The translations under genes and the position numbers were made by a program. Positions 1 through 64,000 of a stretch of 64,000 nucleotides of DNA are shown here, one piece after another. The notes under the pieces were generated by a model that saw only the letters and a program-made list of their open reading frames with translations, was not told the origin of the DNA and did not search any database. The stretch is from Burkholderia sp. BCC0506 (lineage in GTDB: Bacteria > Pseudomonadota > Gammaproteobacteria > Burkholderiales > Burkholderiaceae). Within the stretch, counting starts at the first letter, position 1. Each line of letters opens with the position of its first letter. The stretch lies in NCBI RefSeq assembly GCF_902833145.1, contig NZ_CADFEN010000003.1, positions 496,001 through 560,000 on the forward strand, in the 5' to 3' direction.

Positions 1-1
1 C

Positions 2-652
2 GCCAAGCTGCTCGACAACATGGTGCCGCTGACCGAGCACGCCGTGCAGCGGATGCTGCAGGGCGGCCAGTACGCGTGGGCCAAGCGCACGCTCGACAAG
101 GAATTTCCGGACGTCGTCGCGATCCTGATGCGACAGGCCGGCGAATTCGGCTTCGGCTTCGCGTCGCGCTCCGAATGGACGCCCGACGAACTCGCGAAGG
201 CATGCCGCGACTGGGCGAAGGCGATCGTCGCCGAAGCGCAGGGCGACGCGTCGCTGATCGACCCGCTCGCGTCGCAGATCAAGGGCGCGGCGCAAGACAT
301 CCAGACGCTCGAGGAAGTGATGCAGACGCCTGCGTGGCGGCTCGCGGAATCGCTGCGACAGCGGATCTACGAGGCCAAGCTCGCGTGCGAGATGAGCGTC
401 GGCAGCACCGCGCGCGACAAGCTCGGCGAGCTGCGCGGGCTGCTGCGGCTCGGCCTCGCGCACGGCTCGTTCCAGAAGCAGGAGGCGCAGCAGATCATGG
501 AATACCTGCGGCTGCTGAAGCCGGAGATCTTCGTCGAGGAACCGTACGACGTGTTCGCGCGGCTCGCCGCGTGGCTGCGCAGCGTGTTCACACCGGCCGC
601 CGTGCGGCCGGCCCAGGGGCAGGGACAAGGGCAAGGCCCGCGCCGGCCGTGA
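2..652 (+). CDS. Hypothetical protein, 5' end outside window
   Basis: The reading frame is open from base 2, so the first visible ATG at 20 is probably internal and the gene starts before the window. About 216 residues are visible. They are mostly helical and charged, with no signal peptide, membrane segment or motif that I recognise. The tail is rich in Gln, Gly and Pro (a GQ repeat just before the stop). GC-rich third positions agree with real coding. A strong hairpin follows at 692-720. Function unknown. Confidence 0.7.
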   Translation, partial: AKLLDNMVPLTEHAVQRMLQGGQYAWAKRTLDKEFPDVVAILMRQAGEFGFGFASRSEWTPDELAKACRDWAKAIVAEAQGDASLIDPLASQIKGAAQDIQTLEEVMQTPAWRLAESLRQRIYEAKLACEMSVGSTARDKLGELRGLLRLGLAHGSFQKQEAQQIMEYLRLLKPEIFVEEPYDVFARLAAWLRSVFTPAAVRPAQGQGQGQGPRRP

Positions 653-691
653 CCGCGCGCCCGTCCCGCTGAACGCATCCCCCACGAAAAC

Positions 692-720
692 GGCCCGGTT
701 CGCATAAAGCGAACCGGGCC
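692..720. terminator. Hairpin between convergent genes
   Basis: A perfect 12-bp inverted repeat (GGCCCGGTTCGC and its complement) with a 5-base ATAAA loop. It lies between the partial gene on the plus strand and the leftward gene ending at 786. The following T-run is weak on both strands (AAAA precedes it), so it is probably a two-way terminator; termination itself is inferred. Confidence 0.6.
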
Positions 721-785
721 TTCGGACGATCGCCCGTCGCGACGCGCCCTCGGAAGGCGAGCGTCGCGACGGCGCCGGGCGCCGC

Positions 786-1187
786 TTACTGCGTGGCGCC
801 CTGGGCCGACGCACCGCCCTGCGCGCCGACCGATGCACCGCCTTCGGCCGCCTCGTCGGCCTTCGCCTTGGCCGAACCCGCATGGCCCTTGGCCGATTTC
901 GCCGCATGCTTCGTATGCTTCTTGGTCGAATGGACGGCCGACGACGTCGTATCCTTCGCGCCATCGGCTGCCGCGCCGACCGCATCGGTCGCACCGCCCG
1001 CCGCATTGCCCGACGCGTTCGCGCCTGCGCCGCCCTGCACGCCTGCGCCGGCCCCTGCCGCCGGCGTCTGCGCCTGCACGCCGGCACCGGCGGCACCTTG
1101 CGCCGTCGTGCCCGTCTGGGCGAATGCGGCCGAAGTGGCGAACGCCGTCAGCGCGGCACCGATCAGCATCGTACGAATCTTGGACAT
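786..1187 (-). CDS. Small exported Ala/Gly-rich protein with Lys/His-rich centre
   Basis: 133 residues. The N-terminus is a clear Sec signal peptide with a probable cut after AFA near residue 23. The mature part is low complexity: Ala/Gly/Gln-rich to about residue 75, then a basic stretch with KKHTKH and KSAKGHAG, then an acidic and Gly/Ala tail. GAGGAG sits 7 bases before the ATG and supports this start. There is no catalytic motif. Similar Ala/Lys-rich exported proteins are common in Burkholderia but uncharacterised. Periplasmic or surface location is inferred from the signal peptide. Confidence 0.75.
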   Translation of the reverse strand: MSKIRTMLIGAALTAFATSAAFAQTGTTAQGAAGAGVQAQTPAAGAGAGVQGGAGANASGNAAGGATDAVGAAADGAKDTTSSAVHSTKKHTKHAAKSAKGHAGSAKAKADEAAEGGASVGAQGGASAQGATQ

Positions 1188-1454
1188 GGCAATTCTCCTC
1201 GAGAAGTTGTGCGCTCGAACCGCCGTGATGCGGCCCGTCGCGTCCCCCGCCGCAACACGCGGCAGGTACGACAGAAGACCGGCGGCCGGCGCGACCGGTT
1301 CGCCGATCTCTCAGACTGTTACCCACCGTTTCATTTGCTGACGAATCGCTCACAGTCCTTTACATCCGCCGGCGGCCGGCCGCGCTCGCGTGCCCGCCCG
1401 CGGTGCCGTATGATGCGGAGCGTTTCCTCCTGCGCGTCGCGCACCTTCCTCGTC

Positions 1455-1673
1455 ATGCCCAATCTGGATTTCACGCTGACCGGCGAATACGTCGAGCTGC
1501 ACAACCTTCTCAAGATCACCGGCCTCGCGGACAGCGGCGGCACCGCGAAGCTGATCGTCGCGTCCGGCGCCGTGAAAGTCGACGGCGCGGTCGAACTTCG
1601 CAAGACCTGCAAGATTCGCGCGGGCCAGGTCGTGCTGTTCGGCGACACGCGCATCGCGGTACGCGAGGCATAG
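1455..1673 (+). CDS. S4-domain RNA-binding protein (YbcJ-like)
   Basis: 72 residues, almost entirely one S4 RNA-binding fold of the YbcJ type: L-x-NLLK, then a Gly/Ser linker, then K-LI-ASGAVKVDG and a VLFGD ending. Such proteins are thought to bind structured RNA, probably rRNA. The frame is open further upstream (from 882), but the family length and the MPNLDFTL start favour 1455. It reads away from the exported-protein gene and is followed by a 137-bp gap before the MATE transporter. Confidence 0.85.
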   Translation: MPNLDFTLTGEYVELHNLLKITGLADSGGTAKLIVASGAVKVDGAVELRKTCKIRAGQVVLFGDTRIAVREA

Positions 1674-1810
1674 GGCCCTGGAGGGTTCCCCTGCCCCTGA
1701 CATGGCCATCGGCGCGCGCGTTCGACACGGTACGAATAAAGCCGTAAGCTAGCCGTCTCTCAAAATAAATACATCGCGCGCGGGCCCGCACCCGTGCGAG
1801 CGCCCATTCC

Positions 1811-3199
1811 ATGTCGCATTCCGGTCTTACGCGGACGGCCGTCGCGCCGCCGTCCCTGTCCAGTCATGCCGCCGATACCGCGCGCCTCGCCGCCCCGCTC
1901 GCGATCGCGCAACTGTCCCAGATGGCGATGAGCGTCACCGACACGGTGCTGCTCGGTTCGCTCGGCCCCGATTCGCTCGCCGCCGGCGGGCTCGGCGCGA
2001 ACTTCTTCTTCGTCATCGTGACGATCCTGCAAGGCGTGCTGTCGTCGGTCAGCGTGAGCGTCGCGCATGCGCGCGGCGCGCGGGCCGAGCATCGCGTGCC
2101 GCACATCTACTGGACGGGCTTCGCGCTGTCCGTGCTGCTCGCGATTCCGGCCATCGTCGCGCTGTCGCTCGCCGAACCGATCCTGCTGATGTTCCACGAG
2201 CCACCGCTGCTCGCGCATCACGTCGGCGAATACACGGGCATCCTGCGCTTCGCGGCGCTCGGCAGCCTGATCGGCGTCGGGCTGATGCGCGCGTTCCTGC
2301 CGGCGATCGGCGCCGCGCGACGGCTGTTGTGGGTGTCGATCGGCGGCGTCGGCGTCAACGGCGTGCTGAACTACGGGCTGATCCACGGCGCATTCGGGCT
2401 GCCGCGCCTCGGCTTTCTCGGCTCGGCCGTCGCGACGACGATCACGATCTGGCTCACCGCACTCGCCCTCATCTGGCTGCTGCACGGCCGGCAGCGCTTC
2501 CGTCATTTCGTGACCGCCGCGCGCCCGAAGCTGCCCGTGATGGGCGAGCTGATCGGCATCGGCTGGCCGGTCGCGATCACGTACGGAGTCGAATCGACGC
2601 TGTTCCTCGCCACCGGCCTGACGGTCGGCGTGCTGGGCGCGACGTCGCTCGCCGCGCACCAGATCGCGCTGAACGTCGCGTCGGTATCGTTCATGGTGCC
2701 GCTCGCGATCGGCCAGGCGGCCAATGTTCGCGTCGGCTACTGGATCGGCGCGGGCTCGCCCGTCGCCGCGCGGCACGCGGGCTTCGTCGCGCTCGCGCTC
2801 GGCGTCGGCTTCATGTCGCTGTCGGGCCTCGTGATGATCGTCGCGCCGCATACGATCGTCGGCCTGTACCTGCACCTCGACGACCCCGCCAACGCGGCCA
2901 CGGTGTCGCTCGCCGCGTCGCTGCTCGGCATCGCCGCGGTGTTCCAGATCGTCGACGGGATGCAGACCGTCGGGTCCGGTGCGCTGCGCGGCCTGAAGGA
3001 CACGCGCATCCCGATGCTCGCGGCGACCTTCGGCTACTGGGGCATCGGCTTCCCGACCGGCTACTGGTTCGCATTCCACGCGGGTCTGGGCGCGCGCGGC
3101 CTGTGGTGGGGGCTCGCGGCCGGGCTCGCGAGCGTCGCCGCGCTGATGGCATGGCGCTTTCACCGCAAGACCGCCTCGCTCATCGCGGCGGCGCGCTAG
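1811..3199 (+). CDS. MATE family multidrug/cation exporter
   Basis: 462 residues with about 12 hydrophobic segments in the MATE (NorM/DinF) arrangement: two similar halves, the first starting near residue 20 (AAPLAIAQLSQMAMSVTDTVLLG) and the second near residue 245 (GWPVAITYGVESTLF). MATE proteins export drugs and cationic metabolites across the inner membrane using Na+ or H+ gradients. Substrate cannot be told from sequence. The length is normal for the family. The start at 1811 follows a short AT-rich leader around 1760-1775. Confidence 0.9.
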   Translation: MSHSGLTRTAVAPPSLSSHAADTARLAAPLAIAQLSQMAMSVTDTVLLGSLGPDSLAAGGLGANFFFVIVTILQGVLSSVSVSVAHARGARAEHRVPHIYWTGFALSVLLAIPAIVALSLAEPILLMFHEPPLLAHHVGEYTGILRFAALGSLIGVGLMRAFLPAIGAARRLLWVSIGGVGVNGVLNYGLIHGAFGLPRLGFLGSAVATTITIWLTALALIWLLHGRQRFRHFVTAARPKLPVMGELIGIGWPVAITYGVESTLFLATGLTVGVLGATSLAAHQIALNVASVSFMVPLAIGQAANVRVGYWIGAGSPVAARHAGFVALALGVGFMSLSGLVMIVAPHTIVGLYLHLDDPANAATVSLAASLLGIAAVFQIVDGMQTVGSGALRGLKDTRIPMLAATFGYWGIGFPTGYWFAFHAGLGARGLWWGLAAGLASVAALMAWRFHRKTASLIAAAR

Positions 3200-3319
3200 G
3201 AACGGGCCCCCGGCGTCACACGACGCGAAATCGCGGCCGGCGCTATGCTTGTCGGTCTAACACCCCGAGACGCCGCGCGAGCGGCGCGACTGACTCACGA
3301 TACGCTGATTACGCCTGAC

Positions 3320-3339
3320 GCCGCGCGACGTCGCGCGGC
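3320..3339. repeat. 20-bp perfect palindrome in the fumC leader
   Basis: GCCGCGCGAC followed directly by its reverse complement, 28 bp before the fumC start. There is no loop and no T-run beyond TTTCCCC, so it is more likely a DNA-level dyad or a chance GC-rich palindrome than a terminator. Confidence 0.4.
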
Positions 3340-3366
3340 CTTTCCCCTTTCCCGGAGGAGTGCATC

Positions 3367-4761
3367 ATGAATGAAGCAGTTCGGATGGAACGCGACACGT
3401 TCGGCGAGATCGCCGTGCCGGCCGACCGGCTCTGGGGCGCGCAGACCGAGCGCTCGCTGCAGAATTTCCGGATCTCGACGGAGAAGCAGTCGCCCGAGCT
3501 GATCCACGCGCTCGCGATCGTCAAGCGCGCCGCGGCGGCCGTCAACCAGTCGCTCGGCGTGCTCGCCGACGACAAGGCGCGCGCGATCATCGAAGCCGCC
3601 GACGAGATCATCGCCGGCAAGCATCCGCGCGAATTCCCGCTCGCGGTGTGGCAGACGGGCTCCGGCACGCAGACCAACATGAACCTCAACGAGGTGATCG
3701 CGAATCGCGCGAGCGAGCTGATGGGCGGCGAGCGCGGCGAAGCGCGCAAGGTTCATCCGAACGACGACGTGAACCGCGGCCAGTCGTCGAACGACGTGTT
3801 CCCGACCGCGATGCACGTCGCGGCCGCGTACGCGATCGTCAATCACCTGCTGCCGGCGCTGCGTACGCTGCGCGCGACGCTCGACGCGAAATCGAAGGCG
3901 TTCGCCGACATCGTGAAGATCGGCCGCACGCACCTGCAGGACGCCACGCCGCTCACGCTCGGCCAGGAGTTCTCCGGCTATGTCGCGCAGCTCGACCAGG
4001 GCATCCGTCACGTCGAATCGGCGCTGCCGCACCTGTACGAGCTCGCGCTCGGCGGCACCGCGGTCGGCACGGGGCTGAATGCGCATCCGGAGTTCGCGGT
4101 GCGCGTGGCCGACGAAATCGGCCGGCTCGCGAAGCTGCCGTTCGTGACGGCGCCGAGCAAGTTCGAGGTGATGGCCGCCGCCGATGCGCTCGTCTTCGCG
4201 CACGGCGCGCTGAAGACGGTCGCGGCCGGCCTGATGAAGATCGCGAACGACGTGCGCTGGCTCGCGAGCGGGCCGCGCTGCGGGCTCGGCGAACTGTCGA
4301 TTCCGGAAAACGAGCCGGGCAGCTCGATCATGCCGGGCAAGGTGAACCCGACGCAGTCGGAAGCCGTGACGATGCTGTGCTGCCAGGTGTTCGGCAACGA
4401 CGTCGCGGTCAACGTCGGCGGCGCGAGCGGCAATTTCGAGCTGAACGTGTTCCGGCCGATGATCGCGCACAACGTGCTGCAGTCGGTGCGGCTGCTCGCC
4501 GACGGCGCGCAGAGCTTCAACGATCACTGCGCGGTGGGCATCGAGCCGAACCGCGCGCGGATCGACCTGCTGCTGAACGAATCGCTGATGCTCGTGACGG
4601 CGCTCAATCCGCACATCGGCTACGACAAGTCCGCGCAGATCGCGAAGAAGGCGCACAAGGAAGGCACGACGCTGAAGGCGGCCGCGCTCGCGCTCGGCTA
4701 CCTGACCGAGGCGGAATTCGATGCATGGGTGCGCCCCGAGCAGATGATCGGGACGCGGTAA
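3367..4761 (+). CDS. fumC: Fumarate hydratase class II
   Basis: 464 residues, the normal length for the oxygen-stable, iron-free class II fumarase, which interconverts fumarate and L-malate in the TCA cycle. The superfamily signature [11 protein letters not shown] lies near residue 318. [11 protein letters not shown] (about 98-108) and [16 protein letters not shown] (about 187) supply substrate and catalytic His contacts. A good ribosome site (CCGGAGGAG) sits 6 bases before the ATG. Convergent with the thioesterase gene, separated by a GC-rich hairpin. Confidence 0.97.
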
Positions 4762-4773
4762 CGGCAGGACGAC

Positions 4774-4800
4774 GGGCGCCGCGCGACGAGCGCGGCGCCC
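4774..4800. terminator. Hairpin between fumC and the thioesterase gene
   Basis: Perfect 11-bp stem GGGCGCCGCGC with a 5-base GACGA loop between two convergent genes. No T-run follows on either strand, so termination is only inferred from position and stem strength. Confidence 0.45.
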
Positions 4801-4807
4801 GCGGCAC

Positions 4808-5320
4808 TCAGACGGTGCCCTTCGCGACTTCTTCCGGCTTCATCTCGACGATCTTGTCGAGCGCGGCCCGCACGTCGGCCGCATATTTCGCGAGCACCCG
4901 CTGCTCGTCGGTTTCGGGCACGAACGGCGGCACCGGCACCGGATTGCCGTTCTCGTCGACCGCGACGAACACGACGAGGCAATCGGTCGTCTGACGCAGC
5001 ACGCCGCCCTTCGGATCGCCGGCGTGCACCGACACGTGGATGTGCATGCTGGTGCGGCCCGTCGCGACGACGCGCGCCTTCAGCTCGACCAGATTGCCGA
5101 CCAGGATCGGACGCTGGAAACGGATGTTGCCGACGCTGACCGTCACGCAATAGCGGCTCGACCAGACGGCCGCACATGCATACGCGACCTCGTCGATCCA
5201 CTTCATCAGCGCGCCGCCATGCACCTTGCCGCCGAAGTTCACGGACGAAGGCTCGGCAAGGAAGCGGAATACGGTTTCGGTGCGGTCGAGGGCGGCCGGC
5301 ACGGGGGACGATGGGGGCAT
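4808..5320 (-). CDS. Acyl-CoA thioesterase, hotdog fold (YciA/BACH type)
   Basis: 170 residues. A single hotdog domain with the family core NFGGKVHGGALMKWIDEVAYACA (split here as N-F-G-G then HGG and the D of WIDEVA at about residues 28-50), followed by VGNIRFQRPILVG. Members hydrolyse acyl-CoA to free acid and CoA in the cytoplasm. The C-terminal 50 residues (FVPETDEQRVLAKY onward) are a helical tail. It stands alone; chain-length preference cannot be told. Confidence 0.88.
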   Translation of the reverse strand: MPPSSPVPAALDRTETVFRFLAEPSSVNFGGKVHGGALMKWIDEVAYACAAVWSSRYCVTVSVGNIRFQRPILVGNLVELKARVVATGRTSMHIHVSVHAGDPKGGVLRQTTDCLVVFVAVDENGNPVPVPPFVPETDEQRVLAKYAADVRAALDKIVEMKPEEVAKGTV

Positions 5321-5450
5321 TGTTCTGGCTCCAGGCGGCGGGGGCGCTGTGATCGGGCCATTATACGTTGCAGTGCGGCAACGCGTCGCGGCAAGCCCCG
5401 CGTGACGGGGCTCCGGCAGTCATGCCGGCTCGCCCGCGGATCGGCGCCGG

Positions 5451-5594
5451 TCAGCGGCGCACCGTGATGCCCTGATCGATCGTCCCGTACATCTCGATAC
5501 TGCCGCCGCGTTCGCCGGTCGCGCCCGCGCCGCCGCCGGACGCACAGGCCGCGCACACCAGCGCGGCGGCCAACATACAGAAAATCGTCTTCAT
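5451..5594 (-). CDS. Tiny predicted lipoprotein, 47 residues
   Basis: A short gene that length cut-offs miss. It reads MKTIFCMLAAALVCAACASGGG, a Lys-led hydrophobic signal ending in a lipobox-like LVCAAC, so Cys-17 is the likely lipidated residue. The mature peptide is Gly-rich and ends with the motif IEMYGTIDQGITVRR. From memory, small Burkholderia lipoproteins end in a similar MYGTID-GIT motif, but I could not check this. The ribosome site is weak. The stop codon TGA is at 5451-5453. Function unknown; outer-membrane or periplasmic anchoring is inferred. Confidence 0.65.
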   Translation of the reverse strand: MKTIFCMLAAALVCAACASGGGAGATGERGGSIEMYGTIDQGITVRR

Positions 5595-5782
5595 CGTTGC
5601 ATCGCGTCACATGCGGCGGCCCGCTGCCGCCGCTCGCGGCCATTCTACGCGTACCCCGCGACGGCCCGCAGGCCGGTCCGCGCCGGGACGGCGCCGGTGC
5701 ATCCGACATTTCATCCGGAAGCGAAACATCGAATGCCCGCACCGACTACACTACCGCTCATCCCGCTCGACGAGACACGACG

Positions 5783-6490
5783 ATGACCGATCAAGACGAC
5801 CACCATTTTCCGGGCCTGAGCCGCATCGCCGCACTGATCGCCGATCCCGGCCGCGCCGCGATGCTGTGGGTGCTGATGGACGGCAGCGCGCGACCGGCCG
5901 GCGAACTGACGATGATCGCGGGACTGTCGCCGTCCGCCGCCAGCGCGCACCTCGCCCGCCTGACCGAGGGCGGCCTGCTGGCGCTCGACGTGCGCGGCCG
6001 GCATCGCTACTACCGCATCGCGTCGGCCGACATCGCCGCCGCGCTCGAAGCGCTCGCGAACGTCGCCCGCGCGGCCGCGCCGCATCGCCCGGTTCCGCCG
6101 CCGTCGCGCACGGTCCCGGCCGAGCTGCGCTATGCACGTACCTGCTACGACCATATGGCCGGCGAGCTGGCGGTGCGTATCTTCGACGGGCTCACCGCGC
6201 GCGGCTGGCTGCTCGCCGACGGCGACGCGATCGAGACCACCGAGCTCGGCACGCAGGCACTCGCGCAATGGGGCATCGACGTCGCGCAGCAGCGCACGCG
6301 CCGACGCCGCTTTGCGTGCGGCTGTCTCGACTGGAGCGAGCGGCGCTCGCATCTCGGCGGCGCACTCGGCGCGGCGCTGCTCGAAAGCTTCTGCGCACAG
6401 GGCTGGATCGAGCGCACCGCCCGCCCGCGCGTGCTGCGCGTCACGGTGCCCGGGCAGCAGGTTTTCGACGCGTGGCTTACGTCCGCTTGA
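5783..6490 (+). CDS. ArsR/SmtB-family transcriptional regulator
   Basis: 235 residues. A winged helix-turn-helix occupies about residues 10-90: IADPGRAAMLWVL, then GELTMIAGLSPSAASAHLARLTEGGLL as the recognition region, and GRHRYYRI as the wing. The C-terminal half (RYARTCYDHMAGELA, FACGCLDWSERRSHLGGALG) is the extended form seen in ArsR proteins with a second domain, and it carries Cys residues in CYDH and CGCLD that could bind metal or sense oxidants; this is inference. The frame is open back to 5597 but MTDQDDHHFPGLSRI at 5783 fits the domain start. The signal it senses is unknown. Confidence 0.85.
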   Translation: MTDQDDHHFPGLSRIAALIADPGRAAMLWVLMDGSARPAGELTMIAGLSPSAASAHLARLTEGGLLALDVRGRHRYYRIASADIAAALEALANVARAAAPHRPVPPPSRTVPAELRYARTCYDHMAGELAVRIFDGLTARGWLLADGDAIETTELGTQALAQWGIDVAQQRTRRRRFACGCLDWSERRSHLGGALGAALLESFCAQGWIERTARPRVLRVTVPGQQVFDAWLTSA

Positions 6491-6640
6491 CGCCGGCATT
6501 GCAGCGGCACGACAACGGCGCGCGATGGACAGGTTTTGTTACATCGCGTGCCATTCGACTTACAAAACACCGTGCCTTGAAACAGGCCAAGCGGATATTG
6601 TGAACTGGACGGCACGAATCGACGCGCCGCGATCACAACG

Positions 6641-9208
6641 ATGACGCTCACCATGGCCACCCTGTTCACGCTCAAGCGCACCGCCCGCTACACGCTGCTC
6701 GCGTTCGTCGCGCTGGCGGCGCTGCCGCCCGTCTTCGCGCAATCGGCCGACGCGCCGCCGAATACGGCCGCGGCACGGCAATCGGGCGGCGACCCGCCCG
6801 GCCGCGTCGCGCGGCTCAATTACCTGTCGGGCGCCGTGACGACCGAACCGGCCGGCACCGATACCTGGTCGTATGCGGCGGTGAACCGGCCGCTGACCAC
6901 CGGCGACCAGCTCTGGAACGATGCCGGCGCGCGCTCGGAGCTGCACATCGGCTCGACCGCGGTGCGGCTCGGCGAATCGACGAGCCTGTCGGTGCTGAAC
7001 CTCGACGACACGACGACGCAGTTGAAAGTGGGGCTCGGCACCGTGTCGACGCACGTGCGCGCGCTGCCGCCCGGCGGATCGTACGAGATCGACACGCCGA
7101 ACCTCGCGCTCGGCATCACGGCCCCCGGCGACTATCGCGTCGACGTCGCCCCGAACGGCGCGAGCACGACGGTGACGGTGCGCAGCGGCAGCGCGACCGT
7201 CTACGGCAGCAACGGACAGTACCCGCTGTCGCCCGGGCAGCAGGTCGTGTTCACCGGCACCGACCTGCAGGTCGCGCAGCAATCGGCCGCACCGGGCCCC
7301 GACCCGCTCGACCAGTGGGCCGCGAGCCGCGACGCGGCCGAAGAACGCTCGGTGTCGGCCCGCTACGTGTCCCGCGACATGCCCGGCTACCAGGATCTCG
7401 ACGCGAACGGCACGTGGCGCGAAACCCCCAATTACGGCGCCGTCTGGGTGCCGAACGACACGCCGGCCGACTGGGCGCCGTATCACGACGGTCACTGGAT
7501 CTGGCAGGCGCCGTGGGGCTGGACCTGGGTCGACGACGCGCCGTGGGGCTTCGCGCCGTATCACTACGGCCGCTGGGCTTACGTGGACGACAGCTGGGCA
7601 TGGGTGCCGGGCCCGATGGTCGTCAGCCAGCCGCCCGTCTACGCGCCGGCGCTCGTCGCGTTCGTGGGCGGCGGCGGCGGCGGGTCCGACTGGAGCGTCG
7701 CGCTCACGGTCGGCGGCGTCGCCGCGGCAGGCTGCGCATGGTTCGCGCTCGGCCCGGGCGAGCCGTGGCACCCCAGCTGGGGCGGCTGGAGCCCGCACTA
7801 CTACGACCGCGTCAATCGCAACATCGTGGTGAACAACGTCAACGTGAACAAGACCGTGAACGTGACGAACATCACCAATATCACCAACATCAACAAGACG
7901 TACGTGAACTTCCGCGCGCCGCACGCGATCACGGCCGTGCCGGCGTCCGCGTTCGTGCACGGCCAGCCGGTCGCGCACTTCTCGCAGCACGTGGATCCGC
8001 AGCAATGGCGCAACGCGCACGTCGTGCCCGGCACGCCCGGCATCGCGCCGGTGCGCCAGAGCTTCACCGGCGGCCTGCGCACGGCCAGCTATCGCCCGCC
8101 GGCGGCGATCGCGCAGCACCCGTACGTCGCGACGCGCAATCCGGCCGTGCCGGCCGCGTATCGCGACCAGGCCGCCGCGCACCTCGCGCAGCAAGGCGGG
8201 CGCGTACCGGGCGCCGGCGCGCCCGTCGTGAAGACGAACGTGCCGGCCGACTACACGGCTCGCCCGGTCCGGGTCGCGGGCAAGCCGGGCGGCGGCGCCT
8301 GGGCAATGCACAACGTGCAGCTCGTGAATCCGCACGGTCCGGTCGTGCAGCCGGCCCGCGCGCCGCGCGAAGGCCAGCCGCCCGGCGAGCAGGCGGGTCG
8401 GCCGGGCGCACCGATGCCGGGCATGCCGAATGTCGCGCGGCCGGCGAACGGCGAAAGCCCCAACGCGCCGCGTTTCGCCAATGGCGGTACGCCGCAGGCC
8501 CCCGGCAACCCGATGCCGCATCAGGCGTTCGCGCCCGGCAACGGCGTCCCCCATCCGCCGGGCGCGAACGACGTGCCGTCGGGGGCCGGGAATGCGCACG
8601 CAGCCAACACGCCGTCGCCCGCGTGGATGCAGCCGCACACGCCGATGGAACGTCAACGCGCCGCGCCACCCACCGCGCTGCACGCGGCGGGACAGAATGC
8701 GCTGCCGCCGGTGCGCAGCGCCGCGGTGCCGCATCCGGGCGGCGCGCCGGCACCGCAGAGTGCACAGCCCGGCGGCCGCAACGACGCGCCGCGCACGCAG
8801 CCGCAGCCGCAGCCGCAGCCCGACCATACCGCGCAGATTCCGCAACCGCGTCCGCGCCCCGATTTCCCGACGCCAGCCCGGCACACGCAGCCGCTGCCGC
8901 AATCGGAACGGGCCGCCCCCGCGCCGCAACCGCGCCCGGACTTCGCTCAGCCGGCGCCGCATCGCGAAGTCGCGCCGCCGCGCGTGAACGAGTACCGTCC
9001 GCCGGCGCCTGCCGTGCACGACATGCCGCGTCCGCAGCCGCAGGCGCCGCGCATGGAGCCGCATCCGCAACCGGCGCCGCGCATGGAACCGCGTCCGTCG
9101 ATGCCCGCCCCGCGGATGGAACCACGGCCGCAGCCGGCGCCGCACGTCGAGTCGCCGCACCCGAGCAACCCGCCGCCGGGCGGCCACGAAGAGCGGCATC
9201 GACAGTAA
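6641..9208 (+). CDS. Large exported FecR/DUF6600 protein with Pro-rich tail
   Basis: 855 residues. Signal peptide to about residue 30 (LLAFVALAALPPVFAQ). Residues 50-200 resemble a FecR-type beta domain (RLNYLSGAV, LHIGSTAVRLGE, LAITAPGDYRVDV). Residues 245-330 are the DUF6600 region, dense in Trp/Tyr/Asp (YQDLDANGTWRETP, WAPYHDGHWIWQAP, WGFAPYHYGRWAYV). Then come a Gly/Ala-rich membrane-like segment, an Asn/Val repeat (VNVNKTVNVTNITNITNI, near 395-410) and about 350 residues of Pro/Gln/Ala-rich sequence with PRMEP repeats. Cell-surface or periplasmic role is inferred; no enzyme motif. A second in-frame ATG lies at 6653. A strong terminator follows. Confidence 0.85.
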   Translation: MTLTMATLFTLKRTARYTLLAFVALAALPPVFAQSADAPPNTAAARQSGGDPPGRVARLNYLSGAVTTEPAGTDTWSYAAVNRPLTTGDQLWNDAGARSELHIGSTAVRLGESTSLSVLNLDDTTTQLKVGLGTVSTHVRALPPGGSYEIDTPNLALGITAPGDYRVDVAPNGASTTVTVRSGSATVYGSNGQYPLSPGQQVVFTGTDLQVAQQSAAPGPDPLDQWAASRDAAEERSVSARYVSRDMPGYQDLDANGTWRETPNYGAVWVPNDTPADWAPYHDGHWIWQAPWGWTWVDDAPWGFAPYHYGRWAYVDDSWAWVPGPMVVSQPPVYAPALVAFVGGGGGGSDWSVALTVGGVAAAGCAWFALGPGEPWHPSWGGWSPHYYDRVNRNIVVNNVNVNKTVNVTNITNITNINKTYVNFRAPHAITAVPASAFVHGQPVAHFSQHVDPQQWRNAHVVPGTPGIAPVRQSFTGGLRTASYRPPAAIAQHPYVATRNPAVPAAYRDQAAAHLAQQGGRVPGAGAPVVKTNVPADYTARPVRVAGKPGGGAWAMHNVQLVNPHGPVVQPARAPREGQPPGEQAGRPGAPMPGMPNVARPANGESPNAPRFANGGTPQAPGNPMPHQAFAPGNGVPHPPGANDVPSGAGNAHAANTPSPAWMQPHTPMERQRAAPPTALHAAGQNALPPVRSAAVPHPGGAPAPQSAQPGGRNDAPRTQPQPQPQPDHTAQIPQPRPRPDFPTPARHTQPLPQSERAAPAPQPRPDFAQPAPHREVAPPRVNEYRPPAPAVHDMPRPQPQAPRMEPHPQPAPRMEPRPSMPAPRMEPRPQPAPHVESPHPSNPPPGGHEERHRQ

Positions 9209-9230
9209 GTGCCGCAAACATGAAACAAAA

Positions 9231-9262
9231 AGCCCGACCGGTATCAGCCGGTCGGGCTTTTT
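9231..9262. terminator. Intrinsic terminator between the DUF6600 gene and thyA
   Basis: Stem AGCCCGACCGG with its complement, 6-base loop TATCAG, flanked by AAAAA on the left and TTTTTT on the right, so it can work on both strands for these two convergent genes. The same 10-bp core stem is found at 13361-13386. Confidence 0.9.
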
Positions 9263-9304
9263 TGGATGCGCATCGATGAAACCGCGCGGCGCCGGGCCGC
9301 GCGA

Positions 9305-10276
9305 TCAGACCGCCATCGGTGCGGTCAACGGCTCATGGTGCCGGTAGCCGACGAGCGAGAAATCGGACGGCTCGACCTGCTCCAGCCATTCAGGTGCATA
9401 GACACCCGTCTTCGCGTACTCGGGCACGCGCTCGGCAATCTCGAGCCGCGGGCTTTCGTACGGCTCGCGCGTGAGCTGCTGCTGCAGCATGTCGAGCTGG
9501 TTCTCGTAGATGTGCGCGTCGCCGATGAAGTACGTGAACCAGCGCGGCGTGTAGCCCGTCAGCCGGCCGACGAGCGACAGCAGCGCGGCCCCTTCCGTCA
9601 GGTTGAACGGCGTGCCGAGGCCGACGTCGTTGCTGCGGATGTACAGGCACAGCGAGATCTCGCGCTTCGTCGCGTTCGGCAGGAACTGGTACAGCAGATG
9701 GCACGCGGGCAGCGCGATCTGGTCGAGCACGGCCGGATTCCACGCATGAAACAGGATGCGGCGATCGGACGGGTTCTCCATGATCGTGTCGAGGCACTGG
9801 CGCAGTTGATCGATCGCCTTGTACAGCAGCACCTTCGGCGCGCCGTCCTCGTCGAACCGCGTGACGATCCGGAAGCCGCGACGCGTCGCATCGGCGATCT
9901 GCGCGTCGGCGCTCGCGTCGAGAACCTTGTAGCCCGGCCACTGGCGCCATTGCACGCCGTATACGTCGCCGAGATCGTCGACGCCCTGGCGATACGGGTT
10001 AGCCAGCCACTGCGCGTTCTCGTTCGCGTTCGCATCCCACACCTTGCAGCCGAGCGCACGGAAATCGGCCGCGCTGCGCGACGCGCGCAGGAAGCCGACC
10101 AGCTCGCCGATCGCGGACTTGAACGCGAGCTTCTTGGTCGTCACGGCCGGGAAGCCTTGCTGCAGGTCGAAGCGCAGCATCGCGCCCGGCATGCTGATGG
10201 TGCGGATCCCCGTGCGGTTCTCCTGCCAGGTGCCGGTATCGAGAATGGTACGAACGAGATCGAGATACTGTTTCAT
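9305..10276 (-). CDS. thyA: Thymidylate synthase
   Basis: 323 residues, longer than the 264 of E. coli because of an insert after the DVYGVQWR motif, a form known in betaproteobacteria. Converts dUMP and methylene-tetrahydrofolate to dTMP and dihydrofolate. The active-site Cys lies in [10 protein letters not shown] near residue 192. [18 protein letters not shown] (residues about 21-38) and [13 protein letters not shown] bind phosphate and substrate. The frame extends upstream to 10651, but [12 protein letters not shown] at 10276 is the family start. Its folate partner folA lies 2.6 kb away across the sigma-54 module. Confidence 0.97.
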
Positions 10277-10317
10277 GCGGGTTCCTTCGGCCGCGAGGGC
10301 GGCCGTACCCGCCAATT

Positions 10318-11715
10318 TTAGCAAGCGTGCCGCGGCAGCTCCGGCAACGGTGCCGAAAACCCTCCCAGCGTGTCGCCGCGGTCGCGCATGCCGTGCGCGC
10401 ACATCAGCCGGTAGAGCGTGACGCGCGAGACGCCCAGTTCGCGCGCCGCATCCGCAAAACGGCCGCGATGGCGCAGCAGCGCCTGCTCGATCGCCTGCCG
10501 CTCGGCCGCCTCGCGCGCCTCCAGCAACGACACCGGCGCGAGCATCGCATAGTCGTTCAGTTCGAGATCGGCCGCCGTGATCATCCGGCCTTCCGACATC
10601 ACGATCGCGCGGCGCACGCGGTTGATCAGCTCGCGCACGTTGCCCGGCCACGAATAGCCGTACAGCGACGCGACCGCGTCAGGCGAAAAACCGCGCAGGC
10701 GGCGATGCGCATCGCCCTTGAAGCGCTCGAGCATGTGGCGCGCGAGCACCTCGATGTCCTTGCCGCGCGCGCGCAGCGGCGGCTCCTCGATCTTCAGCAC
10801 GCACAGCCGGTGAAACAGGTCCTCGCGAAAGCGCCCTTCGCGCAGCGCCGCTTCCATGTCCACGTGCGTCGCGCAGATCACGCGTACGTCGACCGGCACC
10901 GACACGTGCGCGCCGAGCCGTTCGATCTTGCCTTCCTGCAGAAAGCGCAACAGGCTCGCCTGGCTTTCGAGCGGCAGATCGCCGATCTCGTCGAGAAACA
11001 GCGTGCCGCCGTTGGCCGCCTCGACGCGGCCGATCTTGCGCTGGTTCGCGCCGGTGAACGCGCCGCGTTCATAGCCGAACAGTTCGGCCTGCAGCAGCGT
11101 CGGCGGTATCGCCCCGCAATTGATCGCGATGAACGGCTCGTGCGCGCGCGACGAACGCTCGTGAATCGCGACCGCCGTCAGCTCCTTGCCCGTGCCCGAC
11201 TCGCCGGAGATGAACACCGGCGCGTCGGTCGCCGCGACACGGCGGATCGTCCTGAAGAGCCCGAGCATCGCATCGCAGGTGCCGACCATCTCGCCTTCGC
11301 TGCGCCCGGCGCCGACGGGCGGCGCAACGGGATCGGTCAGTGCGACCATGCCGTGCGCATGGCCGACGGTCTCGACGATTCGTGCCGTTTCGTACGGCAT
11401 CGTCAGGTAGTCGAAGCAATAGTCGCGAATGAGATGGCGCAGCGTCGCGTCCTGCAACTGGCCGCGCCGCGTCGCCGCGATCCAGCCGATGTGGTGGATG
11501 CTCAGGCAGGATTCGAGTTCGCGCAGATCCGACGGCTTGAAGCCCGGCGAGAAATCGAGCAGGCCGGCGGTCGCCACGCCGTGCTGCACGACGCGCCGCA
11601 CGTCGCGCACGGTCTCGGCAAGATCGACGCGCCAGCCGCATTCGTCGAAATGGCCGCGCAACGCGTCGTTCGGTTCGCGCGAATAGTAGATCACGTGCCG
11701 CTGATCGGCTCCCAT
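10318..11715 (-). CDS. Sigma-54 enhancer-binding transcriptional activator (VpsR-like)
   Basis: 465 residues in three parts. Residues 1-125 are an unusual receiver-like domain ([31 protein letters not shown]) that resembles the VpsR-type N-terminus and lacks an obvious canonical phospho-acceptor motif. Residues 140-375 are an AAA+ domain with Walker A GESGTGKE at 171-178, the sigma-54 contact loop GAFTGA at 218-223 and Walker [10 protein letters not shown]. Residues 420-445 are a Fis-type HTH ([19 protein letters not shown]). It should activate RpoN promoters. A candidate target is the exported protein gene transcribed away from it at 12217. VpsR-type activators in other bacteria respond to c-di-GMP; whether this one does is not shown. 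Confidence 0.9.
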
Positions 11716-12171
11716 ATGCTCACCCCGTTCATCAACCGTCTAACGATTGCCGCACGCGTCAGGTCACGTGCAAAAGGATCGAATCGGGTCAGCCCAAGGT
11801 GGCTCGATTCGCCATGCCGATGCGCGGCAACGACATGGCCTCGCATGATGGCGCTTATCTCGCGTCCAGTTTTTTTGATCAACACAGCTTGGTTATAGGC
11901 ACCGAATACGACAAACCCGTTTCAGTGCCGATGGCGATGCGGCCGAATCGCTCAGGAGGTCGATGCACATCAATCCTCTGCACATAGCACATGCGCAGCA
12001 AAGGGTTTCGTCATCAACACACGCGCCGATTTTCATCCTTGAAGCGTATCGGTTGAATCAGCAGTATTCCCGAGCCCCCTCGTTTCACGCCTGAAACATT
12101 TTCGAGCGTTTTCGCTCACTATTCGCAACGCTCGAGCACGAATCGCAATGGCGTCAACGGTCCCGGTACGG
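11716..12171. other. Long intergenic region upstream of the sigma-54 promoter
   Basis: About 450 bp with no convincing gene, and more AT-rich than its surroundings. It separates the activator gene from the rightward exported-protein gene. It holds a TTTTTTT run at 11870-11876, a half site GTTTCA at 11919-11924, the full dyad at 12082-12097, and short GAGCG/CGCTC inverted repeats around 12103-12135. The size and composition suit an enhancer region. Confidence 0.6.
12082..12097. promoter_or_regulatory. Candidate enhancer dyad GTTTCA-N4-TGAAAC
   Basis: Perfect 6-bp inverted repeat GTTTCACGCCTGAAAC about 76 bp upstream of the -24 element at 12173. Fis-type HTH activators commonly bind such dyads 70-200 bp upstream of sigma-54 promoters. 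Assignment to the adjacent activator is inferred from position; a half copy lies at 11919. Confidence 0.5.
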
Positions 12172-12187
12172 TGGCATGCATTTCGCT
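12172..12187 (+). promoter_or_regulatory. Sigma-54 (-24/-12) promoter
   Basis: TGGCATGCATTTCGCT: GG at 12173-12174 and GC at 12185-12186 are exactly 10 bases apart, as RpoN requires. The match to TGGCAYG-N4-TTGCW has one mismatch (TCGC for TTGC). The predicted RNA start is near 12198, giving a leader of about 20 bases with GGAGG at 12204-12208 before the ATG at 12217. Confidence 0.7.
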
Positions 12188-12216
12188 GAATACGGAAACG
12201 ATCGGAGGCATTCACC

Positions 12217-12540
12217 ATGCGAAAACATCGTTTACTTTCTTTCGCGTCGATGATGCTTGTGCTCTCGGCCGCCGGCCCGCCCGCACCGGCATGCGCGGAC
12301 GAAGACATGCGGTCGGAGCGCGCCATGCTGCTTGCCGCCGATGCGCCAAGCATGCAGCACGGCAACGGGCTCGGCATCGTCACCGTGTCGGCACCGCAAC
12401 CACTATCGGCCGGCAAAGCCTCCGTGACGCTGTGGGACGAGATCCCGCCGCCCCACCTGCCGATGCCGCTCCCGGCGCCGCAACCGGCCGAGATGCGGCA
12501 TGCGCCGGCGCGCAGCGCGCAAGCCGATACGCACCCGTGA
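12217..12540 (+). CDS. Small exported Pro/Ala-rich protein under sigma-54 promoter
   Basis: 107 residues. N-terminal signal (MRKHRLLSFASMMLVLSAAG) with a probable cut in PACADED near residue 28. The mature protein has no Cys and no known domain; the last 35 residues are Pro-rich (PPPHLPMPLPAPQPAE). GGAGG lies 8 bases before the ATG. Transcribed away from the sigma-54 activator gene. Function unknown. Export plus RpoN control suggests a surface or periplasmic accessory, but this is inference. Confidence 0.65.
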   Translation: MRKHRLLSFASMMLVLSAAGPPAPACADEDMRSERAMLLAADAPSMQHGNGLGIVTVSAPQPLSAGKASVTLWDEIPPPHLPMPLPAPQPAEMRHAPARSAQADTHP

Positions 12541-12619
12541 GCCTCATTCGCTCCGATCAATCAGGATTGCATATTGAAATGACGATCCGGTCGAACGGGA
12601 TGCCATCGATCGGAACCGG

Positions 12620-12637
12620 TATCGCCGATCGGCGATA
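12620..12637. repeat. 18-bp perfect palindrome
   Basis: TATCGCCGATCGGCGATA, symmetric without a loop, in the gap between the exported protein gene and folA. It could be an operator for folA (216 bp upstream) or part of the 3' region of the preceding gene. No known regulator consensus recognised. Confidence 0.4.
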
Positions 12638-12649
12638 CAACGGGTTTTG

Positions 12650-12680
12650 GTGCTCCGTCCCCCGGCGGGCACTCTTTTTA
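12650..12680 (+). terminator. Possible intrinsic terminator before folA
   Basis: An imperfect GC stem (GTGC...GCAC closing pairs, with CC/GG inner pairs) followed by TCTTTTTA. Placed 110 bp after the exported-protein gene it could end that transcript. The stem has mismatches, so this is a moderate call. Confidence 0.4.
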
Positions 12681-12835
12681 TTCGGACGCTCGTCGCGACG
12701 CGGAGGCATCACGCGTCGCGGCGCACGGCGCACCGCACGAGCAGTGCCGGCGCGCATGTGAGCCCGGGGCATCCGGTGCGCGCCGCCGTTCCGGTAAAAT
12801 CGGCCCCATTCCGTTTTCCTTCCTCCCCCACCTTC

Positions 12836-13336
12836 ATGACGACGTTGACCCTGATCGTCGCGCGTGCCCGCAACGGCATCATCGGCCGCGACAACCAGTT
12901 GCCCTGGAAACTTCCCGAGGATCTCGCGTTCTTCAAGCGCACGACGATGGGCGCGCCGATCGTGATGGGCCGCAAGACCCACGAGTCGATCGGCCGGCCT
13001 CTGCCGGGGCGCCGCAATATCGTCGTCACGCGCGACGCCACGCGACGTTTCGAAGGCTGTGACACCGTCACGTCGCTCGCCGACGCGCTGGCGCTCGCCG
13101 CGCGCGACGGCGTGCCGGAGGCATTCCTGCTCGGCGGTGCGCAACTCTATGCGGAAGGCCTGACGCTCGCCGACAAGCTGATCGTCACCGAGATCGACGC
13201 CGACTTCGAGGGCGACGCGTCGTTTCCGGCGCCCGACGCCGCGCACTGGCAGGAAATCTCGCGCGACGCGCATCAGGCTGCCGCGCCGAACACGTTCGGC
13301 TATGCGTTCGTCGTCTACACGCGCAAGCGCGGCTGA
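12836..13336 (+). CDS. folA: Dihydrofolate reductase
   Basis: 166 residues, the usual size. Reduces dihydrofolate to tetrahydrofolate with NADPH and so recycles the product of ThyA. Visible motifs: [29 protein letters not shown] with the catalytic acidic residue near 29, [18 protein letters not shown] for NADPH, and FLLGGAQLY near residue 100. The frame is open from 12647 but [11 protein letters not shown] is the family start. A terminator follows directly. Confidence 0.97.
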
Positions 13337-13360
13337 CGGCTTGCGCGCGCGATGAAAAAA

Positions 13361-13390
13361 GCCCGACCGGTTTGCGCCGGTCGGGCTTTT
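13361..13390. terminator. Intrinsic terminator between folA and pmbA
   Basis: Stem GCCCGACCGG with complement, loop TTTGCG, AAAAAA on the left and TTTTT on the right; serves both convergent genes. The stem core is identical to the one at 9231. Confidence 0.9.
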
Positions 13391-13421
13391 TCGTTTCCTG
13401 GCGGCCTGCGCCGCGCATGGC

Positions 13422-14792
13422 TTACTGCCCTGCGATCGTCATCTGCTCGATCAGCACCGAGCCGGTTTCCTTCGTGCCGCGCACGATCGAATCCGCACCG
13501 ATCGCAACGATATGGCGGAACATCTCCTGCAGCGTGCTGGCGACGGTGATTTCCTCGACCGGATACTGGATCACGCCGTTCTCCACCCAGAAGCCAGCCG
13601 CGCCGCGCGAATAGTCGCCCGTCACGTAGTTCACGCCCTGCCCCATCAGCTCGGTCAGCAGCAGGCCCGTGCCGAGCTTCTTCAGCATCGCGTCGAAGTC
13701 GTCGCCCGGCTGCGTGTTCGAGCTGCGCAGCGCGAGGTTGTGCGAGCCGCCCGCGTTGCCGGTGGTTTGCGTGCCGAGCTTGCGTGCCGAATAGGTCGAC
13801 AGGAAATAGCCTTCGACGACGCCGTCCTTCACGACGCTGCGCGCGCGCGTGCGCACGCCTTCCTCGTCGAACGGCGCGCTGCCCATCGCGCGCGGCACGT
13901 GCGGATCCTCGACCACCTGGACGTGCGGCGCGAACACCGGCTTGCCGAGACTGTCGACGAGAAACGACGTCTTGCGATACAGCGCGCCGCCGCTCACCGC
14001 CTGCACGAATGCGCCGAGCAGGCCGGCCGCGAGCGGCGCCTCGAACAGCACGGGCACCTTGCGCGTGTCGAGACGGCGCGCGCCCATTCGCGCGAGCGCG
14101 CGTTCGGCCGCGTAACGGCCCACCGCTTCCGGCGCGGCGAGATCGATCGCGCTGCGCTTCGACGAATACCAGTCGTCGCGCTGCATGTGACGGCCGCTGC
14201 CCGCGATCGGCGCGCACGCGATGTAGTGGCGCGAGTACGGATAGCCGGCGAGGAAGCCGCGCGATGTCGCGAGCACGAACTGCGAGTGCTGCGCCGACAC
14301 GCTTGCGCCTTCCGAATTGCGGATCTGCGGGCTGACCGCGAACGCGGCGTCTTCCGCGCGGCGGGCGAACTCGACGGCCTCGTCGGCGCTCAGCGCCCAC
14401 GGGTGGTACAGATCGAGGTCGCGCGGGTCGGTTTCGAGCAGCTCGGCCTCGGCGAGGCCGGCCGCCTCGTCCTCGGCGGTGAAGCGCGCGATGTTGTAGG
14501 CGGCGGCGACGGTATCCTTGATCGCGGCCGGCGAGAAATCCGACGTGCTCGCGTTGCCGCGCTTCTTGCCGATGAACACGGTCACGCCGACCATCTTGTC
14601 GCGGTTGTGCTCGATCGTTTCCACTTCGCCGCGGCGCACCGACACCGACAGGCCGTCGCCCTCGGAGATTTCGGTCGCGGCGTCCGTCGCGCCGAGCGCC
14701 TTCGCATGGCGAAGGATGTCCGATGCGATTTCCTTGAGCTGGTCCTGCGTGTGCGGGAAATAGCGCGCTTGTACGTCGAGATTGGCTGCCAT
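13422..14792 (-). CDS. pmbA: TldE/PmbA-family metalloprotease subunit
   Basis: 456 residues. The PmbA/TldE family works with TldD in peptide maturation and degradation (microcin B17 processing, CcdA turnover in E. coli). Typical features are the early region [20 protein letters not shown], the [16 protein letters not shown] strand region near residue 55, and the C-terminal [27 protein letters not shown] signature. TldE subunits lack the zinc HExxxH that TldD carries, and none is seen here. tldD is not in the window. Confidence 0.93.
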
Positions 14793-14919
14793 CGTCTTGG
14801 TATCCGGTGGCGGGCGGGCGCCCGCATGGTCAAAATGTTGCGTATCCCGCGATCATAGCAAGGTCCGGGGCCGGACACAGACAAGCTTGGGGTGTCCGCG
14901 CCGCGATACAATGCGGCCC

Positions 14920-15522
14920 ATGACACGCAAAACCCGAATCCAGCCGATCGAACCTGCCGTCGAGGACGACGACAATGGCTACGATCGCCCCAGCAAATCC
15001 CAGTTGAAGCGCGAAATGCACGCGCTGCAGGAACTCGGCCAGGCGCTCGTCGACCTGCCGAAGGACGCGCTCAAGCGCATGCCGATGCCGGAAGACCTCG
15101 CGGACGCGGTGCGCGAGGCGCGCCGGATCACCGATCACGAAGGCAAGCGCCGCCAGCTCCAGTACGTCGGCCGCGTGATGCGCTCGCTGACCGACGAAGA
15201 AACGGCCGCGCTGCGCACCGCGCTCGACGCGCAACGCGGCGTGAACAAGGCCGCGACGGCCCGCCTGCACTGGATCGAGCGCACGCGCGAACAGTTGCTC
15301 GCGAGCGACGACGCGCTGACCGAATTCCTGCGCCAGCACCCCGACGCCGACATCCAGGAAGGCCGCACGCTGATCCGCAACGCACGCAAGGAAGCGCAGC
15401 AAGGCAAGCCGCCGCGCTATTTCCGCGAGCTGTTCCAGTGGATCAAGGCGGCGGGCGGCGCGTCCGACAGCGACGACGAAGCGGCCGACGATGCCGGAGA
15501 CGACCATGACGACGAAGCGTAA
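14920..15522 (+). CDS. yjgA: Ribosome-associated protein DarP (DUF615, YjgA)
   Basis: 200 residues, the DUF615 family. DarP assists late 50S subunit assembly. Family features: [19 protein letters not shown] near residue 22, [25 protein letters not shown], and [12 protein letters not shown]. The tail is acidic ([10 protein letters not shown]). A start 9 bases upstream at 14911 is possible. Transcribed away from pmbA, with the mog gene following and overlapping by 17 bases. Confidence 0.92.
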
Positions 15523-16114
15523 CCACCCGGACGAGCTCCTGGTCGGCCTCGTGTCGATCAGCGACCGCGCGAGCACGGGGGTCTACGAGGACAAGGGCAT
15601 TCCGGCGCTGCAGGAATGGCTTGCCGGCGCGCTGGTTTCGCCGTGGCGCGCGCAAACGCGCCTGATCCAGGACGACGCGCCGACGATCTCGGCCACGCTG
15701 ACCGAGCTCGTCGACGTCGCCGGCTGCGACCTCGTGCTGACGACGGGCGGCACCGGCCCCGCACGCCGCGACGTGACGCCGGAAGCCACGCTGGCCGTGG
15801 CGACGAAGGAAATGCCGGGATTCGGCGAACAGATGCGGCAGATCAGCCTGAATTTCGTGCCGACCGCGATCCTGTCGCGGCAAGTCGCGGTGATCCGCGA
15901 AACGGCCGACCATGCGGCGCTGATCATCAACCTGCCCGGCCAGCCGAAGTCGATCCGGGAAACGCTGGAAGGGCTGCGCGACGCCGACGGCAAGTCGACC
16001 GTGCCCGGCATCTTCGCGGCGGTGCCCTACTGCATCGACCTGATCGGCGGCCCGTATATCGAGACCGACGCCGCGGTGGTCGCGGCGTTCCGGCCGAAAA
16101 GCGCGCGGCGCTGA
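15506..16114 (+). CDS. mog: Molybdopterin adenylyltransferase
   Basis: 202 residues from the chosen start. Adenylates molybdopterin before molybdate insertion. MoCF/MogA features: [23 protein letters not shown] at the start, the [17 protein letters not shown] loop near residue 80, and [16 protein letters not shown] near 140. GGAG at 15496-15499 sits 6 bases before ATG 15506 and favours it over the upstream ATG at 15491. Overlaps the end of yjgA, so the two are translationally coupled. The molybdenum cofactor is needed by the formate dehydrogenase at the right end of the window. Confidence 0.92.
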
Positions 16115-16150
16115 ACGCGTTTGCCGGGCGCTGCGCGCGTGCCGGCCCGC

Positions 16151-16774
<624 letters not shown>

Positions 16775-16896
16775 TCATCCTGGAAAATGGCGGAGCGGGC
16801 ATCGCCGATGCGGCACCGCCCGGGCGGCGGCATCGCATCAGCGGGGCCGGTCCGCAAGAACATATAATTCTCGCATAGAACCCTTTGGCGCCTTCG

Positions 16897-18156
16897 ATGT
16901 CACCCTTTTCGTTCACCCTGCTGTTCGCGTTCGCCGTCCTCGCGATGGTCGTCACCAAGCTGTGGCTCGCGTCGCGGCAGATCCGCTTCGTCGCCGCGCA
17001 CCGCAACGGCGTGCCCGCGCAATTCAGCGCCACCATCCCGCTGACCGCCCACCAGCGCGCGGCCGACTACACGGTCGAGCGCACCCGGCTCACGATGCTC
17101 GAGATCGTCGTCAGCGCGGCCGTGCTGGTCGGCCTCACGCTGCTCGGCGGCGTCGGCGCGCTCGACACGCTGCTAACCGGCTGGCTCGGCCGCGGCTACG
17201 GGCAGCAGGTCGCCCTCGTCGCCGCGGTGCTCGTGATCACCAGCGTGATCGACGTGCCGTTCGAGTATTACCGCCAGTTCGGCATCGAGCAGCGCTTCGG
17301 CTTCAACCGGATGACCAAGCGCCTGTTCTTCACCGACATGCTGAAAAATGCGCTGCTCGGCGCCGCGCTCGGCCTGCCGCTGCTGTTCGTCGTGCTGTGG
17401 CTGATGACCCAGGCCGGCAGCCTGTGGTGGCTGTGGACCTGGATCGTGTGGGTCGCGTTCCAGATGCTCGTGCTGCTCATCTACCCGACGTTCATCGCGC
17501 CGCTCTTCAACAAGTTCGAGCCGCTGAAGGACGACGCGCTGCGCGCGCGCATCGAGTCATTGATGAAGCGCTGCGGCTTCGCGGCGAAGGGCCTGTTCGT
17601 GATGGACGGCAGCCGCCGCTCCGCGCACGGCAACGCGTACTTCACGGGCTTCGGCGCATCGAAGCGGATCGTCTTCTTCGACACGCTGCTCGCGCGCCTG
17701 TCCGGCCAGGAGATCGAAGCCGTGCTCGCGCACGAACTCGGCCATTTCAAGCGCCGCCACGTGATGAAGCGGATGCTCGTGTCGTTCGTGCTGAGCGTCG
17801 TGCTGCTCGCGCTGCTCGGCTGGCTCGCGCAACGCACGTGGTTCTATACGGGGCTCGGCGTCACGCCGTCGCTCGACTCGAGCAACGCGGGCGCCGCGCT
17901 CGTCCTGTTCTTCCTTGCGATCCCGGTCTTCCTGTTCTTCGCGACGCCGTTCAGCAGCCTCACGTCGCGCAAGCACGAATTCGAGGCCGACGCGTTCGCG
18001 GCCAGCCAGACCGACGCGCAGGATCTCGTCAGCGCGCTCGTGAAACTCTACGAGGACAACGCGTCGACGCTGACGCCCGACCCCGTCTACACGGCCTTCT
18101 ACTACTCGCATCCGCCCGCGTCGCAGCGGATCGACCGCCTGCTGCAGCACGCATGA
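16897..18156 (+). CDS. M48-family membrane metalloprotease (Ste24/HtpX-like)
   Basis: 419 residues. The zinc motif HELGH is at residues 279-283, with the third ligand Glu in [12 protein letters not shown] near 365. Several hydrophobic segments lie in the first 230 residues and on both sides of HELGH. The size and layout match Ste24p-type CAAX prenyl protease homologues rather than short HtpX. Likely a membrane quality-control protease. Start 16897 is chosen over 16885 because the conserved reading begins with [12 protein letters not shown]. Its stop overlaps the rsgA start (ATGA). Confidence 0.92.
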
Positions 18157-19094
18157 GCCGGCCGACCTCCCGCAAGCCGGCCCCGCGCGCGTCCGGCGCG
18201 CAACGGGCCGAAGGCCGCGTGATCGCGGCGCACGGCCGCCACTACATCGTCGCACCCGACGACGGCGGCCCGATGCTGCAATGCTTTCCGCGCGGCAAGA
18301 AGAGCGACATCGCGGTCGGCGACCGCGTCTCGTACGAACTCGCGTCGGCCGACCAGGGCGTGATCGTGGAGATCGGCGAGCGGCGCAACCTGCTGTATCG
18401 CTCCGACCAGTTCAAGTCGAAGCTGTTCGCGGCGAACCTCGACCAGTTGCTGATCGTGCTCGCGACCGAACCCTATTTCAGCGAGGACCTGCTCGGCCGC
18501 GCGCTGATCGCCGCCGAAGCGAACGAGCTGAAGCCGCTCGTCGTGCTGAACAAGATCGACGTCGAGGCCGCGCTGCCGGTCGCACGCGAGCGCCTCGCGC
18601 CGTACCGCGCACTCGGCTACGACGTGCTCGAGCTGTCGGTGAAAGGCGCGCCGGACGACGCGCGCGCGCAGTTGATGCCGTACCTCGCCGGGCATTCGAC
18701 GATCCTCCTCGGCCAGTCCGGGATGGGCAAGTCGACGCTCGTGAACCTGCTCGTGCCCGACGCGGAAGCCGCGACCCGCGAGATTTCGGCCGCGCTCAAC
18801 AGCGGCCGTCACACGACGACGTTCACGCGCCTGTACCCGCTGGAAGGCGGCGGTGCGCTGATCGATTCGCCGGGCTTCCAGGAATTCGGCCTCTACCACC
18901 TGACCGAAGGCCGCCTCGAGCGCGCGTTTCCGGAATTCCGGCCGCTGCTCGCGGACTGCCGTTTCTATAATTGCCATCATCTGCACGAGCCCGGCTGCGC
19001 GATCCTCGAAGCCGTCGCCGACGGCCGCATCGCGCCGTCGCGGCACGCGCTCTACGCGCAGCTCGTGCACGAGGCGAGCCAGATCGTACGCTGA
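18153..19094 (+). CDS. rsgA: Small-ribosomal-subunit biogenesis GTPase RsgA
   Basis: 313 residues. A circularly permuted GTPase that tests 30S maturation. An OB-fold occupies residues 20-85; G4 motif NKID precedes the P-loop GQSGMGKST (near 187-195), the permuted order typical of the family; G3 is DSPGFQEF. The C-terminal zinc site is C-x4-C-H-x-x-H-x4-C ([14 protein letters not shown]). ATGA overlap with the protease gene shows coupling. Confidence 0.96.
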
Positions 19095-19152
19095 TCGCGC
19101 CACGCGCGACGGCCTGCCGGCGCCAGGCCGGCCCTCATCGACAGGAGCCGCG

Positions 19153-19470
19153 ATGCGTTTCAAGGCACCCGACCTCGCGACCGCGCAGCATTGGGCCAAC
19201 GTGCTCCAGGTGGCCGGCATCGGTTGCGAGCTACACAACTGCTACGCGACCGGCGCGCTCGGCGGCCTGCCCGCCGATGCATGTACGCCCGAGCTGTGGC
19301 TCGACGACGAACGCGACGACGCGCTCGCCCGCCGGCTGCTCGATGCCGCGTCGCACGGCCCGTCGGCCGGCGCGGCACCCTGGCGCTGCCGGCAGTGCGG
19401 CGAAGCGCTCGAAGCGCAATTCACCGCGTGCTGGCAATGCGGCGCCGTGCGCGATCCCCGCGACGACTGA
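19153..19470 (+). CDS. Small DUF2007-like protein with C-terminal zinc ribbon
   Basis: 105 residues. Residues 1-65 resemble the DUF2007 (putative signal-transducing) domain: DLATAQHWANVLQVAGIGCELHN, then ELWLDDERDDALARRLL. Residues 76-98 form a zinc ribbon with two CxxC pairs (CRQCG and CWQCG). AGGAG lies 7 bases before the ATG. It follows rsgA by 58 bp, probably the same transcript. Binding partner unknown. Confidence 0.82.
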   Translation: MRFKAPDLATAQHWANVLQVAGIGCELHNCYATGALGGLPADACTPELWLDDERDDALARRLLDAASHGPSAGAAPWRCRQCGEALEAQFTACWQCGAVRDPRDD

Positions 19471-19482
19471 CCGCACAGCAAA

Positions 19483-19507
19483 AAAGGCCGGCATCCAGCC
19501 GGCCTTT
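19483..19507. terminator. Intrinsic terminator between convergent genes
   Basis: Perfect 10-bp stem AAAGGCCGGC, loop ATCCA, then complement ending CCTTTGCTTT; AAAAAA on the other side. Serves the rsgA transcript and probably the leftward CobD/CbiB-like gene. Confidence 0.8.
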
Positions 19508-19534
19508 GCTTTCATCGGGTCCTGCGCTACCCCG

Positions 19535-20473
19535 TCACGATACCCAGACGGCGAGCGTCAACATCAGCAGCAGGATCATCCACAGGATCACCGCGCGCCA
19601 TACGAGGCCGACCGCCGACTGCAGCGTGCGCGGCGTGCAATCGTCGCCAACCGTCAACGGACCGCTGTCGCCGACCGCCAGCGCGTCGAGGCTCGACGGT
19701 TCCGCGAGCGGCCCGGCGAGACGCGCGCCAAGCGCTCCGCTGCCGGCGGCCAGCAATACGCCGTCGTTCGGGTCGGGCCACTGGCGCGTGTGATTGCGCC
19801 ACGCGTAGATCGCATCCTCGAAATTGCCGACGATCGCGAAACCGAGCGCCGTCAGCCGCGACGGAATCCAGTCGATCACGAAGAACGCGCGCTGCGCGAA
19901 CGTCGAGAATGCGGCCGTACGATCGTCGCCCGGCGTCGACCAGCTGCGCGCCAGGTATTCGGAAATTCGGTACAGCACGGCGCCGGCCGGGCCGATCGGC
20001 AGCACGTACCAGAAGAACACGCCGAATACGTGGCGATGCGACGCGACGACCGCATGAATCAGCGTATGGCGAACGATTTCGCCGACCGGCATGTCGACCG
20101 TGTCGATGCCCGTCCACTCGTGCAGAATTTCGCGCGCGCGCGGCACGTCGTCGTTGTTGAGCGCGAGATGGATATCGGTGAAGTAGTGGCTGAACTGACG
20201 GAAGCCGAGCGTGAAATACACGACCACGACGTTCCAGATGAACGCGAGCACGAAGCTCACCTTGTACAGCAGGAAATAGATCAGCGCGACGATCAGCACC
20301 CACGGCAGCACGACCGCCAGCCATGCGAGCAGGCCGTGCTTCTGCTTGCCGGCGTCGAGGCCATGCGCGACGGTTTCCGCATGAAACTGGAACAGCGCGA
20401 ACACCGGATTGCTCGGCGACAACGCGCGGACCTGTTCGATGATGAGGGCGAGGAGAACCGAAAAGAAAGTCAT
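19535..20473 (-). CDS. CobD/CbiB-family membrane protein
   Basis: 312 residues with hydrophobic segments near residues 1-15, 50-85, 145-165 and at the C-terminus (WRAVILWMILLLMLTLAVWVS). Resembles the CobD/CbiB family (cobalamin aminopropanol linkage) and AmpE-like proteins: MTFFSVLLALIIEQVRAL, then HEWTGIDTVDMPVGEIVRHTLIHAVVASHRHVFGVFFWYVLP. No other cobalamin gene is nearby, so a true B12 role is uncertain and the broad family name is safer. Confidence 0.8.
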   Translation of the reverse strand: MTFFSVLLALIIEQVRALSPSNPVFALFQFHAETVAHGLDAGKQKHGLLAWLAVVLPWVLIVALIYFLLYKVSFVLAFIWNVVVVYFTLGFRQFSHYFTDIHLALNNDDVPRAREILHEWTGIDTVDMPVGEIVRHTLIHAVVASHRHVFGVFFWYVLPIGPAGAVLYRISEYLARSWSTPGDDRTAAFSTFAQRAFFVIDWIPSRLTALGFAIVGNFEDAIYAWRNHTRQWPDPNDGVLLAAGSGALGARLAGPLAEPSSLDALAVGDSGPLTVGDDCTPRTLQSAVGLVWRAVILWMILLLMLTLAVWVS

Positions 20474-20593
20474 GCGTGGCGCCGTCTTCGGAGTTATGTC
20501 ATTTTTTGCATAACGATAGCACAGCGTCAGCCGCGCATGGCTGCCGGCGCGGTTGCCCGGCAGCCGCTCGCACGCACCGCCCGGCGCGCCCGC

Positions 20594-21280
20594 CTAGCCG
20601 GCGGCCAAGAAGCGATACAGATTGCGAAACATGCCGGCAGTTGCGCCCCAGATGAAGTAATGCCCGCCCGCTTCGCCATTCGGGTAGGGCATGGCAAAAA
20701 AACGACGCTCGCCGCCTTCCCACCGGAACACGCGGACCTGATGGTTCGCGGGATCCATCACGAACGCGAGCGGCACTTCGAAAATCTCGGCCACTTCGAA
20801 CGTGTCTGCCTGCACGGTGAACGGCGGATGCACGAGGCCGACCACCGGCGTCACGCAGAAACCCGTGCCGGTCAGGTAGTCGGGCAGCGCACCGAGAATC
20901 TCGACACGCTCGGCGGCCAGCCCGATCTCCTCCTTTGCCTCGCGTAACGCAGTGGCGATCGCGTCGCGATCGTACGGCTCGCGGCGGCCGCCGGGAAAGC
21001 TGATCTGTCCGGCGTGGTCGTTCAGGTGATCGGCGCGTTGCGTCAGCAGCACGGTGAGGCCGGACTCGCGGACGACGAGCGGCACGAGGACGGCCGCGCT
21101 ACGCGGATCGATGCCTTCCTGCAGTCTCGCCTCGCCGGGCTCGACGCTCCATTCGAGCGTGCGCGCGAAACGTTCGCGCAGGCCGGACGGCGTCATCAGC
21201 CGGGCATCGATGACAGGCAGGCCGGCACCGGTGCCTTCGACCGGCAATACTTCGGGATCGATGATGGGGCGGCGATTCAA
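20594..21280 (-). CDS. CoA pyrophosphatase, Nudix family
   Basis: 228 residues. The Nudix box reads SFPGGRREPYD then ALREAKEEIGL (residues about 95-120), the NudL/CoAse type. It is preceded by LLTQRADHLNDHAGQISFPGG, the UPF0035 region that marks CoA-specific members. Predicted to split CoA derivatives into phosphopantetheine and 3',5'-ADP. It is 87 bp downstream of rplS on the same strand, but a terminator lies between. Confidence 0.9.
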   Translation of the reverse strand: MNRRPIIDPEVLPVEGTGAGLPVIDARLMTPSGLRERFARTLEWSVEPGEARLQEGIDPRSAAVLVPLVVRESGLTVLLTQRADHLNDHAGQISFPGGRREPYDRDAIATALREAKEEIGLAAERVEILGALPDYLTGTGFCVTPVVGLVHPPFTVQADTFEVAEIFEVPLAFVMDPANHQVRVFRWEGGERRFFAMPYPNGEAGGHYFIWGATAGMFRNLYRFLAAG

Positions 21281-21331
21281 TGGGGCTCTCGGGTTCGTGT
21301 CGTATCGAGCATATTGTCGCGCCAGAATGAA

Positions 21332-21355
21332 AAAAGCACCCGGTTGGGTGCTTTT
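21332..21355 (-). terminator. Intrinsic terminator of the rpsP-rimM-trmD-rplS operon
   Basis: 10-bp stem AAAAGCACCC with complement, tetraloop GGTT, A-run on the left that becomes a T-run on the minus strand. Placed 13 bp after the rplS stop. Confidence 0.85.
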
Positions 21356-21367
21356 TCCTTACAGCTC

Positions 21368-21760
21368 TTACTCTTGGGAAGCTGCTGCGGCGCGATCCTT
21401 CGACACCAGCTTTTCCTTGATACGAGCCGACTTGCCCGAACGCTCGCGCAGGTAGTACAGCTTCGCACGACGCACATCGCCGCGACGCTTCACGACGATG
21501 CTCGCCAGCAGCGGCGAGTACGTCTGGAACGTACGCTCGACGCCTTCGCCCGACGAGATCTTGCGGACGATGAAGTTCGAGTTCAGGCCACGGTTGCGCT
21601 TTGCGATCACGACGCCTTCGTACGCCTGAACGCGCTTGCGGTTACCTTCAACCACGTTCACGTTCACGATCACCGTGTCGCCCGGGGCGAAATCGGGAAT
21701 CGTCTTGCCGGCGAGCGCGCGCTCGATCTCTTCCTGCTCAAGTTTTGCGATCAGATTCAT
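21368..21760 (-). CDS. rplS: 50S ribosomal protein L19
   Basis: 130 residues, slightly longer than E. coli L19 at its Ala-rich C-terminus. Conserved run from [14 protein letters not shown] through [29 protein letters not shown] to [26 protein letters not shown]. Lies at the 30S/50S interface. AGGAG precedes the ATG. Last gene of the four-gene operon. The frame extends upstream but the family start is clear. Confidence 0.98.
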
Positions 21761-21893
21761 TACTGACTCCTTATGCCATCTTGTCGGCGTTTGCACCCGC
21801 CTGCTTCCAGGCCCGGCCCCGATAGAGGATGGATTCACATCAGGCGCCGCGCACGCATGCACGGCACCGCCATTTCCCGCCCGCGAAACCGCC

Positions 21894-22688
21894 TCAGGAG
21901 GCGTCCTTCGCTTCGCGTGCGAGGTTCGCAAGCCACGCCTCGTCGGCCCGGCTCAGCAACTTCTCGCGGCGCGCCCGGACGATCAGGTCCGGCCGCTTCC
22001 GCAGTGTATTCCTCAATGCTTCCTGGCGCCGCCACTTCTCGATCTCGGCATGATGCCCGCCGAGCAGCACGTCCGGCACGCGCACCCCCTCATACTCCTC
22101 GGGGCGCGTGTAATGCGGACAGTCGAGCAGCCCGTCGGCGAAGCTGTCCTGCACCGCCGACTGCGCATCGTTCAGCACGCCGGGCAACAGGCGCACGACG
22201 GCATCCATCATCGCCATCGCCGGCAGCTCGCCGCCCGACAGCACGAAATCGCCGAGGCTGATTTCCTCGTCGACGCAACGATCGAGCAGGCGCTGGTCGA
22301 TCGCCTCGTAACGGCCGCACAGCACGACGACGCCGGGTTCCTGCGCCATCCGCACCGCACGCTCATGCGTGAGCGGCGCGCCTTGCGGCGACATCATCAC
22401 GACCCGCGTACTCGCGATACCCTGCTCCGCCTGCGCCGCTTTCGCGGCGTCGATCGCGGCTTCGAGCGGCCTGGCCAGCATCACCATGCCCGGACCGCCG
22501 CCGTACGGACGATCGTCGACCGTGCGGTAGTTGTCCGTCGTGAAATCACGCGGGTTCCAGGTGCGCAGCCCGAAGCGCCCCTGCTTGACGGCCCGGCTGG
22601 TGATTCCCCAGTCGGTCAGCGCACGGAACATCTCGGGAAAGAGCGTGACGACGTCGAACTGCACCGCGCGCTCGGGAACCTGGTTCAT
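21894..22688 (-). CDS. trmD: tRNA (guanine37-N1)-methyltransferase
   Basis: 264 residues. Makes m1G37 with S-adenosylmethionine, preventing +1 frameshifts. The SPOUT trefoil knot is seen in [30 protein letters not shown] and [30 protein letters not shown]-terminal helical RNA-binding part from residue 185 ([21 protein letters not shown]). One base separates it from the rimM stop, so translation is coupled. Confidence 0.97.
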
Positions 22689-22689
22689 T

Positions 22690-23370
22690 TCAGTAATCGG
22701 CTTCCCAGTCGACGACGATGCGACGCGCCGCCTGATCCACCGTTTTGACGTATACGCCGACGAACGGAATCAACCGCTCGTCGGTGGTCGGCTGACCGTC
22801 TTTGCCGGTTGCCGGATACTCGACACGCATGATCGAATGCACGCCGTTGTCGATCATCCCGCTCACCTTCCCGAGCGCCACCGATTGCTCGTTGACGACA
22901 TCGAGACCGATCAGGTCGACCCAATAGAATTCGTCCGCGGCCAGTGCCGGGAAATCTTCCCGGCGCACGAACACGCGAAAGCCGCGCATGGACAGCGCAG
23001 CATCGCGGTCGCTGACGCCCGCGGGTTGCGCAACGACCGTGTCGCTGTGCGTCTTCGACTGCATGATGCGGACGGAAAGCCGCTCCGCACCGCGTTCCAG
23101 CCACCAGCGACGCGCGTTGAGCAGCGCGTCGCCACCGCGACCGGCATCGGCATGCGTCGCCACCTTGATCCAGCCTTTCAGGCCGTAGGCGTCGACCACT
23201 GCCCCGACCTCGACGGCATCGTCGGGCCAGGCTTGCGTCGCTTCAGGACCGCCTTGTTCGGCAGCCTGGCCGGCGTTCGCGATCGTGTCGCGCTCGACCG
23301 GCTTGCGGACGAATGCGCCGAATGACGCACGCCCGCGCCTTGCATTACCGGAATCGTGACCCGCCATCAA
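22690..23370 (-). CDS. rimM: 16S rRNA processing protein RimM
   Basis: 226 residues, longer than the typical 170-180 because of an N-terminal extension of about 45 residues (Gly/Ala/Glu-rich) before the family core [18 protein letters not shown]. The PRC-barrel half begins near [18 protein letters not shown]. Binds S19 and helps 30S head maturation. The extension could mean the true start is internal, but no strong later ATG with a ribosome site is obvious. Confidence 0.92.
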
Positions 23371-23409
23371 TGCACCTCACAGCCGGCACGACCGGCACAC
23401 CGTGCCATG

Positions 23410-23664
23410 TCAGGCAGCCGGTTGCGCCTTTTGCGCTTCCTTCACGAGACGCTGGACGGTCGGCGACAGTTGCGCGCCAACGCCTTGCCAGTACGTCAGG
23501 CGATCCTGAGCGATACGCAGCGATTCGCCCTTCGTGGCGACCGGGTTGTAGAAGCCGACGCGCTCGATGAAGCGGCCGTCACGACGGTTGCGCGAATCGG
23601 TAGCAACGATGTTGTAGAACGGGCGCTTCTTCGAGCCGCCACGAGCCAGACGGATGATAACCAT
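23410..23664 (-). CDS. rpsP: 30S ribosomal protein S16
   Basis: 84 residues, standard. [41 protein letters not shown] is the S16 signature region. First gene of the operon with rimM, trmD and rplS, the usual bacterial arrangement. AAGGA lies before the ATG. The upstream 150 bp to the divergent dehydrogenase gene should hold the operon promoter. Confidence 0.98.
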
Positions 23665-23816
23665 ATGATGTCCTTCGGGAAAACCGGGTTCGAAACTACT
23701 GAAACACGCGATTATAGCCGGAAACCAGAGGTACAACAAACACTTACGCGCAAAAAACCGCGGACGGCCCGTCCGCCGGGCCTACAATCGTCGTATCCAG
23801 GACGTTCCCGACCGTC

Positions 23817-24956
23817 ATGCCGCCCTTTCGCGCCGCCCCGATACGCCGCGCCCCACGTCCATTCGCGGCGCTGCTTGCCGCCCTTGCCTGCGTCGTGTCC
23901 GCACCGGTGCTTGCCGCGCCGCTGTCGGTGAACGAGCTCATCGTGCCGCCCGGCTTTCATGTGGACGTGCTGACCGACGCCGTACCGGCCGCACGCGAAA
24001 TGGCGTGGTCGCCGCGCGGCATTCTGTATGTCGGCACACGGGATGGCCGGGTCCATGCATTCGTGATGCGCGAGGGTCGGATCACGGCAAGCTACGTGAT
24101 CGCGTCCGGGCTCGACATGCCGGTCGGCGTCGCCTATCGCGATGGCGCCCTCTATATATCCGCCGTGTCGCGCATCGTGCGCCTCGATCATATCGACGAC
24201 CGGCTCGCCAGACCGCCCGCACCGGTCGTCGTGACCGACGCGTTGCCGACCGACCACCATCACGGCTGGAAATTCATCGCGTTCGGCCCCGACGGCAAGC
24301 TGTACGTGCCGACCGGCGCGCCGTGCAACGTCTGCCTTGCCGATCGCGGCCGCTACGCGATCATCGCGCGGATGAACGCCGACGGCAGCGGGCGCGAAGT
24401 GGTCGCCCGCGGCATACGCAATACGGTCGGCTTTGCATGGCATCCCGATTCGGGCGAGCTGTGGTTCACCGACAACGGGCGCGACATGATGGGCGACGAC
24501 GTGCCCGACGACAAGCTGAACCGTGCGCCGCGCGCCGGCCTCGACTTCGGCTTCCCATACTGCCACGGCGGCGATACGCCCGACCCCGAATTCGGCGGCG
24601 CCGACGTCTGCCGCCGTTATGTGCCGCCCGTCCTGAAACTCGGCGCGCACGTCGCGGCGCTCGGGATGCGCTTCTATACCGGATCGATGTTTCCGGCGCC
24701 GTATCGCAATAACGTCTTCATTGCCGAACACGGCTCGTGGAACCGGAGCACGAAGGTCGGCTACCGCGTGATGCGCGTCGTCGTCTCGGCCGACGGCAGC
24801 CACGCACGCCAGATGCCGTTCGTCACAGGCTGGCTGCGCCCCGACGGCACCGTATGGGGACGCCCGGCCGATGTACTGCCGCTGCCCGACGGCTCGCTGC
24901 TCGTCAGCGACGATTATGCGGGCGCGATCTACCGCGTCACCTATGCGGCACCTTGA
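23817..24956 (+). CDS. Exported PQQ-type sugar dehydrogenase (glucose/sorbosone family)
   Basis: 379 residues. Signal peptide to about residue 38 (AALACVVSAPVLAAPL). The remainder is a six-bladed beta-propeller of the GSDH family: EMAWSPRGILYVGTRDGRVHAF, HHHGWKFIAFGPDGKLYVPTG, NTVGFAWHPDSGELWFTDNGRDMMGDD, and DYAGAIYRVTY at the end. Substrate is unknown; family members oxidise aldoses or sorbosone in the periplasm with PQQ. No pqq genes are nearby. Divergent from rpsP. Confidence 0.87.
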   Translation: MPPFRAAPIRRAPRPFAALLAALACVVSAPVLAAPLSVNELIVPPGFHVDVLTDAVPAAREMAWSPRGILYVGTRDGRVHAFVMREGRITASYVIASGLDMPVGVAYRDGALYISAVSRIVRLDHIDDRLARPPAPVVVTDALPTDHHHGWKFIAFGPDGKLYVPTGAPCNVCLADRGRYAIIARMNADGSGREVVARGIRNTVGFAWHPDSGELWFTDNGRDMMGDDVPDDKLNRAPRAGLDFGFPYCHGGDTPDPEFGGADVCRRYVPPVLKLGAHVAALGMRFYTGSMFPAPYRNNVFIAEHGSWNRSTKVGYRVMRVVVSADGSHARQMPFVTGWLRPDGTVWGRPADVLPLPDGSLLVSDDYAGAIYRVTYAAP

Positions 24957-25067
24957 CGCAGGCGGCGGATGACCCGGCCCGACCGGGCATCGTAGAATGC
25001 GTGCCGGGCCGCGCGCCCGCGCGGGCCTGCCGGCCCCGCCCATGCCAACGACAATACGCCGCCATCC

Positions 25068-25535
25068 ATGTCCAGCAGCACTGCATCGCCCCGCCGCTTC
25101 CGCTCCAAGACGCTCACCGCCGCCCTCGCATTCCTGCTCGGATCGATCGGCGCGCACCGCTTCTATCTGTACGGCTTTCGCGACGTGTACGGCTGGGCGC
25201 ACCTGCTCGCGACGATCGTCGGTATCCCGGGCTTCCTCCTGCTCGCCGCCACCCAGCGCAGCGCCGGCCTCGGCTGGTGGCTCGCGGTACCCGGCGCCAT
25301 CTCGCTGCTGGCGGCATTCCTCGCCGCACTCGTCTACGGGCTGCGCCCCGACGAAAAATGGGATGCGCAATTCAATGCGGACACCGGCAAGCACAGCCAG
25401 TCGGGCTGGACCGTGATCTTCGTCGTGATCTTCTCGCTGCTGATCGGCGCGTTCCTGCTGATGACCGCACTTGCACTGTCGTTCCAGACGTACTTCGAAT
25501 CGCAGGTCGAAGCGGCCAAGCAGATTTCGCAGTAA
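25068..25535 (+). CDS. TM2-domain membrane protein
   Basis: 155 residues. An N-terminal TM2 motif, KTLTAALAFLLGSIGAHRFYLYGFRDVYGWAHLL, two helices joined by the GAHRFYLYG turn, then another hydrophobic stretch (residues 62-90) and a long C-terminal helix (VIFVVIFSLLIGAFLLMTALAL). Role unknown; members are small inner-membrane proteins. It follows the dehydrogenase by 111 bp, same strand. Confidence 0.85.
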   Translation: MSSSTASPRRFRSKTLTAALAFLLGSIGAHRFYLYGFRDVYGWAHLLATIVGIPGFLLLAATQRSAGLGWWLAVPGAISLLAAFLAALVYGLRPDEKWDAQFNADTGKHSQSGWTVIFVVIFSLLIGAFLLMTALALSFQTYFESQVEAAKQISQ

Positions 25536-25577
25536 GCGTGGCCAATACGGCACACCGGCAACCGCACCGCTCGCCGG

Positions 25578-26744
25578 TCAGAACAGGTTCAATTGCATGT
25601 CGTCGCGCGACTTCGCGCCGGCGGCACGAACCGCAACACGCGGCGCCGGCACCTCGGCAGCCGGCGCACCGCTGAACCGCGACAGGTCGAGAATGCCGTT
25701 CGTGCGCTCGTTCAACCCGAGGCGCTTGACGGCCTGGCGAAAGCGCTGCCGCAAGAGGTCGGCCCAGATCCCCTCGCCCTTCATTCGTTTCGAGAAATCC
25801 GAGTCGTAATCCTTGCCGCCGCGCATGTCGCGCACGCGGTTCATCACGCGCTCCGCACGATCGGGAAAATGCGCGGCAAGCCAGTGCTTGAACAGCGGCG
25901 AGACCTCCCACGGCAACCGCAGGATGATGTAGCTCGCATGCGTGGCACCGGCTTCCGCGCACGCCTCCAGCACGCGCTCCATGTCGGGCTCGGTGACGAA
26001 CGGAATCACGGGTGCGATGCTCACGCCGACCGGCACGCCCGCCTCGCGCAGCGCGCGGATCGTGCGCAACCGCCGCGCCGGGGTGGCCGCGCGCGGCTCC
26101 AGCGTGCGCGCGAGCTCGGCATCGAGCGTCGTGATCGTGACCGCCGCCATGACCTGCCCGCGTTCGGCCATCGGCGCGAGCAGGTCGAGATCGCGCTCGA
26201 TCAGCGACGATTTCGTGATCGCCGCGAACGGCAGCCCACGATCGTGCATCACCTGGATCACGCTGCGCGTGATGCGCAGGTCGCGCTCGACCGGTTGGTA
26301 TGCGTCGGTGTTGACCCCGAGCGCGATCGGCTCGGGTACGTAGCGCTTGCGCGAGATCTCGCGCTCCAGCAGTTCGGCCGCGTTCACCTTCGCGTAGATG
26401 CGACTTTCGAAATCGAGCCCGGGCGACAGCCCGAGATAGCTGTGCGTCGGCCGCGCGAAGCAGTAGATACAACCGTGCTCGCAGCCGCGATACGGATTGA
26501 GCGACACGCTGAACGGAATATCGGGCGACTGGTTGCGCGTCAGGATGCTCTTCGCCCGTTCCTCGAATACCTGCGTACGCAGCGGTGCGGGGAAATCGGC
26601 ATCGTCGGACTCGTGCGTCCAGCCGTCGTCCACCGCTTCGCGCTGCGCGATTTCGTATCGCCCCTGCAGGTTGTCGACCGCACCGCGCCCCTTGCGGGGC
26701 ACGGGCGGCGCTACCGGAAATTCGTTGTCGGACCGATCGTCCAT
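25578..26744 (-). CDS. SOS-type radical SAM protein, PA0069 family, with clamp-binding-like tail
   Basis: 388 residues from the chosen start. The radical SAM CxxxCxxC is in GCEHGCIYCFA near residue 85, followed by TKSSLIERDLDLL and TITTLDAELARTLEPR, as in the PA0069/Rv2578c and spore-photoproduct-lyase-like group. The last five residues are QLNLF, which fits the sliding-clamp motif QLxLF. The promoter at 26780-26808 puts RNA start near 26773, so the in-frame ATG at 26780 cannot be used; 26744 (MDDRSDNEFP) or 26756 (MGGHMDD) must be. No function is established here; DNA repair is an inference. Confidence 0.88.
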   Translation of the reverse strand: MDDRSDNEFPVAPPVPRKGRGAVDNLQGRYEIAQREAVDDGWTHESDDADFPAPLRTQVFEERAKSILTRNQSPDIPFSVSLNPYRGCEHGCIYCFARPTHSYLGLSPGLDFESRIYAKVNAAELLEREISRKRYVPEPIALGVNTDAYQPVERDLRITRSVIQVMHDRGLPFAAITKSSLIERDLDLLAPMAERGQVMAAVTITTLDAELARTLEPRAATPARRLRTIRALREAGVPVGVSIAPVIPFVTEPDMERVLEACAEAGATHASYIILRLPWEVSPLFKHWLAAHFPDRAERVMNRVRDMRGGKDYDSDFSKRMKGEGIWADLLRQRFRQAVKRLGLNERTNGILDLSRFSGAPAAEVPAPRVAVRAAGAKSRDDMQLNLF

Positions 26745-26760
26745 GTGCCCACCCATTCGC

Positions 26761-26800
26761 CTGCGCCCAATACTGTACATTTATACAGTATTGGGCGCAG
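26761..26800. repeat. 40-bp near-perfect inverted repeat around the LexA box
   Basis: CTGCGCCCAATACTGTA and its perfect complement, 17 bp each, separated by CATTTA. The inner part is the LexA-type box; the outer 10 bp of each arm (CTGCGCCCAA/TTGGGCGCAG) go beyond what LexA needs. It would also form an RNA hairpin if read through from the lrp-type gene, but has no T-run. Confidence 0.85.
26771..26790. promoter_or_regulatory. LexA (SOS) box
   Basis: TACTGTACATTTATACAGTA matches the CTGT-N8-ACAG consensus with the favoured TA flanks on both sides. It covers the -10 element of the promoter for the leftward radical SAM gene, the position where LexA represses by blocking RNA polymerase. PA0069 of Pseudomonas aeruginosa is, to my memory, also a LexA target. 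Confidence 0.85.
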
Positions 26801-26808
26801 CATGCCAA
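26780..26808 (-). promoter_or_regulatory. Sigma-70 promoter of the radical SAM gene
   Basis: On the minus strand TTGGCA (26808-26803), a 17-bp spacer, then TATAAA (26785-26780). Both hexamers match consensus at 4-5 of 6 positions with ideal spacing. The -10 lies inside the LexA box. RNA should start at about 26773. Confidence 0.7.
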
Positions 26809-26847
26809 GGGCGGGATAAAGGGCCCGACACACGGGCCGCCGGCACG

Positions 26848-27336
26848 TCACTCGCCGACGGAGATCGTCAGGGTCTCCTTGATTTCCTCCATCACGACAT
26901 AGCTCTTCGACTGCACGGCGCCGGGCAACTGCAGCAGGATGTCGCCGAGCAGTTTCCGGTAGTCGGCCATCTCGCCGATCCGCGCCTTGATCAGGTAGTC
27001 GAAATCGCCGGACACGAGATGGCATTCGAGCACCTCGTCGATCTTCATCACTTCCCGGCGGAATTGCTCGAACATGTTGCCGCCCTTGTGGCCGAGCGTG
27101 ATCTCGACGAACACCAGCAGCGCGGCCCCCAACTGGCCCGGGTCGACCCGCGCGTGATAGCCGGTGATCACGCCGTCGCGCTCCATGCGCCGCACGCGCT
27201 CGATGCACGGCGTGACGGTCAGTCCGACCTGTTCCGCGAGATCTTTCATCGCCATCCGGCCATCGTCCTGAAGCAGTTTCAGGATGCGCCGGTCGAGCTT
27301 GTCGAGCGAGCGTACGGGCTGACGTTGCGTTCTCAT
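26848..27336 (-). CDS. Lrp/AsnC-family regulator, likely of dadA
   Basis: 162 residues, the normal Lrp size. N-terminal HTH: LDKLDRRILKLLQDDGRMAMKDLAEQVGLTVTPCIERVRRMERDGVI (residues 10-58); C-terminal RAM domain from ALLVFVEITLGHKGGN to TLTISVGE with VSGDFDYLIKARI. It lies next to and divergent from dadA, the usual arrangement for the alanine- or leucine-sensing regulator of D-amino-acid dehydrogenase. The frame opens at 27372, but MRTQRQPVRSLDKLDRR is the family start. Confidence 0.92.
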   Translation of the reverse strand: MRTQRQPVRSLDKLDRRILKLLQDDGRMAMKDLAEQVGLTVTPCIERVRRMERDGVITGYHARVDPGQLGAALLVFVEITLGHKGGNMFEQFRREVMKIDEVLECHLVSGDFDYLIKARIGEMADYRKLLGDILLQLPGAVQSKSYVVMEEIKETLTISVGE

Positions 27337-27481
27337 TTGTTTCTGCTGAAAACCGAAAAAATACGATAACAAAACCTACACATTCGACAATACCATAGCG
27401 CAAAAAACTAGATCAGCTAGAGGTTACACGGAGCCGCGGGTGCGTCCGGCCTCGACCTGATTCCTTCGATCTGGAGCAGCT
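27337..27481. promoter_or_regulatory. Divergent promoter region between the Lrp-type gene and dadA
   Basis: 145 bp, AT-rich for this genome, with CTAGATCAGCTAG (27408-27420) as a short dyad and several A-runs (AACAAAAC, CAAAAAAC). Lrp-type proteins bind degenerate AT-rich sites, so binding here is plausible but no exact site can be named. GGAGC lies before the dadA ATG. Confidence 0.45.
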
Positions 27482-28768
27482 ATGCGAGTCGTCATTCTGG
27501 GCAGCGGTGTGGTGGGCGTGGCAAGCGCGTATTACCTCGCGCGCGCCGGCCATGAAGTCACGGTGATCGACCGGGAAGCCGGCCCGGCGCTCGAGACGAG
27601 CTTCGCGAACGCAGGCCAGATCTCGCCCGGCTATGCCGCGCCGTGGGCCGCGCCCGGCGTGCCGCTGAAGGCCGTCAAGTGGATGTTCGAGAAGCACGCG
27701 CCGCTCGCGATCCGCCTCGACGGCACGCGCTTCCAGCTCCAGTGGATGTGGCAGATGCTGCGCAACTGCACGGCCGAACGCTATGCGGTCAACAAGGGCC
27801 GCATGGTGCGCCTCGCCGAATACAGCCGCGATTGCCTGCAGGCGTTGCGCGCCGACACCGGCATCCAGTACGAAGGTCGCACGGGCGGCACGCTGCAACT
27901 GTTCCGCACGCAGCAGCAGCTCGACGGCGCGGCGAAGGACATCGCGGTGCTGCAGGAAGCGAACGTGCCGTTCGAACTGCTGTCGCCGGTCGAGCTCAAG
28001 CACGCCGAGCCGGCCCTCGCCGCCGTCTCGCACAAGCTGACGGGCGGCCTGCGCCTGCCGGGCGACGAAACCGGCGATTGCCAGCTGTTCACGACGCGCC
28101 TCGCCGCGCTCGCCGAATCGCTCGGCGTGAAATTCCGCTACAACACGCCGATCGACGCGCTCGCGATCGCCGGCGGCAAGATCGCCGGCGTGCAGTGCGG
28201 CAGCGAGACGGTGCGCGCCGATGCATACGTCGTCGCGCTCGGCTCGTACTCGACGAACTTCATCGCGAACCTGATGAAGATTCCCGTCTATCCGCTGAAG
28301 GGCTATTCGATCACCGCGCCGATCGTCAACGAGGCGGCCGCCCCCGTATCGACGGTGCTCGACGAAACGTACAAGATCGCGATCACGCGTTTCGACCAGC
28401 GCATCCGCGTGGGCGGCATGGCCGAGATCGTCGGCTTCGACAAGAACCTGCGCGCGGCGCGCCGCGAAACGCTCGAAATGTGCGTGAACGACCTGTTCCC
28501 GGGCGGTGGCGACACGTCGAAGGCCACGTTCTGGACCGGCCTGCGCCCGATGACGCCGGACGGCACGCCGATCGTCGGCCGCACGCCGGTGTCGAACCTG
28601 TTCCTGAACACCGGCCACGGCACGCTCGGCTGGACGATGTCGTGCGGGTCGGGCCAACTGCTCGCCGACCTGATCTCGGGCAAGAAGCCGGCGATCCAGG
28701 CCGACGACCTGTCGGTGCATCGCTACCTGAAGGACGTGCCCGGCCAGACGCGCCCGGCTTACGCTTGA
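27482..28768 (+). CDS. dadA: D-amino-acid dehydrogenase small subunit
   Basis: 428 residues. An FAD-dependent, inner-membrane-associated enzyme that oxidises D-amino acids (chiefly D-alanine) to keto acids. FAD Rossmann motif [30 protein letters not shown] at residues 2-31. The DadA family regions [17 protein letters not shown] and [22 protein letters not shown] (near residue 380) are present. A terminator hairpin follows at 28809. Confidence 0.96.
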
Positions 28769-28808
28769 ATCGGACCGGCTCGCGGCGATGCGGGCCGGTC
28801 GCAGCACT

Positions 28809-28836
28809 GACAAAGGCGCCCGAGGGCGCCTTTGTC
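28809..28836. terminator. Terminator after dadA
   Basis: Perfect 12-bp stem GACAAAGGCGCC with complement, CGAG loop. The descending arm ends in TTTGTC, a weak T-run. Between this hairpin and the etfA terminator (28837-29034) about 200 bp hold nothing I recognise on either strand. Confidence 0.6.
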
Positions 28837-29034
28837 ACTTCGGCGAGCGCAAGTACGACTGCGAGCGGCGGCTCGGCACGAGGCTTCAGGCAACGGGGGC
28901 ATGCAGTTGTCGCCCGTCGAGCGAATCGGCGCTGCCAGTCGCGCGTGGCCGACGATGCGTTCCGCATGGCGCGGTACGATCGCGCACCCTCTCGGCGAAC
29001 GACACCCGCCACTCTTCAGCGATGACGCAACAAA

Positions 29035-29057
29035 AAGGGGCGCTCATCGCGCCCCTT
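29035..29057 (-). terminator. Terminator of etfBA
   Basis: 9-bp stem AAGGGGCGC with complement and loop TCATC, with AAAAA on the left that becomes T-run on the minus strand. Lies 34 bp after the etfA stop. Confidence 0.7.
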
Positions 29058-29090
29058 CTGCCGTGCTTACCGCCGAAGCGTCACGCCGTG

Positions 29091-30026
29091 TCAGCCGAGT
29101 TCGTTCACGAGCTCCGGCACGAGCGAGAACAGATCGCCGACGAGGCCGTAATCGGCCACGCTGAAGATCGGTGCTTCGGGATCCTTGTTGATCGCGACGA
29201 TCACCTTCGAATCCTTCATGCCGGCCAGATGCTGGATCGCTCCCGAGATGCCGACCGCGATGTACAGCTGCGGCGCGACGATCTTGCCGGTCTGGCCGAC
29301 CTGGTAGTCGTTCGGCACGTAGCCGGCGTCGACTGCCGCGCGCGATGCGCCGAGTGCCGCCGACAGCTTGTCGGCCAGCGGCTCCAGCACTTTCGTGTAG
29401 TTCTCGCCGCTACCCAGACCGCGGCCGCCCGACACGATGATGCTCGCCGACGTCAGTTCCGGACGGTCCAGCTTCGTCACTTCGCGGCTCACGAACTGCG
29501 ACTTGCCGGCGTCGGCCGCCGCTTCGATCTTCTCGACCGCCGCGCTGCCGCCTTCCGCTGCCACCGGATCGAAACCCGTCGCACGCACCGTGATGACCTT
29601 GATCGGGTCGCTCGACTGCACCGTCGCGATCGCGTTGCCCGCGTAGATCGGGCGCTCGAACGTGTCGGCCGAATCGACCGCCGTGATGTCCGAGATCTGC
29701 GCGACGTCCAGCTTCGCGGCGATGCGCGGCGCGACGTTCTTGCCGTAGGCCGTCGCCGGCGCGAGGATGTGCGAGTAATCCTTCGCGATGTTCAGCGCGG
29801 TCGCTTCGACGTTTTCCGCCAGGCCTTCGGCCAGTTGCGGCGCGTCGGCCAGCAGCACCTTCGACACACCTGCGATCTTCGCAGCCGCATCGGCAGCCGC
29901 TTGCGCGTTGTGGCCCGCGACCAGCACGTGGATGTCGCCGCCGATCTTCGCGGCCGCCGCCACCGTGTTCAGCGTCGCGGCCTTGATCGACGCGTTGTCG
30001 TGTTCTGCAATCACCAGAATCGTCAT
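29091..30026 (-). CDS. etfA: Electron transfer flavoprotein alpha subunit
   Basis: 311 residues. Holds the FAD of the EtfAB dimer, which carries electrons from acyl-CoA and other dehydrogenases to ETF-quinone oxidoreductase. The C-terminal FAD domain is clear: [15 protein letters not shown], then [37 protein letters not shown] and [20 protein letters not shown]. 16 bp after etfB on the same strand. Confidence 0.97.
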
Positions 30027-30042
30027 TTCTTTGCGCTCCCTC

Positions 30043-30792
30043 TTACAGCACCTTGGCTTCGGTCTTCAGCTTCTCGACCAGCGTCTTCACGTCCGGCACC
30101 TTCACGCCGGCCGCGCGCTTCGGCGGCTCGGCCACCTTCAGCGTCTTCAGACGCGGCGTGACGTCCACGCCGAGGTCTTCCGGCTTCACCGTTTCGAGCG
30201 GCTTCTTCTTCGCCTTCATGATGTTCGGCAGCGTCACGTAGCGCGGCTCGTTCAGGCGCAGGTCGGTCGTCACGACCGCCGGCAGCGTCAGCGACAGCGT
30301 TTCCGCGCCGCCGTCGACTTCGCGTGCAACCGTCGCACGGCCGTCGGCGATCGTCACCTTCGACGCGAACGTCGCTTGCGGCAGGCCTGCGAGTGCGGCC
30401 AGCATCTGGCCGGTCTGGTTCGAATCGTCGTCGATCGCCTGCTTGCCGAGGATCACCAGCTGCGGCTGCTCCTTGTCGACCAGCGCCTTCAGAATCTTCG
30501 CGACGGCCAGCGGCTCGACGCTGTCGTTCGATTCGACGAGGATCGCGCGATCCGCGCCGATCGCGAGTGCCGTACGCAGCGTTTCCTGCGCCTGCGTGAC
30601 GCCCACCGACACCGCGATCACTTCGGTCGCGACGCCCGCTTCCTTCAGGCGCACGGCTTCTTCAACGGCGATTTCGTCGAACGGGTTCATCGACATCTTC
30701 ACGTTCGCGATGTCGACGCCCGTGTTGTCCGACTTCACGCGGACCTTCACGTTGTAATCGACCACTCTTTTCACTGGCACCAGGATTTTCAT
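30043..30792 (-). CDS. etfB: Electron transfer flavoprotein beta subunit
   Basis: 249 residues; binds AMP and pairs with Etf[23 protein letters not shown] at the start, [20 protein letters not shown], and [23 protein letters not shown] near residue 115 (nucleotide site). The tail P[12 protein letters not shown] is the family recognition-loop region. An in-frame ATG two codons upstream at 30798 is less likely. First gene of the pair. Confidence 0.97.
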
Positions 30793-30830
30793 GCACACGC
30801 TCCAAAGTTACGAATACGACCAGAGGCCAT

Positions 30831-30836
30831 TTTATA
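30831..30836 (-). promoter_or_regulatory. Possible -10 element of etfBA
   Basis: TATAAA on the minus strand about 40 bp before the etfB start, giving a leader near 30 nt. The -35 region is poor, so an activator or another promoter is possible. A 6-bp inverted repeat CAACCA-TCA-TGGTTG lies just upstream at 30871-30885. Confidence 0.4.
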
Positions 30837-30924
30837 GCGAGGCCTCATGACTGCGCGGCCAGGCGGGATCCAACCATCATGGTTGTCGAGGATACCGCTT
30901 CTCGGCGACGCGCCAATGATAGCG

Positions 30925-30936
30925 AACGGTCGTTCT
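30925..30936. promoter_or_regulatory. Candidate TetR-type operator upstream of etfBA
   Basis: GAACGGTCGTTC: a 5-bp inverted repeat with 2 central bases and TA on both outer flanks (TAGC.../...CTAT). TetR-type fatty-acid-degradation regulators in betaproteobacteria are reported to use GAACG-NN-CGTTC-like sites; I cannot verify the match. It lies 133 bp upstream of etfB and also upstream of the metQ terminator. Confidence 0.45.
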
Positions 30937-30951
30937 ATTTTAAAAGAGAAA

Positions 30952-30978
30952 AAACCCGGACGCAAAGCCCGGGTTTTC
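30952..30978 (-). terminator. Terminator of metNIQ
   Basis: Stem AAAACCCGG with complement, preceded by AAAAA on the plus strand, which reads as a T-run on the minus strand. Positioned 43 bp after the metQ stop. Confidence 0.75.
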
Positions 30979-31020
30979 GATCATCGACTCTAATCCCGCC
31001 GGGCGTCCGTGCTCCGGCCG

Positions 31021-31815
31021 TTACCAGGCGGCGATGACCGCGCCGCCGAACTTGCCTTCGATGAACTGCTTCACGTCGGCCGAGTGATAGGCCGCGATCA
31101 GCCTGGCGACCCACGGCTTGTTCCGGTCGGCCTCGCGGATCGCGAGGATGTTCGCGTACGGGCCGCTCGGGCCCTCGATCGCGATCGCGTCCTGCTTCGG
31201 TTTCAACCCCGCTTCCATCGCGTAGTTGGTGTTGATCGCGGCCGCGTCGACGTCGCCGAGCGAACGCGGAATCTGCGCCGCGTCGAGTTCGACGATCTTC
31301 AGCTTGCGCGGATTGTCGACGATATCGAGCGGCGTGGCCTTCAGCCCCGCATCCGCGCGCAGCTTCAGCAGTCCCTGCTTCTGCAGCAACAGCAGCGCGC
31401 GGCCGCCGTTGGTCGGATCGTTCGGCACCGCGACGCGCGCGCCCGGCTTCAGCTCGGCCAGCGACTTCACGCGCTTCGAATAGATGCCCATCGGGAACGT
31501 GACGGTATCCGCGACCTTGATCAGCTTGTAGCCGCGATCCTTCACCTGCGCCTGCAGATACGGATCGTGCTGATAGCTGTTCGCGTCGAGGTCGCCCGAC
31601 GCGAGCGCGGCGTTCGGCTGCACGTAATCGGAGAATTCGACGATGCGGATCTCGAGCCCCTCCTTCGCCGCGACTTTCTTGACCACTTCCATGATTTGCG
31701 CGTGCGGGCCGCCCGTCACGCCTACCTTGATGGTTTCGGCCTGCGCGTGCGCGCCCGCGAACAGCGCGGCCGCACCCAGCGCCGCCGCGAATTTCAGCAT
31801 GAAGCGTCGTTGCAT
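31021..31815 (-). CDS. metQ: Methionine ABC transporter substrate-binding protein
   Basis: 264 residues. NLPA family. Signal peptide to about residue 26 (ALFAGAHAQA). Unlike E. coli MetQ there is no lipobox Cys, so it should be a free periplasmic protein. Core regions VGVTGGPHAQIMEVV, DANSYQHDPYLQAQ and VPNDPTNGGRALLLLQ match methionine binders. Third gene of metN-metI-metQ. The longer frame reaching 31932 lies inside metI and is not the start. Confidence 0.93.
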   Translation of the reverse strand: MQRRFMLKFAAALGAAALFAGAHAQAETIKVGVTGGPHAQIMEVVKKVAAKEGLEIRIVEFSDYVQPNAALASGDLDANSYQHDPYLQAQVKDRGYKLIKVADTVTFPMGIYSKRVKSLAELKPGARVAVPNDPTNGGRALLLLQKQGLLKLRADAGLKATPLDIVDNPRKLKIVELDAAQIPRSLGDVDAAAINTNYAMEAGLKPKQDAIAIEGPSGPYANILAIREADRNKPWVARLIAAYHSADVKQFIEGKFGGAVIAAW

Positions 31816-31844
31816 CGTCTCTCCCCTATCGGATCGGTGTGGTC

Positions 31845-32498
31845 TTATTTGTGGCTCAGCCGGCGCACCAGCCAGTCGCCGAACGATTGCACGATCTGCA
31901 CGAACACGATCAGGATCGCGACGACCGTCCACATCACTTCCGGCAGATAACGCTGGTAGCCGTAGCGGATCCCGAGATCGCCGAGCCCGCCGCCGCCGAT
32001 CGCACCGGCCATCGCCGAATAGCCGACCAGCGACACGAACGTGATCGTCAGACCGGCGACGACGCCCGGCAGCGATTCGGGCAACAGCACCTTGAACACG
32101 ATCTGCGACGTGGTCGCGCCCATCGATTGCGCGGCCTCGATCAGCCCGCGGTCGACTTCGCGCAGCGCCGTTTCGACGAGACGCGCGATGAACGGCGCGG
32201 CCGCGAGCGTCAGCGGCACGACCGCCGCGGCCGTGCCGATCGACGAACCGGTGACGAGCCGCGTGAACGGAATCACCGCGACCAGCAGGATGATGAACGG
32301 CGTCGAGCGGACCGCGTTCACGATGCCGCCGAGCACGCGATTCACCGCGAGGTTCTGCAGCACGCCCTGGCGGTCGGTCAGGTAGAGCAGCACGCCGAGC
32401 GGCAGGCCGACGAGCGCGCCGACCGCCCCGGAGATGCCGACCATGATCAGCGTCTCCCAGAACGACTGCACGAACATATCGAACATCTCACTCAACAT
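31845..32498 (-). CDS. metI: Methionine ABC transporter permease
   Basis: 217 residues, five or six membrane helices. The ABC permease EAA loop is seen in [31 protein letters not shown] (near residue 140). [29 protein letters not shown] at the start is typical of MetI. Overlaps the end of metN by 11 bases. Confidence 0.96.
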
Positions 32499-33522
32499 AC
32501 GAAAGCTCCTCTACCACCACACCTTGCTCGCGCAGGAACGCGAGCGCCTGCCCGACCTTGCCCGGCTCGCCGCCGGCGAGCACCGCGAGCGAACCGAATG
32601 CCTGCCCCTGGATCTCGTCGATCTGGCCATGCAGGATGTTGAAATCGAGTTCGTACCGGCGGATCGTCTCCGACAGGATCGGCTGGTCGACACCCGAGCC
32701 CGTGAATGCGAGCCGCAGCAGATGCCCGCTGCCCGTCTTCAGCCGCTCGGCCACGCGCGCCTTCAGCGCGGGCGGCAGTTCCTGCGCGATCACGTCGCCG
32801 ATCAGCGCGCGCGTCACTTCGTGATGCGGCTGCAGGAACACGTCGATCACGCGGCCTTCCTCGACCACGCGCCCCGCATCGAGCACCGCCACGCGATCGC
32901 AGACCTGCTTGATCACTTCCATCTGGTGCGTGATCAGCACGATCGTCAGGCCGAGTTCGCGGTTGATGCGCTTGAGCAGGTCGAGGATCGAGCGCGTCGT
33001 CTCGGGATCGAGCGCGGAGGTCGCTTCGTCCGACAGCAGCACCTTGGGCTTGCTCGCGAGCGCGCGGGCGATACCGACGCGCTGCTTCTGCCCGCCGCTG
33101 ATCTGCGCCGGATAGCGATCCTTCTGTGCGGACAGCCCGACGAGGTCGAGCAGCGGCAGCACGGCCGCCTCGATGTCGGCACGGCTCGCGCCGGCCAGCT
33201 CGAGCGGCAGCGCGACGTTGTCGAACACCGTGCGCGACGACAGCAGGTTGAAGTGCTGGAAGATCATGCCGATCTCGCGGCGCGCCTCGCGCAGCGCGCT
33301 CGCCGACAGCAGCATCAGATCGCGCCCGCCGACGACGACGTTGCCTTCGGTCGGCCGCGTGAGCAGGTTGATGGTGCGCACGAGCGTGCTCTTGCCGGCG
33401 CCGCTTCGGCCGATGATGCCGAACACCTCGCCTTGCGGGATCGTCAGGTTGACGTTGCGCAGCGCTTCGACCCAGCCGCCCGGGCCGGGGAAACGCTGCG
33501 AGAGATTGCGTAATTCGATCAT
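32488..33522 (-). CDS. metN: Methionine ABC transporter ATP-binding protein
   Basis: 344 residues. Walker [10 protein letters not shown] near residue 38, signature ISGGQKQR near 140, Walker [16 protein letters not shown]. The C-terminal 90 residues are the NIL regulatory domain ([22 protein letters not shown]), which binds methionine and shuts down transport when it is plentiful. [13 protein letters not shown] is the family start; the open frame continues to 33645. No SAM riboswitch is visible upstream. Confidence 0.97.
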
Positions 33523-33740
33523 GTAAACAAAACGGCGGCCGGCCGGCGAGTTGGCCCGCCAGTCGGCCGCCGATGCATCTGGAATAACCGACGATTTTAC
33601 CGCAAACCCCTCATTCCCCTTAATAATCGATTTCGATCTTTTCATAACCGGACGAAATTAGAGGAACCCCGCTGGGCCATCGCGAGAATGCCGCGACTAT
33701 GATCCGGAACACGCATGCCAACGAACAGGGGACACGCCAG

Positions 33741-34658
33741 ATGAGCACCACCACCACGCCGGCCGACGCAGCCGACACCGCGGCATCGGCACCTCCAGCG
33801 CCCGCGCCGAAGATGGGCCGGCTGCGTACCGCGGACGGGGTCGAACTGGCGTCGTACCGCTGGCCGGCCGGCGACGGCACCGCGCCGTCGCGCGCGACGA
33901 TCGCGCTGGTGCACGGCCTCGCCGAACATGCGGGCCGCTATGCCGCGCTCGCCGGCCGGCTGAACGCGGCCGGCATCGACGTGCTGGCGATCGATCTGCG
34001 CGGGCATGGCCAGTCGCCCGGCAAGCGCGCGTGGGCGGACCGCTTCGACGACTACCTGAACGATGCGGATGCGCTGGTCGCCGAAGCCGCGCGTGGCGAC
34101 GCGCCGCTGTTCCTGATGGGGCACAGCATGGGCGGCGCGGTCGCGGCGCTCTACGCGATCGAACGTGCACCGGCCCGCGGTCACGCGCTGACGGGCCTCG
34201 TGCTGTCGAGTCCGGCGCTCGCGCCGGGGCGCGACGTGCCGCGCTGGATGCTCGCGGTCAGCCGCGTCATCAGCCGCGTGTGGCCCACTTTCCCCGCGAT
34301 CAGGATCGATGCGGCCCTGCTGTCGCGCGATCCGGCCATCGTCGCGGCCAACCGCGCCGATCCGCTCGTGCATCACGGCGCGGTGCCCGCCCGCACCGGC
34401 GCGGAGATTCTCGACGCGATGACGCGCATCGAACACGGTCGCGGCGCGCTGCGCGTACCGGTGCTCGTCTATCACGGCACCGACGACAAGCTGACCGAAC
34501 CCGACGGCAGCCGCGCGTTCGGCGCGCACGTCGGCTCGCCGGACCGCACGCTGACGCTGTACGAAGGCGGCTTCCACGAAACGATGAACGATCTCGAGCG
34601 CGATCGCGTGATCGACGCGCTGATCGCGTGGATTCACGCGCGCGTGCCGGTGCGCTGA
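33741..34658 (+). CDS. Alpha/beta hydrolase, monoacylglycerol lipase/lysophospholipase type
   Basis: 305 residues. Catalytic triad visible: Ser in GHSMGGA near residue 128, Asp in VYHGTDDKLTEP near 245, His in GGFHETMND near 278. ALVHGLAEHAGRYAALA and IDLRGHGQSPGKRAW are typical of serine aminopeptidase S33/monoacylglycerol lipases. The start at 33741 has AGGGGAC about 9 bases ahead; the frame opens at 33699. Substrate unknown. No signal peptide, so cytoplasmic. Confidence 0.88.
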   Translation: MSTTTTPADAADTAASAPPAPAPKMGRLRTADGVELASYRWPAGDGTAPSRATIALVHGLAEHAGRYAALAGRLNAAGIDVLAIDLRGHGQSPGKRAWADRFDDYLNDADALVAEAARGDAPLFLMGHSMGGAVAALYAIERAPARGHALTGLVLSSPALAPGRDVPRWMLAVSRVISRVWPTFPAIRIDAALLSRDPAIVAANRADPLVHHGAVPARTGAEILDAMTRIEHGRGALRVPVLVYHGTDDKLTEPDGSRAFGAHVGSPDRTLTLYEGGFHETMNDLERDRVIDALIAWIHARVPVR

Positions 34659-34688
34659 GCGCGCCCGGCCCGGCCGGTCGAGCGAGCG

Positions 34689-35612
34689 TCAGATCCCGGC
34701 CAGCACGCGCAGGTGCGCGACGACGCTGCGCCCGAGCGCGGACAGGTTGTAGCCGCCTTCGAGGCAGCTGACGATGCGGCCCTGCGCATGGCGGCGCGCC
34801 ACGTCGACGATCTGCGCGGTCAGCCACTCGAAGTCGGCCTCGACGAGGCCGAGATTGCCGATGTCGTCCTCGCGATGCGCGTCGAAGCCGGCCGACACGA
34901 ACAGCATCTGCGGCTTGAACGCGTCGAGGCGCGGCAGCCAGAACATGTCGACGGCTTCGCGGATCGCCATCCCGTTGCTGCGCGCGGGCATCGGCAGGTT
35001 GACCATGTTCGGCGCCTGATGATCGACGCCCGAGAACGGATACAGCGGATGCTGGAAGAAGCTGCACATCAGCACGCGCTCGTCGTTCGCGAACGCGGCC
35101 TCGGTGCCGTTGCCGTGGTGCACGTCGAAATCGACGATCGCGACCCGCTCGATGCCGTGTACGTCGAGCGCATGCCGCGCGGCGATCGCGACGTTGTTGA
35201 AGAAGCAAAAGCCCATCGCGCGCGCGGGCTCCGCATGGTGACCGGGTGGACGGACGCCGCAGAACGCATTCGCATAGCGGCCTTCGATCACCGCGTCGGT
35301 CGCCGCGATCGCGGCGCCGGCCGCGCGCAGTGCCGCGCGCCACGTGTCGCGATTCATCAGCGTATCGGGATCGATCTCGACGTAGCCGTCGACCGGCGTC
35401 ATGCCGCGGATGTAGTCGATGTGCGCCTGCGTATGCACGCGGCCCAGCGCGACCTCGCTCGCAAACGGTGCGGTCTCGTGCACGATCAGGTCGTCGATGC
35501 GGCTCGCAATCAGCTGATCCTGGATCGCCGACAGGCGGGCCGGACATTCCGGATGCCATTCCCCCATTTCGTGCAGCATGCAATCGGGGTGCGTGTAGAA
35601 AGCGGTTGCCAT
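34689..35612 (-). CDS. Histone-deacetylase-family protein (class II / acetoin utilisation type)
   Basis: 307 residues. HDAC-fold signatures: RPPGHHAEPARAMGFCFFNNVAIAARHAL and IVDFDVHHGNGTEAAF (zinc Asp/His in DFDVHHGNG), then FVSAGFDAHREDDIG (second zinc Asp) and CLEGGYNLSALGRSV. These enzymes remove acyl groups from small amines or proteins. The real substrate in Burkholderia is not known. Convergent with the lipase-like gene. Confidence 0.92.
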   Translation of the reverse strand: MATAFYTHPDCMLHEMGEWHPECPARLSAIQDQLIASRIDDLIVHETAPFASEVALGRVHTQAHIDYIRGMTPVDGYVEIDPDTLMNRDTWRAALRAAGAAIAATDAVIEGRYANAFCGVRPPGHHAEPARAMGFCFFNNVAIAARHALDVHGIERVAIVDFDVHHGNGTEAAFANDERVLMCSFFQHPLYPFSGVDHQAPNMVNLPMPARSNGMAIREAVDMFWLPRLDAFKPQMLFVSAGFDAHREDDIGNLGLVEADFEWLTAQIVDVARRHAQGRIVSCLEGGYNLSALGRSVVAHLRVLAGI

Positions 35613-35781
35613 AAGCTGTCATCCGCGGCGCACGGTACGCCGCAGGTCTCCCTCAATGATGTCCATCGTCTGCCGCGAATTCGCCGCTAACTTACCACAA
35701 CGGGGGCCCGCTTCGGCCCGGCGCGCCGGATGCGTCGGGTATACTGCGCCGAACACAATCGCCCTGTCCGCCCGCTTCGAC

Positions 35782-36996
35782 ATGAATTCCAGCAAGCCTG
35801 CCGTCCTTCTCTCCGCGCTGTTCCGTGTTCGCGCGCCGCTCGTCGTCGCTGCCATCGCCACGGCCCTCGGCACCGCGCCTGTCGCGGCGCAGACGCAGCC
35901 GGCGAAGCCCGGCACGCTCGTCGCCCAGGGCCAGCCGCAGCAGCCGACACCGCAAGGCCAGACCTTCGAAGAGGAAATCGTTCCGCAGCGTTACGCGAAC
36001 AACGCGAAGGTCGACGCGTTCATCGACGAGATGGTGAGCCGCAACGGCTTCGATTCGACGAGCCTGCATGCGCTGTTCTCGCGCATCAGCTATTCGGCAA
36101 CGGCCGTCAAGCTCGTGAAGCCGGCGCCGGCGCCGACGGTCAAGAACTGGCGCGTCTATCGCTCGCGCTTCATCGAGCCGATCCGCATCAACGCGGGCGT
36201 GAAGTTCTGGAAGGCGAACCAGGCCGCGCTGCAACGCGCGTCCGAGCAGTTCGGCGTGCCGCCCGAGGTGATCGTCGGCATCATCGGCGTCGAGACCATC
36301 TACGGCCGCTACATGGGCAATTTCCGCGTGCTCGACGCGCTGACCACACTGACGTTCGACTACCCGGACACGCCGAATCGCGACAGCCGCCAGGCCACGT
36401 TCCGCAAGAACCTCGAGGACTTCCTGGTCTGGACCCGCGACAACCAGCTCGACCCGACCACGGTGCTTGGTTCGTACACCGGCGCGATCGGGATTCCGCA
36501 ATTCCTGCCGAGCAGCATCCGCGAATATGCGGTCGACTTCGACGGCACGGGCCATGTCGATCTGCGCAGCAGTCCTGTCGATGCGATCGGCAGCGTCGCG
36601 AACTACCTGAAGCAGCACGGCTGGGAAACCGACCGCCCGGTGGTCTGGCAGATCACGCCCGACACGGGCAGCCTGGGCATCGCACAGGCCGCCGCCGACG
36701 GCCAACCCGAACCGCACTGGGCGCTGTCGCAACTGCTGCGCGCGGGCATGACGCTGAACGAGCCGTCGGTCAACATCACGACCGAGGCCGGCACGCCGGT
36801 GACCGTGGTCGACCTGCCGTCGCCGGGGCGCGCGACCGAATACATGCTCGGCCTGAAGAACTTCTATGTGCTCACGCGCTACAACCGCAGCTTCTTCTAC
36901 GCACTCACCGTGTACCAGCTCGGCGAAGCCGTGAAAGCGCAGATGGAGGCGACTGGCGCGCTGCCACCGGCCGCTGCCGACGAGCAGCCGCAGTAA
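35782..36996 (+). CDS. mltB: Lytic murein transglycosylase B
   Basis: 404 residues. Signal peptide to about residue 40 (AAIATALGTAPVAAQ); no lipobox, so a soluble periplasmic form. The catalytic Glu is in VIVGIIGVETIYGRYMG near residue 173, the hallmark of family 3 (MltB) transglycosylases; also SYTGAIGIPQFLPSSIREYAVDFDGTGH and VANYLKQHGW. Cuts peptidoglycan forming 1,6-anhydroMurNAc. The start is set at MNSSKPAVLL; TATACT at 35740 may be its -10. Confidence 0.94.
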   Translation: MNSSKPAVLLSALFRVRAPLVVAAIATALGTAPVAAQTQPAKPGTLVAQGQPQQPTPQGQTFEEEIVPQRYANNAKVDAFIDEMVSRNGFDSTSLHALFSRISYSATAVKLVKPAPAPTVKNWRVYRSRFIEPIRINAGVKFWKANQAALQRASEQFGVPPEVIVGIIGVETIYGRYMGNFRVLDALTTLTFDYPDTPNRDSRQATFRKNLEDFLVWTRDNQLDPTTVLGSYTGAIGIPQFLPSSIREYAVDFDGTGHVDLRSSPVDAIGSVANYLKQHGWETDRPVVWQITPDTGSLGIAQAAADGQPEPHWALSQLLRAGMTLNEPSVNITTEAGTPVTVVDLPSPGRATEYMLGLKNFYVLTRYNRSFFYALTVYQLGEAVKAQMEATGALPPAAADEQPQ

Positions 36997-37013
36997 GCGC
37001 TGGCCGCCCAAAG

Positions 37014-37050
37014 AAAAAGCGCCGCAGTTCTCAGAACGCGGCGCTTTTTT
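37014..37050. terminator. Terminator between mltB and cysM
   Basis: AAAAAGCGCCGC, loop region AGTTCTCAGAAC (itself able to pair GTTC/GAAC), then GCGGCGCTTTTTT. Strong, and symmetric enough to act for both convergent genes. Confidence 0.9.
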
Positions 37051-37080
37051 ATCGATGCGCGAATCGCGCCCCGCTCTCCG

Positions 37081-37983
37081 TCAGGCGGGAAACACGCCCG
37101 TGGACAGGTAGCGGTCGCCGCGATCGCAGACGATGAACACGATCGTCGCGTTCTCGACCTGACGCGCGATGCGCATCGCGACTTCACATGCGCCGCCCGA
37201 CGAAATGCCCGCGAAAATGCCTTCGACCGCCGCGAGCCGGCGCGTCATCGTTTCCGACGCAGCCTGGCTCACGCTCTCGACGCGATCGATGCGGCTGCGA
37301 TCGAAGATGGTCGGCATGTACGCTTCCGGCCACTTGCGAATGCCCGGAATACGCGAGCCGTCTTCCGGCTGCGCACCGATGATCTCGATCGCCGGATTCT
37401 GTTCCTTCAGGTAGCGCGACGTGCCCATGATCGTGCCCGTCGTGCCCATCGCGGACACGAAGTGCGTGATGCGCCCCTCGGTATCGCGCCAGATCTCCGG
37501 CCCCGTTCCTTCGTAGTGCGCGATGGGATTGTCGGGATTGCCGAACTGGTCGAGGATCACGCCCTTGCCTTCGCGCTGCATCTGCTCCGCGAGGTCGCGC
37601 GCCAGCTCCATTCCGCCCTTCACCGGCGTCAGGATGATTTCGGCACCGTAGGCCGCCATGCTCTGGCGGCGCTCGACCGACAGATCCTCCGGCATGATCA
37701 GCACCATCTTGTAGCCGCGGATGGCCGCGGCCATCGCGAGCGCGATGCCCGTGTTGCCGCTCGTCGCCTCGATCAGCGTATCGCCCGGCTTGATGCGCCC
37801 GCGCGCTTCGGCCTTGCTGATCATCGACAGCGCCGGGCGATCCTTCACGGAACCGGCCGGATTGTTGCCCTCGAGCTTCGCGAGCAGCACGTTGTTGCGG
37901 GCGCGAATTTCGTCGTCCGGCAGGCGGACCAGTTGCACGAGCGGCGTATTGCCGATCGTGTCTTCGATAGTTTTGTAAGCCAT
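37081..37983 (-). CDS. cysM: Cysteine synthase B (O-acetylserine sulfhydrylase)
   Basis: 300 residues. PLP enzyme making cysteine from O-acetylserine and sulfide or thiosulfate. PLP Lys in NPAGSVKDRPALSM near residue 46; substrate loop EATSGNTGIALAM; phosphate loop SAMGTTGTIMG. The C-terminal region GISSGGACEVAMRIA and length (300) match CysM rather than longer CysK. MAYKTIEDTIGNTPLV is the start. Confidence 0.95.
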   Translation of the reverse strand: MAYKTIEDTIGNTPLVQLVRLPDDEIRARNNVLLAKLEGNNPAGSVKDRPALSMISKAEARGRIKPGDTLIEATSGNTGIALAMAAAIRGYKMVLIMPEDLSVERRQSMAAYGAEIILTPVKGGMELARDLAEQMQREGKGVILDQFGNPDNPIAHYEGTGPEIWRDTEGRITHFVSAMGTTGTIMGTSRYLKEQNPAIEIIGAQPEDGSRIPGIRKWPEAYMPTIFDRSRIDRVESVSQAASETMTRRLAAVEGIFAGISSGGACEVAMRIARQVENATIVFIVCDRGDRYLSTGVFPA

Positions 37984-38117
37984 GGGTATACCGTGAGTGC
38001 GAGGCCGATCAACCGATCGATTGTAAACCAGCACCGGCCCGCGCGCCGGCAACCCCATTGCGACGATGGAATACGCGTGCCGCCCGATTCGCGCTCGCCG
38101 CGCACGCGTCACCACGC

Positions 38118-38141
38118 AAAAAACCCGCGGCATGCCGCGGG
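38118..38141 (-). terminator. Terminator of the comEA-like gene
   Basis: 8-bp stem CCCGCGGC with complement and 2-base AT centre; AAAAAA at 38118-38123 reads as a T-run on the minus strand, 54 bp after the gene's stop. Confidence 0.7.
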
Positions 38142-38194
38142 AAGCCGTCGCGACGACGGCGGCTGAAGGAGCGCTTTGTCGGTTGCTCGATGCG

Positions 38195-38542
38195 TTATTT
38201 CTGCGCGGTGCGGGCCGGCGCGGCGGCAGGCTTCGCGGCCGCCGGTTTGGCCGCGGCCGACGGCGTGGCGCTCGTGCCGGCCGCCGCACCGATCGTCAAC
38301 CCTTCCTGCTGAAGCCGCTCGACGGTGTGCCCGCCCATGCCCTTCACGCGCGTGGCGAGATCGTCGGCATTCCTGAACGGACCGCGTGCGCCGCGCTCGT
38401 CGAGAATCGCCTTCGCCCTCGCCGGGCCGATGCCCTTGATGCCGACGAGCGCATCCTCGTTCGCGGTGTTGACGTCGACGGCCGCCCAGGCCGACGCCAC
38501 TGCGCCGAGCATGACCGCTGCGGCAAACCATTTTCTGATCAT
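38195..38542 (-). CDS. ComEA-type helix-hairpin-helix DNA-binding protein
   Basis: 115 residues. Signal peptide (MIRKWFAAAVMLGAVASAWA), then a ComEA HhH motif: VDVNTANEDALVGIKGIGPARAKAILDERGARGPF (residues 21-55). The tail is Ala/Pro/Lys-rich (AAAKPAAAKPAAAPA). ComEA proteins bind DNA in the periplasm during uptake. This short form lacks a full-length membrane anchor and could have another DNA-related role. Precedes cysM on the same strand but a terminator separates them. Confidence 0.88.
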   Translation of the reverse strand: MIRKWFAAAVMLGAVASAWAAVDVNTANEDALVGIKGIGPARAKAILDERGARGPFRNADDLATRVKGMGGHTVERLQQEGLTIGAAAGTSATPSAAAKPAAAKPAAAPARTAQK

Positions 38543-38616
38543 GTGCTGGATCTCCGAAGAAAAACGGCCGGCGGCTGCCGACCGTGAGACCCAGTCTATC
38601 GATGCAACGCGCCGGT

Positions 38617-39609
38617 TTAAACCTGGCCGGATAGCCAACGCACGTAGCGGTCGACGCCTTCCTGCACGGTCAGGAACGGTGCGTCGTAGCCGGCCGCGCG
38701 CAGTTTCGTCTGATCGGCCTGCGTGAAGCACTGGTACTTGCCGCGCAGCGCATCGGGGAACGGCACGTATTCGATCAACCCCTGCTCGACCTGCTGCGCA
38801 AGCGTCAGCGGCGGCTGGTTGTCCAGCGCGCGCAGCGTGTTGACGACCGTCGACGCGATATCGTTGAACGGCTGCGCGCGGCCCGTGCCGAGATTGAAGA
38901 TGCCCGACTTCTCCGGATGATCGAAGAAGAACAGGTTCACCTTCGTCACGTCCTCGACCGACACGAAATCGCGCGTCTGCTCGCCCGGTGCATAACCGTT
39001 GTACTCGCCGAACAGCTTCACCTTGCCTTCCGCGCGGAACTGGTTGAAGTTGTGGAACGCGACCGACGCCATGCGGCCCTTGTGCGTCTCGCGCGGGCCG
39101 TACACGTTGAAATAGCGGAAGCCCGCGATCTGGCTCTTCGCGCTCGGCAGCACGCGGCGGATCACCTGGTCGAACAGGAACTTCGAGTAGCCGTACACGT
39201 TCAGCGGCGCCTCGACGTCGCGCGTCTCGACGAAACGCGTCGAGCCGCCGTAGATCGCGGCCGACGATGCGTACAGGAACTGCGTGCCCTGCGCGAGGCA
39301 GGTATCGAGCACCGCGCGGCTGTAGCGGAAATTGTTGTCCATCATGTAACGGCCGTCGGTTTCCATCGTGTCCGAACAGGCGCCTTCGTGGAACACCGCG
39401 CGCACCTTGCCGAAATCGCCGCGCGCGAAGCGTTCGACGAATTCGGTCTTGTCGAGATAGTCGTCGATCTCGCAATCGACGAGATTGCGGAACTTGTCCG
39501 CGCGCGTCAGGTTGTCGACCGCGATGATGCGCGTCTCGCCACGCTCGTTGAGCGCCTTGACGATGTTCGCGCCGATAAAACCGGCCGCGCCGGTGACGAT
39601 GAGGGTCAT
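38617..39609 (-). CDS. hldD: ADP-L-glycero-D-manno-heptose-6-epimerase
   Basis: 330 residues. SDR-fold epimerase, last step in making the LPS heptose donor. NAD motif [14 protein letters not shown] near residue 7; catalytic [10 protein letters not shown] near 140; [15 protein letters not shown]. Located beside hldA (kinase) and ugd, with lapB and lapA nearby, as an envelope-glycan block. Start [11 protein letters not shown]. Confidence 0.97.
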
Positions 39610-39672
39610 GATCGTCCTGCCTGAAAAGTGCGAGCCACCCGCGCGGCGCGCTCGTCGCGCCGCCGGATGCGC

Positions 39673-40623
39673 TCAGTGAAACAGTTCGTCGTAATCCACC
39701 GTGGCCGTGCCGAGCTTGCCGACCACGATGCCTGCCGCGCGATTCGCGAGCACCACGGCGTCGACGAGCGGCACACCGGCGCCGAGCATCGTCGCGACCG
39801 TCGCGATCACCGTGTCACCCGCGCCCGATACGTCGAACACTTCGCGCGCGAGCGCCGGCGCATGCAGTTCGCCGCCCGCGGAAAAAAGCGTCATTCCCTC
39901 TTCCGAACGCGTGAGCAGCAGCGCGTCGATGTCGAGCTCCGCGCGCAGATTCGCGACGCGCGCGCGCAGGTCGTCTTCCGATTTCCACTGCCCGACGACC
40001 TCGCGCAGTTCCGCGCGATTCGGCGTGATCAGCGATGCGCCGCGATAGCGCGCCCAGTCGTCGCCCTTCGGGTCGACCAGCACCGCCTTGCCGGCCGCGC
40101 GCGCCTTCTCGATCATCGTCGTGACGTGCGTGAGGCCGCCTTTGGCGTAATCCGACATCAGCACGACGTCGTGCTGCGGCAGCAGCACGTCGAAACGTGC
40201 GAGCCCCGCGAGCAGCACCTCGTGCGTCGGCATCGCCTCGAAGTCGACGCGCAGCAGTTGCTGCTGGCGCGCGAGCACGCGCAGCTTGATCGTGGTCGGC
40301 AGGGCCGGATCGCGCTCGAGATGCGGCGTCACGCCGCTGCTGCCGAGCAGCTCGACGATCCGCTCGCCGGGTTCGTCGCAACCGACGACGCACAGCAGCC
40401 CGGCCTGGCCGCCGAGCGTCACGGCATTGCGCGCGACGTTGGCCGCGCCGCCGAGCCGCTCCTCCTGACGCTGCACGTGCACGACCGGCACCGGCGCTTC
40501 AGGCGAAATGCGATCGACGTTGCCGAACCAGTAACGGTCGAGCATCACGTCGCCGACGACGAGCACACGCGAGCGCGCGAGCTGCTCGCGCGGCACCGGA
40601 ACGACTTCGCGAAGAGTATTCAT
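39673..40623 (-). CDS. hldA: D-beta-D-heptose-7-phosphate kinase
   Basis: 316 residues from this start. A PfkB-type sugar kinase that makes heptose 1,7-bisphosphate. Motifs: VVGDVMLDRYWFG, RLGGAANVARN near residue 62, and DVSGAGDTVIATVATML near 255 (catalytic Asp). No cytidylyltransferase domain, so this is the HldA-type single-domain form and not fused HldE. ATG 40623 lies 7 bases after the ugd stop; an alternative ATG at 40662 would give 329 residues and overlap ugd. Confidence 0.92.
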   Translation of the reverse strand: MNTLREVVPVPREQLARSRVLVVGDVMLDRYWFGNVDRISPEAPVPVVHVQRQEERLGGAANVARNAVTLGGQAGLLCVVGCDEPGERIVELLGSSGVTPHLERDPALPTTIKLRVLARQQQLLRVDFEAMPTHEVLLAGLARFDVLLPQHDVVLMSDYAKGGLTHVTTMIEKARAAGKAVLVDPKGDDWARYRGASLITPNRAELREVVGQWKSEDDLRARVANLRAELDIDALLLTRSEEGMTLFSAGGELHAPALAREVFDVSGAGDTVIATVATMLGAGVPLVDAVVLANRAAGIVVGKLGTATVDYDELFH

Positions 40624-40630
40624 CGTACGT

Positions 40631-42031
40631 TCAGCCACGGGAGGACGACTGGGGATCGACATACGGCCGGCCGATCGCGTAGTAGTCGATGCCCAGCTCG
40701 GCCATCGCATCCGGCTCGTACAGGTTGCGCCCGTCGAAGATCACCGGCGCCTTCAGTTCGGCCTTCAGGCGCGTGAAATCGGGGCTGCGGAATTCCTTCC
40801 ATTCGGTAACGATCACCAGTGCGTCGGCGCCCGTGACCGCAACGTCCTGCGTGTCGACGAGATGCAGCCGCGCCAGTGCGTCCGCATCGTCGCCGAGATC
40901 CAGCGCGAACACGCGCCGCGCTTCATCGACCGCCACCGGATCATACGCGCGCACCGTCGCACCGCGTTCGAGCAGCGCGGCGATCAAGCGGCGGCTCGGC
41001 GCCTCGCGCATGTCGTCGGTGTTTGGCTTGAACGCGAGGCCCCAGACCGCGAACTCGCGGCCCGTCAGGTCGGCGCCGAAGCGCTGCTCGATCTTGCCGA
41101 TCAGCACATCCTTCTGCGCATGGTTGGCGGCCTCGACGGCCTCCAGGATGCGCAGCGGCTGGCCGTTCTCGCCCGCGGTGCGGATCAGCGCCTGCACGTC
41201 CTTCGGGAAGCACGAGCCGCCGTAGCCGACGCCTGCGTACAGGAAGTGATAGCCGATGCGCGGATCGGAGCCGATCCCGCGGCGCACGGCCTCGATGTCG
41301 GCGCCGACCTTGTCGGCGAGATTCGACATCTCGTTCATGAACGAGATGCGCGTCGCGAGCATCGCGTTCGCCGCATACTTCGCGAATTCGGCCGAACGCA
41401 CGTCCATGTAAATCGTGCGCTCGTGGTTGCGGTTGAACGGCGCGTAGAGCTTCTTCATCTTCTCGCGCGCGATCGTGCCGGTTTCATCGTCGTCGACGCC
41501 GATGATGATCCGGTCCGGACGCATGAAGTCCTCGACCGCGGCGCCTTCCTTCAGGAATTCCGGGTTCGATACGACCGAGAAGCGATGCGCGACGCTGCCC
41601 GCGAGCCCGCGCGCGGCAAGCGCGTCGTCGACCACGCCGCGCACGCGCTGCGCGGTGCCGACCGGCACCGTCGACTTGTCGACGATCACCTTGAAACCCG
41701 TCATGTGGCGGCCGATGTTGCGCGCGGCCTCGAGCACGTATTGCAGGTCGGCCGAGCCGTCCTCGTCGGGCGGCGTGCCGACCGCGATGAACTGGATCTC
41801 GCCGTGCGCGACGCTCGCCTCGATGTCGGTCGAGAAACGCAGGCGCCCGGCCGTGCGGTTGCGCGCGATGATGTCCAGCAGCCCCGGTTCGTGAATCGGC
41901 ATCCCGCCGTTGTTCAGGATGTCGATCTTGCGCGGATCGACGTCGAGGCAGAAGACGTCGTGACCGATCTCCGCGAGGCAGGCGCCCGTGACGAGGCCGA
42001 CGTAGCCGGTGCCGATGATGGTGATTTTCAT
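40631..42031 (-). CDS. ugd: UDP-glucose 6-dehydrogenase
   Basis: 466 residues. Oxidises UDP-glucose to UDP-glucuronate for surface polysaccharide and aminoarabinose-LPS precursors. NAD motif [15 protein letters not shown] near residue 7; catalytic Cys in [12 protein letters not shown] near 265; [15 protein letters not shown]. Aminoarabinose-modified LPS is important in Burkholderia for polymyxin resistance (known biology). Confidence 0.96.
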
Positions 42032-42121
42032 AGATGTTCCGGTACTTCCCGGTAATTGACTAACTTGGCCGCCGGGACGAGCCCGGCGGCAACCGCAGCG
42101 CGTTGGCCCCGCATGCCGGGA

Positions 42122-43294
42122 TCAGCCCGGCATCGCAGGTTCGACGCGGCGCGGCGCATAGGTTTCCCAGCCGCTGCATCCGGGGCACTGCCAATAGAAG
42201 AGCCGTGCCCGGAAACCGCAATTCTGGCACGTATACCGTGGCAGATTTTTCGTACGCTGCTTGATCAGCGCACGCATCATTTCAAGTTCCTTACGGCGCG
42301 GTTCGTCGGCCGCCGCGATCTGTGCATCGAGCAGGTGCAGCATCCCCGACAGGTTCGGCGACTTTTCCATCTGCGTGCGCGCGAGCGTGTGCGCCGCATC
42401 CTGGCCGCGCAACCCGGCGATATGCTGATAGGCGATGTCGAGCAGGTCGTTCGACGGATAGCGATCGACGTACCCCATCAGCAGCTCGGCGCCTTCGACG
42501 TTCCTGCCGAGCGCGACGTACGCCTTCATCAGCTTGTCGGCGACGAGCGGCAGATACGCCGGGTTCTGCGCCTCGACGCGCTTCCAGTGCTCGATCGCAG
42601 CCGCGTGGTCGCCCGCCGCTTCCGCCGCGTCGCCGGACAGGACCGTCGCACGGACGTTCTGCGGATTCACGGTCAGCGCAAGGCGCAATTGTTCGGCCGC
42701 CGCGGCGGCATTCTTGCGCTGCAGCGCGTCCTGCGCGAGCTCGCAGTGAAACTGCGCAATTTCCGTGCTGAGCGGCTTGTCGCTCATCGATTCGATGCGT
42801 TTTGCCGTATCGATCGACTTGTTCCAGTCCTTCTCGATCTCGTAGATCGTCAGCAGCGCCCGCTGGGCGCCCAGTGCGTAGTCGCCGTCCGCGAGCTTGT
42901 GGAACGCCTCCTCGGCGCGATCCAGCAAGCCGGCTTTCAGGAAATCCTGCCCCAGCTCGTACAGCGCGTGGTCGCGCTCGTTGACGGGCAGGTCGGTGCG
43001 GCTCAGCAGGTTCTGATGCACGCGGATCGCGCGGTCGGTCTCGCCGCGACGGCGAAACAGGTTGCCGAGGGCGAAGTGCAGCTCGACCGTCTCGGGATCG
43101 AGCTTGGCGACCTCGATGAACGCATCGATCGCCTTGTCGGGTTGTTCGTTCAACAGAAAATTCAGGCCGCGAAAATACGAGCGCGGCAGGTTGGCGCTCT
43201 CCGACAGGAGATTCTTCAGGTCATAGCGGGACGCCGCCCACCCGAGCGCGAACGCGACCGGAATCGCGAGCAACCACCAGAAATCCAGATCCAT
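42122..43294 (-). CDS. lapB: Lipopolysaccharide assembly protein LapB
   Basis: 390 residues. One N-terminal membrane helix (MDLDFWWLLAIPVAFALGWAAS), then TPR repeats (PDKAIDAFIEVAKLDPE, ERDHALYELGQDFLKAGLL and so on) and a C-terminal rubredoxin-like zinc domain with CQNCG and CPGCSGWE. LapB regulates LpxC turnover by FtsH in enterics; the same domain layout suggests the same job here. The start is set at the membrane-helix ATG; the frame remains open farther back. Confidence 0.95.
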   Translation of the reverse strand: MDLDFWWLLAIPVAFALGWAASRYDLKNLLSESANLPRSYFRGLNFLLNEQPDKAIDAFIEVAKLDPETVELHFALGNLFRRRGETDRAIRVHQNLLSRTDLPVNERDHALYELGQDFLKAGLLDRAEEAFHKLADGDYALGAQRALLTIYEIEKDWNKSIDTAKRIESMSDKPLSTEIAQFHCELAQDALQRKNAAAAAEQLRLALTVNPQNVRATVLSGDAAEAAGDHAAAIEHWKRVEAQNPAYLPLVADKLMKAYVALGRNVEGAELLMGYVDRYPSNDLLDIAYQHIAGLRGQDAAHTLARTQMEKSPNLSGMLHLLDAQIAAADEPRRKELEMMRALIKQRTKNLPRYTCQNCGFRARLFYWQCPGCSGWETYAPRRVEPAMPG

Positions 43295-43347
43295 GCGAAA
43301 TATCGAAGCAGAGACGAAAACCGCGCGATGATCGCGCGGCGTCCGTG

Positions 43348-43641
43348 TTAAATGACGGGCGGCATCGGCGGCTGATCGATGACGGCGGGCGTTTCGCGCG
43401 CCGCACGCAGATCGCGCTTCAAACGCCCGTTCTCGAGGCGCAGCCGGAAGATCGAAGGCAGCGCGGACAGCAGGCCGGCCAGCAGCCCCACGGCGAAGAA
43501 TGCCAGGCCGATCAGGATCAGCGGCGCTTGCCAGGCGTAGCCGGCAACGAAATTCAGCGTCGCGGTTTGTGTATTGGCCAGCGCGAGCACCAGCAGCAGG
43601 ACGAACACCAATACCCGGATCAGCCAGACGATAAACTTCAT
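43348..43641 (-). CDS. lapA: Lipopolysaccharide assembly protein LapA (DUF1049)
   Basis: 97 residues with two membrane helices (VWLIRVLVFVLLLVLALAN and APLILIGLAFFAVGLLAGLLSA), matching the DUF1049/YciS family. Acts with LapB next to the LPS translocon. LapA-LapB adjacency 53 bp apart is the standard arrangement. Confidence 0.9.
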   Translation of the reverse strand: MKFIVWLIRVLVFVLLLVLALANTQTATLNFVAGYAWQAPLILIGLAFFAVGLLAGLLSALPSIFRLRLENGRLKRDLRAARETPAVIDQPPMPPVI

Positions 43642-43783
43642 GAAGCCCTCTCTTTGTTGAGGTTTGCCGCGGCGCGCGACTCCCCTTCGTCGCACCGAAT
43701 CGACCCGTATTGTAAAGGAAGCGTTTCCGCGGCTGCGCAGATCCTGTGCGCCGGGTTGCGCGTCGGTGGCCGGAAATGAAAAA

Positions 43784-43808
43784 AGCGCCCGCAAGGGGCG
43801 CTTTTCTT
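43784..43808 (-). terminator. Terminator after ihfB
   Basis: 7-bp stem AGCGCCC with complement, loop GCAAG, extended by AAAA/TTTT so it works on the minus strand. Lies 40 bp after the ihfB stop and separates it from lapA. Confidence 0.75.
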
Positions 43809-43850
43809 TTCAGCCTTCGCCGGACAGGTTCCGGGCGCACCGAACGACGC

Positions 43851-44174
43851 TCAACGCTCGTCGTCCGGATCGTCAGCCTTCAGCGGTTCACCGGCGCGGC
43901 CGTCGACGCGTTCGCGCAATTCCTTGCCGGGCTTGAAGTGCGGCACGAACTTCTCGGGCACCTGCACTTTCTCCCCCGACTTCGGGTTGCGTCCGACGCG
44001 CGCCGGGCGACGATTGAGGCCAAAGCTGCCGAAACCCCGAATTTCAATGCGATGCCCTTTCGCCAGGGCGTCGGACATCGCATCGAGCATCGTTTTCACC
44101 GCGAAATCCGCATCCTTGAGGACAAGTTGCGGAAATCGCGATGCCAGCTGCGCGACCAACTCGGATTTGGTCAT
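43851..44174 (-). CDS. ihfB: Integration host factor beta subunit
   Basis: 107 residues, with an extra acidic tail (DDPDDER) beyond the core. [17 protein letters not shown], then [28 protein letters not shown] (the DNA arm with Pro) is the HU/IHF signature. Together with IhfA it bends DNA and often supports sigma-54 promoters. 22 bp after rpsA. Confidence 0.96.
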
Positions 44175-44196
44175 ACTTCAGCAGACCTCGTAAGGC

Positions 44197-45909
44197 TTAC
44201 TGGTTCTGGCCGTCGAGCTTCGCCTTCAGCAGCGCGCCGAGGTTGGTCGTACCGGTCGCAGCAGCGCTGGAGTCCGACTGCAGGCCGCGGATCGCTTCCT
44301 GTTGTTCGGCCGAATCCTTCGCCTTGATCGACAGGTTGATGCCGCGCGACTTGCGATCGATGTTGATCACCATCGCGTTGACCTTGTCGCCTTCCTTCAG
44401 CACGTTGCGTGCGTCTTCGACGCGATCCTGCGAGATTTCCGATGCGCGCAGGTAGCCTTCGACGTCGCCCGTCAGCGTGACGACCGCACCCTTCGCATCG
44501 ACCGTCTTCACGACGCCGTCGACGATCGAGCCCTTGTCGTTCATTGCAACGTAGTTGCTGAACGGGTCGCCTTCGAGTTGCTTGATGCCGAGCGAAATGC
44601 GCTCCTTCTCGACGTCGATACCGAGCACGATGGCTTCGACTTCGTCGCCCTTCTTGTACTTGCGAACGGCTTCTTCGCCGGCTTCGCTCCACGACAGGTC
44701 CGACAGGTGGACCAGGCCGTCGATGCCGCCCGGCAGACCGATGAACACGCCGAAGTCGGTGATCGACTTGATTGCGCCCGTGATCTTGTCGCCCTTCTTG
44801 AAGTTGCGGCTGAAGTCATCCCACGGATTCGGCTTGCACTGCTTCATGCCGAGGCTGATACGACGACGGTCTTCGTCGATCTCGAGGACCATGACTTCGA
44901 CTTCGTCGCCCAGCTGGACAACCTTCGACGGCGCAACGTTCTTGTTGGTCCAGTCCATTTCCGACACGTGGACGAGGCCTTCGATGCCCGATTCCACTTC
45001 GACGAATGCGCCGTAGTCGGTGATGTTCGTGACCTTGCCGAACAGGCGCGTGCCCGACGGGTAACGGCGCGAGATGCCTTCCCACGGATCGTCGCCCAGT
45101 TGCTTGATGCCCAGCGAGACGCGGTTCTTCTCTTGGTCGAACTTGAGGATCTTCGCGGTGACTTCCTGGCCAACCGACAGGACTTCGCTCGGGTGACGCA
45201 CACGACGCCATGCGATGTCGGTGATGTGCAGCAGGCCGTCGATGCCGCCGAGGTCGACGAACGCGCCGTAGTCGGTGATGTTCTTGACCACGCCGTTGAC
45301 GATCGCGCCTTCCTTCAGCGTCTCGAGCAGCTTCGCGCGCTCTTCGCCTTGCGTTGCCTCGATCACTGCACGACGCGACAGCACGACGTTGTTACGCTTG
45401 CGATCGAGCTTGATCACGCGGAACTCGAGCGTCTTGCCTTCGTACGGGGTCGTGTCCTTGACCGGACGCGTGTCGACCAGCGAACCCGGCAGGAACGCGC
45501 GGATGCCGTTGACCATCACGGTCATGCCGCCCTTCACCTTGCCGGTGATGGTGCCGGTGACGAGCTCGTTGTTGTCGAGCGCCTTTTCCAGCGACAGCCA
45601 CGATGCAAGGCGCTTCGCCTTGTCGCGCGACAGGATCGTGTCGCCGTAGCCGTTTTCGAGTGCGTCGATCGCGACGGACACGAAATCGCCCGACTGCACC
45701 TCAACCTCGCCCTGATCGTTCAGGAATTCCTCGATCGGAATGTAAGCCTCGGACTTCAGGCCTGCATTGACGACCACGAAGTTGTGGTCGACGCGCACGA
45801 CTTCGGCGGAGATCACTTCGCCGGCGCGCATGTCTTGGCGGGTCAGCGACTCTTCGAACAGAGCCGCAAAGGATTCGGTATTCGGGTTGGAGGTTTGCAG
45901 GTCGGACAT
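44197..45909 (-). CDS. rpsA: 30S ribosomal protein S1
   Basis: 570 residues with six S1 RNA-binding repeats (e.g. GDYSRVR-like [15 protein letters not shown] at residue 50, [28 protein letters not shown] near 200, [26 protein letters not shown] near 285, [26 protein letters not shown] near 375). Binds mRNA for translation start. The ATG at 45909 ([12 protein letters not shown]) is the family start; another ATG 18 bases upstream is in frame. Confidence 0.97.
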
Positions 45910-46051
45910 AAAAATCTGATTGTGCATGGCTCGCTGTGCCACGCCGGCCGGAATGGCAGGCTGAAAGGGCCAGATCGAGGACCACACGGGGTTAAGGGTT
46001 CGAAACACGCTCCGCGCTTGCGACGCGAAGCACCTACCGCTGCCCGCCTTC

Positions 46052-46738
46052 TCAGGCTGGCTGGCCGAGCGCCCGGTACCACTGCAGCACCTGGTCGACC
46101 GCTTCATCGACCGAAAGTGCCGACGTATCGAGCAGCTTGGCATCTGCCGCAGGCTTCAGCGGCGCGGCCGCGCGATTGCTGTCGCGCGCGTCACGTTCAC
46201 GAAGATCCCGGAGCAAGTCATCTATATTAGCAGAAAAACCTTTTTGCATCAATTGCTTATGCCGCCTGGCCGCGCGCGCCTCCGCGCTGGCCGTCAGGAA
46301 CACCTTCAGCACGGCGTCCGGGAAGATCACCGTGCCCATGTCGCGCCCGTCCGCCACGAGGCCCGGCGTCTTGCGGAACGCGCGCTGGCGCGCGACGAGC
46401 GCGGTGCGCACGGGGCCGTGCACGGCGATGGCCGACGCGCGGTTGCCGACCGCTTCGGCACGAATGTCGTTCGACACGTCCACGCCGTCGAGCTGCGCGC
46501 AACCTTCACGGAACGTGATGTGCAGGTCGTCGATCAGCTTCACCAGCGCGTCGATGTCCTCCGCGGCGATGCCGTAGCGCACGCTCGCGAGCGCCGCGAG
46601 CCGGTACAGCGCGCCGCTGTCGAGCAGGTGAAAGCCGAGGTGCGCGGCCACGAGCGCCGCGACGGTGCCCTTGCCGGAAGCGGTCGGGCCGTCGATCGTG
46701 ATGACGGGAGTCGGGTGAAAAGGTCGGGTCGATTTCAT
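46052..46738 (-). CDS. cmk: Cytidylate kinase
   Basis: 228 residues. Phosphorylates CMP and dCMP. P-loop [19 protein letters not shown] near residue 14; [30 protein letters not shown] is the dCMP-binding and lid region. Sits between aroA and rpsA as in most proteobacteria. 12 bp from aroA. Confidence 0.96.
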
Positions 46739-46750
46739 CGGAACAATCGG

Positions 46751-48055
46751 TCAGGCTTTGGCGAGCGCGGCGAAGCGGTCGAAATAGTCGGGGAACGTCT
46801 TGCCGACGCACTTCGGATCGTTGATCCGCACGGGCACGCCGCCCAGGCTGACGAGCGAGAAGCACATCGCCATCCGGTGATCGTCGTACGTATCGATCGC
46901 CGCGTTCGGCGTGAGCTTTTCCGGCGGCGTGACGACGAGATAGTCGGGGCCTTCCTCGACAGTCGCGCCGACCTTGCGCAGCTCGGTCGCCATCGCGGCG
47001 ATGCGGTCGGTCTCCTTCACGCGCCAGCTCGCGATGTTGCGCAGCGTACTCGTGCCGTTCGCAAACAGCGCCGCGACCGCGATCGTCATCGCCGCGTCCG
47101 GAATCAGGTTGAAGTCCATGTCGATCGGTTCGAGCTTGCCGTGATCGTGGCCGATGCCGCGCACGTCGATCCAGTCGTCGCCCATCGTCACGTTCGCGCC
47201 CATCTGCATCAGCGCATTCGCGAAGCCGACGTCGCCCTGGATGCTCGCGCGCCCCACGCCCTCGACCCGCAGCGGCCCGCCGCCCAGCGCGCCGGCCGCG
47301 AGAAAGTACGACGCGGACGACGCATCGCCCTCGACCATGATCCGCCCCGGCGAGCGGTAGCGGACGCCGGCCGGTACCACGAAACGCTGCCAGCCGTCGC
47401 GCTCGACGGTCACGCCGAAGCGCGCCATCAGCCGGATCGTGATGTCGATGTACGGCTTCGAGATCAGCTCGCCGTCGACTTCGACGACGGTGTGGCCGTC
47501 CTTCGCCTTCACGAGCGGCAGCGTCATCAGGAGCGCGGTGAGGAACTGGCTCGACACGTCGCCGCGCACGCGGATCGGCGCGTCGACCGAGATCGTCGCG
47601 GATTTGATCCGAAGCGGCGGGTAGCCTTCGTTCAATTCGTAGTCGATCTGCGCGCCGATCTGGCGCAGACCGTCGACGAGATCGCCGATCGGCCGCTCGT
47701 GCATGCGCGGCACGCCGTGCACGCGATAGTCGCCGCCGTTCACCGCGAGCGCCGCGGTCAGCGGCCGGACGGCCGTGCCCGCGTTGCCGAGGAACAGGTC
47801 GGCCGTCTTCGCGGTGAACGCGCCGCGCGTGCCGGTGACGACACAGGTGTCGCCGTCGCGCGCGAGCTTCACGCCGAGCTTGCCGAGTGCGTCGAGCATC
47901 ACGCGCGTGTCGTCGGAGTCGAGCAGGTTGGTGATCGTCGTGTCGCCTTCGGCGAGCGCCGCGAGCAGCAGCACGCGGTTCGAAATGCTCTTCGAGCCGG
48001 GCAGGCGCACGGTGCCCGATGCGCTGGAGTACGGGCCGAGATCGAGGTAGTCCAT
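46751..48055 (-). CDS. aroA: 3-phosphoshikimate 1-carboxyvinyltransferase (EPSP synthase)
   Basis: 434 residues. Makes EPSP in the shikimate pathway; it is the glyphosate target. [26 protein letters not shown] at the start, [17 protein letters not shown] near residue 90 (class I form with GNAGTA), and [13 protein letters not shown] near 385. Follows tyrA on the same strand. Confidence 0.97.
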
Positions 48056-48068
48056 GGGAATCGTCCTG

Positions 48069-48995
48069 TTATTTCTTGACCGGTTCGGCAGCGGGCGCGC
48101 CGCCGCGTTCCTGCCATGCCTTGCGTGCGGCGCGCGAGCGCGTGAATACGGCTTCGAGCGCCGCGCCGTCGCCGGCGTCGATCGCCGCGCGCAGCCGCGT
48201 GAGCACGCGCGTGTAGCCGTCGAGTTCGTCGAGCAGCGCCGCGCGGTTCGCGACGCACACGTCGCGCCACATTTCCGGGCTCGACGCCGCGATGCGCGTG
48301 AAATCGCGGAAACCGCCGGCCGCGTACGAGAATTTCAGTTCCGCGTCGGCCTCGCCGAGAATCTGCTCGACGAGCGCGAACGACAGCACGTGCGGCAGAT
48401 GGCTGATCGACGCAAAGACGCGATCGTGCTGTTCGGTGCTCATCGTGCGCACGTCGGCGCCGGTCGCGCGCCACATCGCGTCGATCCGGGCCACCGCTTC
48501 GGGCGCGTTCTCCGGCAGCGGGCACAGCACGACGTTGCGGCCGACGTACAGATCCGGCAACGCGGCCTCGACGCCGCTCGACTCGCGCCCCGCGATCGGA
48601 TGGCCCGGCACGAACTGCGCGATCCGCGCGCCGAGCGTGTCGCGCGCAGCCGCGACGACATCGGACTTGGTGCTGCCCGCATCGGTGACGATCGTCGCGC
48701 CGTCGAGCCACGGCGCGATGCGCGCGAGCAACGGGCCGGTTTGCGCGACGGGCGCGGCCAGCAAGACGAGATCGGCGCCGGCGAGCGCGTCGCGCAACTG
48801 CGCGTCGTCGTCGAGCGCCGCCGCGCGATCGATCACGCCGAGCGACAGCGCGCGCTCGACCGATGCGCGCGAGCGGCCCACGCCGACGATCTCGCCCGCG
48901 CCGCCCGGCGCGCGCTCGCGCAGCGCGCGGGCCAGCGATCCGCCGATCAGGCCGACGCCGAAGATGACCAGTTTGTTGAATGCAAAGCCTGACAC
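48069..48995 (-). CDS. tyrA: Prephenate dehydrogenase
   Basis: 308 residues with a GTG start, read [25 protein letters not shown] motif [15 protein letters not shown] at residues 12-26; [22 protein letters not shown] near 120 is the substrate region with the catalytic His. Converts prephenate to 4-hydroxyphenylpyruvate for tyrosine. 13 bp before aroA, and 182 bp after pheA, a gap that holds two short GC hairpins but no gene. Confidence 0.93.
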
Positions 48996-49177
48996 GACAA
49001 GAGCCAAGTTACGCGCGCGAAACGACGCCCCGCACGCGGAATTCCAGATTCCGGGCCACGGGCCCGCACCCGGCGCAACCTGCGCCGGATACCGCCCGAA
49101 CCCGCCTTCGACAGCGCCGACCGGCCTGCCCTGCCCGCCCGCCACGCCTGCACGAGCAGGCGCTGGGCCGCCGCGTA
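48996..49177. other. 182-bp gap between pheA and tyrA
   Basis: No gene seen. It has stem-loops CGGGCC-ACG-GGCCCG (49052-49066) and CCGGCGCA-ACC-TGCGCCGG (49070-49088). In some relatives hisC lies here (memory); nothing resembling an aminotransferase is present in any frame. Confidence 0.6.
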
Positions 49178-50260
49178 TCAGCGTGCGCGCGGATACGAAC
49201 CGAGTATCTTCAGGAACGCGGCCTTCTGGCCGAGTTCCGTCAGCGCGGCCGCCACCGCCGCATCGTCGCGGTGCCCTTCGATGTCGATGTAGAAGTAGTA
49301 CTCCCACGTGCCGACGCGCGCCGGACGCGACTCGAAGCGCGTCATCGACACGCCGTGCCGCGCGAGCGGCTCGAGCAGCTTGAACACGGCGCCCGGCTCG
49401 TTCTTCACCGACACGATCAGCGACGTCTGGTCGTGACCGCTCGGGCCGGCCGGCTGCTTGCCGACGATCACGAAGCGCGTGCGATTGTGCGGATCGTCCT
49501 GGATCAGCGAGAACGCGATCTGCAGGCCGTAATGCGCGGCCGCACGGTCGCCCGCGATCGCGGCAACGGTCGGATCGGCCGCCGCGAGGCGCGCGGCCTC
49601 CGCGTTGCTCGCCACCGCCTGCCGCTCGAGCTGCGGCGCATTCGCCGCGAGCCACTGCTGGCACTGCGCGAGCGCCTGCGCATGCGCGCAAACACGCTTC
49701 ACGCCGTCGAGCGTGCCGCTCTGCGTCAGCAGGTTGTGATGGATCGGCAGCGCGAGCTCGCCGCTGATCAGCAGTTGGGTCTGCAGCAGCAGGTCGAGCG
49801 TGCGCGACACGGCGCCTTCGGTCGAATTCTCGACCGGTGCGATGCCGAACGCGGACGCGCCGGCCTCGACCGAGCGGAACACCTCGTCGATCGACGGACA
49901 CGGCAGCCCTTCGATCGACTGGCCGAAATACTCGAACATCGCCTGTTCGCTATACGTGCCGACCGGCCCGAGAAACGCGACGTGGATCGTCTGCTCGAGC
50001 GCGCGGCTCGCCGCCATGATCTCGCGCCAGATGGCGCTGATGTGCTCGCTCGCGAGCGGCCCGGCGCTCATGTCCTGCAGCCGTGCGATCACCTGCAGCT
50101 CGCGCTCCGGCCGGAACACCGGCGCGTTGAAATGCTTCTTGACCTCGCCCACCTCGAGCGCCACCGCGGCGCGCTGGTTCAGGAGCGCGATCAGCTGCGC
50201 GTCGATCGCGTCGATGCGGTCGCGCAGCGGTTTCAGGCGGGAATTCAGTTCGTCGTCCAT
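49178..50260 (-). CDS. pheA: Bifunctional chorismate mutase/prephenate dehydratase
   Basis: 360 residues. Chorismate mutase at residues 1-90 (LKPLRDRIDAIDAQLIALLNQRAAVALEVGEVK), prephenate dehydratase about 95-275 (VAFLGPVGTYSEQAMFEYFG, GIAPVENSTEGAVSRTLD), ACT domain from about 280 (SLIVSVKNEPGAVFKLLEPLARHGVSMTRFESRP) for phenylalanine feedback. Commits chorismate to phenylalanine. Follows serC by 33 bp. Confidence 0.97.
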   Translation of the reverse strand: MDDELNSRLKPLRDRIDAIDAQLIALLNQRAAVALEVGEVKKHFNAPVFRPERELQVIARLQDMSAGPLASEHISAIWREIMAASRALEQTIHVAFLGPVGTYSEQAMFEYFGQSIEGLPCPSIDEVFRSVEAGASAFGIAPVENSTEGAVSRTLDLLLQTQLLISGELALPIHHNLLTQSGTLDGVKRVCAHAQALAQCQQWLAANAPQLERQAVASNAEAARLAAADPTVAAIAGDRAAAHYGLQIAFSLIQDDPHNRTRFVIVGKQPAGPSGHDQTSLIVSVKNEPGAVFKLLEPLARHGVSMTRFESRPARVGTWEYYFYIDIEGHRDDAAVAAALTELGQKAAFLKILGSYPRAR

Positions 50261-50293
50261 GCGTTTTGCCGTGCTGTTTGAACAGCGCCGCCG

Positions 50294-51376
50294 TCAGGCG
50301 CCGCGCTGCTCGAAGTCCTTCATGTACTCGACGAGCGCCTTCACGCCCTCGAGCGGCACCGCGTTGTAGATCGACGCCCGCATGCCGCCGACGGACTTGT
50401 GGCCCTTCAGCTGCAGCAGCCCGCGCGCCTTTGCGCCGGCAAGGAAGTCTTCGTTGCGCGTTTCGTCGGCCAGGAAAAACGGCACGTTCATCCGCGAACG
50501 TGCTGCCGGCTCGACCTTGTTCAGATAGAAACTGCTCGCGTCGATCGTGTCGTAGAGCAGCTTCGCCTTTTCGATATTGCGGGCCTCGATCGCTTCGAGG
50601 CCGCCCTGCCGCTTCAGCCACTGGAACACGAGGCCCGCGATGTAGATCGCGTAGGTGGGCGGCGTGTTGTACAGCGAGTTGTTCGCGGCGATGGTCTTCC
50701 ATTCGAACGCGGACGGGCAGATCGACAGCGCGCGATCGAGCAGATCCTCGCGCACGATCACGACCGTCACGCCGGCCATCCCGATGTTCTTCTGCGCACC
50801 GCCGAACAGCACGCCGTACTTCGCGACGTCCATCGGGCGCGACAGGATGTGCGACGAGACATCCGCGACCAGCGGCACGTCGCCGAGATCGGGAATCTCG
50901 AACGTCTCGACGCCGTCGATCGTCTCGTTGGTGCACAGGTGCACGTAGGCCGGATCGTCCGACAACTGCCATTCGGCGCGCGTGGGCGCACGCGTGAAGC
51001 CGTCCTCCGTCTTGCCGGTCGCGGCAAGATGCGGCGTGCAGAACTTCTTCGCCTCGCCGAACGATTTCTGCGACCACGAACCCGTCACGACGAAGTCGGC
51101 CGTCTTGCGCGAGCCGAGCAGGTTCATCGGCACGATCGCGTTTTCCGCGATGCCGCCGCCCTGCAGGAACAGGATCCGGTGGCTCGCGGGCACGCCGAGC
51201 AGATCGCGCAGGTCGGTCAGCGCGGCCTCGTGGATCGACATGAACTCCTTGCCGCGATGGCTCATCTCCATCACGCTCATGCCGCTGCCGTGCCAGTCGA
51301 GCATTTCGTCGGCGGCTTGCCGCAGCACTTCCTCGGGCATCGCCGCAGGGCCGGCGGAGAAATTAAAGACGCGCAT
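50294..51376 (-). CDS. serC: Phosphoserine aminotransferase
   Basis: 360 residues. PLP enzyme of serine (and pyridoxal) synthesis. [26 protein letters not shown] at the start; PLP Lys in the [24 protein letters not shown] stretch near residue 195. Upstream frame opens at 51460 but [11 protein letters not shown] is the conserved start. Arrangement serC-pheA-tyrA-aroA-cmk is common in betaproteobacteria. Confidence 0.97.
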
Positions 51377-51435
51377 CGTGAAAACCTCGGGAGGGACGCG
51401 ACCGGCTCGCCGCCGGCAGAACGCGCCAGAAAAGA

Positions 51436-51469
51436 AATGGCCGCTTGCGCTCGCGCGCAAACGGCCATT
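51436..51469 (-). terminator. Hairpin between the DUF2059 gene and serC
   Basis: Stem AATGGCCG-x-TTGCG pairing across one mismatch, followed on the minus strand by TCTTTTCT. It lies 63 bp after the DUF2059 stop and about 60 bp before the serC start, so it terminates the former or attenuates serC. Confidence 0.6.
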
Positions 51470-51531
51470 ATCGCACTGTCGTCAGGCTCCCGCCAAACCC
51501 GGCCGGACGGCCGGGGGCGCGCCCGGACGGC

Positions 51532-52137
51532 TTACTTGCCCGGCTTGACTGCTGCGACTTCCTTGTCAGCCTGCGTACGCGTTGCCTGGATCGCTTGCGG
51601 CATGTACTTCTGCATCAGGCCGTTGACCACGTCGCGACCGACCTGATCCTGGACCTGGATGAACTTGCGGCCCGTCGGGCTCTTGTAGAACGTCGTCAGA
51701 TCCTTGATCTCCGACGTGCTGTAGTACTTCGCGTACGCGTCGTATTGAGCCGACATCGCGTCGCTCTGGAACTGCTGCGTGCCGAACACCTTGCCTGCGC
51801 CGTCGACCAGCTTCGGCACCGCGTTCTTCTGCAGCGTCGGAACGGCAGCCTGCTTCTGCTTGTCGTTCAGCGTCTTGTTTTCCGACAGCGCGTCCGACAG
51901 GATGGCCGGCACGAGTTGCTTGGCCTGCATTTCGGCGCTGTTGCCGATTGCCGACACGAGCTTCGGCGCGTCGATCGCGTCGAGCAGATCCTTGATCGCT
52001 GCCTTCTTGTCGGCGTCGATCGGCGCAGCTGCCGCCGGAGCAGCCGGTGCGGAATTCGACAGCGCCTGCGCCATCGCGAACGTCGGCACCAGTGCGGCCA
52101 GCAGGACCAGTTGCTTGAATTGCTTTTGCATCATCAC
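51532..52137 (-). CDS. Exported DUF2059-domain protein
   Basis: 201 residues. Signal peptide (QLVLLAALVPTFAMAQA), then an Ala-rich linker and the DUF2059 region DQYDAYAKYYSTSEIKDLTTFYKSPTGRKFIQVQDQV (near residue 130-165). Function unknown; DUF2059 proteins are periplasmic helical proteins. Lies just downstream of gyrA on the same strand with 77 bp between. Confidence 0.88.
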   Translation of the reverse strand: MMMQKQFKQLVLLAALVPTFAMAQALSNSAPAAPAAAAPIDADKKAAIKDLLDAIDAPKLVSAIGNSAEMQAKQLVPAILSDALSENKTLNDKQKQAAVPTLQKNAVPKLVDGAGKVFGTQQFQSDAMSAQYDAYAKYYSTSEIKDLTTFYKSPTGRKFIQVQDQVGRDVVNGLMQKYMPQAIQATRTQADKEVAAVKPGK

Positions 52138-52214
52138 TCCCTTTTGGAAATATGAATGGTTGCTCGCCGGCCGCGGCGCTTTTCGCCCGCGGCGGCCAGA
52201 GTCTCATCCGTTCT

Positions 52215-54818
<2,604 letters not shown>

Positions 54819-55340
54819 GTATCCGTATCGTTTCGGAGCGAAGACGGCGAACGCCTTTCGCGTGGGCGCTGCATGCGCAACGCAACGCGAGATTCTAACA
54901 TGCGCCCATCAGCCGCCAATTCGCTTCCCCCTCTATATGTAAACAGCAAAAACCGCAGTCGCATGGATCCGCCGAAATCGCGCGCGACCGGACGTCGCAG
55001 GCGATCGCCGCGCGTTTCCCGCGCACGAGTAAACAGCCGCACGCATTCGCGCAATTTCGCCGCCACGCTCTTGACAATCTCTAAAAGTTACGGCAGGCCG
55101 GTGTTGCGCATGCACCACAAAGTTGAAGCGATCTTGGGGTGGGGAGGATTTTTTTTCGTAGGAAGGGAACGATATGGCAAAATGCCAACGCACTGAAAGT
55201 TAGACGCTGCTCGAAGTCTACACAGAGCGGTGCCGCGTTTTTTGTGCCGCACCAATGTTATACTTCGAGCAATGTATGACTTGTCACCGTCAACAGGCTC
55301 GCAGTAAACCTGCGGTAATCTCAATTTCGAGAGGAGAAAT
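54819..55340. other. 522-bp intergenic region, promoters of gyrA and the OmpA-family gene
   Basis: No gene seen. More AT-rich than neighbours. It includes TTGACA at 55071, a long T-run after GGGGTGGGGAGGA (55138-55158), TGGCAAAATGCCA (55174 region) and TATACT at 55259-55264, a candidate -10 for the rightward gene. A 10-bp inverted repeat TGCTCGAAGT/ACTTCGAGCA (55208-55217 and 55262-55271) brackets the -10. Confidence 0.55.
55259..55264 (+). promoter_or_regulatory. Candidate -10 element of the OmpA-family gene
   Basis: TATACT, 76 bp before the ATG. No good -35 is seen at 16-18 bp, so an activator may be needed. The right arm of a 10-bp inverted repeat overlaps it, a layout in which a dyad-binding protein would block polymerase. 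Confidence 0.4.
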
Positions 55341-56009
55341 ATGAATAAACTTTCAAAGCTCGCGTTCATTGCAGCTACCGCAGTTATGGCTGCATCCGCT
55401 TCGGCACAGTCGGTGCCGGCGTCGCGTCAAGCCGTCAATGACAACTGGGTGAACGGCACGGGCGAATGGGTGTGGATGAACGGTACGAACGAGCTCTGCT
55501 GGCGCGATGCGTTCTGGACGCCGGCCACCGCCAACGCGAAGTGCGATGGCGCACTGGTCGCCCAGGCACCGCAGCCGCCGGTCGCTCCGGTCGCTCCGGC
55601 CATCACGAGCCAGAAGATCACGTATCAAGCTGACGCACTGTTCGACTTCGACAAGGCAACGCTCAAGCCGCTGGGCAAGCAAAAGCTGGACGAACTGGCT
55701 TCGAAGATCGAAGGCATGAACACGGAAGTGGTCGTCGCAACGGGCTACACGGACCGCATCGGTTCGGACAAGTACAACGACCGTCTGTCGCTGCGCCGTG
55801 CGCAAGCCGTGAAGTCGTACCTGGTCAGCAAGGGTGTGCCGGCCAACAAGATCTACACGGAAGGCAAGGGCAAGCGCAACCCGGTCACGACGGGCTGCAA
55901 CCAGAAGAACCGCAAGCAACTCATCGCTTGCCTCGCACCGGACCGCCGCGTGGAAGTCGAAGTGGTCGGTACGCAGCAAGTGCAGAAGACGACCGTTCCG
56001 GCAAACTAA
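55341..56009 (+). CDS. OmpA-family outer-membrane protein
   Basis: 222 residues. Signal peptide to about residue 22 (AATAVMAASASAQS). Residues 25-75 are a Trp-rich short region (NDNWVNGTGEWVWMNGTNELCW) rather than a full beta-barrel, then an OmpA-like peptidoglycan-binding domain: YQADALFDFDKATLKPLGKQKLDELA near 92 and GYTDRIGSDKYNDRLSLRRAQAVK near 140 (peptidoglycan-binding Asp and Arg). GAGGAG precedes the ATG. Codon use is strongly biased, as in abundant proteins. Lacking the barrel, it is a periplasmic peptidoglycan-associated form. Confidence 0.93.
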   Translation: MNKLSKLAFIAATAVMAASASAQSVPASRQAVNDNWVNGTGEWVWMNGTNELCWRDAFWTPATANAKCDGALVAQAPQPPVAPVAPAITSQKITYQADALFDFDKATLKPLGKQKLDELASKIEGMNTEVVVATGYTDRIGSDKYNDRLSLRRAQAVKSYLVSKGVPANKIYTEGKGKRNPVTTGCNQKNRKQLIACLAPDRRVEVEVVGTQQVQKTTVPAN

Positions 56010-56030
56010 GCCGCGGTTTTCGACTGCTTC

Positions 56031-56058
56031 AAAGCCCCGCTCCGGCGGGGCTTTTTCA
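56031..56058 (+). terminator. Terminator of the OmpA-family gene
   Basis: 10-bp stem AAAGCCCCGC with complement, TCCG loop, then TTTTTC. 21 bp after the stop. Confidence 0.85.
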
Positions 56059-56161
56059 TTGACGCCCGTCCAGGCGCTCGCTGGCCTCGTCGTCCGCCCG
56101 CTTATATACTCGGGGCTGACGCACCGAAGCACCGCCCTCCTCTCGTAGCCCGTTTGCCGAC

Positions 56162-56860
56162 ATGACCAACGCCGATCCGCACGAACTCCAGAAATTCAGC
56201 GACCTCGCCCACCGATGGTGGGATCCGAATGCCGAATTCAAGCCGCTGCACGACCTGAACCCGGTCAGGCTCGGCTGGATCGACGCGCATGCGCACCTGG
56301 CCGGCAAACGTGCACTCGACATCGGCTGCGGCGGCGGCATCCTGTCCGAATCGATGGCCGGGCTCGGCGCCCAGGTGAAAGGCATCGACCTGTCGACCGA
56401 GGCGCTCGGCGTGGCCGACCTGCACAGCCTCGAAAGCGGCATTTCGGTCGATTACGAGGCGATCGCCGCCGAAGCGATCGCCGCGCGCGAACCGGGTACC
56501 TACGACGTCGTCACGTGCATGGAAATGCTCGAGCACGTGCCGTCGCCCAGCGACATCGTGGCCGCGTGCGCGACGCTCGTGAAACCGGGTGGCTGGGTAT
56601 TCTTCTCGACGCTGAACCGCAACCTGAAGTCCTACCTGTTCGCCGTGATCGGCGCGGAATACATCGCGCAAATGCTGCCGAAGGGTACGCACGATTACGC
56701 GCGCTTCATCCGCCCGTCGGAACTGGCCGGCTTCGTGCGTGCAACGGATCTGCACATCGTCGAGATCAAGGGCATCACGTATCACCCGATCGGCAAGCGC
56801 TTCGCGCTGTCGAACGACACCGACATCAACTACCTCGTCGCGTGCCGCCGCGGCGCGTGA
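56162..56860 (+). CDS. ubiG: Ubiquinone biosynthesis O-methyltransferase
   Basis: 232 residues. SAM-binding motif [27 protein letters not shown] near residue 55; [26 protein letters not shown] is the UbiG N-terminal signature. Methylates two ubiquinone hydroxyls. Followed after 13 bp by gph, the usual pairing. Confidence 0.96.
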
Positions 56861-56873
56861 CCTTCCCATCGGC

Positions 56874-57587
56874 ATGACGACTCCCCTTTCGACCGCGCGG
56901 ATCGCAGACGCACCGCGCCTGCTGCACTGCGATGCGGTCCTGTTCGATCTGGACGGCACGCTCGCCGACACGGCGCCCGACCTCGCGGCGGCCGTCAACA
57001 AGATGCAGCGCGAGCGCGGGCTGCCCGAAACGTCACTCGACGTGTTGAGGCCGCTCGCCTCGGCCGGCGCGCGCGGGCTGCTCGGTGGCGCGTTCGGCAT
57101 CGATCCGCACACCCCCGGCTACGAAGCGATGCGCGACGAGTTCCTGGCCAACTACGCGGCCGATCTCTGCGTGCAGACGACACTGTTCCCCGGCATCGGC
57201 GACGTGCTCGACGAGCTCGATGCGCGCGGCGTGCGCTGGGGCATCGTGACGAACAAGGCGATGCGGCTCACGGCACCGCTCGTCGACCTGCTCGGCCTCG
57301 CGCCGCGCGCCGCCTGCGTCGTCGGGGGCGACACAACGCCGCACCCGAAGCCGCATCCGGCCCCGCTGCTGCATGCGGCCGGCCAGCTGACGCTCGCGCC
57401 CGCGCGCATCGTCTACGTCGGCGACGACCTGCGCGACATTCAGGCCGGCAGCGCCGCCGGCATGGCTACCGTGGCAGCCGCGTACGGCTATTGCGGCGAC
57501 GGCATCGCGCCGGCCGACTGGCAGGCCCAGCACCTCGTCGACACGACACAGGAACTGCGGGACCTGCTGCGCGATGTTGGGCTATAA
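56874..57587 (+). CDS. gph: Phosphoglycolate phosphatase
   Basis: 237 residues, HAD family. Motif I VLFDLDGTLADTAPDLA near residue 24 (nucleophile Asp), VTNKAMRLTAPLVDLLGL near 115, and YVGDDLRDIQAGSAAGMATVA near 180. Removes 2-phosphoglycolate made during DNA repair. The conserved start is MTTPLSTARIADAPRLLHCDAVLFDLDG at 56874, although the frame opens at 56739. Stops 17 bp before ssrA. Confidence 0.92.
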   Translation: MTTPLSTARIADAPRLLHCDAVLFDLDGTLADTAPDLAAAVNKMQRERGLPETSLDVLRPLASAGARGLLGGAFGIDPHTPGYEAMRDEFLANYAADLCVQTTLFPGIGDVLDELDARGVRWGIVTNKAMRLTAPLVDLLGLAPRAACVVGGDTTPHPKPHPAPLLHAAGQLTLAPARIVYVGDDLRDIQAGSAAGMATVAAAYGYCGDGIAPADWQAQHLVDTTQELRDLLRDVGL

Positions 57588-57604
57588 TGTTTGATCTTAT
57601 CCGC

Positions 57605-57974
57605 GGGGGCGACCTGGTTTCGACAGGGGTTGTGAAGCGGCTAGGGCATGTCGAGGACCCGTCACCTCGTTAATCAATGGGAAAATCGTAACTGCAAACG
57701 ACGATACGTTCGCACTGGCAGCCTAAGGGCCGCCGTCCTCTGCCTAGTTCACTGACGGGCTAGTGTCGCAAGACCGGTAGCAATACCGCCAGAGGTCATT
57801 TACGTCAGTTAAGCCCTGTCGGCGTCGCGACGCCAGGGTCGAAAATCTAGCGAATCGCCGTAGTGCAGCGTGTTCGTCCGCGTCGCTGCGGTTAAATCAA
57901 AAGACTGGACTAAACATGTAGAACTAGTCGTGGAGCGCTTCTGGACGCGGGTTCGATTCCCGCCGCCTCCACCA
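57605..57974 (+). ncRNA. ssrA: Transfer-messenger RNA
   Basis: About 370 nt. The 5' end GGGGGCG pairs with CGCCTCC just before the encoded ACCA at 57971-57974, forming the tRNA-like acceptor stem. The internal reading frame at 57694-57726 gives the tag ANDDTFALAA and TAA. GGTTCGATTCC at 57949 is the T-arm. It rescues ribosomes stalled on broken mRNA and tags the peptide for proteolysis. A two-hairpin region follows. Confidence 0.97.
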
Positions 57975-57981
57975 AATACGC

Positions 57982-58043
57982 GCGAAACGTTCGCCACGTT
58001 TCGCAACGAAGACCCCGCCGAGCGTTGCTCCGCGGGGTTTTTT
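57982..58043 (+). terminator. Hairpin pair after ssrA, with terminator
   Basis: First hairpin GCGAAACG/CGTTTCGC (57982-58004). Second: ACCCCG and CGGGGT closing around a GAGC/GCTC inner stem, followed by TTTTTTG (58012-58043), an intrinsic terminator. The first could help 3' processing. The stretch from here to the gene ending at 58259 has no gene seen. Confidence 0.75.
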
Positions 58044-58258
58044 GTTTCCGGCGAAACGCACACGCCCCGCTCCTTGCGAAAAAGCGCCCAGCCACGGGCG
58101 GGCCGGGCGGAATGCCGCCGCCGTGGCGGCGGCAGGAGGTGACGGATGCGCTGCCGCGGCCGCGCCATCGTCGGTTGCGTCGGGCAGCGGCTGCCCGGTG
58201 GTCGGGCTTCGGAACGACGCAGCGGCACCTATGCCGGCCCGCACCGGACATGTGCGGC

Positions 58259-58609
58259 TCAGCTGCCGCGATACAGCGACTTCATTTCTTCCGCGCTGGC
58301 CGGGCGCACGCCCATCGCGCGCGACCCCGACGCCGACGCGCCCTGCGCCTGCGCACCGTAGCCGCTGGCGTCGACACCTTGTGCTTGTGCCAGTGCACGC
58401 TGCTGCTCCGCGATACGCGCCGTGGCGGCCTGGATCGCTTCCGGATAATGCGGATCTTCACCGCGGGCGGAGTTGTAACCGGCCCGCTGGAGTTGAACCA
58501 GTTCGGCACGAACCTGCGCACGGGTGATCGTCGAGCCCGACTGGGCGAACGACACGACCGGGGCAACGAGTGCAGCAGCAACGACAATGGCTTGAACGAG
58601 CGACTTCAT
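58259..58609 (-). CDS. DUF4148-domain exported protein
   Basis: 116 residues. Signal peptide (MKSLVQAIVVAAALVAPVVSFAQ), then the DUF4148 region ITRAQVRAELVQLQRAGYNSARGEDPHYPEAIQAA (residues 28-65), an abundant Burkholderiales family of unknown function. Gln/Ala-rich middle, tail EEMKSLYRGS. Leftward, with nothing else in the transcript. Confidence 0.92.
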   Translation of the reverse strand: MKSLVQAIVVAAALVAPVVSFAQSGSTITRAQVRAELVQLQRAGYNSARGEDPHYPEAIQAATARIAEQQRALAQAQGVDASGYGAQAQGASASGSRAMGVRPASAEEMKSLYRGS

Positions 58610-58825
58610 GATGACCTACCTCCAGATTTTGTCTGATTGAGCGGTGAACACCGTGTTCAGCGCCGACAAACCGAAGTTTATGTAGGCAAATGCTTAAGAA
58701 TAAGGCAGGTTTCAGGAACACATCCTTCCTGATTTACGGGTTAACCCTAGCACCCTGACGGCGCGACAAGGCGGGCGAACGGCGCCTCGTTCGTCCCGAC
58801 TGCGTCAAGGTTCGCCGAAAAAGAC
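58610..58825. other. Intergenic stretch upstream of the DUF4148 gene
   Basis: Moderately AT-rich, with TAAGAATAAGG and TTTATGTAGG patches around 58675-58710 that may hold the leftward promoter. No gene seen on either strand. Confidence 0.4.
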
Positions 58826-58860
58826 CGAGCCCCGCGAAGCGGCCGGCTTCGCGGGGCTCG
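58826..58860 (-). terminator. Terminator of the small exported Cys-containing gene
   Basis: Perfect 15-bp stem CGAGCCCCGCGAAGC with complement, loop GGCCG, followed on the minus strand by GGTCTTTTT. Lies 106 bp after the stop of the gene at 58966. Confidence 0.85.
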
Positions 58861-58965
58861 AGCAAGGCAGGATCGGGCCGGAACGTGCGCAGTCGTCTGT
58901 CCGTTGGAAAACCGCTGCGCAGGCGGCAAGCGCCGCCCTCCGGCGTAGAAGCGCCTGCCCGCGTG

Positions 58966-59235
58966 CTACTGGGTGTCCATCGGGCACTTCAGGTTGCAGC
59001 CGTTCGGGTCGCCCAGGTCGCCCTTGCGGCGCAACGACGACTTCTTGCCGCTCTGGTATTTCTGCGACGGCGCCGACGCCGCGAACGGCATCTGCGGATG
59101 TTCGTTCAGGCGAAACTGTTCGCTCAGGATCCCGCCGGGCACACCCGGGGAATTCTGCGCGAACGCAAACGGCGACGCGACGACCAGCAGCCCCGCGGTC
59201 AACGCTGCCGCGGTAAGGGGAACGGAAAATTTCAT
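58966..59235 (-). CDS. Small exported protein with C-terminal CX3C
   Basis: 89 residues. Signal peptide to about residue 26 (LTAGLLVVASPFAFAQ), then a polar segment and GCNLKCPMDTQ at the end, with two Cys three residues apart. The basic part KKSSLRRKGDLGD precedes it. No known domain. The start is MKFSVPLTAAAL at 59235 although the frame is open further back. It lies on the same strand as the regulator but 100 bp away, so co-transcription is uncertain. Confidence 0.7.
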   Translation of the reverse strand: MKFSVPLTAAALTAGLLVVASPFAFAQNSPGVPGGILSEQFRLNEHPQMPFAASAPSQKYQSGKKSSLRRKGDLGDPNGCNLKCPMDTQ

Positions 59236-59336
59236 GGCGGGATGACGCCTGAACGGCGTGCTTGTTGGAACGTTGATCAAGCGGCAAGCGTAGCGCAAAT
59301 CCCCTACTGCTGCAGCGCGGTCCGATCGCGTTCCCG

Positions 59337-60443
59337 TTACCGGGTATTGCCGTCCGGCATGCTCGTGCCGTCGCTGCCGGCCAGCCCGGTCGCGATCCGC
59401 TCCAGCGCACCGCACGCGGCCGGGTCGTACCCGTCGAGATGCGCGACGCGCTCGACGAAACGCGCGTCGCGCAGCAGCGCCAGCACGTCGGCGAGCGGCC
59501 GCGCATCGAGCCGCGCGCGGTCGCATGCGAAGTAATAGTCCTCGTCGACGATCGGGATGAAGTCGAGCCCGAAGTGACGCGCGGCCGGCTCGACGCCGAA
59601 GCCGAGATCGGCCATTCCGCTCGCGACGAACGCGGCGATCGCCGAATGCGTGAGTTCGGCCGACGCGTAGCCGTCGATGCGCTCCGGGTCGATGCCGATC
59701 GCGCGCAACGCGAGATCCAGCAGCATGCGCGTGCCGGACCCCGGCTGGCGGTTGACGAAGCGGATGTCGTTGCGTGCCAGATCAGCCAGCCCGCGGACCT
59801 GCTTCGGATTGCCGCGCGCAACGAACAACCCCTGTTGGCGACGCGTCAGATGGATCAGCACGTGGCGCGTGTCGTCGAGCCAGGGCCGGTAGATCTGCGC
59901 GCACTGCGCGCGAAACGCGCCGCGCGGCAAATGGAAGCCGGCGAGGTCGCATTCGCCGCGCGCGAGCGCCTGCACGGCCTCGATGCTCTCGCGATACTTG
60001 ATGTCGACGGCCGCCTGCGCATCGACGAGCGCGGAGACGAGCGTCGCCACCGCGTAGCCGTGCGACGCATGAATGCGCACGGCGCCGTCGCGCTGCGCGA
60101 GCCGCCGGTTCAGCTCGCTGGCCACCTCGGCCGCCAGCGTGCGCAGGTTTCCGTCGAGGCGGCTGCGCGCCAGACGCTGCGCATCGACGACCGCCTGCCC
60201 GAGCGCCGACAACGTCGAACCCTTGCCGCGCGCGGTGTCGATCAATTCCCCGCCGATACACGACTCCAGCGCGCGCAGCATGCCCCACGCATGCCGGTAC
60301 GACAGCCCCTTGGCTTGCGCGGCCTGCGCGATGCTGCCCGTGTCGGCCACGAGTTCCAGCAGCGGAGCGACGTCAGACAGACTGGCCGAGCGGCCTTCCG
60401 TGTCGCGTACGGTCAGATACGCGTCGCATTCGATCCGAATCAA
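59337..60443 (-). CDS. Regulator with ModE-like HTH and binding-protein-like domain
   Basis: 368 residues. Residues 20-100 are a LysR/ModE-type winged HTH (SLSDVAPLLELVADTGSIAQAAQAKGLSYRHAWGMLRALE). The rest resembles a periplasmic substrate-binding fold used as a sensor: VRIHASHGYAVATLVSAL, RPWLDDTRHVLIHL, NRQPGSGTRMLLDLALRAIG. This shape occurs in molybdate or oxyanion regulators. It faces the fds operon across 131 bp, so control of fds is likely but inferred; whether it senses molybdate, formate or another ligand cannot be told. Confidence 0.87.
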   Translation of the reverse strand: MIRIECDAYLTVRDTEGRSASLSDVAPLLELVADTGSIAQAAQAKGLSYRHAWGMLRALESCIGGELIDTARGKGSTLSALGQAVVDAQRLARSRLDGNLRTLAAEVASELNRRLAQRDGAVRIHASHGYAVATLVSALVDAQAAVDIKYRESIEAVQALARGECDLAGFHLPRGAFRAQCAQIYRPWLDDTRHVLIHLTRRQQGLFVARGNPKQVRGLADLARNDIRFVNRQPGSGTRMLLDLALRAIGIDPERIDGYASAELTHSAIAAFVASGMADLGFGVEPAARHFGLDFIPIVDEDYYFACDRARLDARPLADVLALLRDARFVERVAHLDGYDPAACGALERIATGLAGSDGTSMPDGNTR

Positions 60444-60574
60444 TTATGCACTCCGATTTCCTATTGCGACGGCGAGATCTTCCGCTTATCGTTGGTCAAA
60501 ATCAATCAGAACGAAGTCCCGATGCGCACTATATGAACTGCGAGCGCATATGAGACTTTGGAGGAGCATAAGCG
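60444..60574. promoter_or_regulatory. Divergent region between the regulator and fdsG
   Basis: 131 bp. It holds inverted half sites ATATG (60531-60535) and CATAT (60547-60551) with an 11-bp spacer, and near-repeats GCGCAcTATATGA / GCGCATATGA 20 bp apart. Such symmetric TATA-type arms recall ModE-family operators, but spacing differs from E. coli ModE, so the operator call is tentative. GGAGG lies before the fdsG ATG. Confidence 0.45.
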
Positions 60575-61075
60575 ATGTCCCCGAATTCCCCCGCGGCCGA
60601 CGCGCTCGTCGAGCGCCATGCGCGCGCCGGCCGCTCGCTCGTCGCGATCCTGCACGCGATCCAGGACGACGCGGGCTACGTGCCGCCGGGCTGCGTCGCG
60701 CCGCTCGCCAAGGCGCTGAACCTGTCGCGCGCGGAAGTGCACGGCGTGCTGACCTACTACCACCACTTCCGCACCGCGCCGCCCGCCCGCGTGACGATCC
60801 AGATGTGCCGTGCCGAAGCGTGCCGCAGCATGGGCTGCGAAACGCTCGCCGCCCACGCGCAAGCCCGCACGGGCTGCCGGTTCGACGCGGCGCACGGCGA
60901 TGCCGCCGCGGCCCACGCGCCGGCCGACGTCGCGCTCGAATCGGTCTACTGCCTCGGACTGTGCGCGCAATCGCCGTCGATGACGGTCAACGGGGTACTT
61001 CACGCCAAGGTCACGCCGGAGAAGTTCGACGCCCTGCTGGCCGACGCGGTCGCCCACACGACGGAGGCCGCATGA
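60575..61075 (+). CDS. fdsG: NAD-dependent formate dehydrogenase gamma subunit
   Basis: 166 residues, NuoE-like thioredoxin-fold [2Fe-2S] protein. Cys motifs QMCRAEACRSMGC near residue 78-90 and YCLGLCAQSPS near 125-133 supply the four ligands. In FdsGBA it passes electrons between FdsA and FdsB. VPPGCVAPLAKALNLSRAEVHGVLTYYHHF matches the NuoE helical start. ATGA overlap with fdsB. Confidence 0.95.
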   Translation: MSPNSPAADALVERHARAGRSLVAILHAIQDDAGYVPPGCVAPLAKALNLSRAEVHGVLTYYHHFRTAPPARVTIQMCRAEACRSMGCETLAAHAQARTGCRFDAAHGDAAAAHAPADVALESVYCLGLCAQSPSMTVNGVLHAKVTPEKFDALLADAVAHTTEAA

Positions 61076-62649
61076 CCACCCGCATCTACGTTCCGCGCGA
61101 TTCGTCCGCGCTGGCGCTCGGCGCCGACGCGCTCGCCGTCGCGATCGTGGCCGAAGCGGAGCGGCGCGGCGTCGCGATCGAACTGGTCCGCAACGGTTCG
61201 CGCGGGCTGCTGTGGCTCGAGCCGCTCGTCGAGGTCGGTACGGCCGCCGGCCGTGTCGGCTATGCCAACCTGTCGGCCGCCGACGTGCCGGCCCTGTTCG
61301 ACGCCAACTGGCTCGAAGGCGGCACGCATCCGAGCGGCGTCGGCCTCGTCGACGCGCTGCCCTATCTCGCACGCCAGCAGCGGCTCACGTTCGCGCGCAT
61401 CGGCCTGACCGATCCGCTGTCGATCGACGACTACCTGCGACACGAAGGCCTCGTCGGCCTGAAGAACGTCCTGGCGCTCGGCGGCGATGCCGCATGCGAA
61501 ACGCTGATCGAGTCGGGGCTGCGCGGCCGCGGCGGCGCGGCGTTCCCGGCCGGCATCAAATGGCGTACCGTGCGGCAAGCGCGCGCCGCGCAGAAATACA
61601 TCGTCTGCAACGCGGACGAAGGCGATTCGGGCACGTTCTCCGACCGCCTGCTGATGGAATGCGACCCGTACTGCCTGATCGAAGGGATGATCATCGCGGG
61701 CGTCGCCACCGGCGCGACGGTTGGCTACATCTACGTGCGCAGCGAATACCCGCACGCGATCGCCACGCTCGAAGCGGCGATCGTCCGCGCGCGTGAAGCC
61801 GGCTGGCTCGGCGAACACGTGCTCGGCTCCGCGCATGCGTTCGAACTGCACGTCGCGAAAGGCGCAGGCTCGTACGTATGCGGCGAGGAAACGGCGCTGC
61901 TCGAATCGCTCGAGGGCAAGCGCGGCGTCGTGCGCGCGAAGCCGCCGCTGCCCGCGCTCGCCGGCCTGTTCGGCCAGCCGACCGTCATCAACAACGTGAT
62001 CACGCTCGCGACGGCGCCCGTGATCTTCGCGCGCGGCGCCGCGTTCTATCGCGACTACGGGATGGGCCGCTCGCGCGGCACGCTGCCGTTCCAGCTGGCA
62101 GGCAACATCCGCCGCGGCGGCCTCGTCGAGCTTGCGTTCGGCGTCACGCTGCGCGAGCTGCTGTTCGACTTCGGCGGCGGCACGGCCACCGGCCGGGCGG
62201 CACGCGCCGCGCAGGTCGGCGGCCCGCTCGGCACCTACCTGCCCGACCACCAGTGGGACGTGCCGCTCGATTACGAGGCATACACGGCGATCGGCGCGGT
62301 CGTCGGCCACGGCGGCATCGTGCTGCACGACGACACGTCGAATCTCGCCGAGCTGGCCGAATACGCGATGAAGTTCTGCGCGATCGAATCGTGCGGCAAG
62401 TGCACGCCCTGCCGGATCGGTTCGACGCGCGGCGTCGAGACGATCGCACGGATCCGCGACGGCGATACGTCGGAGCGCCAGGTCACGCTGCTGCGCGACC
62501 TGTGCGACACGATGCTCGCCGGCTCGCTGTGCGCGATGGGCGGCATGACGCCGTACCCGGTGCTGTCCGCGCTCGACCATTTCCCCGAAGATTTCGGGCT
62601 CGCCGCCGGCAAGGATGCCGCGTCGGGTCCGGTCAAGGCCGCGGCCTGA
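61072..62649 (+). CDS. fdsB: NAD-dependent formate dehydrogenase beta subunit
   Basis: 525 residues. NuoF-like: FMN/NAD sites in RGRGGAAFPAGIKWR and YIVCNADEGDSGTFSDR, 4Fe-4S ligands in ESCGKCTPCRIGSTRG with a later Cys in AGSLCAMGGMTPYP. An N-terminal thioredoxin-like extension (residues 1-120) is typical of FdsB. Reduces NAD+ with electrons from formate. Start at MTTRIYVPRDSS, coupled to fdsG. Confidence 0.96.
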   Translation: MTTRIYVPRDSSALALGADALAVAIVAEAERRGVAIELVRNGSRGLLWLEPLVEVGTAAGRVGYANLSAADVPALFDANWLEGGTHPSGVGLVDALPYLARQQRLTFARIGLTDPLSIDDYLRHEGLVGLKNVLALGGDAACETLIESGLRGRGGAAFPAGIKWRTVRQARAAQKYIVCNADEGDSGTFSDRLLMECDPYCLIEGMIIAGVATGATVGYIYVRSEYPHAIATLEAAIVRAREAGWLGEHVLGSAHAFELHVAKGAGSYVCGEETALLESLEGKRGVVRAKPPLPALAGLFGQPTVINNVITLATAPVIFARGAAFYRDYGMGRSRGTLPFQLAGNIRRGGLVELAFGVTLRELLFDFGGGTATGRAARAAQVGGPLGTYLPDHQWDVPLDYEAYTAIGAVVGHGGIVLHDDTSNLAELAEYAMKFCAIESCGKCTPCRIGSTRGVETIARIRDGDTSERQVTLLRDLCDTMLAGSLCAMGGMTPYPVLSALDHFPEDFGLAAGKDAASGPVKAAA

Positions 62650-62666
62650 CCCAGAAGGAGCCCTGC

Positions 62667-64000
62667 ATGTCCCTCGACACGAACAACGTCCGCCAAGGCG
62701 GCTGCGGCTCGGGCCAATGCGCGTGCAAGAGCGCCGCCCAGGCGCGCGCCCGCGATCCGTTCGACGAAACCGACTACGGCACGCCGCAACGGCATGCCGA
62801 TACCGACGTCACGCTCGAAATCGACGGCCAGCCGGTGACGGTGCCGGCCGGCACGTCGGTGATGCGCGCGGCGATCGAAGCCGGCATCAACGTGCCGAAG
62901 CTGTGCGCGACCGACTCGCTCGAACCGTTCGGCTCGTGCCGCCTGTGCCTCGTCGAAATCGAGGGCCGGCGCGGTTATCCGGCGTCGTGCACGACGCCCG
63001 CCGAAGCCGGGATGAAGGTGCGCACGCAATCGGACCGGCTGCAGTCGCTGCGCCGCAACGTGATGGAGTTGTACATCTCCGACCACCCGCTCGACTGCCT
63101 CACCTGCCCGGCCAACGGCGACTGCGAGCTGCAGGACATGGCGGGCGTGGTCGGCCTGCGCGAAGTGCGCTACGGCTTTGACGGCGCGAATCACCTGAAG
63201 GACACGAAGGACGAATCGAACCCGTACTTCACGTACGACCCGTCCAAATGCATCGTCTGCAACCGCTGCGTGCGCGCGTGCGAGGAAACGCAGGGCACGT
63301 TCGCGCTGACGATCGCCGCGCGCGGCTTCGAATCGCGCGTCGCCGCCGGCGAAAGCGAATCGTTCATGGCGTCGGAATGCGTGTCGTGCGGTGCGTGTGT
63401 CGCCGCGTGCCCGACCGCCACGCTGCAGGAAAAATCCGTCGTGCAGCTCGGCCAGGCCGAACACTCGGTCGTCACGACCTGCGCGTACTGCGGCGTCGGC
63501 TGCTCGTTCAAGGCCGAGATGAAGGGCACGCAGGTCGTGCGCATGACGCCGCACAAGAACGGCCTCGCGAACGAAGGCCACGCATGCGTGAAGGGACGCT
63601 TCGCGTGGGGCTACGCGACGCACAAGGACCGCATCACGAAGCCGATGATCCGCGAGAAGATCACCGACCCGTGGCGCGAAGTGAGCTGGGACGAAGCCCT
63701 CACCTACGCGGCGACGCAATTCCGCAAGCTGCAGCAGAAGTACGGCCGCGATTCGATCGGCGGCATCACGTCGTCGCGCTGCACGAACGAGGAAACCTAT
63801 CTCGTGCAGAAGCTCGTGCGCGCCGCGTTCGGCAACAACAACGTCGATACCTGCGCACGCGTGTGCCACTCGCCGACCGGCTATGGCCTCAAGACGACGC
63901 TCGGCGAATCGGCCGGCACGCAGACGTTCGCATCGGTCGGCCAGGCCGACGTGATCGTCGTGATGGGCGCGAACCCGACCGACGGGCACCCGGTATTCGG
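62667..64000 (+). CDS. fdsA: NAD-dependent formate dehydrogenase alpha subunit, cut at window end
   Basis: At least 444 residues; the 3' end is outside the window. N-terminal Cys-rich stretch CGSGQCACKS, then [2Fe-2S] ligands CATDSLEPFGSCRLC near residue 90-107, HPLDCLTCPANGDC, two ferredoxin clusters (CIVCNRCVRACE, CVSCGACVAACPT) and a fifth 4Fe-4S site (CAYCGVGCSF with later C in HACVKGRF). The molybdenum ligand Cys is in CARVCHSPTGYG (near residue 399), so a Cys and not selenocysteine enzyme. It oxidises formate to CO2 at the Mo-bis-MGD site. GGAG precedes the ATG. Confidence 0.95.
   Translation, partial: MSLDTNNVRQGGCGSGQCACKSAAQARARDPFDETDYGTPQRHADTDVTLEIDGQPVTVPAGTSVMRAAIEAGINVPKLCATDSLEPFGSCRLCLVEIEGRRGYPASCTTPAEAGMKVRTQSDRLQSLRRNVMELYISDHPLDCLTCPANGDCELQDMAGVVGLREVRYGFDGANHLKDTKDESNPYFTYDPSKCIVCNRCVRACEETQGTFALTIAARGFESRVAAGESESFMASECVSCGACVAACPTATLQEKSVVQLGQAEHSVVTTCAYCGVGCSFKAEMKGTQVVRMTPHKNGLANEGHACVKGRFAWGYATHKDRITKPMIREKITDPWREVSWDEALTYAATQFRKLQQKYGRDSIGGITSSRCTNEETYLVQKLVRAAFGNNNVDTCARVCHSPTGYGLKTTLGESAGTQTFASVGQADVIVVMGANPTDGHPVF

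Follow-up and report, generated by a model that had tools for sequence, protein, structure and literature searches.

This locus raises the question of what a radical SAM enzyme does when its gene has a LexA box in its promoter and its protein ends in the same five residues as a motif of UmuC. The gene lies on the minus strand at 25578..26744 of the 64,000-nt stretch of DNA analyzed here (the window), from the 7.29-Mb genome of Burkholderia sp. BCC0506, and encodes a protein of 388 aa. With 470.4 bits against a curated cut-off of 360, the protein is a member of NF033668 (PA0069 family radical SAM); its score for NF038135 (Rv2578c family), 238.9 bits, is below the curated cut-off of 430, and it is therefore not a member of that family. 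Its Pfam match was Radical_SAM, and a peptide-based search gave Burkholderia ubonensis as the best-matching named locus. Matches to PDB sequences (eight pentatricopeptide repeat proteins and one response regulator) were dropped as weak. The upstream neighbor, an Lrp/AsnC-type regulator gene, shares its strand, and the downstream neighbor, a gene for a TM2-domain protein, lies on the opposite strand. From reading of the sequence, the start codon is likely the ATG at 26744 rather than the ATG at 26780, which falls within the LexA box.

Direct reading of the minus strand placed a -35 element, TTGGCA (26803..26808), 17 nt from a -10 element, TATAAA (26780..26785), the latter inside the LexA box TACTGTATAAATGTACAGTA (26771..26790, minus-strand reading). 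This arrangement, which the preliminary description had already put forward, was kept with its 17-nt spacer in 11 of the 11 loci of the same genus that were checked. A promoter scanner listed no promoter over 26500-27000; its rule requires a T at the last -10 position, and TATAAA lacks that T. The box itself, earlier called near-perfect, contains the one exact CTGT-N8-ACAG of the whole window; with up to one mismatch, 11 sites were found in the window versus 9.5 expected by chance, and therefore only the exact site counts. Across the genome, TACTGT-N8-ACAGTA occurs exactly at three places and at nine when up to one mismatch is allowed. One-mismatch LexA-like boxes in this genome adjoin imuB (L291), dinB (L292/L299), and uvrA (L287); imuB and uvrA were named by eye from their translations, and both polymerase genes also match Pfam IMS. 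The other two perfect boxes adjoin a 159-aa ORF followed by an ORF that looks recombinase-like by eye (L285, contig C8, about 11251) and a 116-aa ORF (L286, contig C20, about 36189). A further LexA-like box (L290, contig C5, about 563367) lies close to an ORF that has MCTNYVAPGED in its translation and presumably resembles an SOS-response-associated peptidase.

The box sits within a larger perfect dyad (26761..26800, 17-bp arms and a 6-nt center), whose outer arms vary between species yet remain complementary. Of the 77 family members that have an exact box, 17 showed complementarity at 8 or more flank positions out of 10, compared with 0 of 8 further LexA-like boxes in the window's genome (loci concerned: L001-L008, L127, L128, L189, L190, L199, L200, L124, L208, L165, and L247). 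Double changes were seen in 10 of 17 dyad pairs, with G-U rare, among 13 rows chosen for complementarity, a pattern pointing to a DNA-level dyad or quasipalindrome template switching more than to an RNA hairpin. In L199 and L200, T-runs come after the dyad, a terminator-like arrangement.

The family was found above the cut-off of NF033668 in 89 of 274 genomes of the class and 111 of 299 genomes of the phylum, two overlapping samples. Among 14 named control genomes the profile matched 7, one of them above the cut-off, and Escherichia coli was outside those 7. The family set comprised 268 sequences, 188 from genome searches (including the window copy, L001) and 80 named ones; one identical pair leaves 267 distinct sequences, and close relatives were kept unthinned. 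Left out were 3 of 16 matches in one search, 3 of the 89 in the class, 13 of the 111 in the phylum, and all matches under the cut-off. LexA boxes were counted in the 267 members with at least 150 nt upstream, one of the 268 being dropped as too short. An exact CTGT-N8-ACAG was present upstream of 77 members (20 shuffles: mean, 0.6; maximum, 2), an exact alpha-type GTTC-N7-GTTC also upstream of 77 (20 shuffles: mean, 2.5; maximum, 6), a Xanthomonas-type box upstream of one, and a Gram-positive-type box upstream of none. In all, 155 of the 267 have an exact box of at least one of these four types and 112 have none of them; the promoter box is kept in relatives, as would be expected of a LexA regulon member. 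PA0069 itself presumably belongs to the SOS regulon of P. aeruginosa, and we take Rv2578c to belong to that of mycobacteria.

Passages of PMC3323433 predict that LexA controls splB in alpha- and beta-Proteobacteria, with many Burkholderia in the table, and propose a "photoreactivation" role, calling the product a photoreactivation enzyme. LexA control of splB is reported for further groups in passages of PMC8565304, and the Streptomyces venezuelae LexA regulon includes, in a passage of PMC9380542, a radical SAM gene, whether or not of this family. The splB of these SOS papers is apparently the PA0069 family, an equation that is our own. The family-wide boxes agree with the passages of PMC3323433, and the regulation half is therefore already known: LexA control of the family is in print, and the family itself is also known. 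What had been described beforehand as an SOS-regulated enzyme of uncharacterized role thus keeps its regulation, with boxes in 155 of 267 relatives, but both that control and a photoreactivation proposal precede it in print. The passages found on splB or PA0069 name it only splB or "radical SAM protein," with neither a tested function nor a clamp tail.

The tail is where this locus adds to that picture. The protein ends in QLNLF (residues 384-388; 25581..25595, minus strand), which fits QLxLF as the preliminary description had read it, and alignment of the homologs bears out a near-universal motif. Using MAFFT on the 268 sequences, it was found that Gln384 is present in all 268, as are Cys88, Cys92, and Cys95 each, and Leu387 in 262. 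As MAFFT may favor lining up Gln, the weight rests on alignment-free counts. Within the last 20 residues of the 188 sequences from genome searches, Q[LMI]x[LMI][FLW] occurs in 135, Qxx[LMI][FLW] in 37 more, and hexapeptide forms in 8, leaving 8 with no counted motif, four of which end in QLxLI. A strictly terminal motif was present in 143 of the 188; when the last 30 residues were shuffled 500 times, the mean was 0.47 and the maximum 3. The 80 named sequences had been found via two internal peptides, a search blind to the tail, and 75 of these have the pentapeptide, one a hexapeptide, and four neither. Of the 268 aligned pentamers, 254 fit Qxx[LMI][FLWIM], with most of the 14 others being hexapeptide-like (QLGLGF three times, QMALDL, and QMGLDF).

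The natural clamp motif is given in passages of PMC11139829 as Q-aliphatic-x-[L/M]-[F/L], or the same with one extra residue before the last. By this strict rule, applied to the last 25 residues, 186 of the 268 sequences pass (179 pentapeptides and 7 hexapeptides), the motif being conserved as in a beta-clamp ligand; another 71 deviate at position 2 or position 5, leaving 11. Of the 437 neighboring ORFs at the 80 named loci, which served as a control, 2 satisfy the rule. The 82 tails that fail mostly do so through a nonaliphatic residue at position 2, for example Gly or Gln, or because position 5 is Ile or Trp, and several such changes weaken clamp binding in tested peptides according to passages of PMC11139829. 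With the looser Qxx[LMI][FLWIM], 251 of the 268 compare with 4 of the 437 neighboring ORFs and, where the motif is strictly terminal, 219 with 0. At position 3, 72 of these 219 terminal pentapeptides have S and 34 have D, S and D being the alternatives that the classic QL[S/D]LF allows there. At the DNA level, Q-L-x-L-F followed by TRR has three matches in the whole genome, and only the match in the radical SAM gene is the true end of a gene; of the other two, one has TGG instead of a stop and the other closes a 48-codon frame that lacks a start codon.

A variable linker (residues 358-383; 25596..25673, minus strand) precedes the motif, with 5 to 60 residues between Phe357 and Gln384 across the 268 sequences; mean pLDDT is 48 to 56 from residue 361 on, in a model whose N terminus and cluster loop are also of low confidence. 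As the sequences are related, these counts do not represent independent events; what gives them weight is a motif that is nearly fixed while the linker before it is free to vary. Our prediction is that the tail is a motif for docking on the replication clamp (DnaN). It is highly improbable that it is instead a structural element or a signal for degradation at the C terminus: many SOS proteins have short lifetimes, and a hydrophobic C terminus can act as a degron, but 1 to 75 residues follow the motif in 39 of the 268 sequences, the linker varies in length, and the changes allowed obey the published clamp rules (L/M commonest at position 2 and S/D at position 3, L at position 4, F/L at position 5, and hexapeptides).

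The enzyme itself has CxxxCxxC (Cys88, Cys92, and Cys95; 26460..26483, minus strand) as its expected [4Fe-4S]/SAM site, and the nearest fold of the predicted structure is spore photoproduct lyase (SPL; PDB 4FHC, 4FHE, 4FHF, 4FHG, 4K9R, and 4RH0). Together with the NF033668 score, this upholds the earlier placement in a PA0069/SPL-like radical SAM group. The protein could be SPL proper, an SOS-controlled "photolyase," as printed for splB, that repairs UV-made 5-thyminyl-5,6-dihydrothymine; the closest predicted fold, the splB proposal in PMC3323433 as far as its passages go, and Tyr94, which stands between the second and third cluster Cys in 268 of the 268 aligned sequences, are in keeping with this. 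However, among the alignment columns of the 268 sequences no conserved Cys was found outside the cluster, the best such column having 100 of 268, and the family profile did not find SPL among PDB sequences at E 0.01. SPL depends on a Cys that donates hydrogen (Cys140/141; Cys140 in the enzyme of solved structure), and bacteria of the window's type, to our knowledge, form no spores, which leaves SPL proper a distinctly unlikely identity. The label SPL-like accordingly holds for the nearest predicted fold and not for a cysteine conserved beyond the cluster.

A clamp-docked enzyme might also modify protein or nucleic acid (polymerase, clamp, or nascent strand) with no lesion reversal. We consider this unlikely, as the nearest fold is that of a DNA-repair lyase and the family has LexA boxes of two motif types. 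Our preferred reading, to which we give a probability of about two in three, is that of a LexA-repressed SOS gene whose product is a clamp-docked radical SAM enzyme that reverses or modifies lesions at stalled forks or gaps. DNA damage would lead to LexA cleavage and derepression of the gene, yielding a radical SAM enzyme with an SPL-like barrel. Its presumably flexible C-terminal tail would then dock it on DnaN, as the motif of the same kind does for translesion polymerases, and hold it at stalled forks or postreplicative gaps, where a lesion in the exposed template, possibly a base crosslink, could be reversed or modified by a 5'-deoxyadenosyl radical. We infer a DNA substrate only from the predicted fold and the regulation.

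In addition, 18 distant records were taken; one, from Legionella adelaidensis, is a PA0069 member ending in QLDLF plus four residues, leaving 17 outside the family. The four from Actinomycetota all end in one of QLTLL, QLRLL, QEPLF, and QESLF, the Gemmatirosa protein ends in QLSLGI, and three from Clostridia end in QLSFF, EQLGF, and QQSLFD. In L280 and L298, gut phage records that are unverified phage contigs, the SplB-like radical SAM genes have the clamp-like tails QMSLFE and QQMTLADFM. The strict rule is satisfied among the 17 by QLTLL, QLRLL, and QMSLF only, and one of the 17, from Subdoligranulum (L293), has a frame that stops short of the tail. Those from three Bacilli and from one Runella had no clamp-like tail, nor had two "mobile pair B" proteins, and the tail is therefore not common to every SplB-like protein. 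The tail-less gene of Runella slithyformis is on plasmid pRUNSL02 (L276; typed conjugative), directly before a UvrD-type helicase gene.

Around the family members, no conserved repair neighbor was found other than rnhB, the sole repair gene recognized among 437 ORFs from 80 loci, and the neighbor clusters are small, the largest of the 16 listed occurring in 11 loci. An RNase HII (rnhB)-like motif was found within 1,200 nt after the radical SAM gene in 18 of the 264 loci with enough downstream sequence, which 4 of 268 lacked (L039, L047, L060, L134, L239, L245, L257, L261, and L266 are among the 18).

Conservation of the clamp motif on a par with the catalytic cysteines suggests a site of action for the enzyme and opens its function to direct testing. 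As read from sequence, the new element would be the clamp-binding-type tail on a bacterial SplB-like enzyme, the regulation and the family being known, and it suggests an uncharacterized repair enzyme that may act at replication forks. Should this hold, the SOS response would include a clamp-coupled activity in which radical chemistry brings about direct reversal. A more tentative proposal, one we rate somewhat below an even chance, is that this widespread, SOS-induced, clamp-tethered family reverses a polymerase-blocking crosslink at the fork and is an error-free partner to the mutagenic polymerases, with which it would have LexA control and the docking motif in common. Among the matches listed from open-licence literature, no clamp-binding tail in bacterial SplB-like proteins was found.

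Compared with known systems, the window protein is predicted to share with SPL the radical SAM cluster and an SPL-type partial barrel with CxxxCxxC, and its family differs from SPL in adding the clamp tail. The identical string, 357-QLNLF-361, occurs in E. coli UmuC, where, according to passages of PMC3716654, it binds the clamp in a partly different manner. With Pol IV and Pol V the likeness is a short clamp-binding motif, and the DinB and ImuB genes of this genome also have LexA-like boxes; the DinB protein ends in ...GQFLLFDDESPAP, outside the strict rule, and ImuB contains QAVLF. In contrast to those systems, the tail here would tether a radical enzyme and not a polymerase. The Rv2578c family (NF038135) is a sister family, and its Tsukamurella member ends in QESLF. 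In archaea, as described in passages of PMC4929162, some SplB-like genes adjoin NreB, a neighbor gene with a possible PIP motif; NreA, related to NreB, carries a motif for PCNA binding and confers protection from mitomycin C, and crosslink repair by the archaeal SplB-like proteins is a speculation of the author. There the clamp link would come through the neighbor gene, whereas here the motif is on the enzyme itself, and the archaeal SplB-NreB arrangement offers a suggestive parallel, by analogy, to a clamp-linked SplB-like enzyme.
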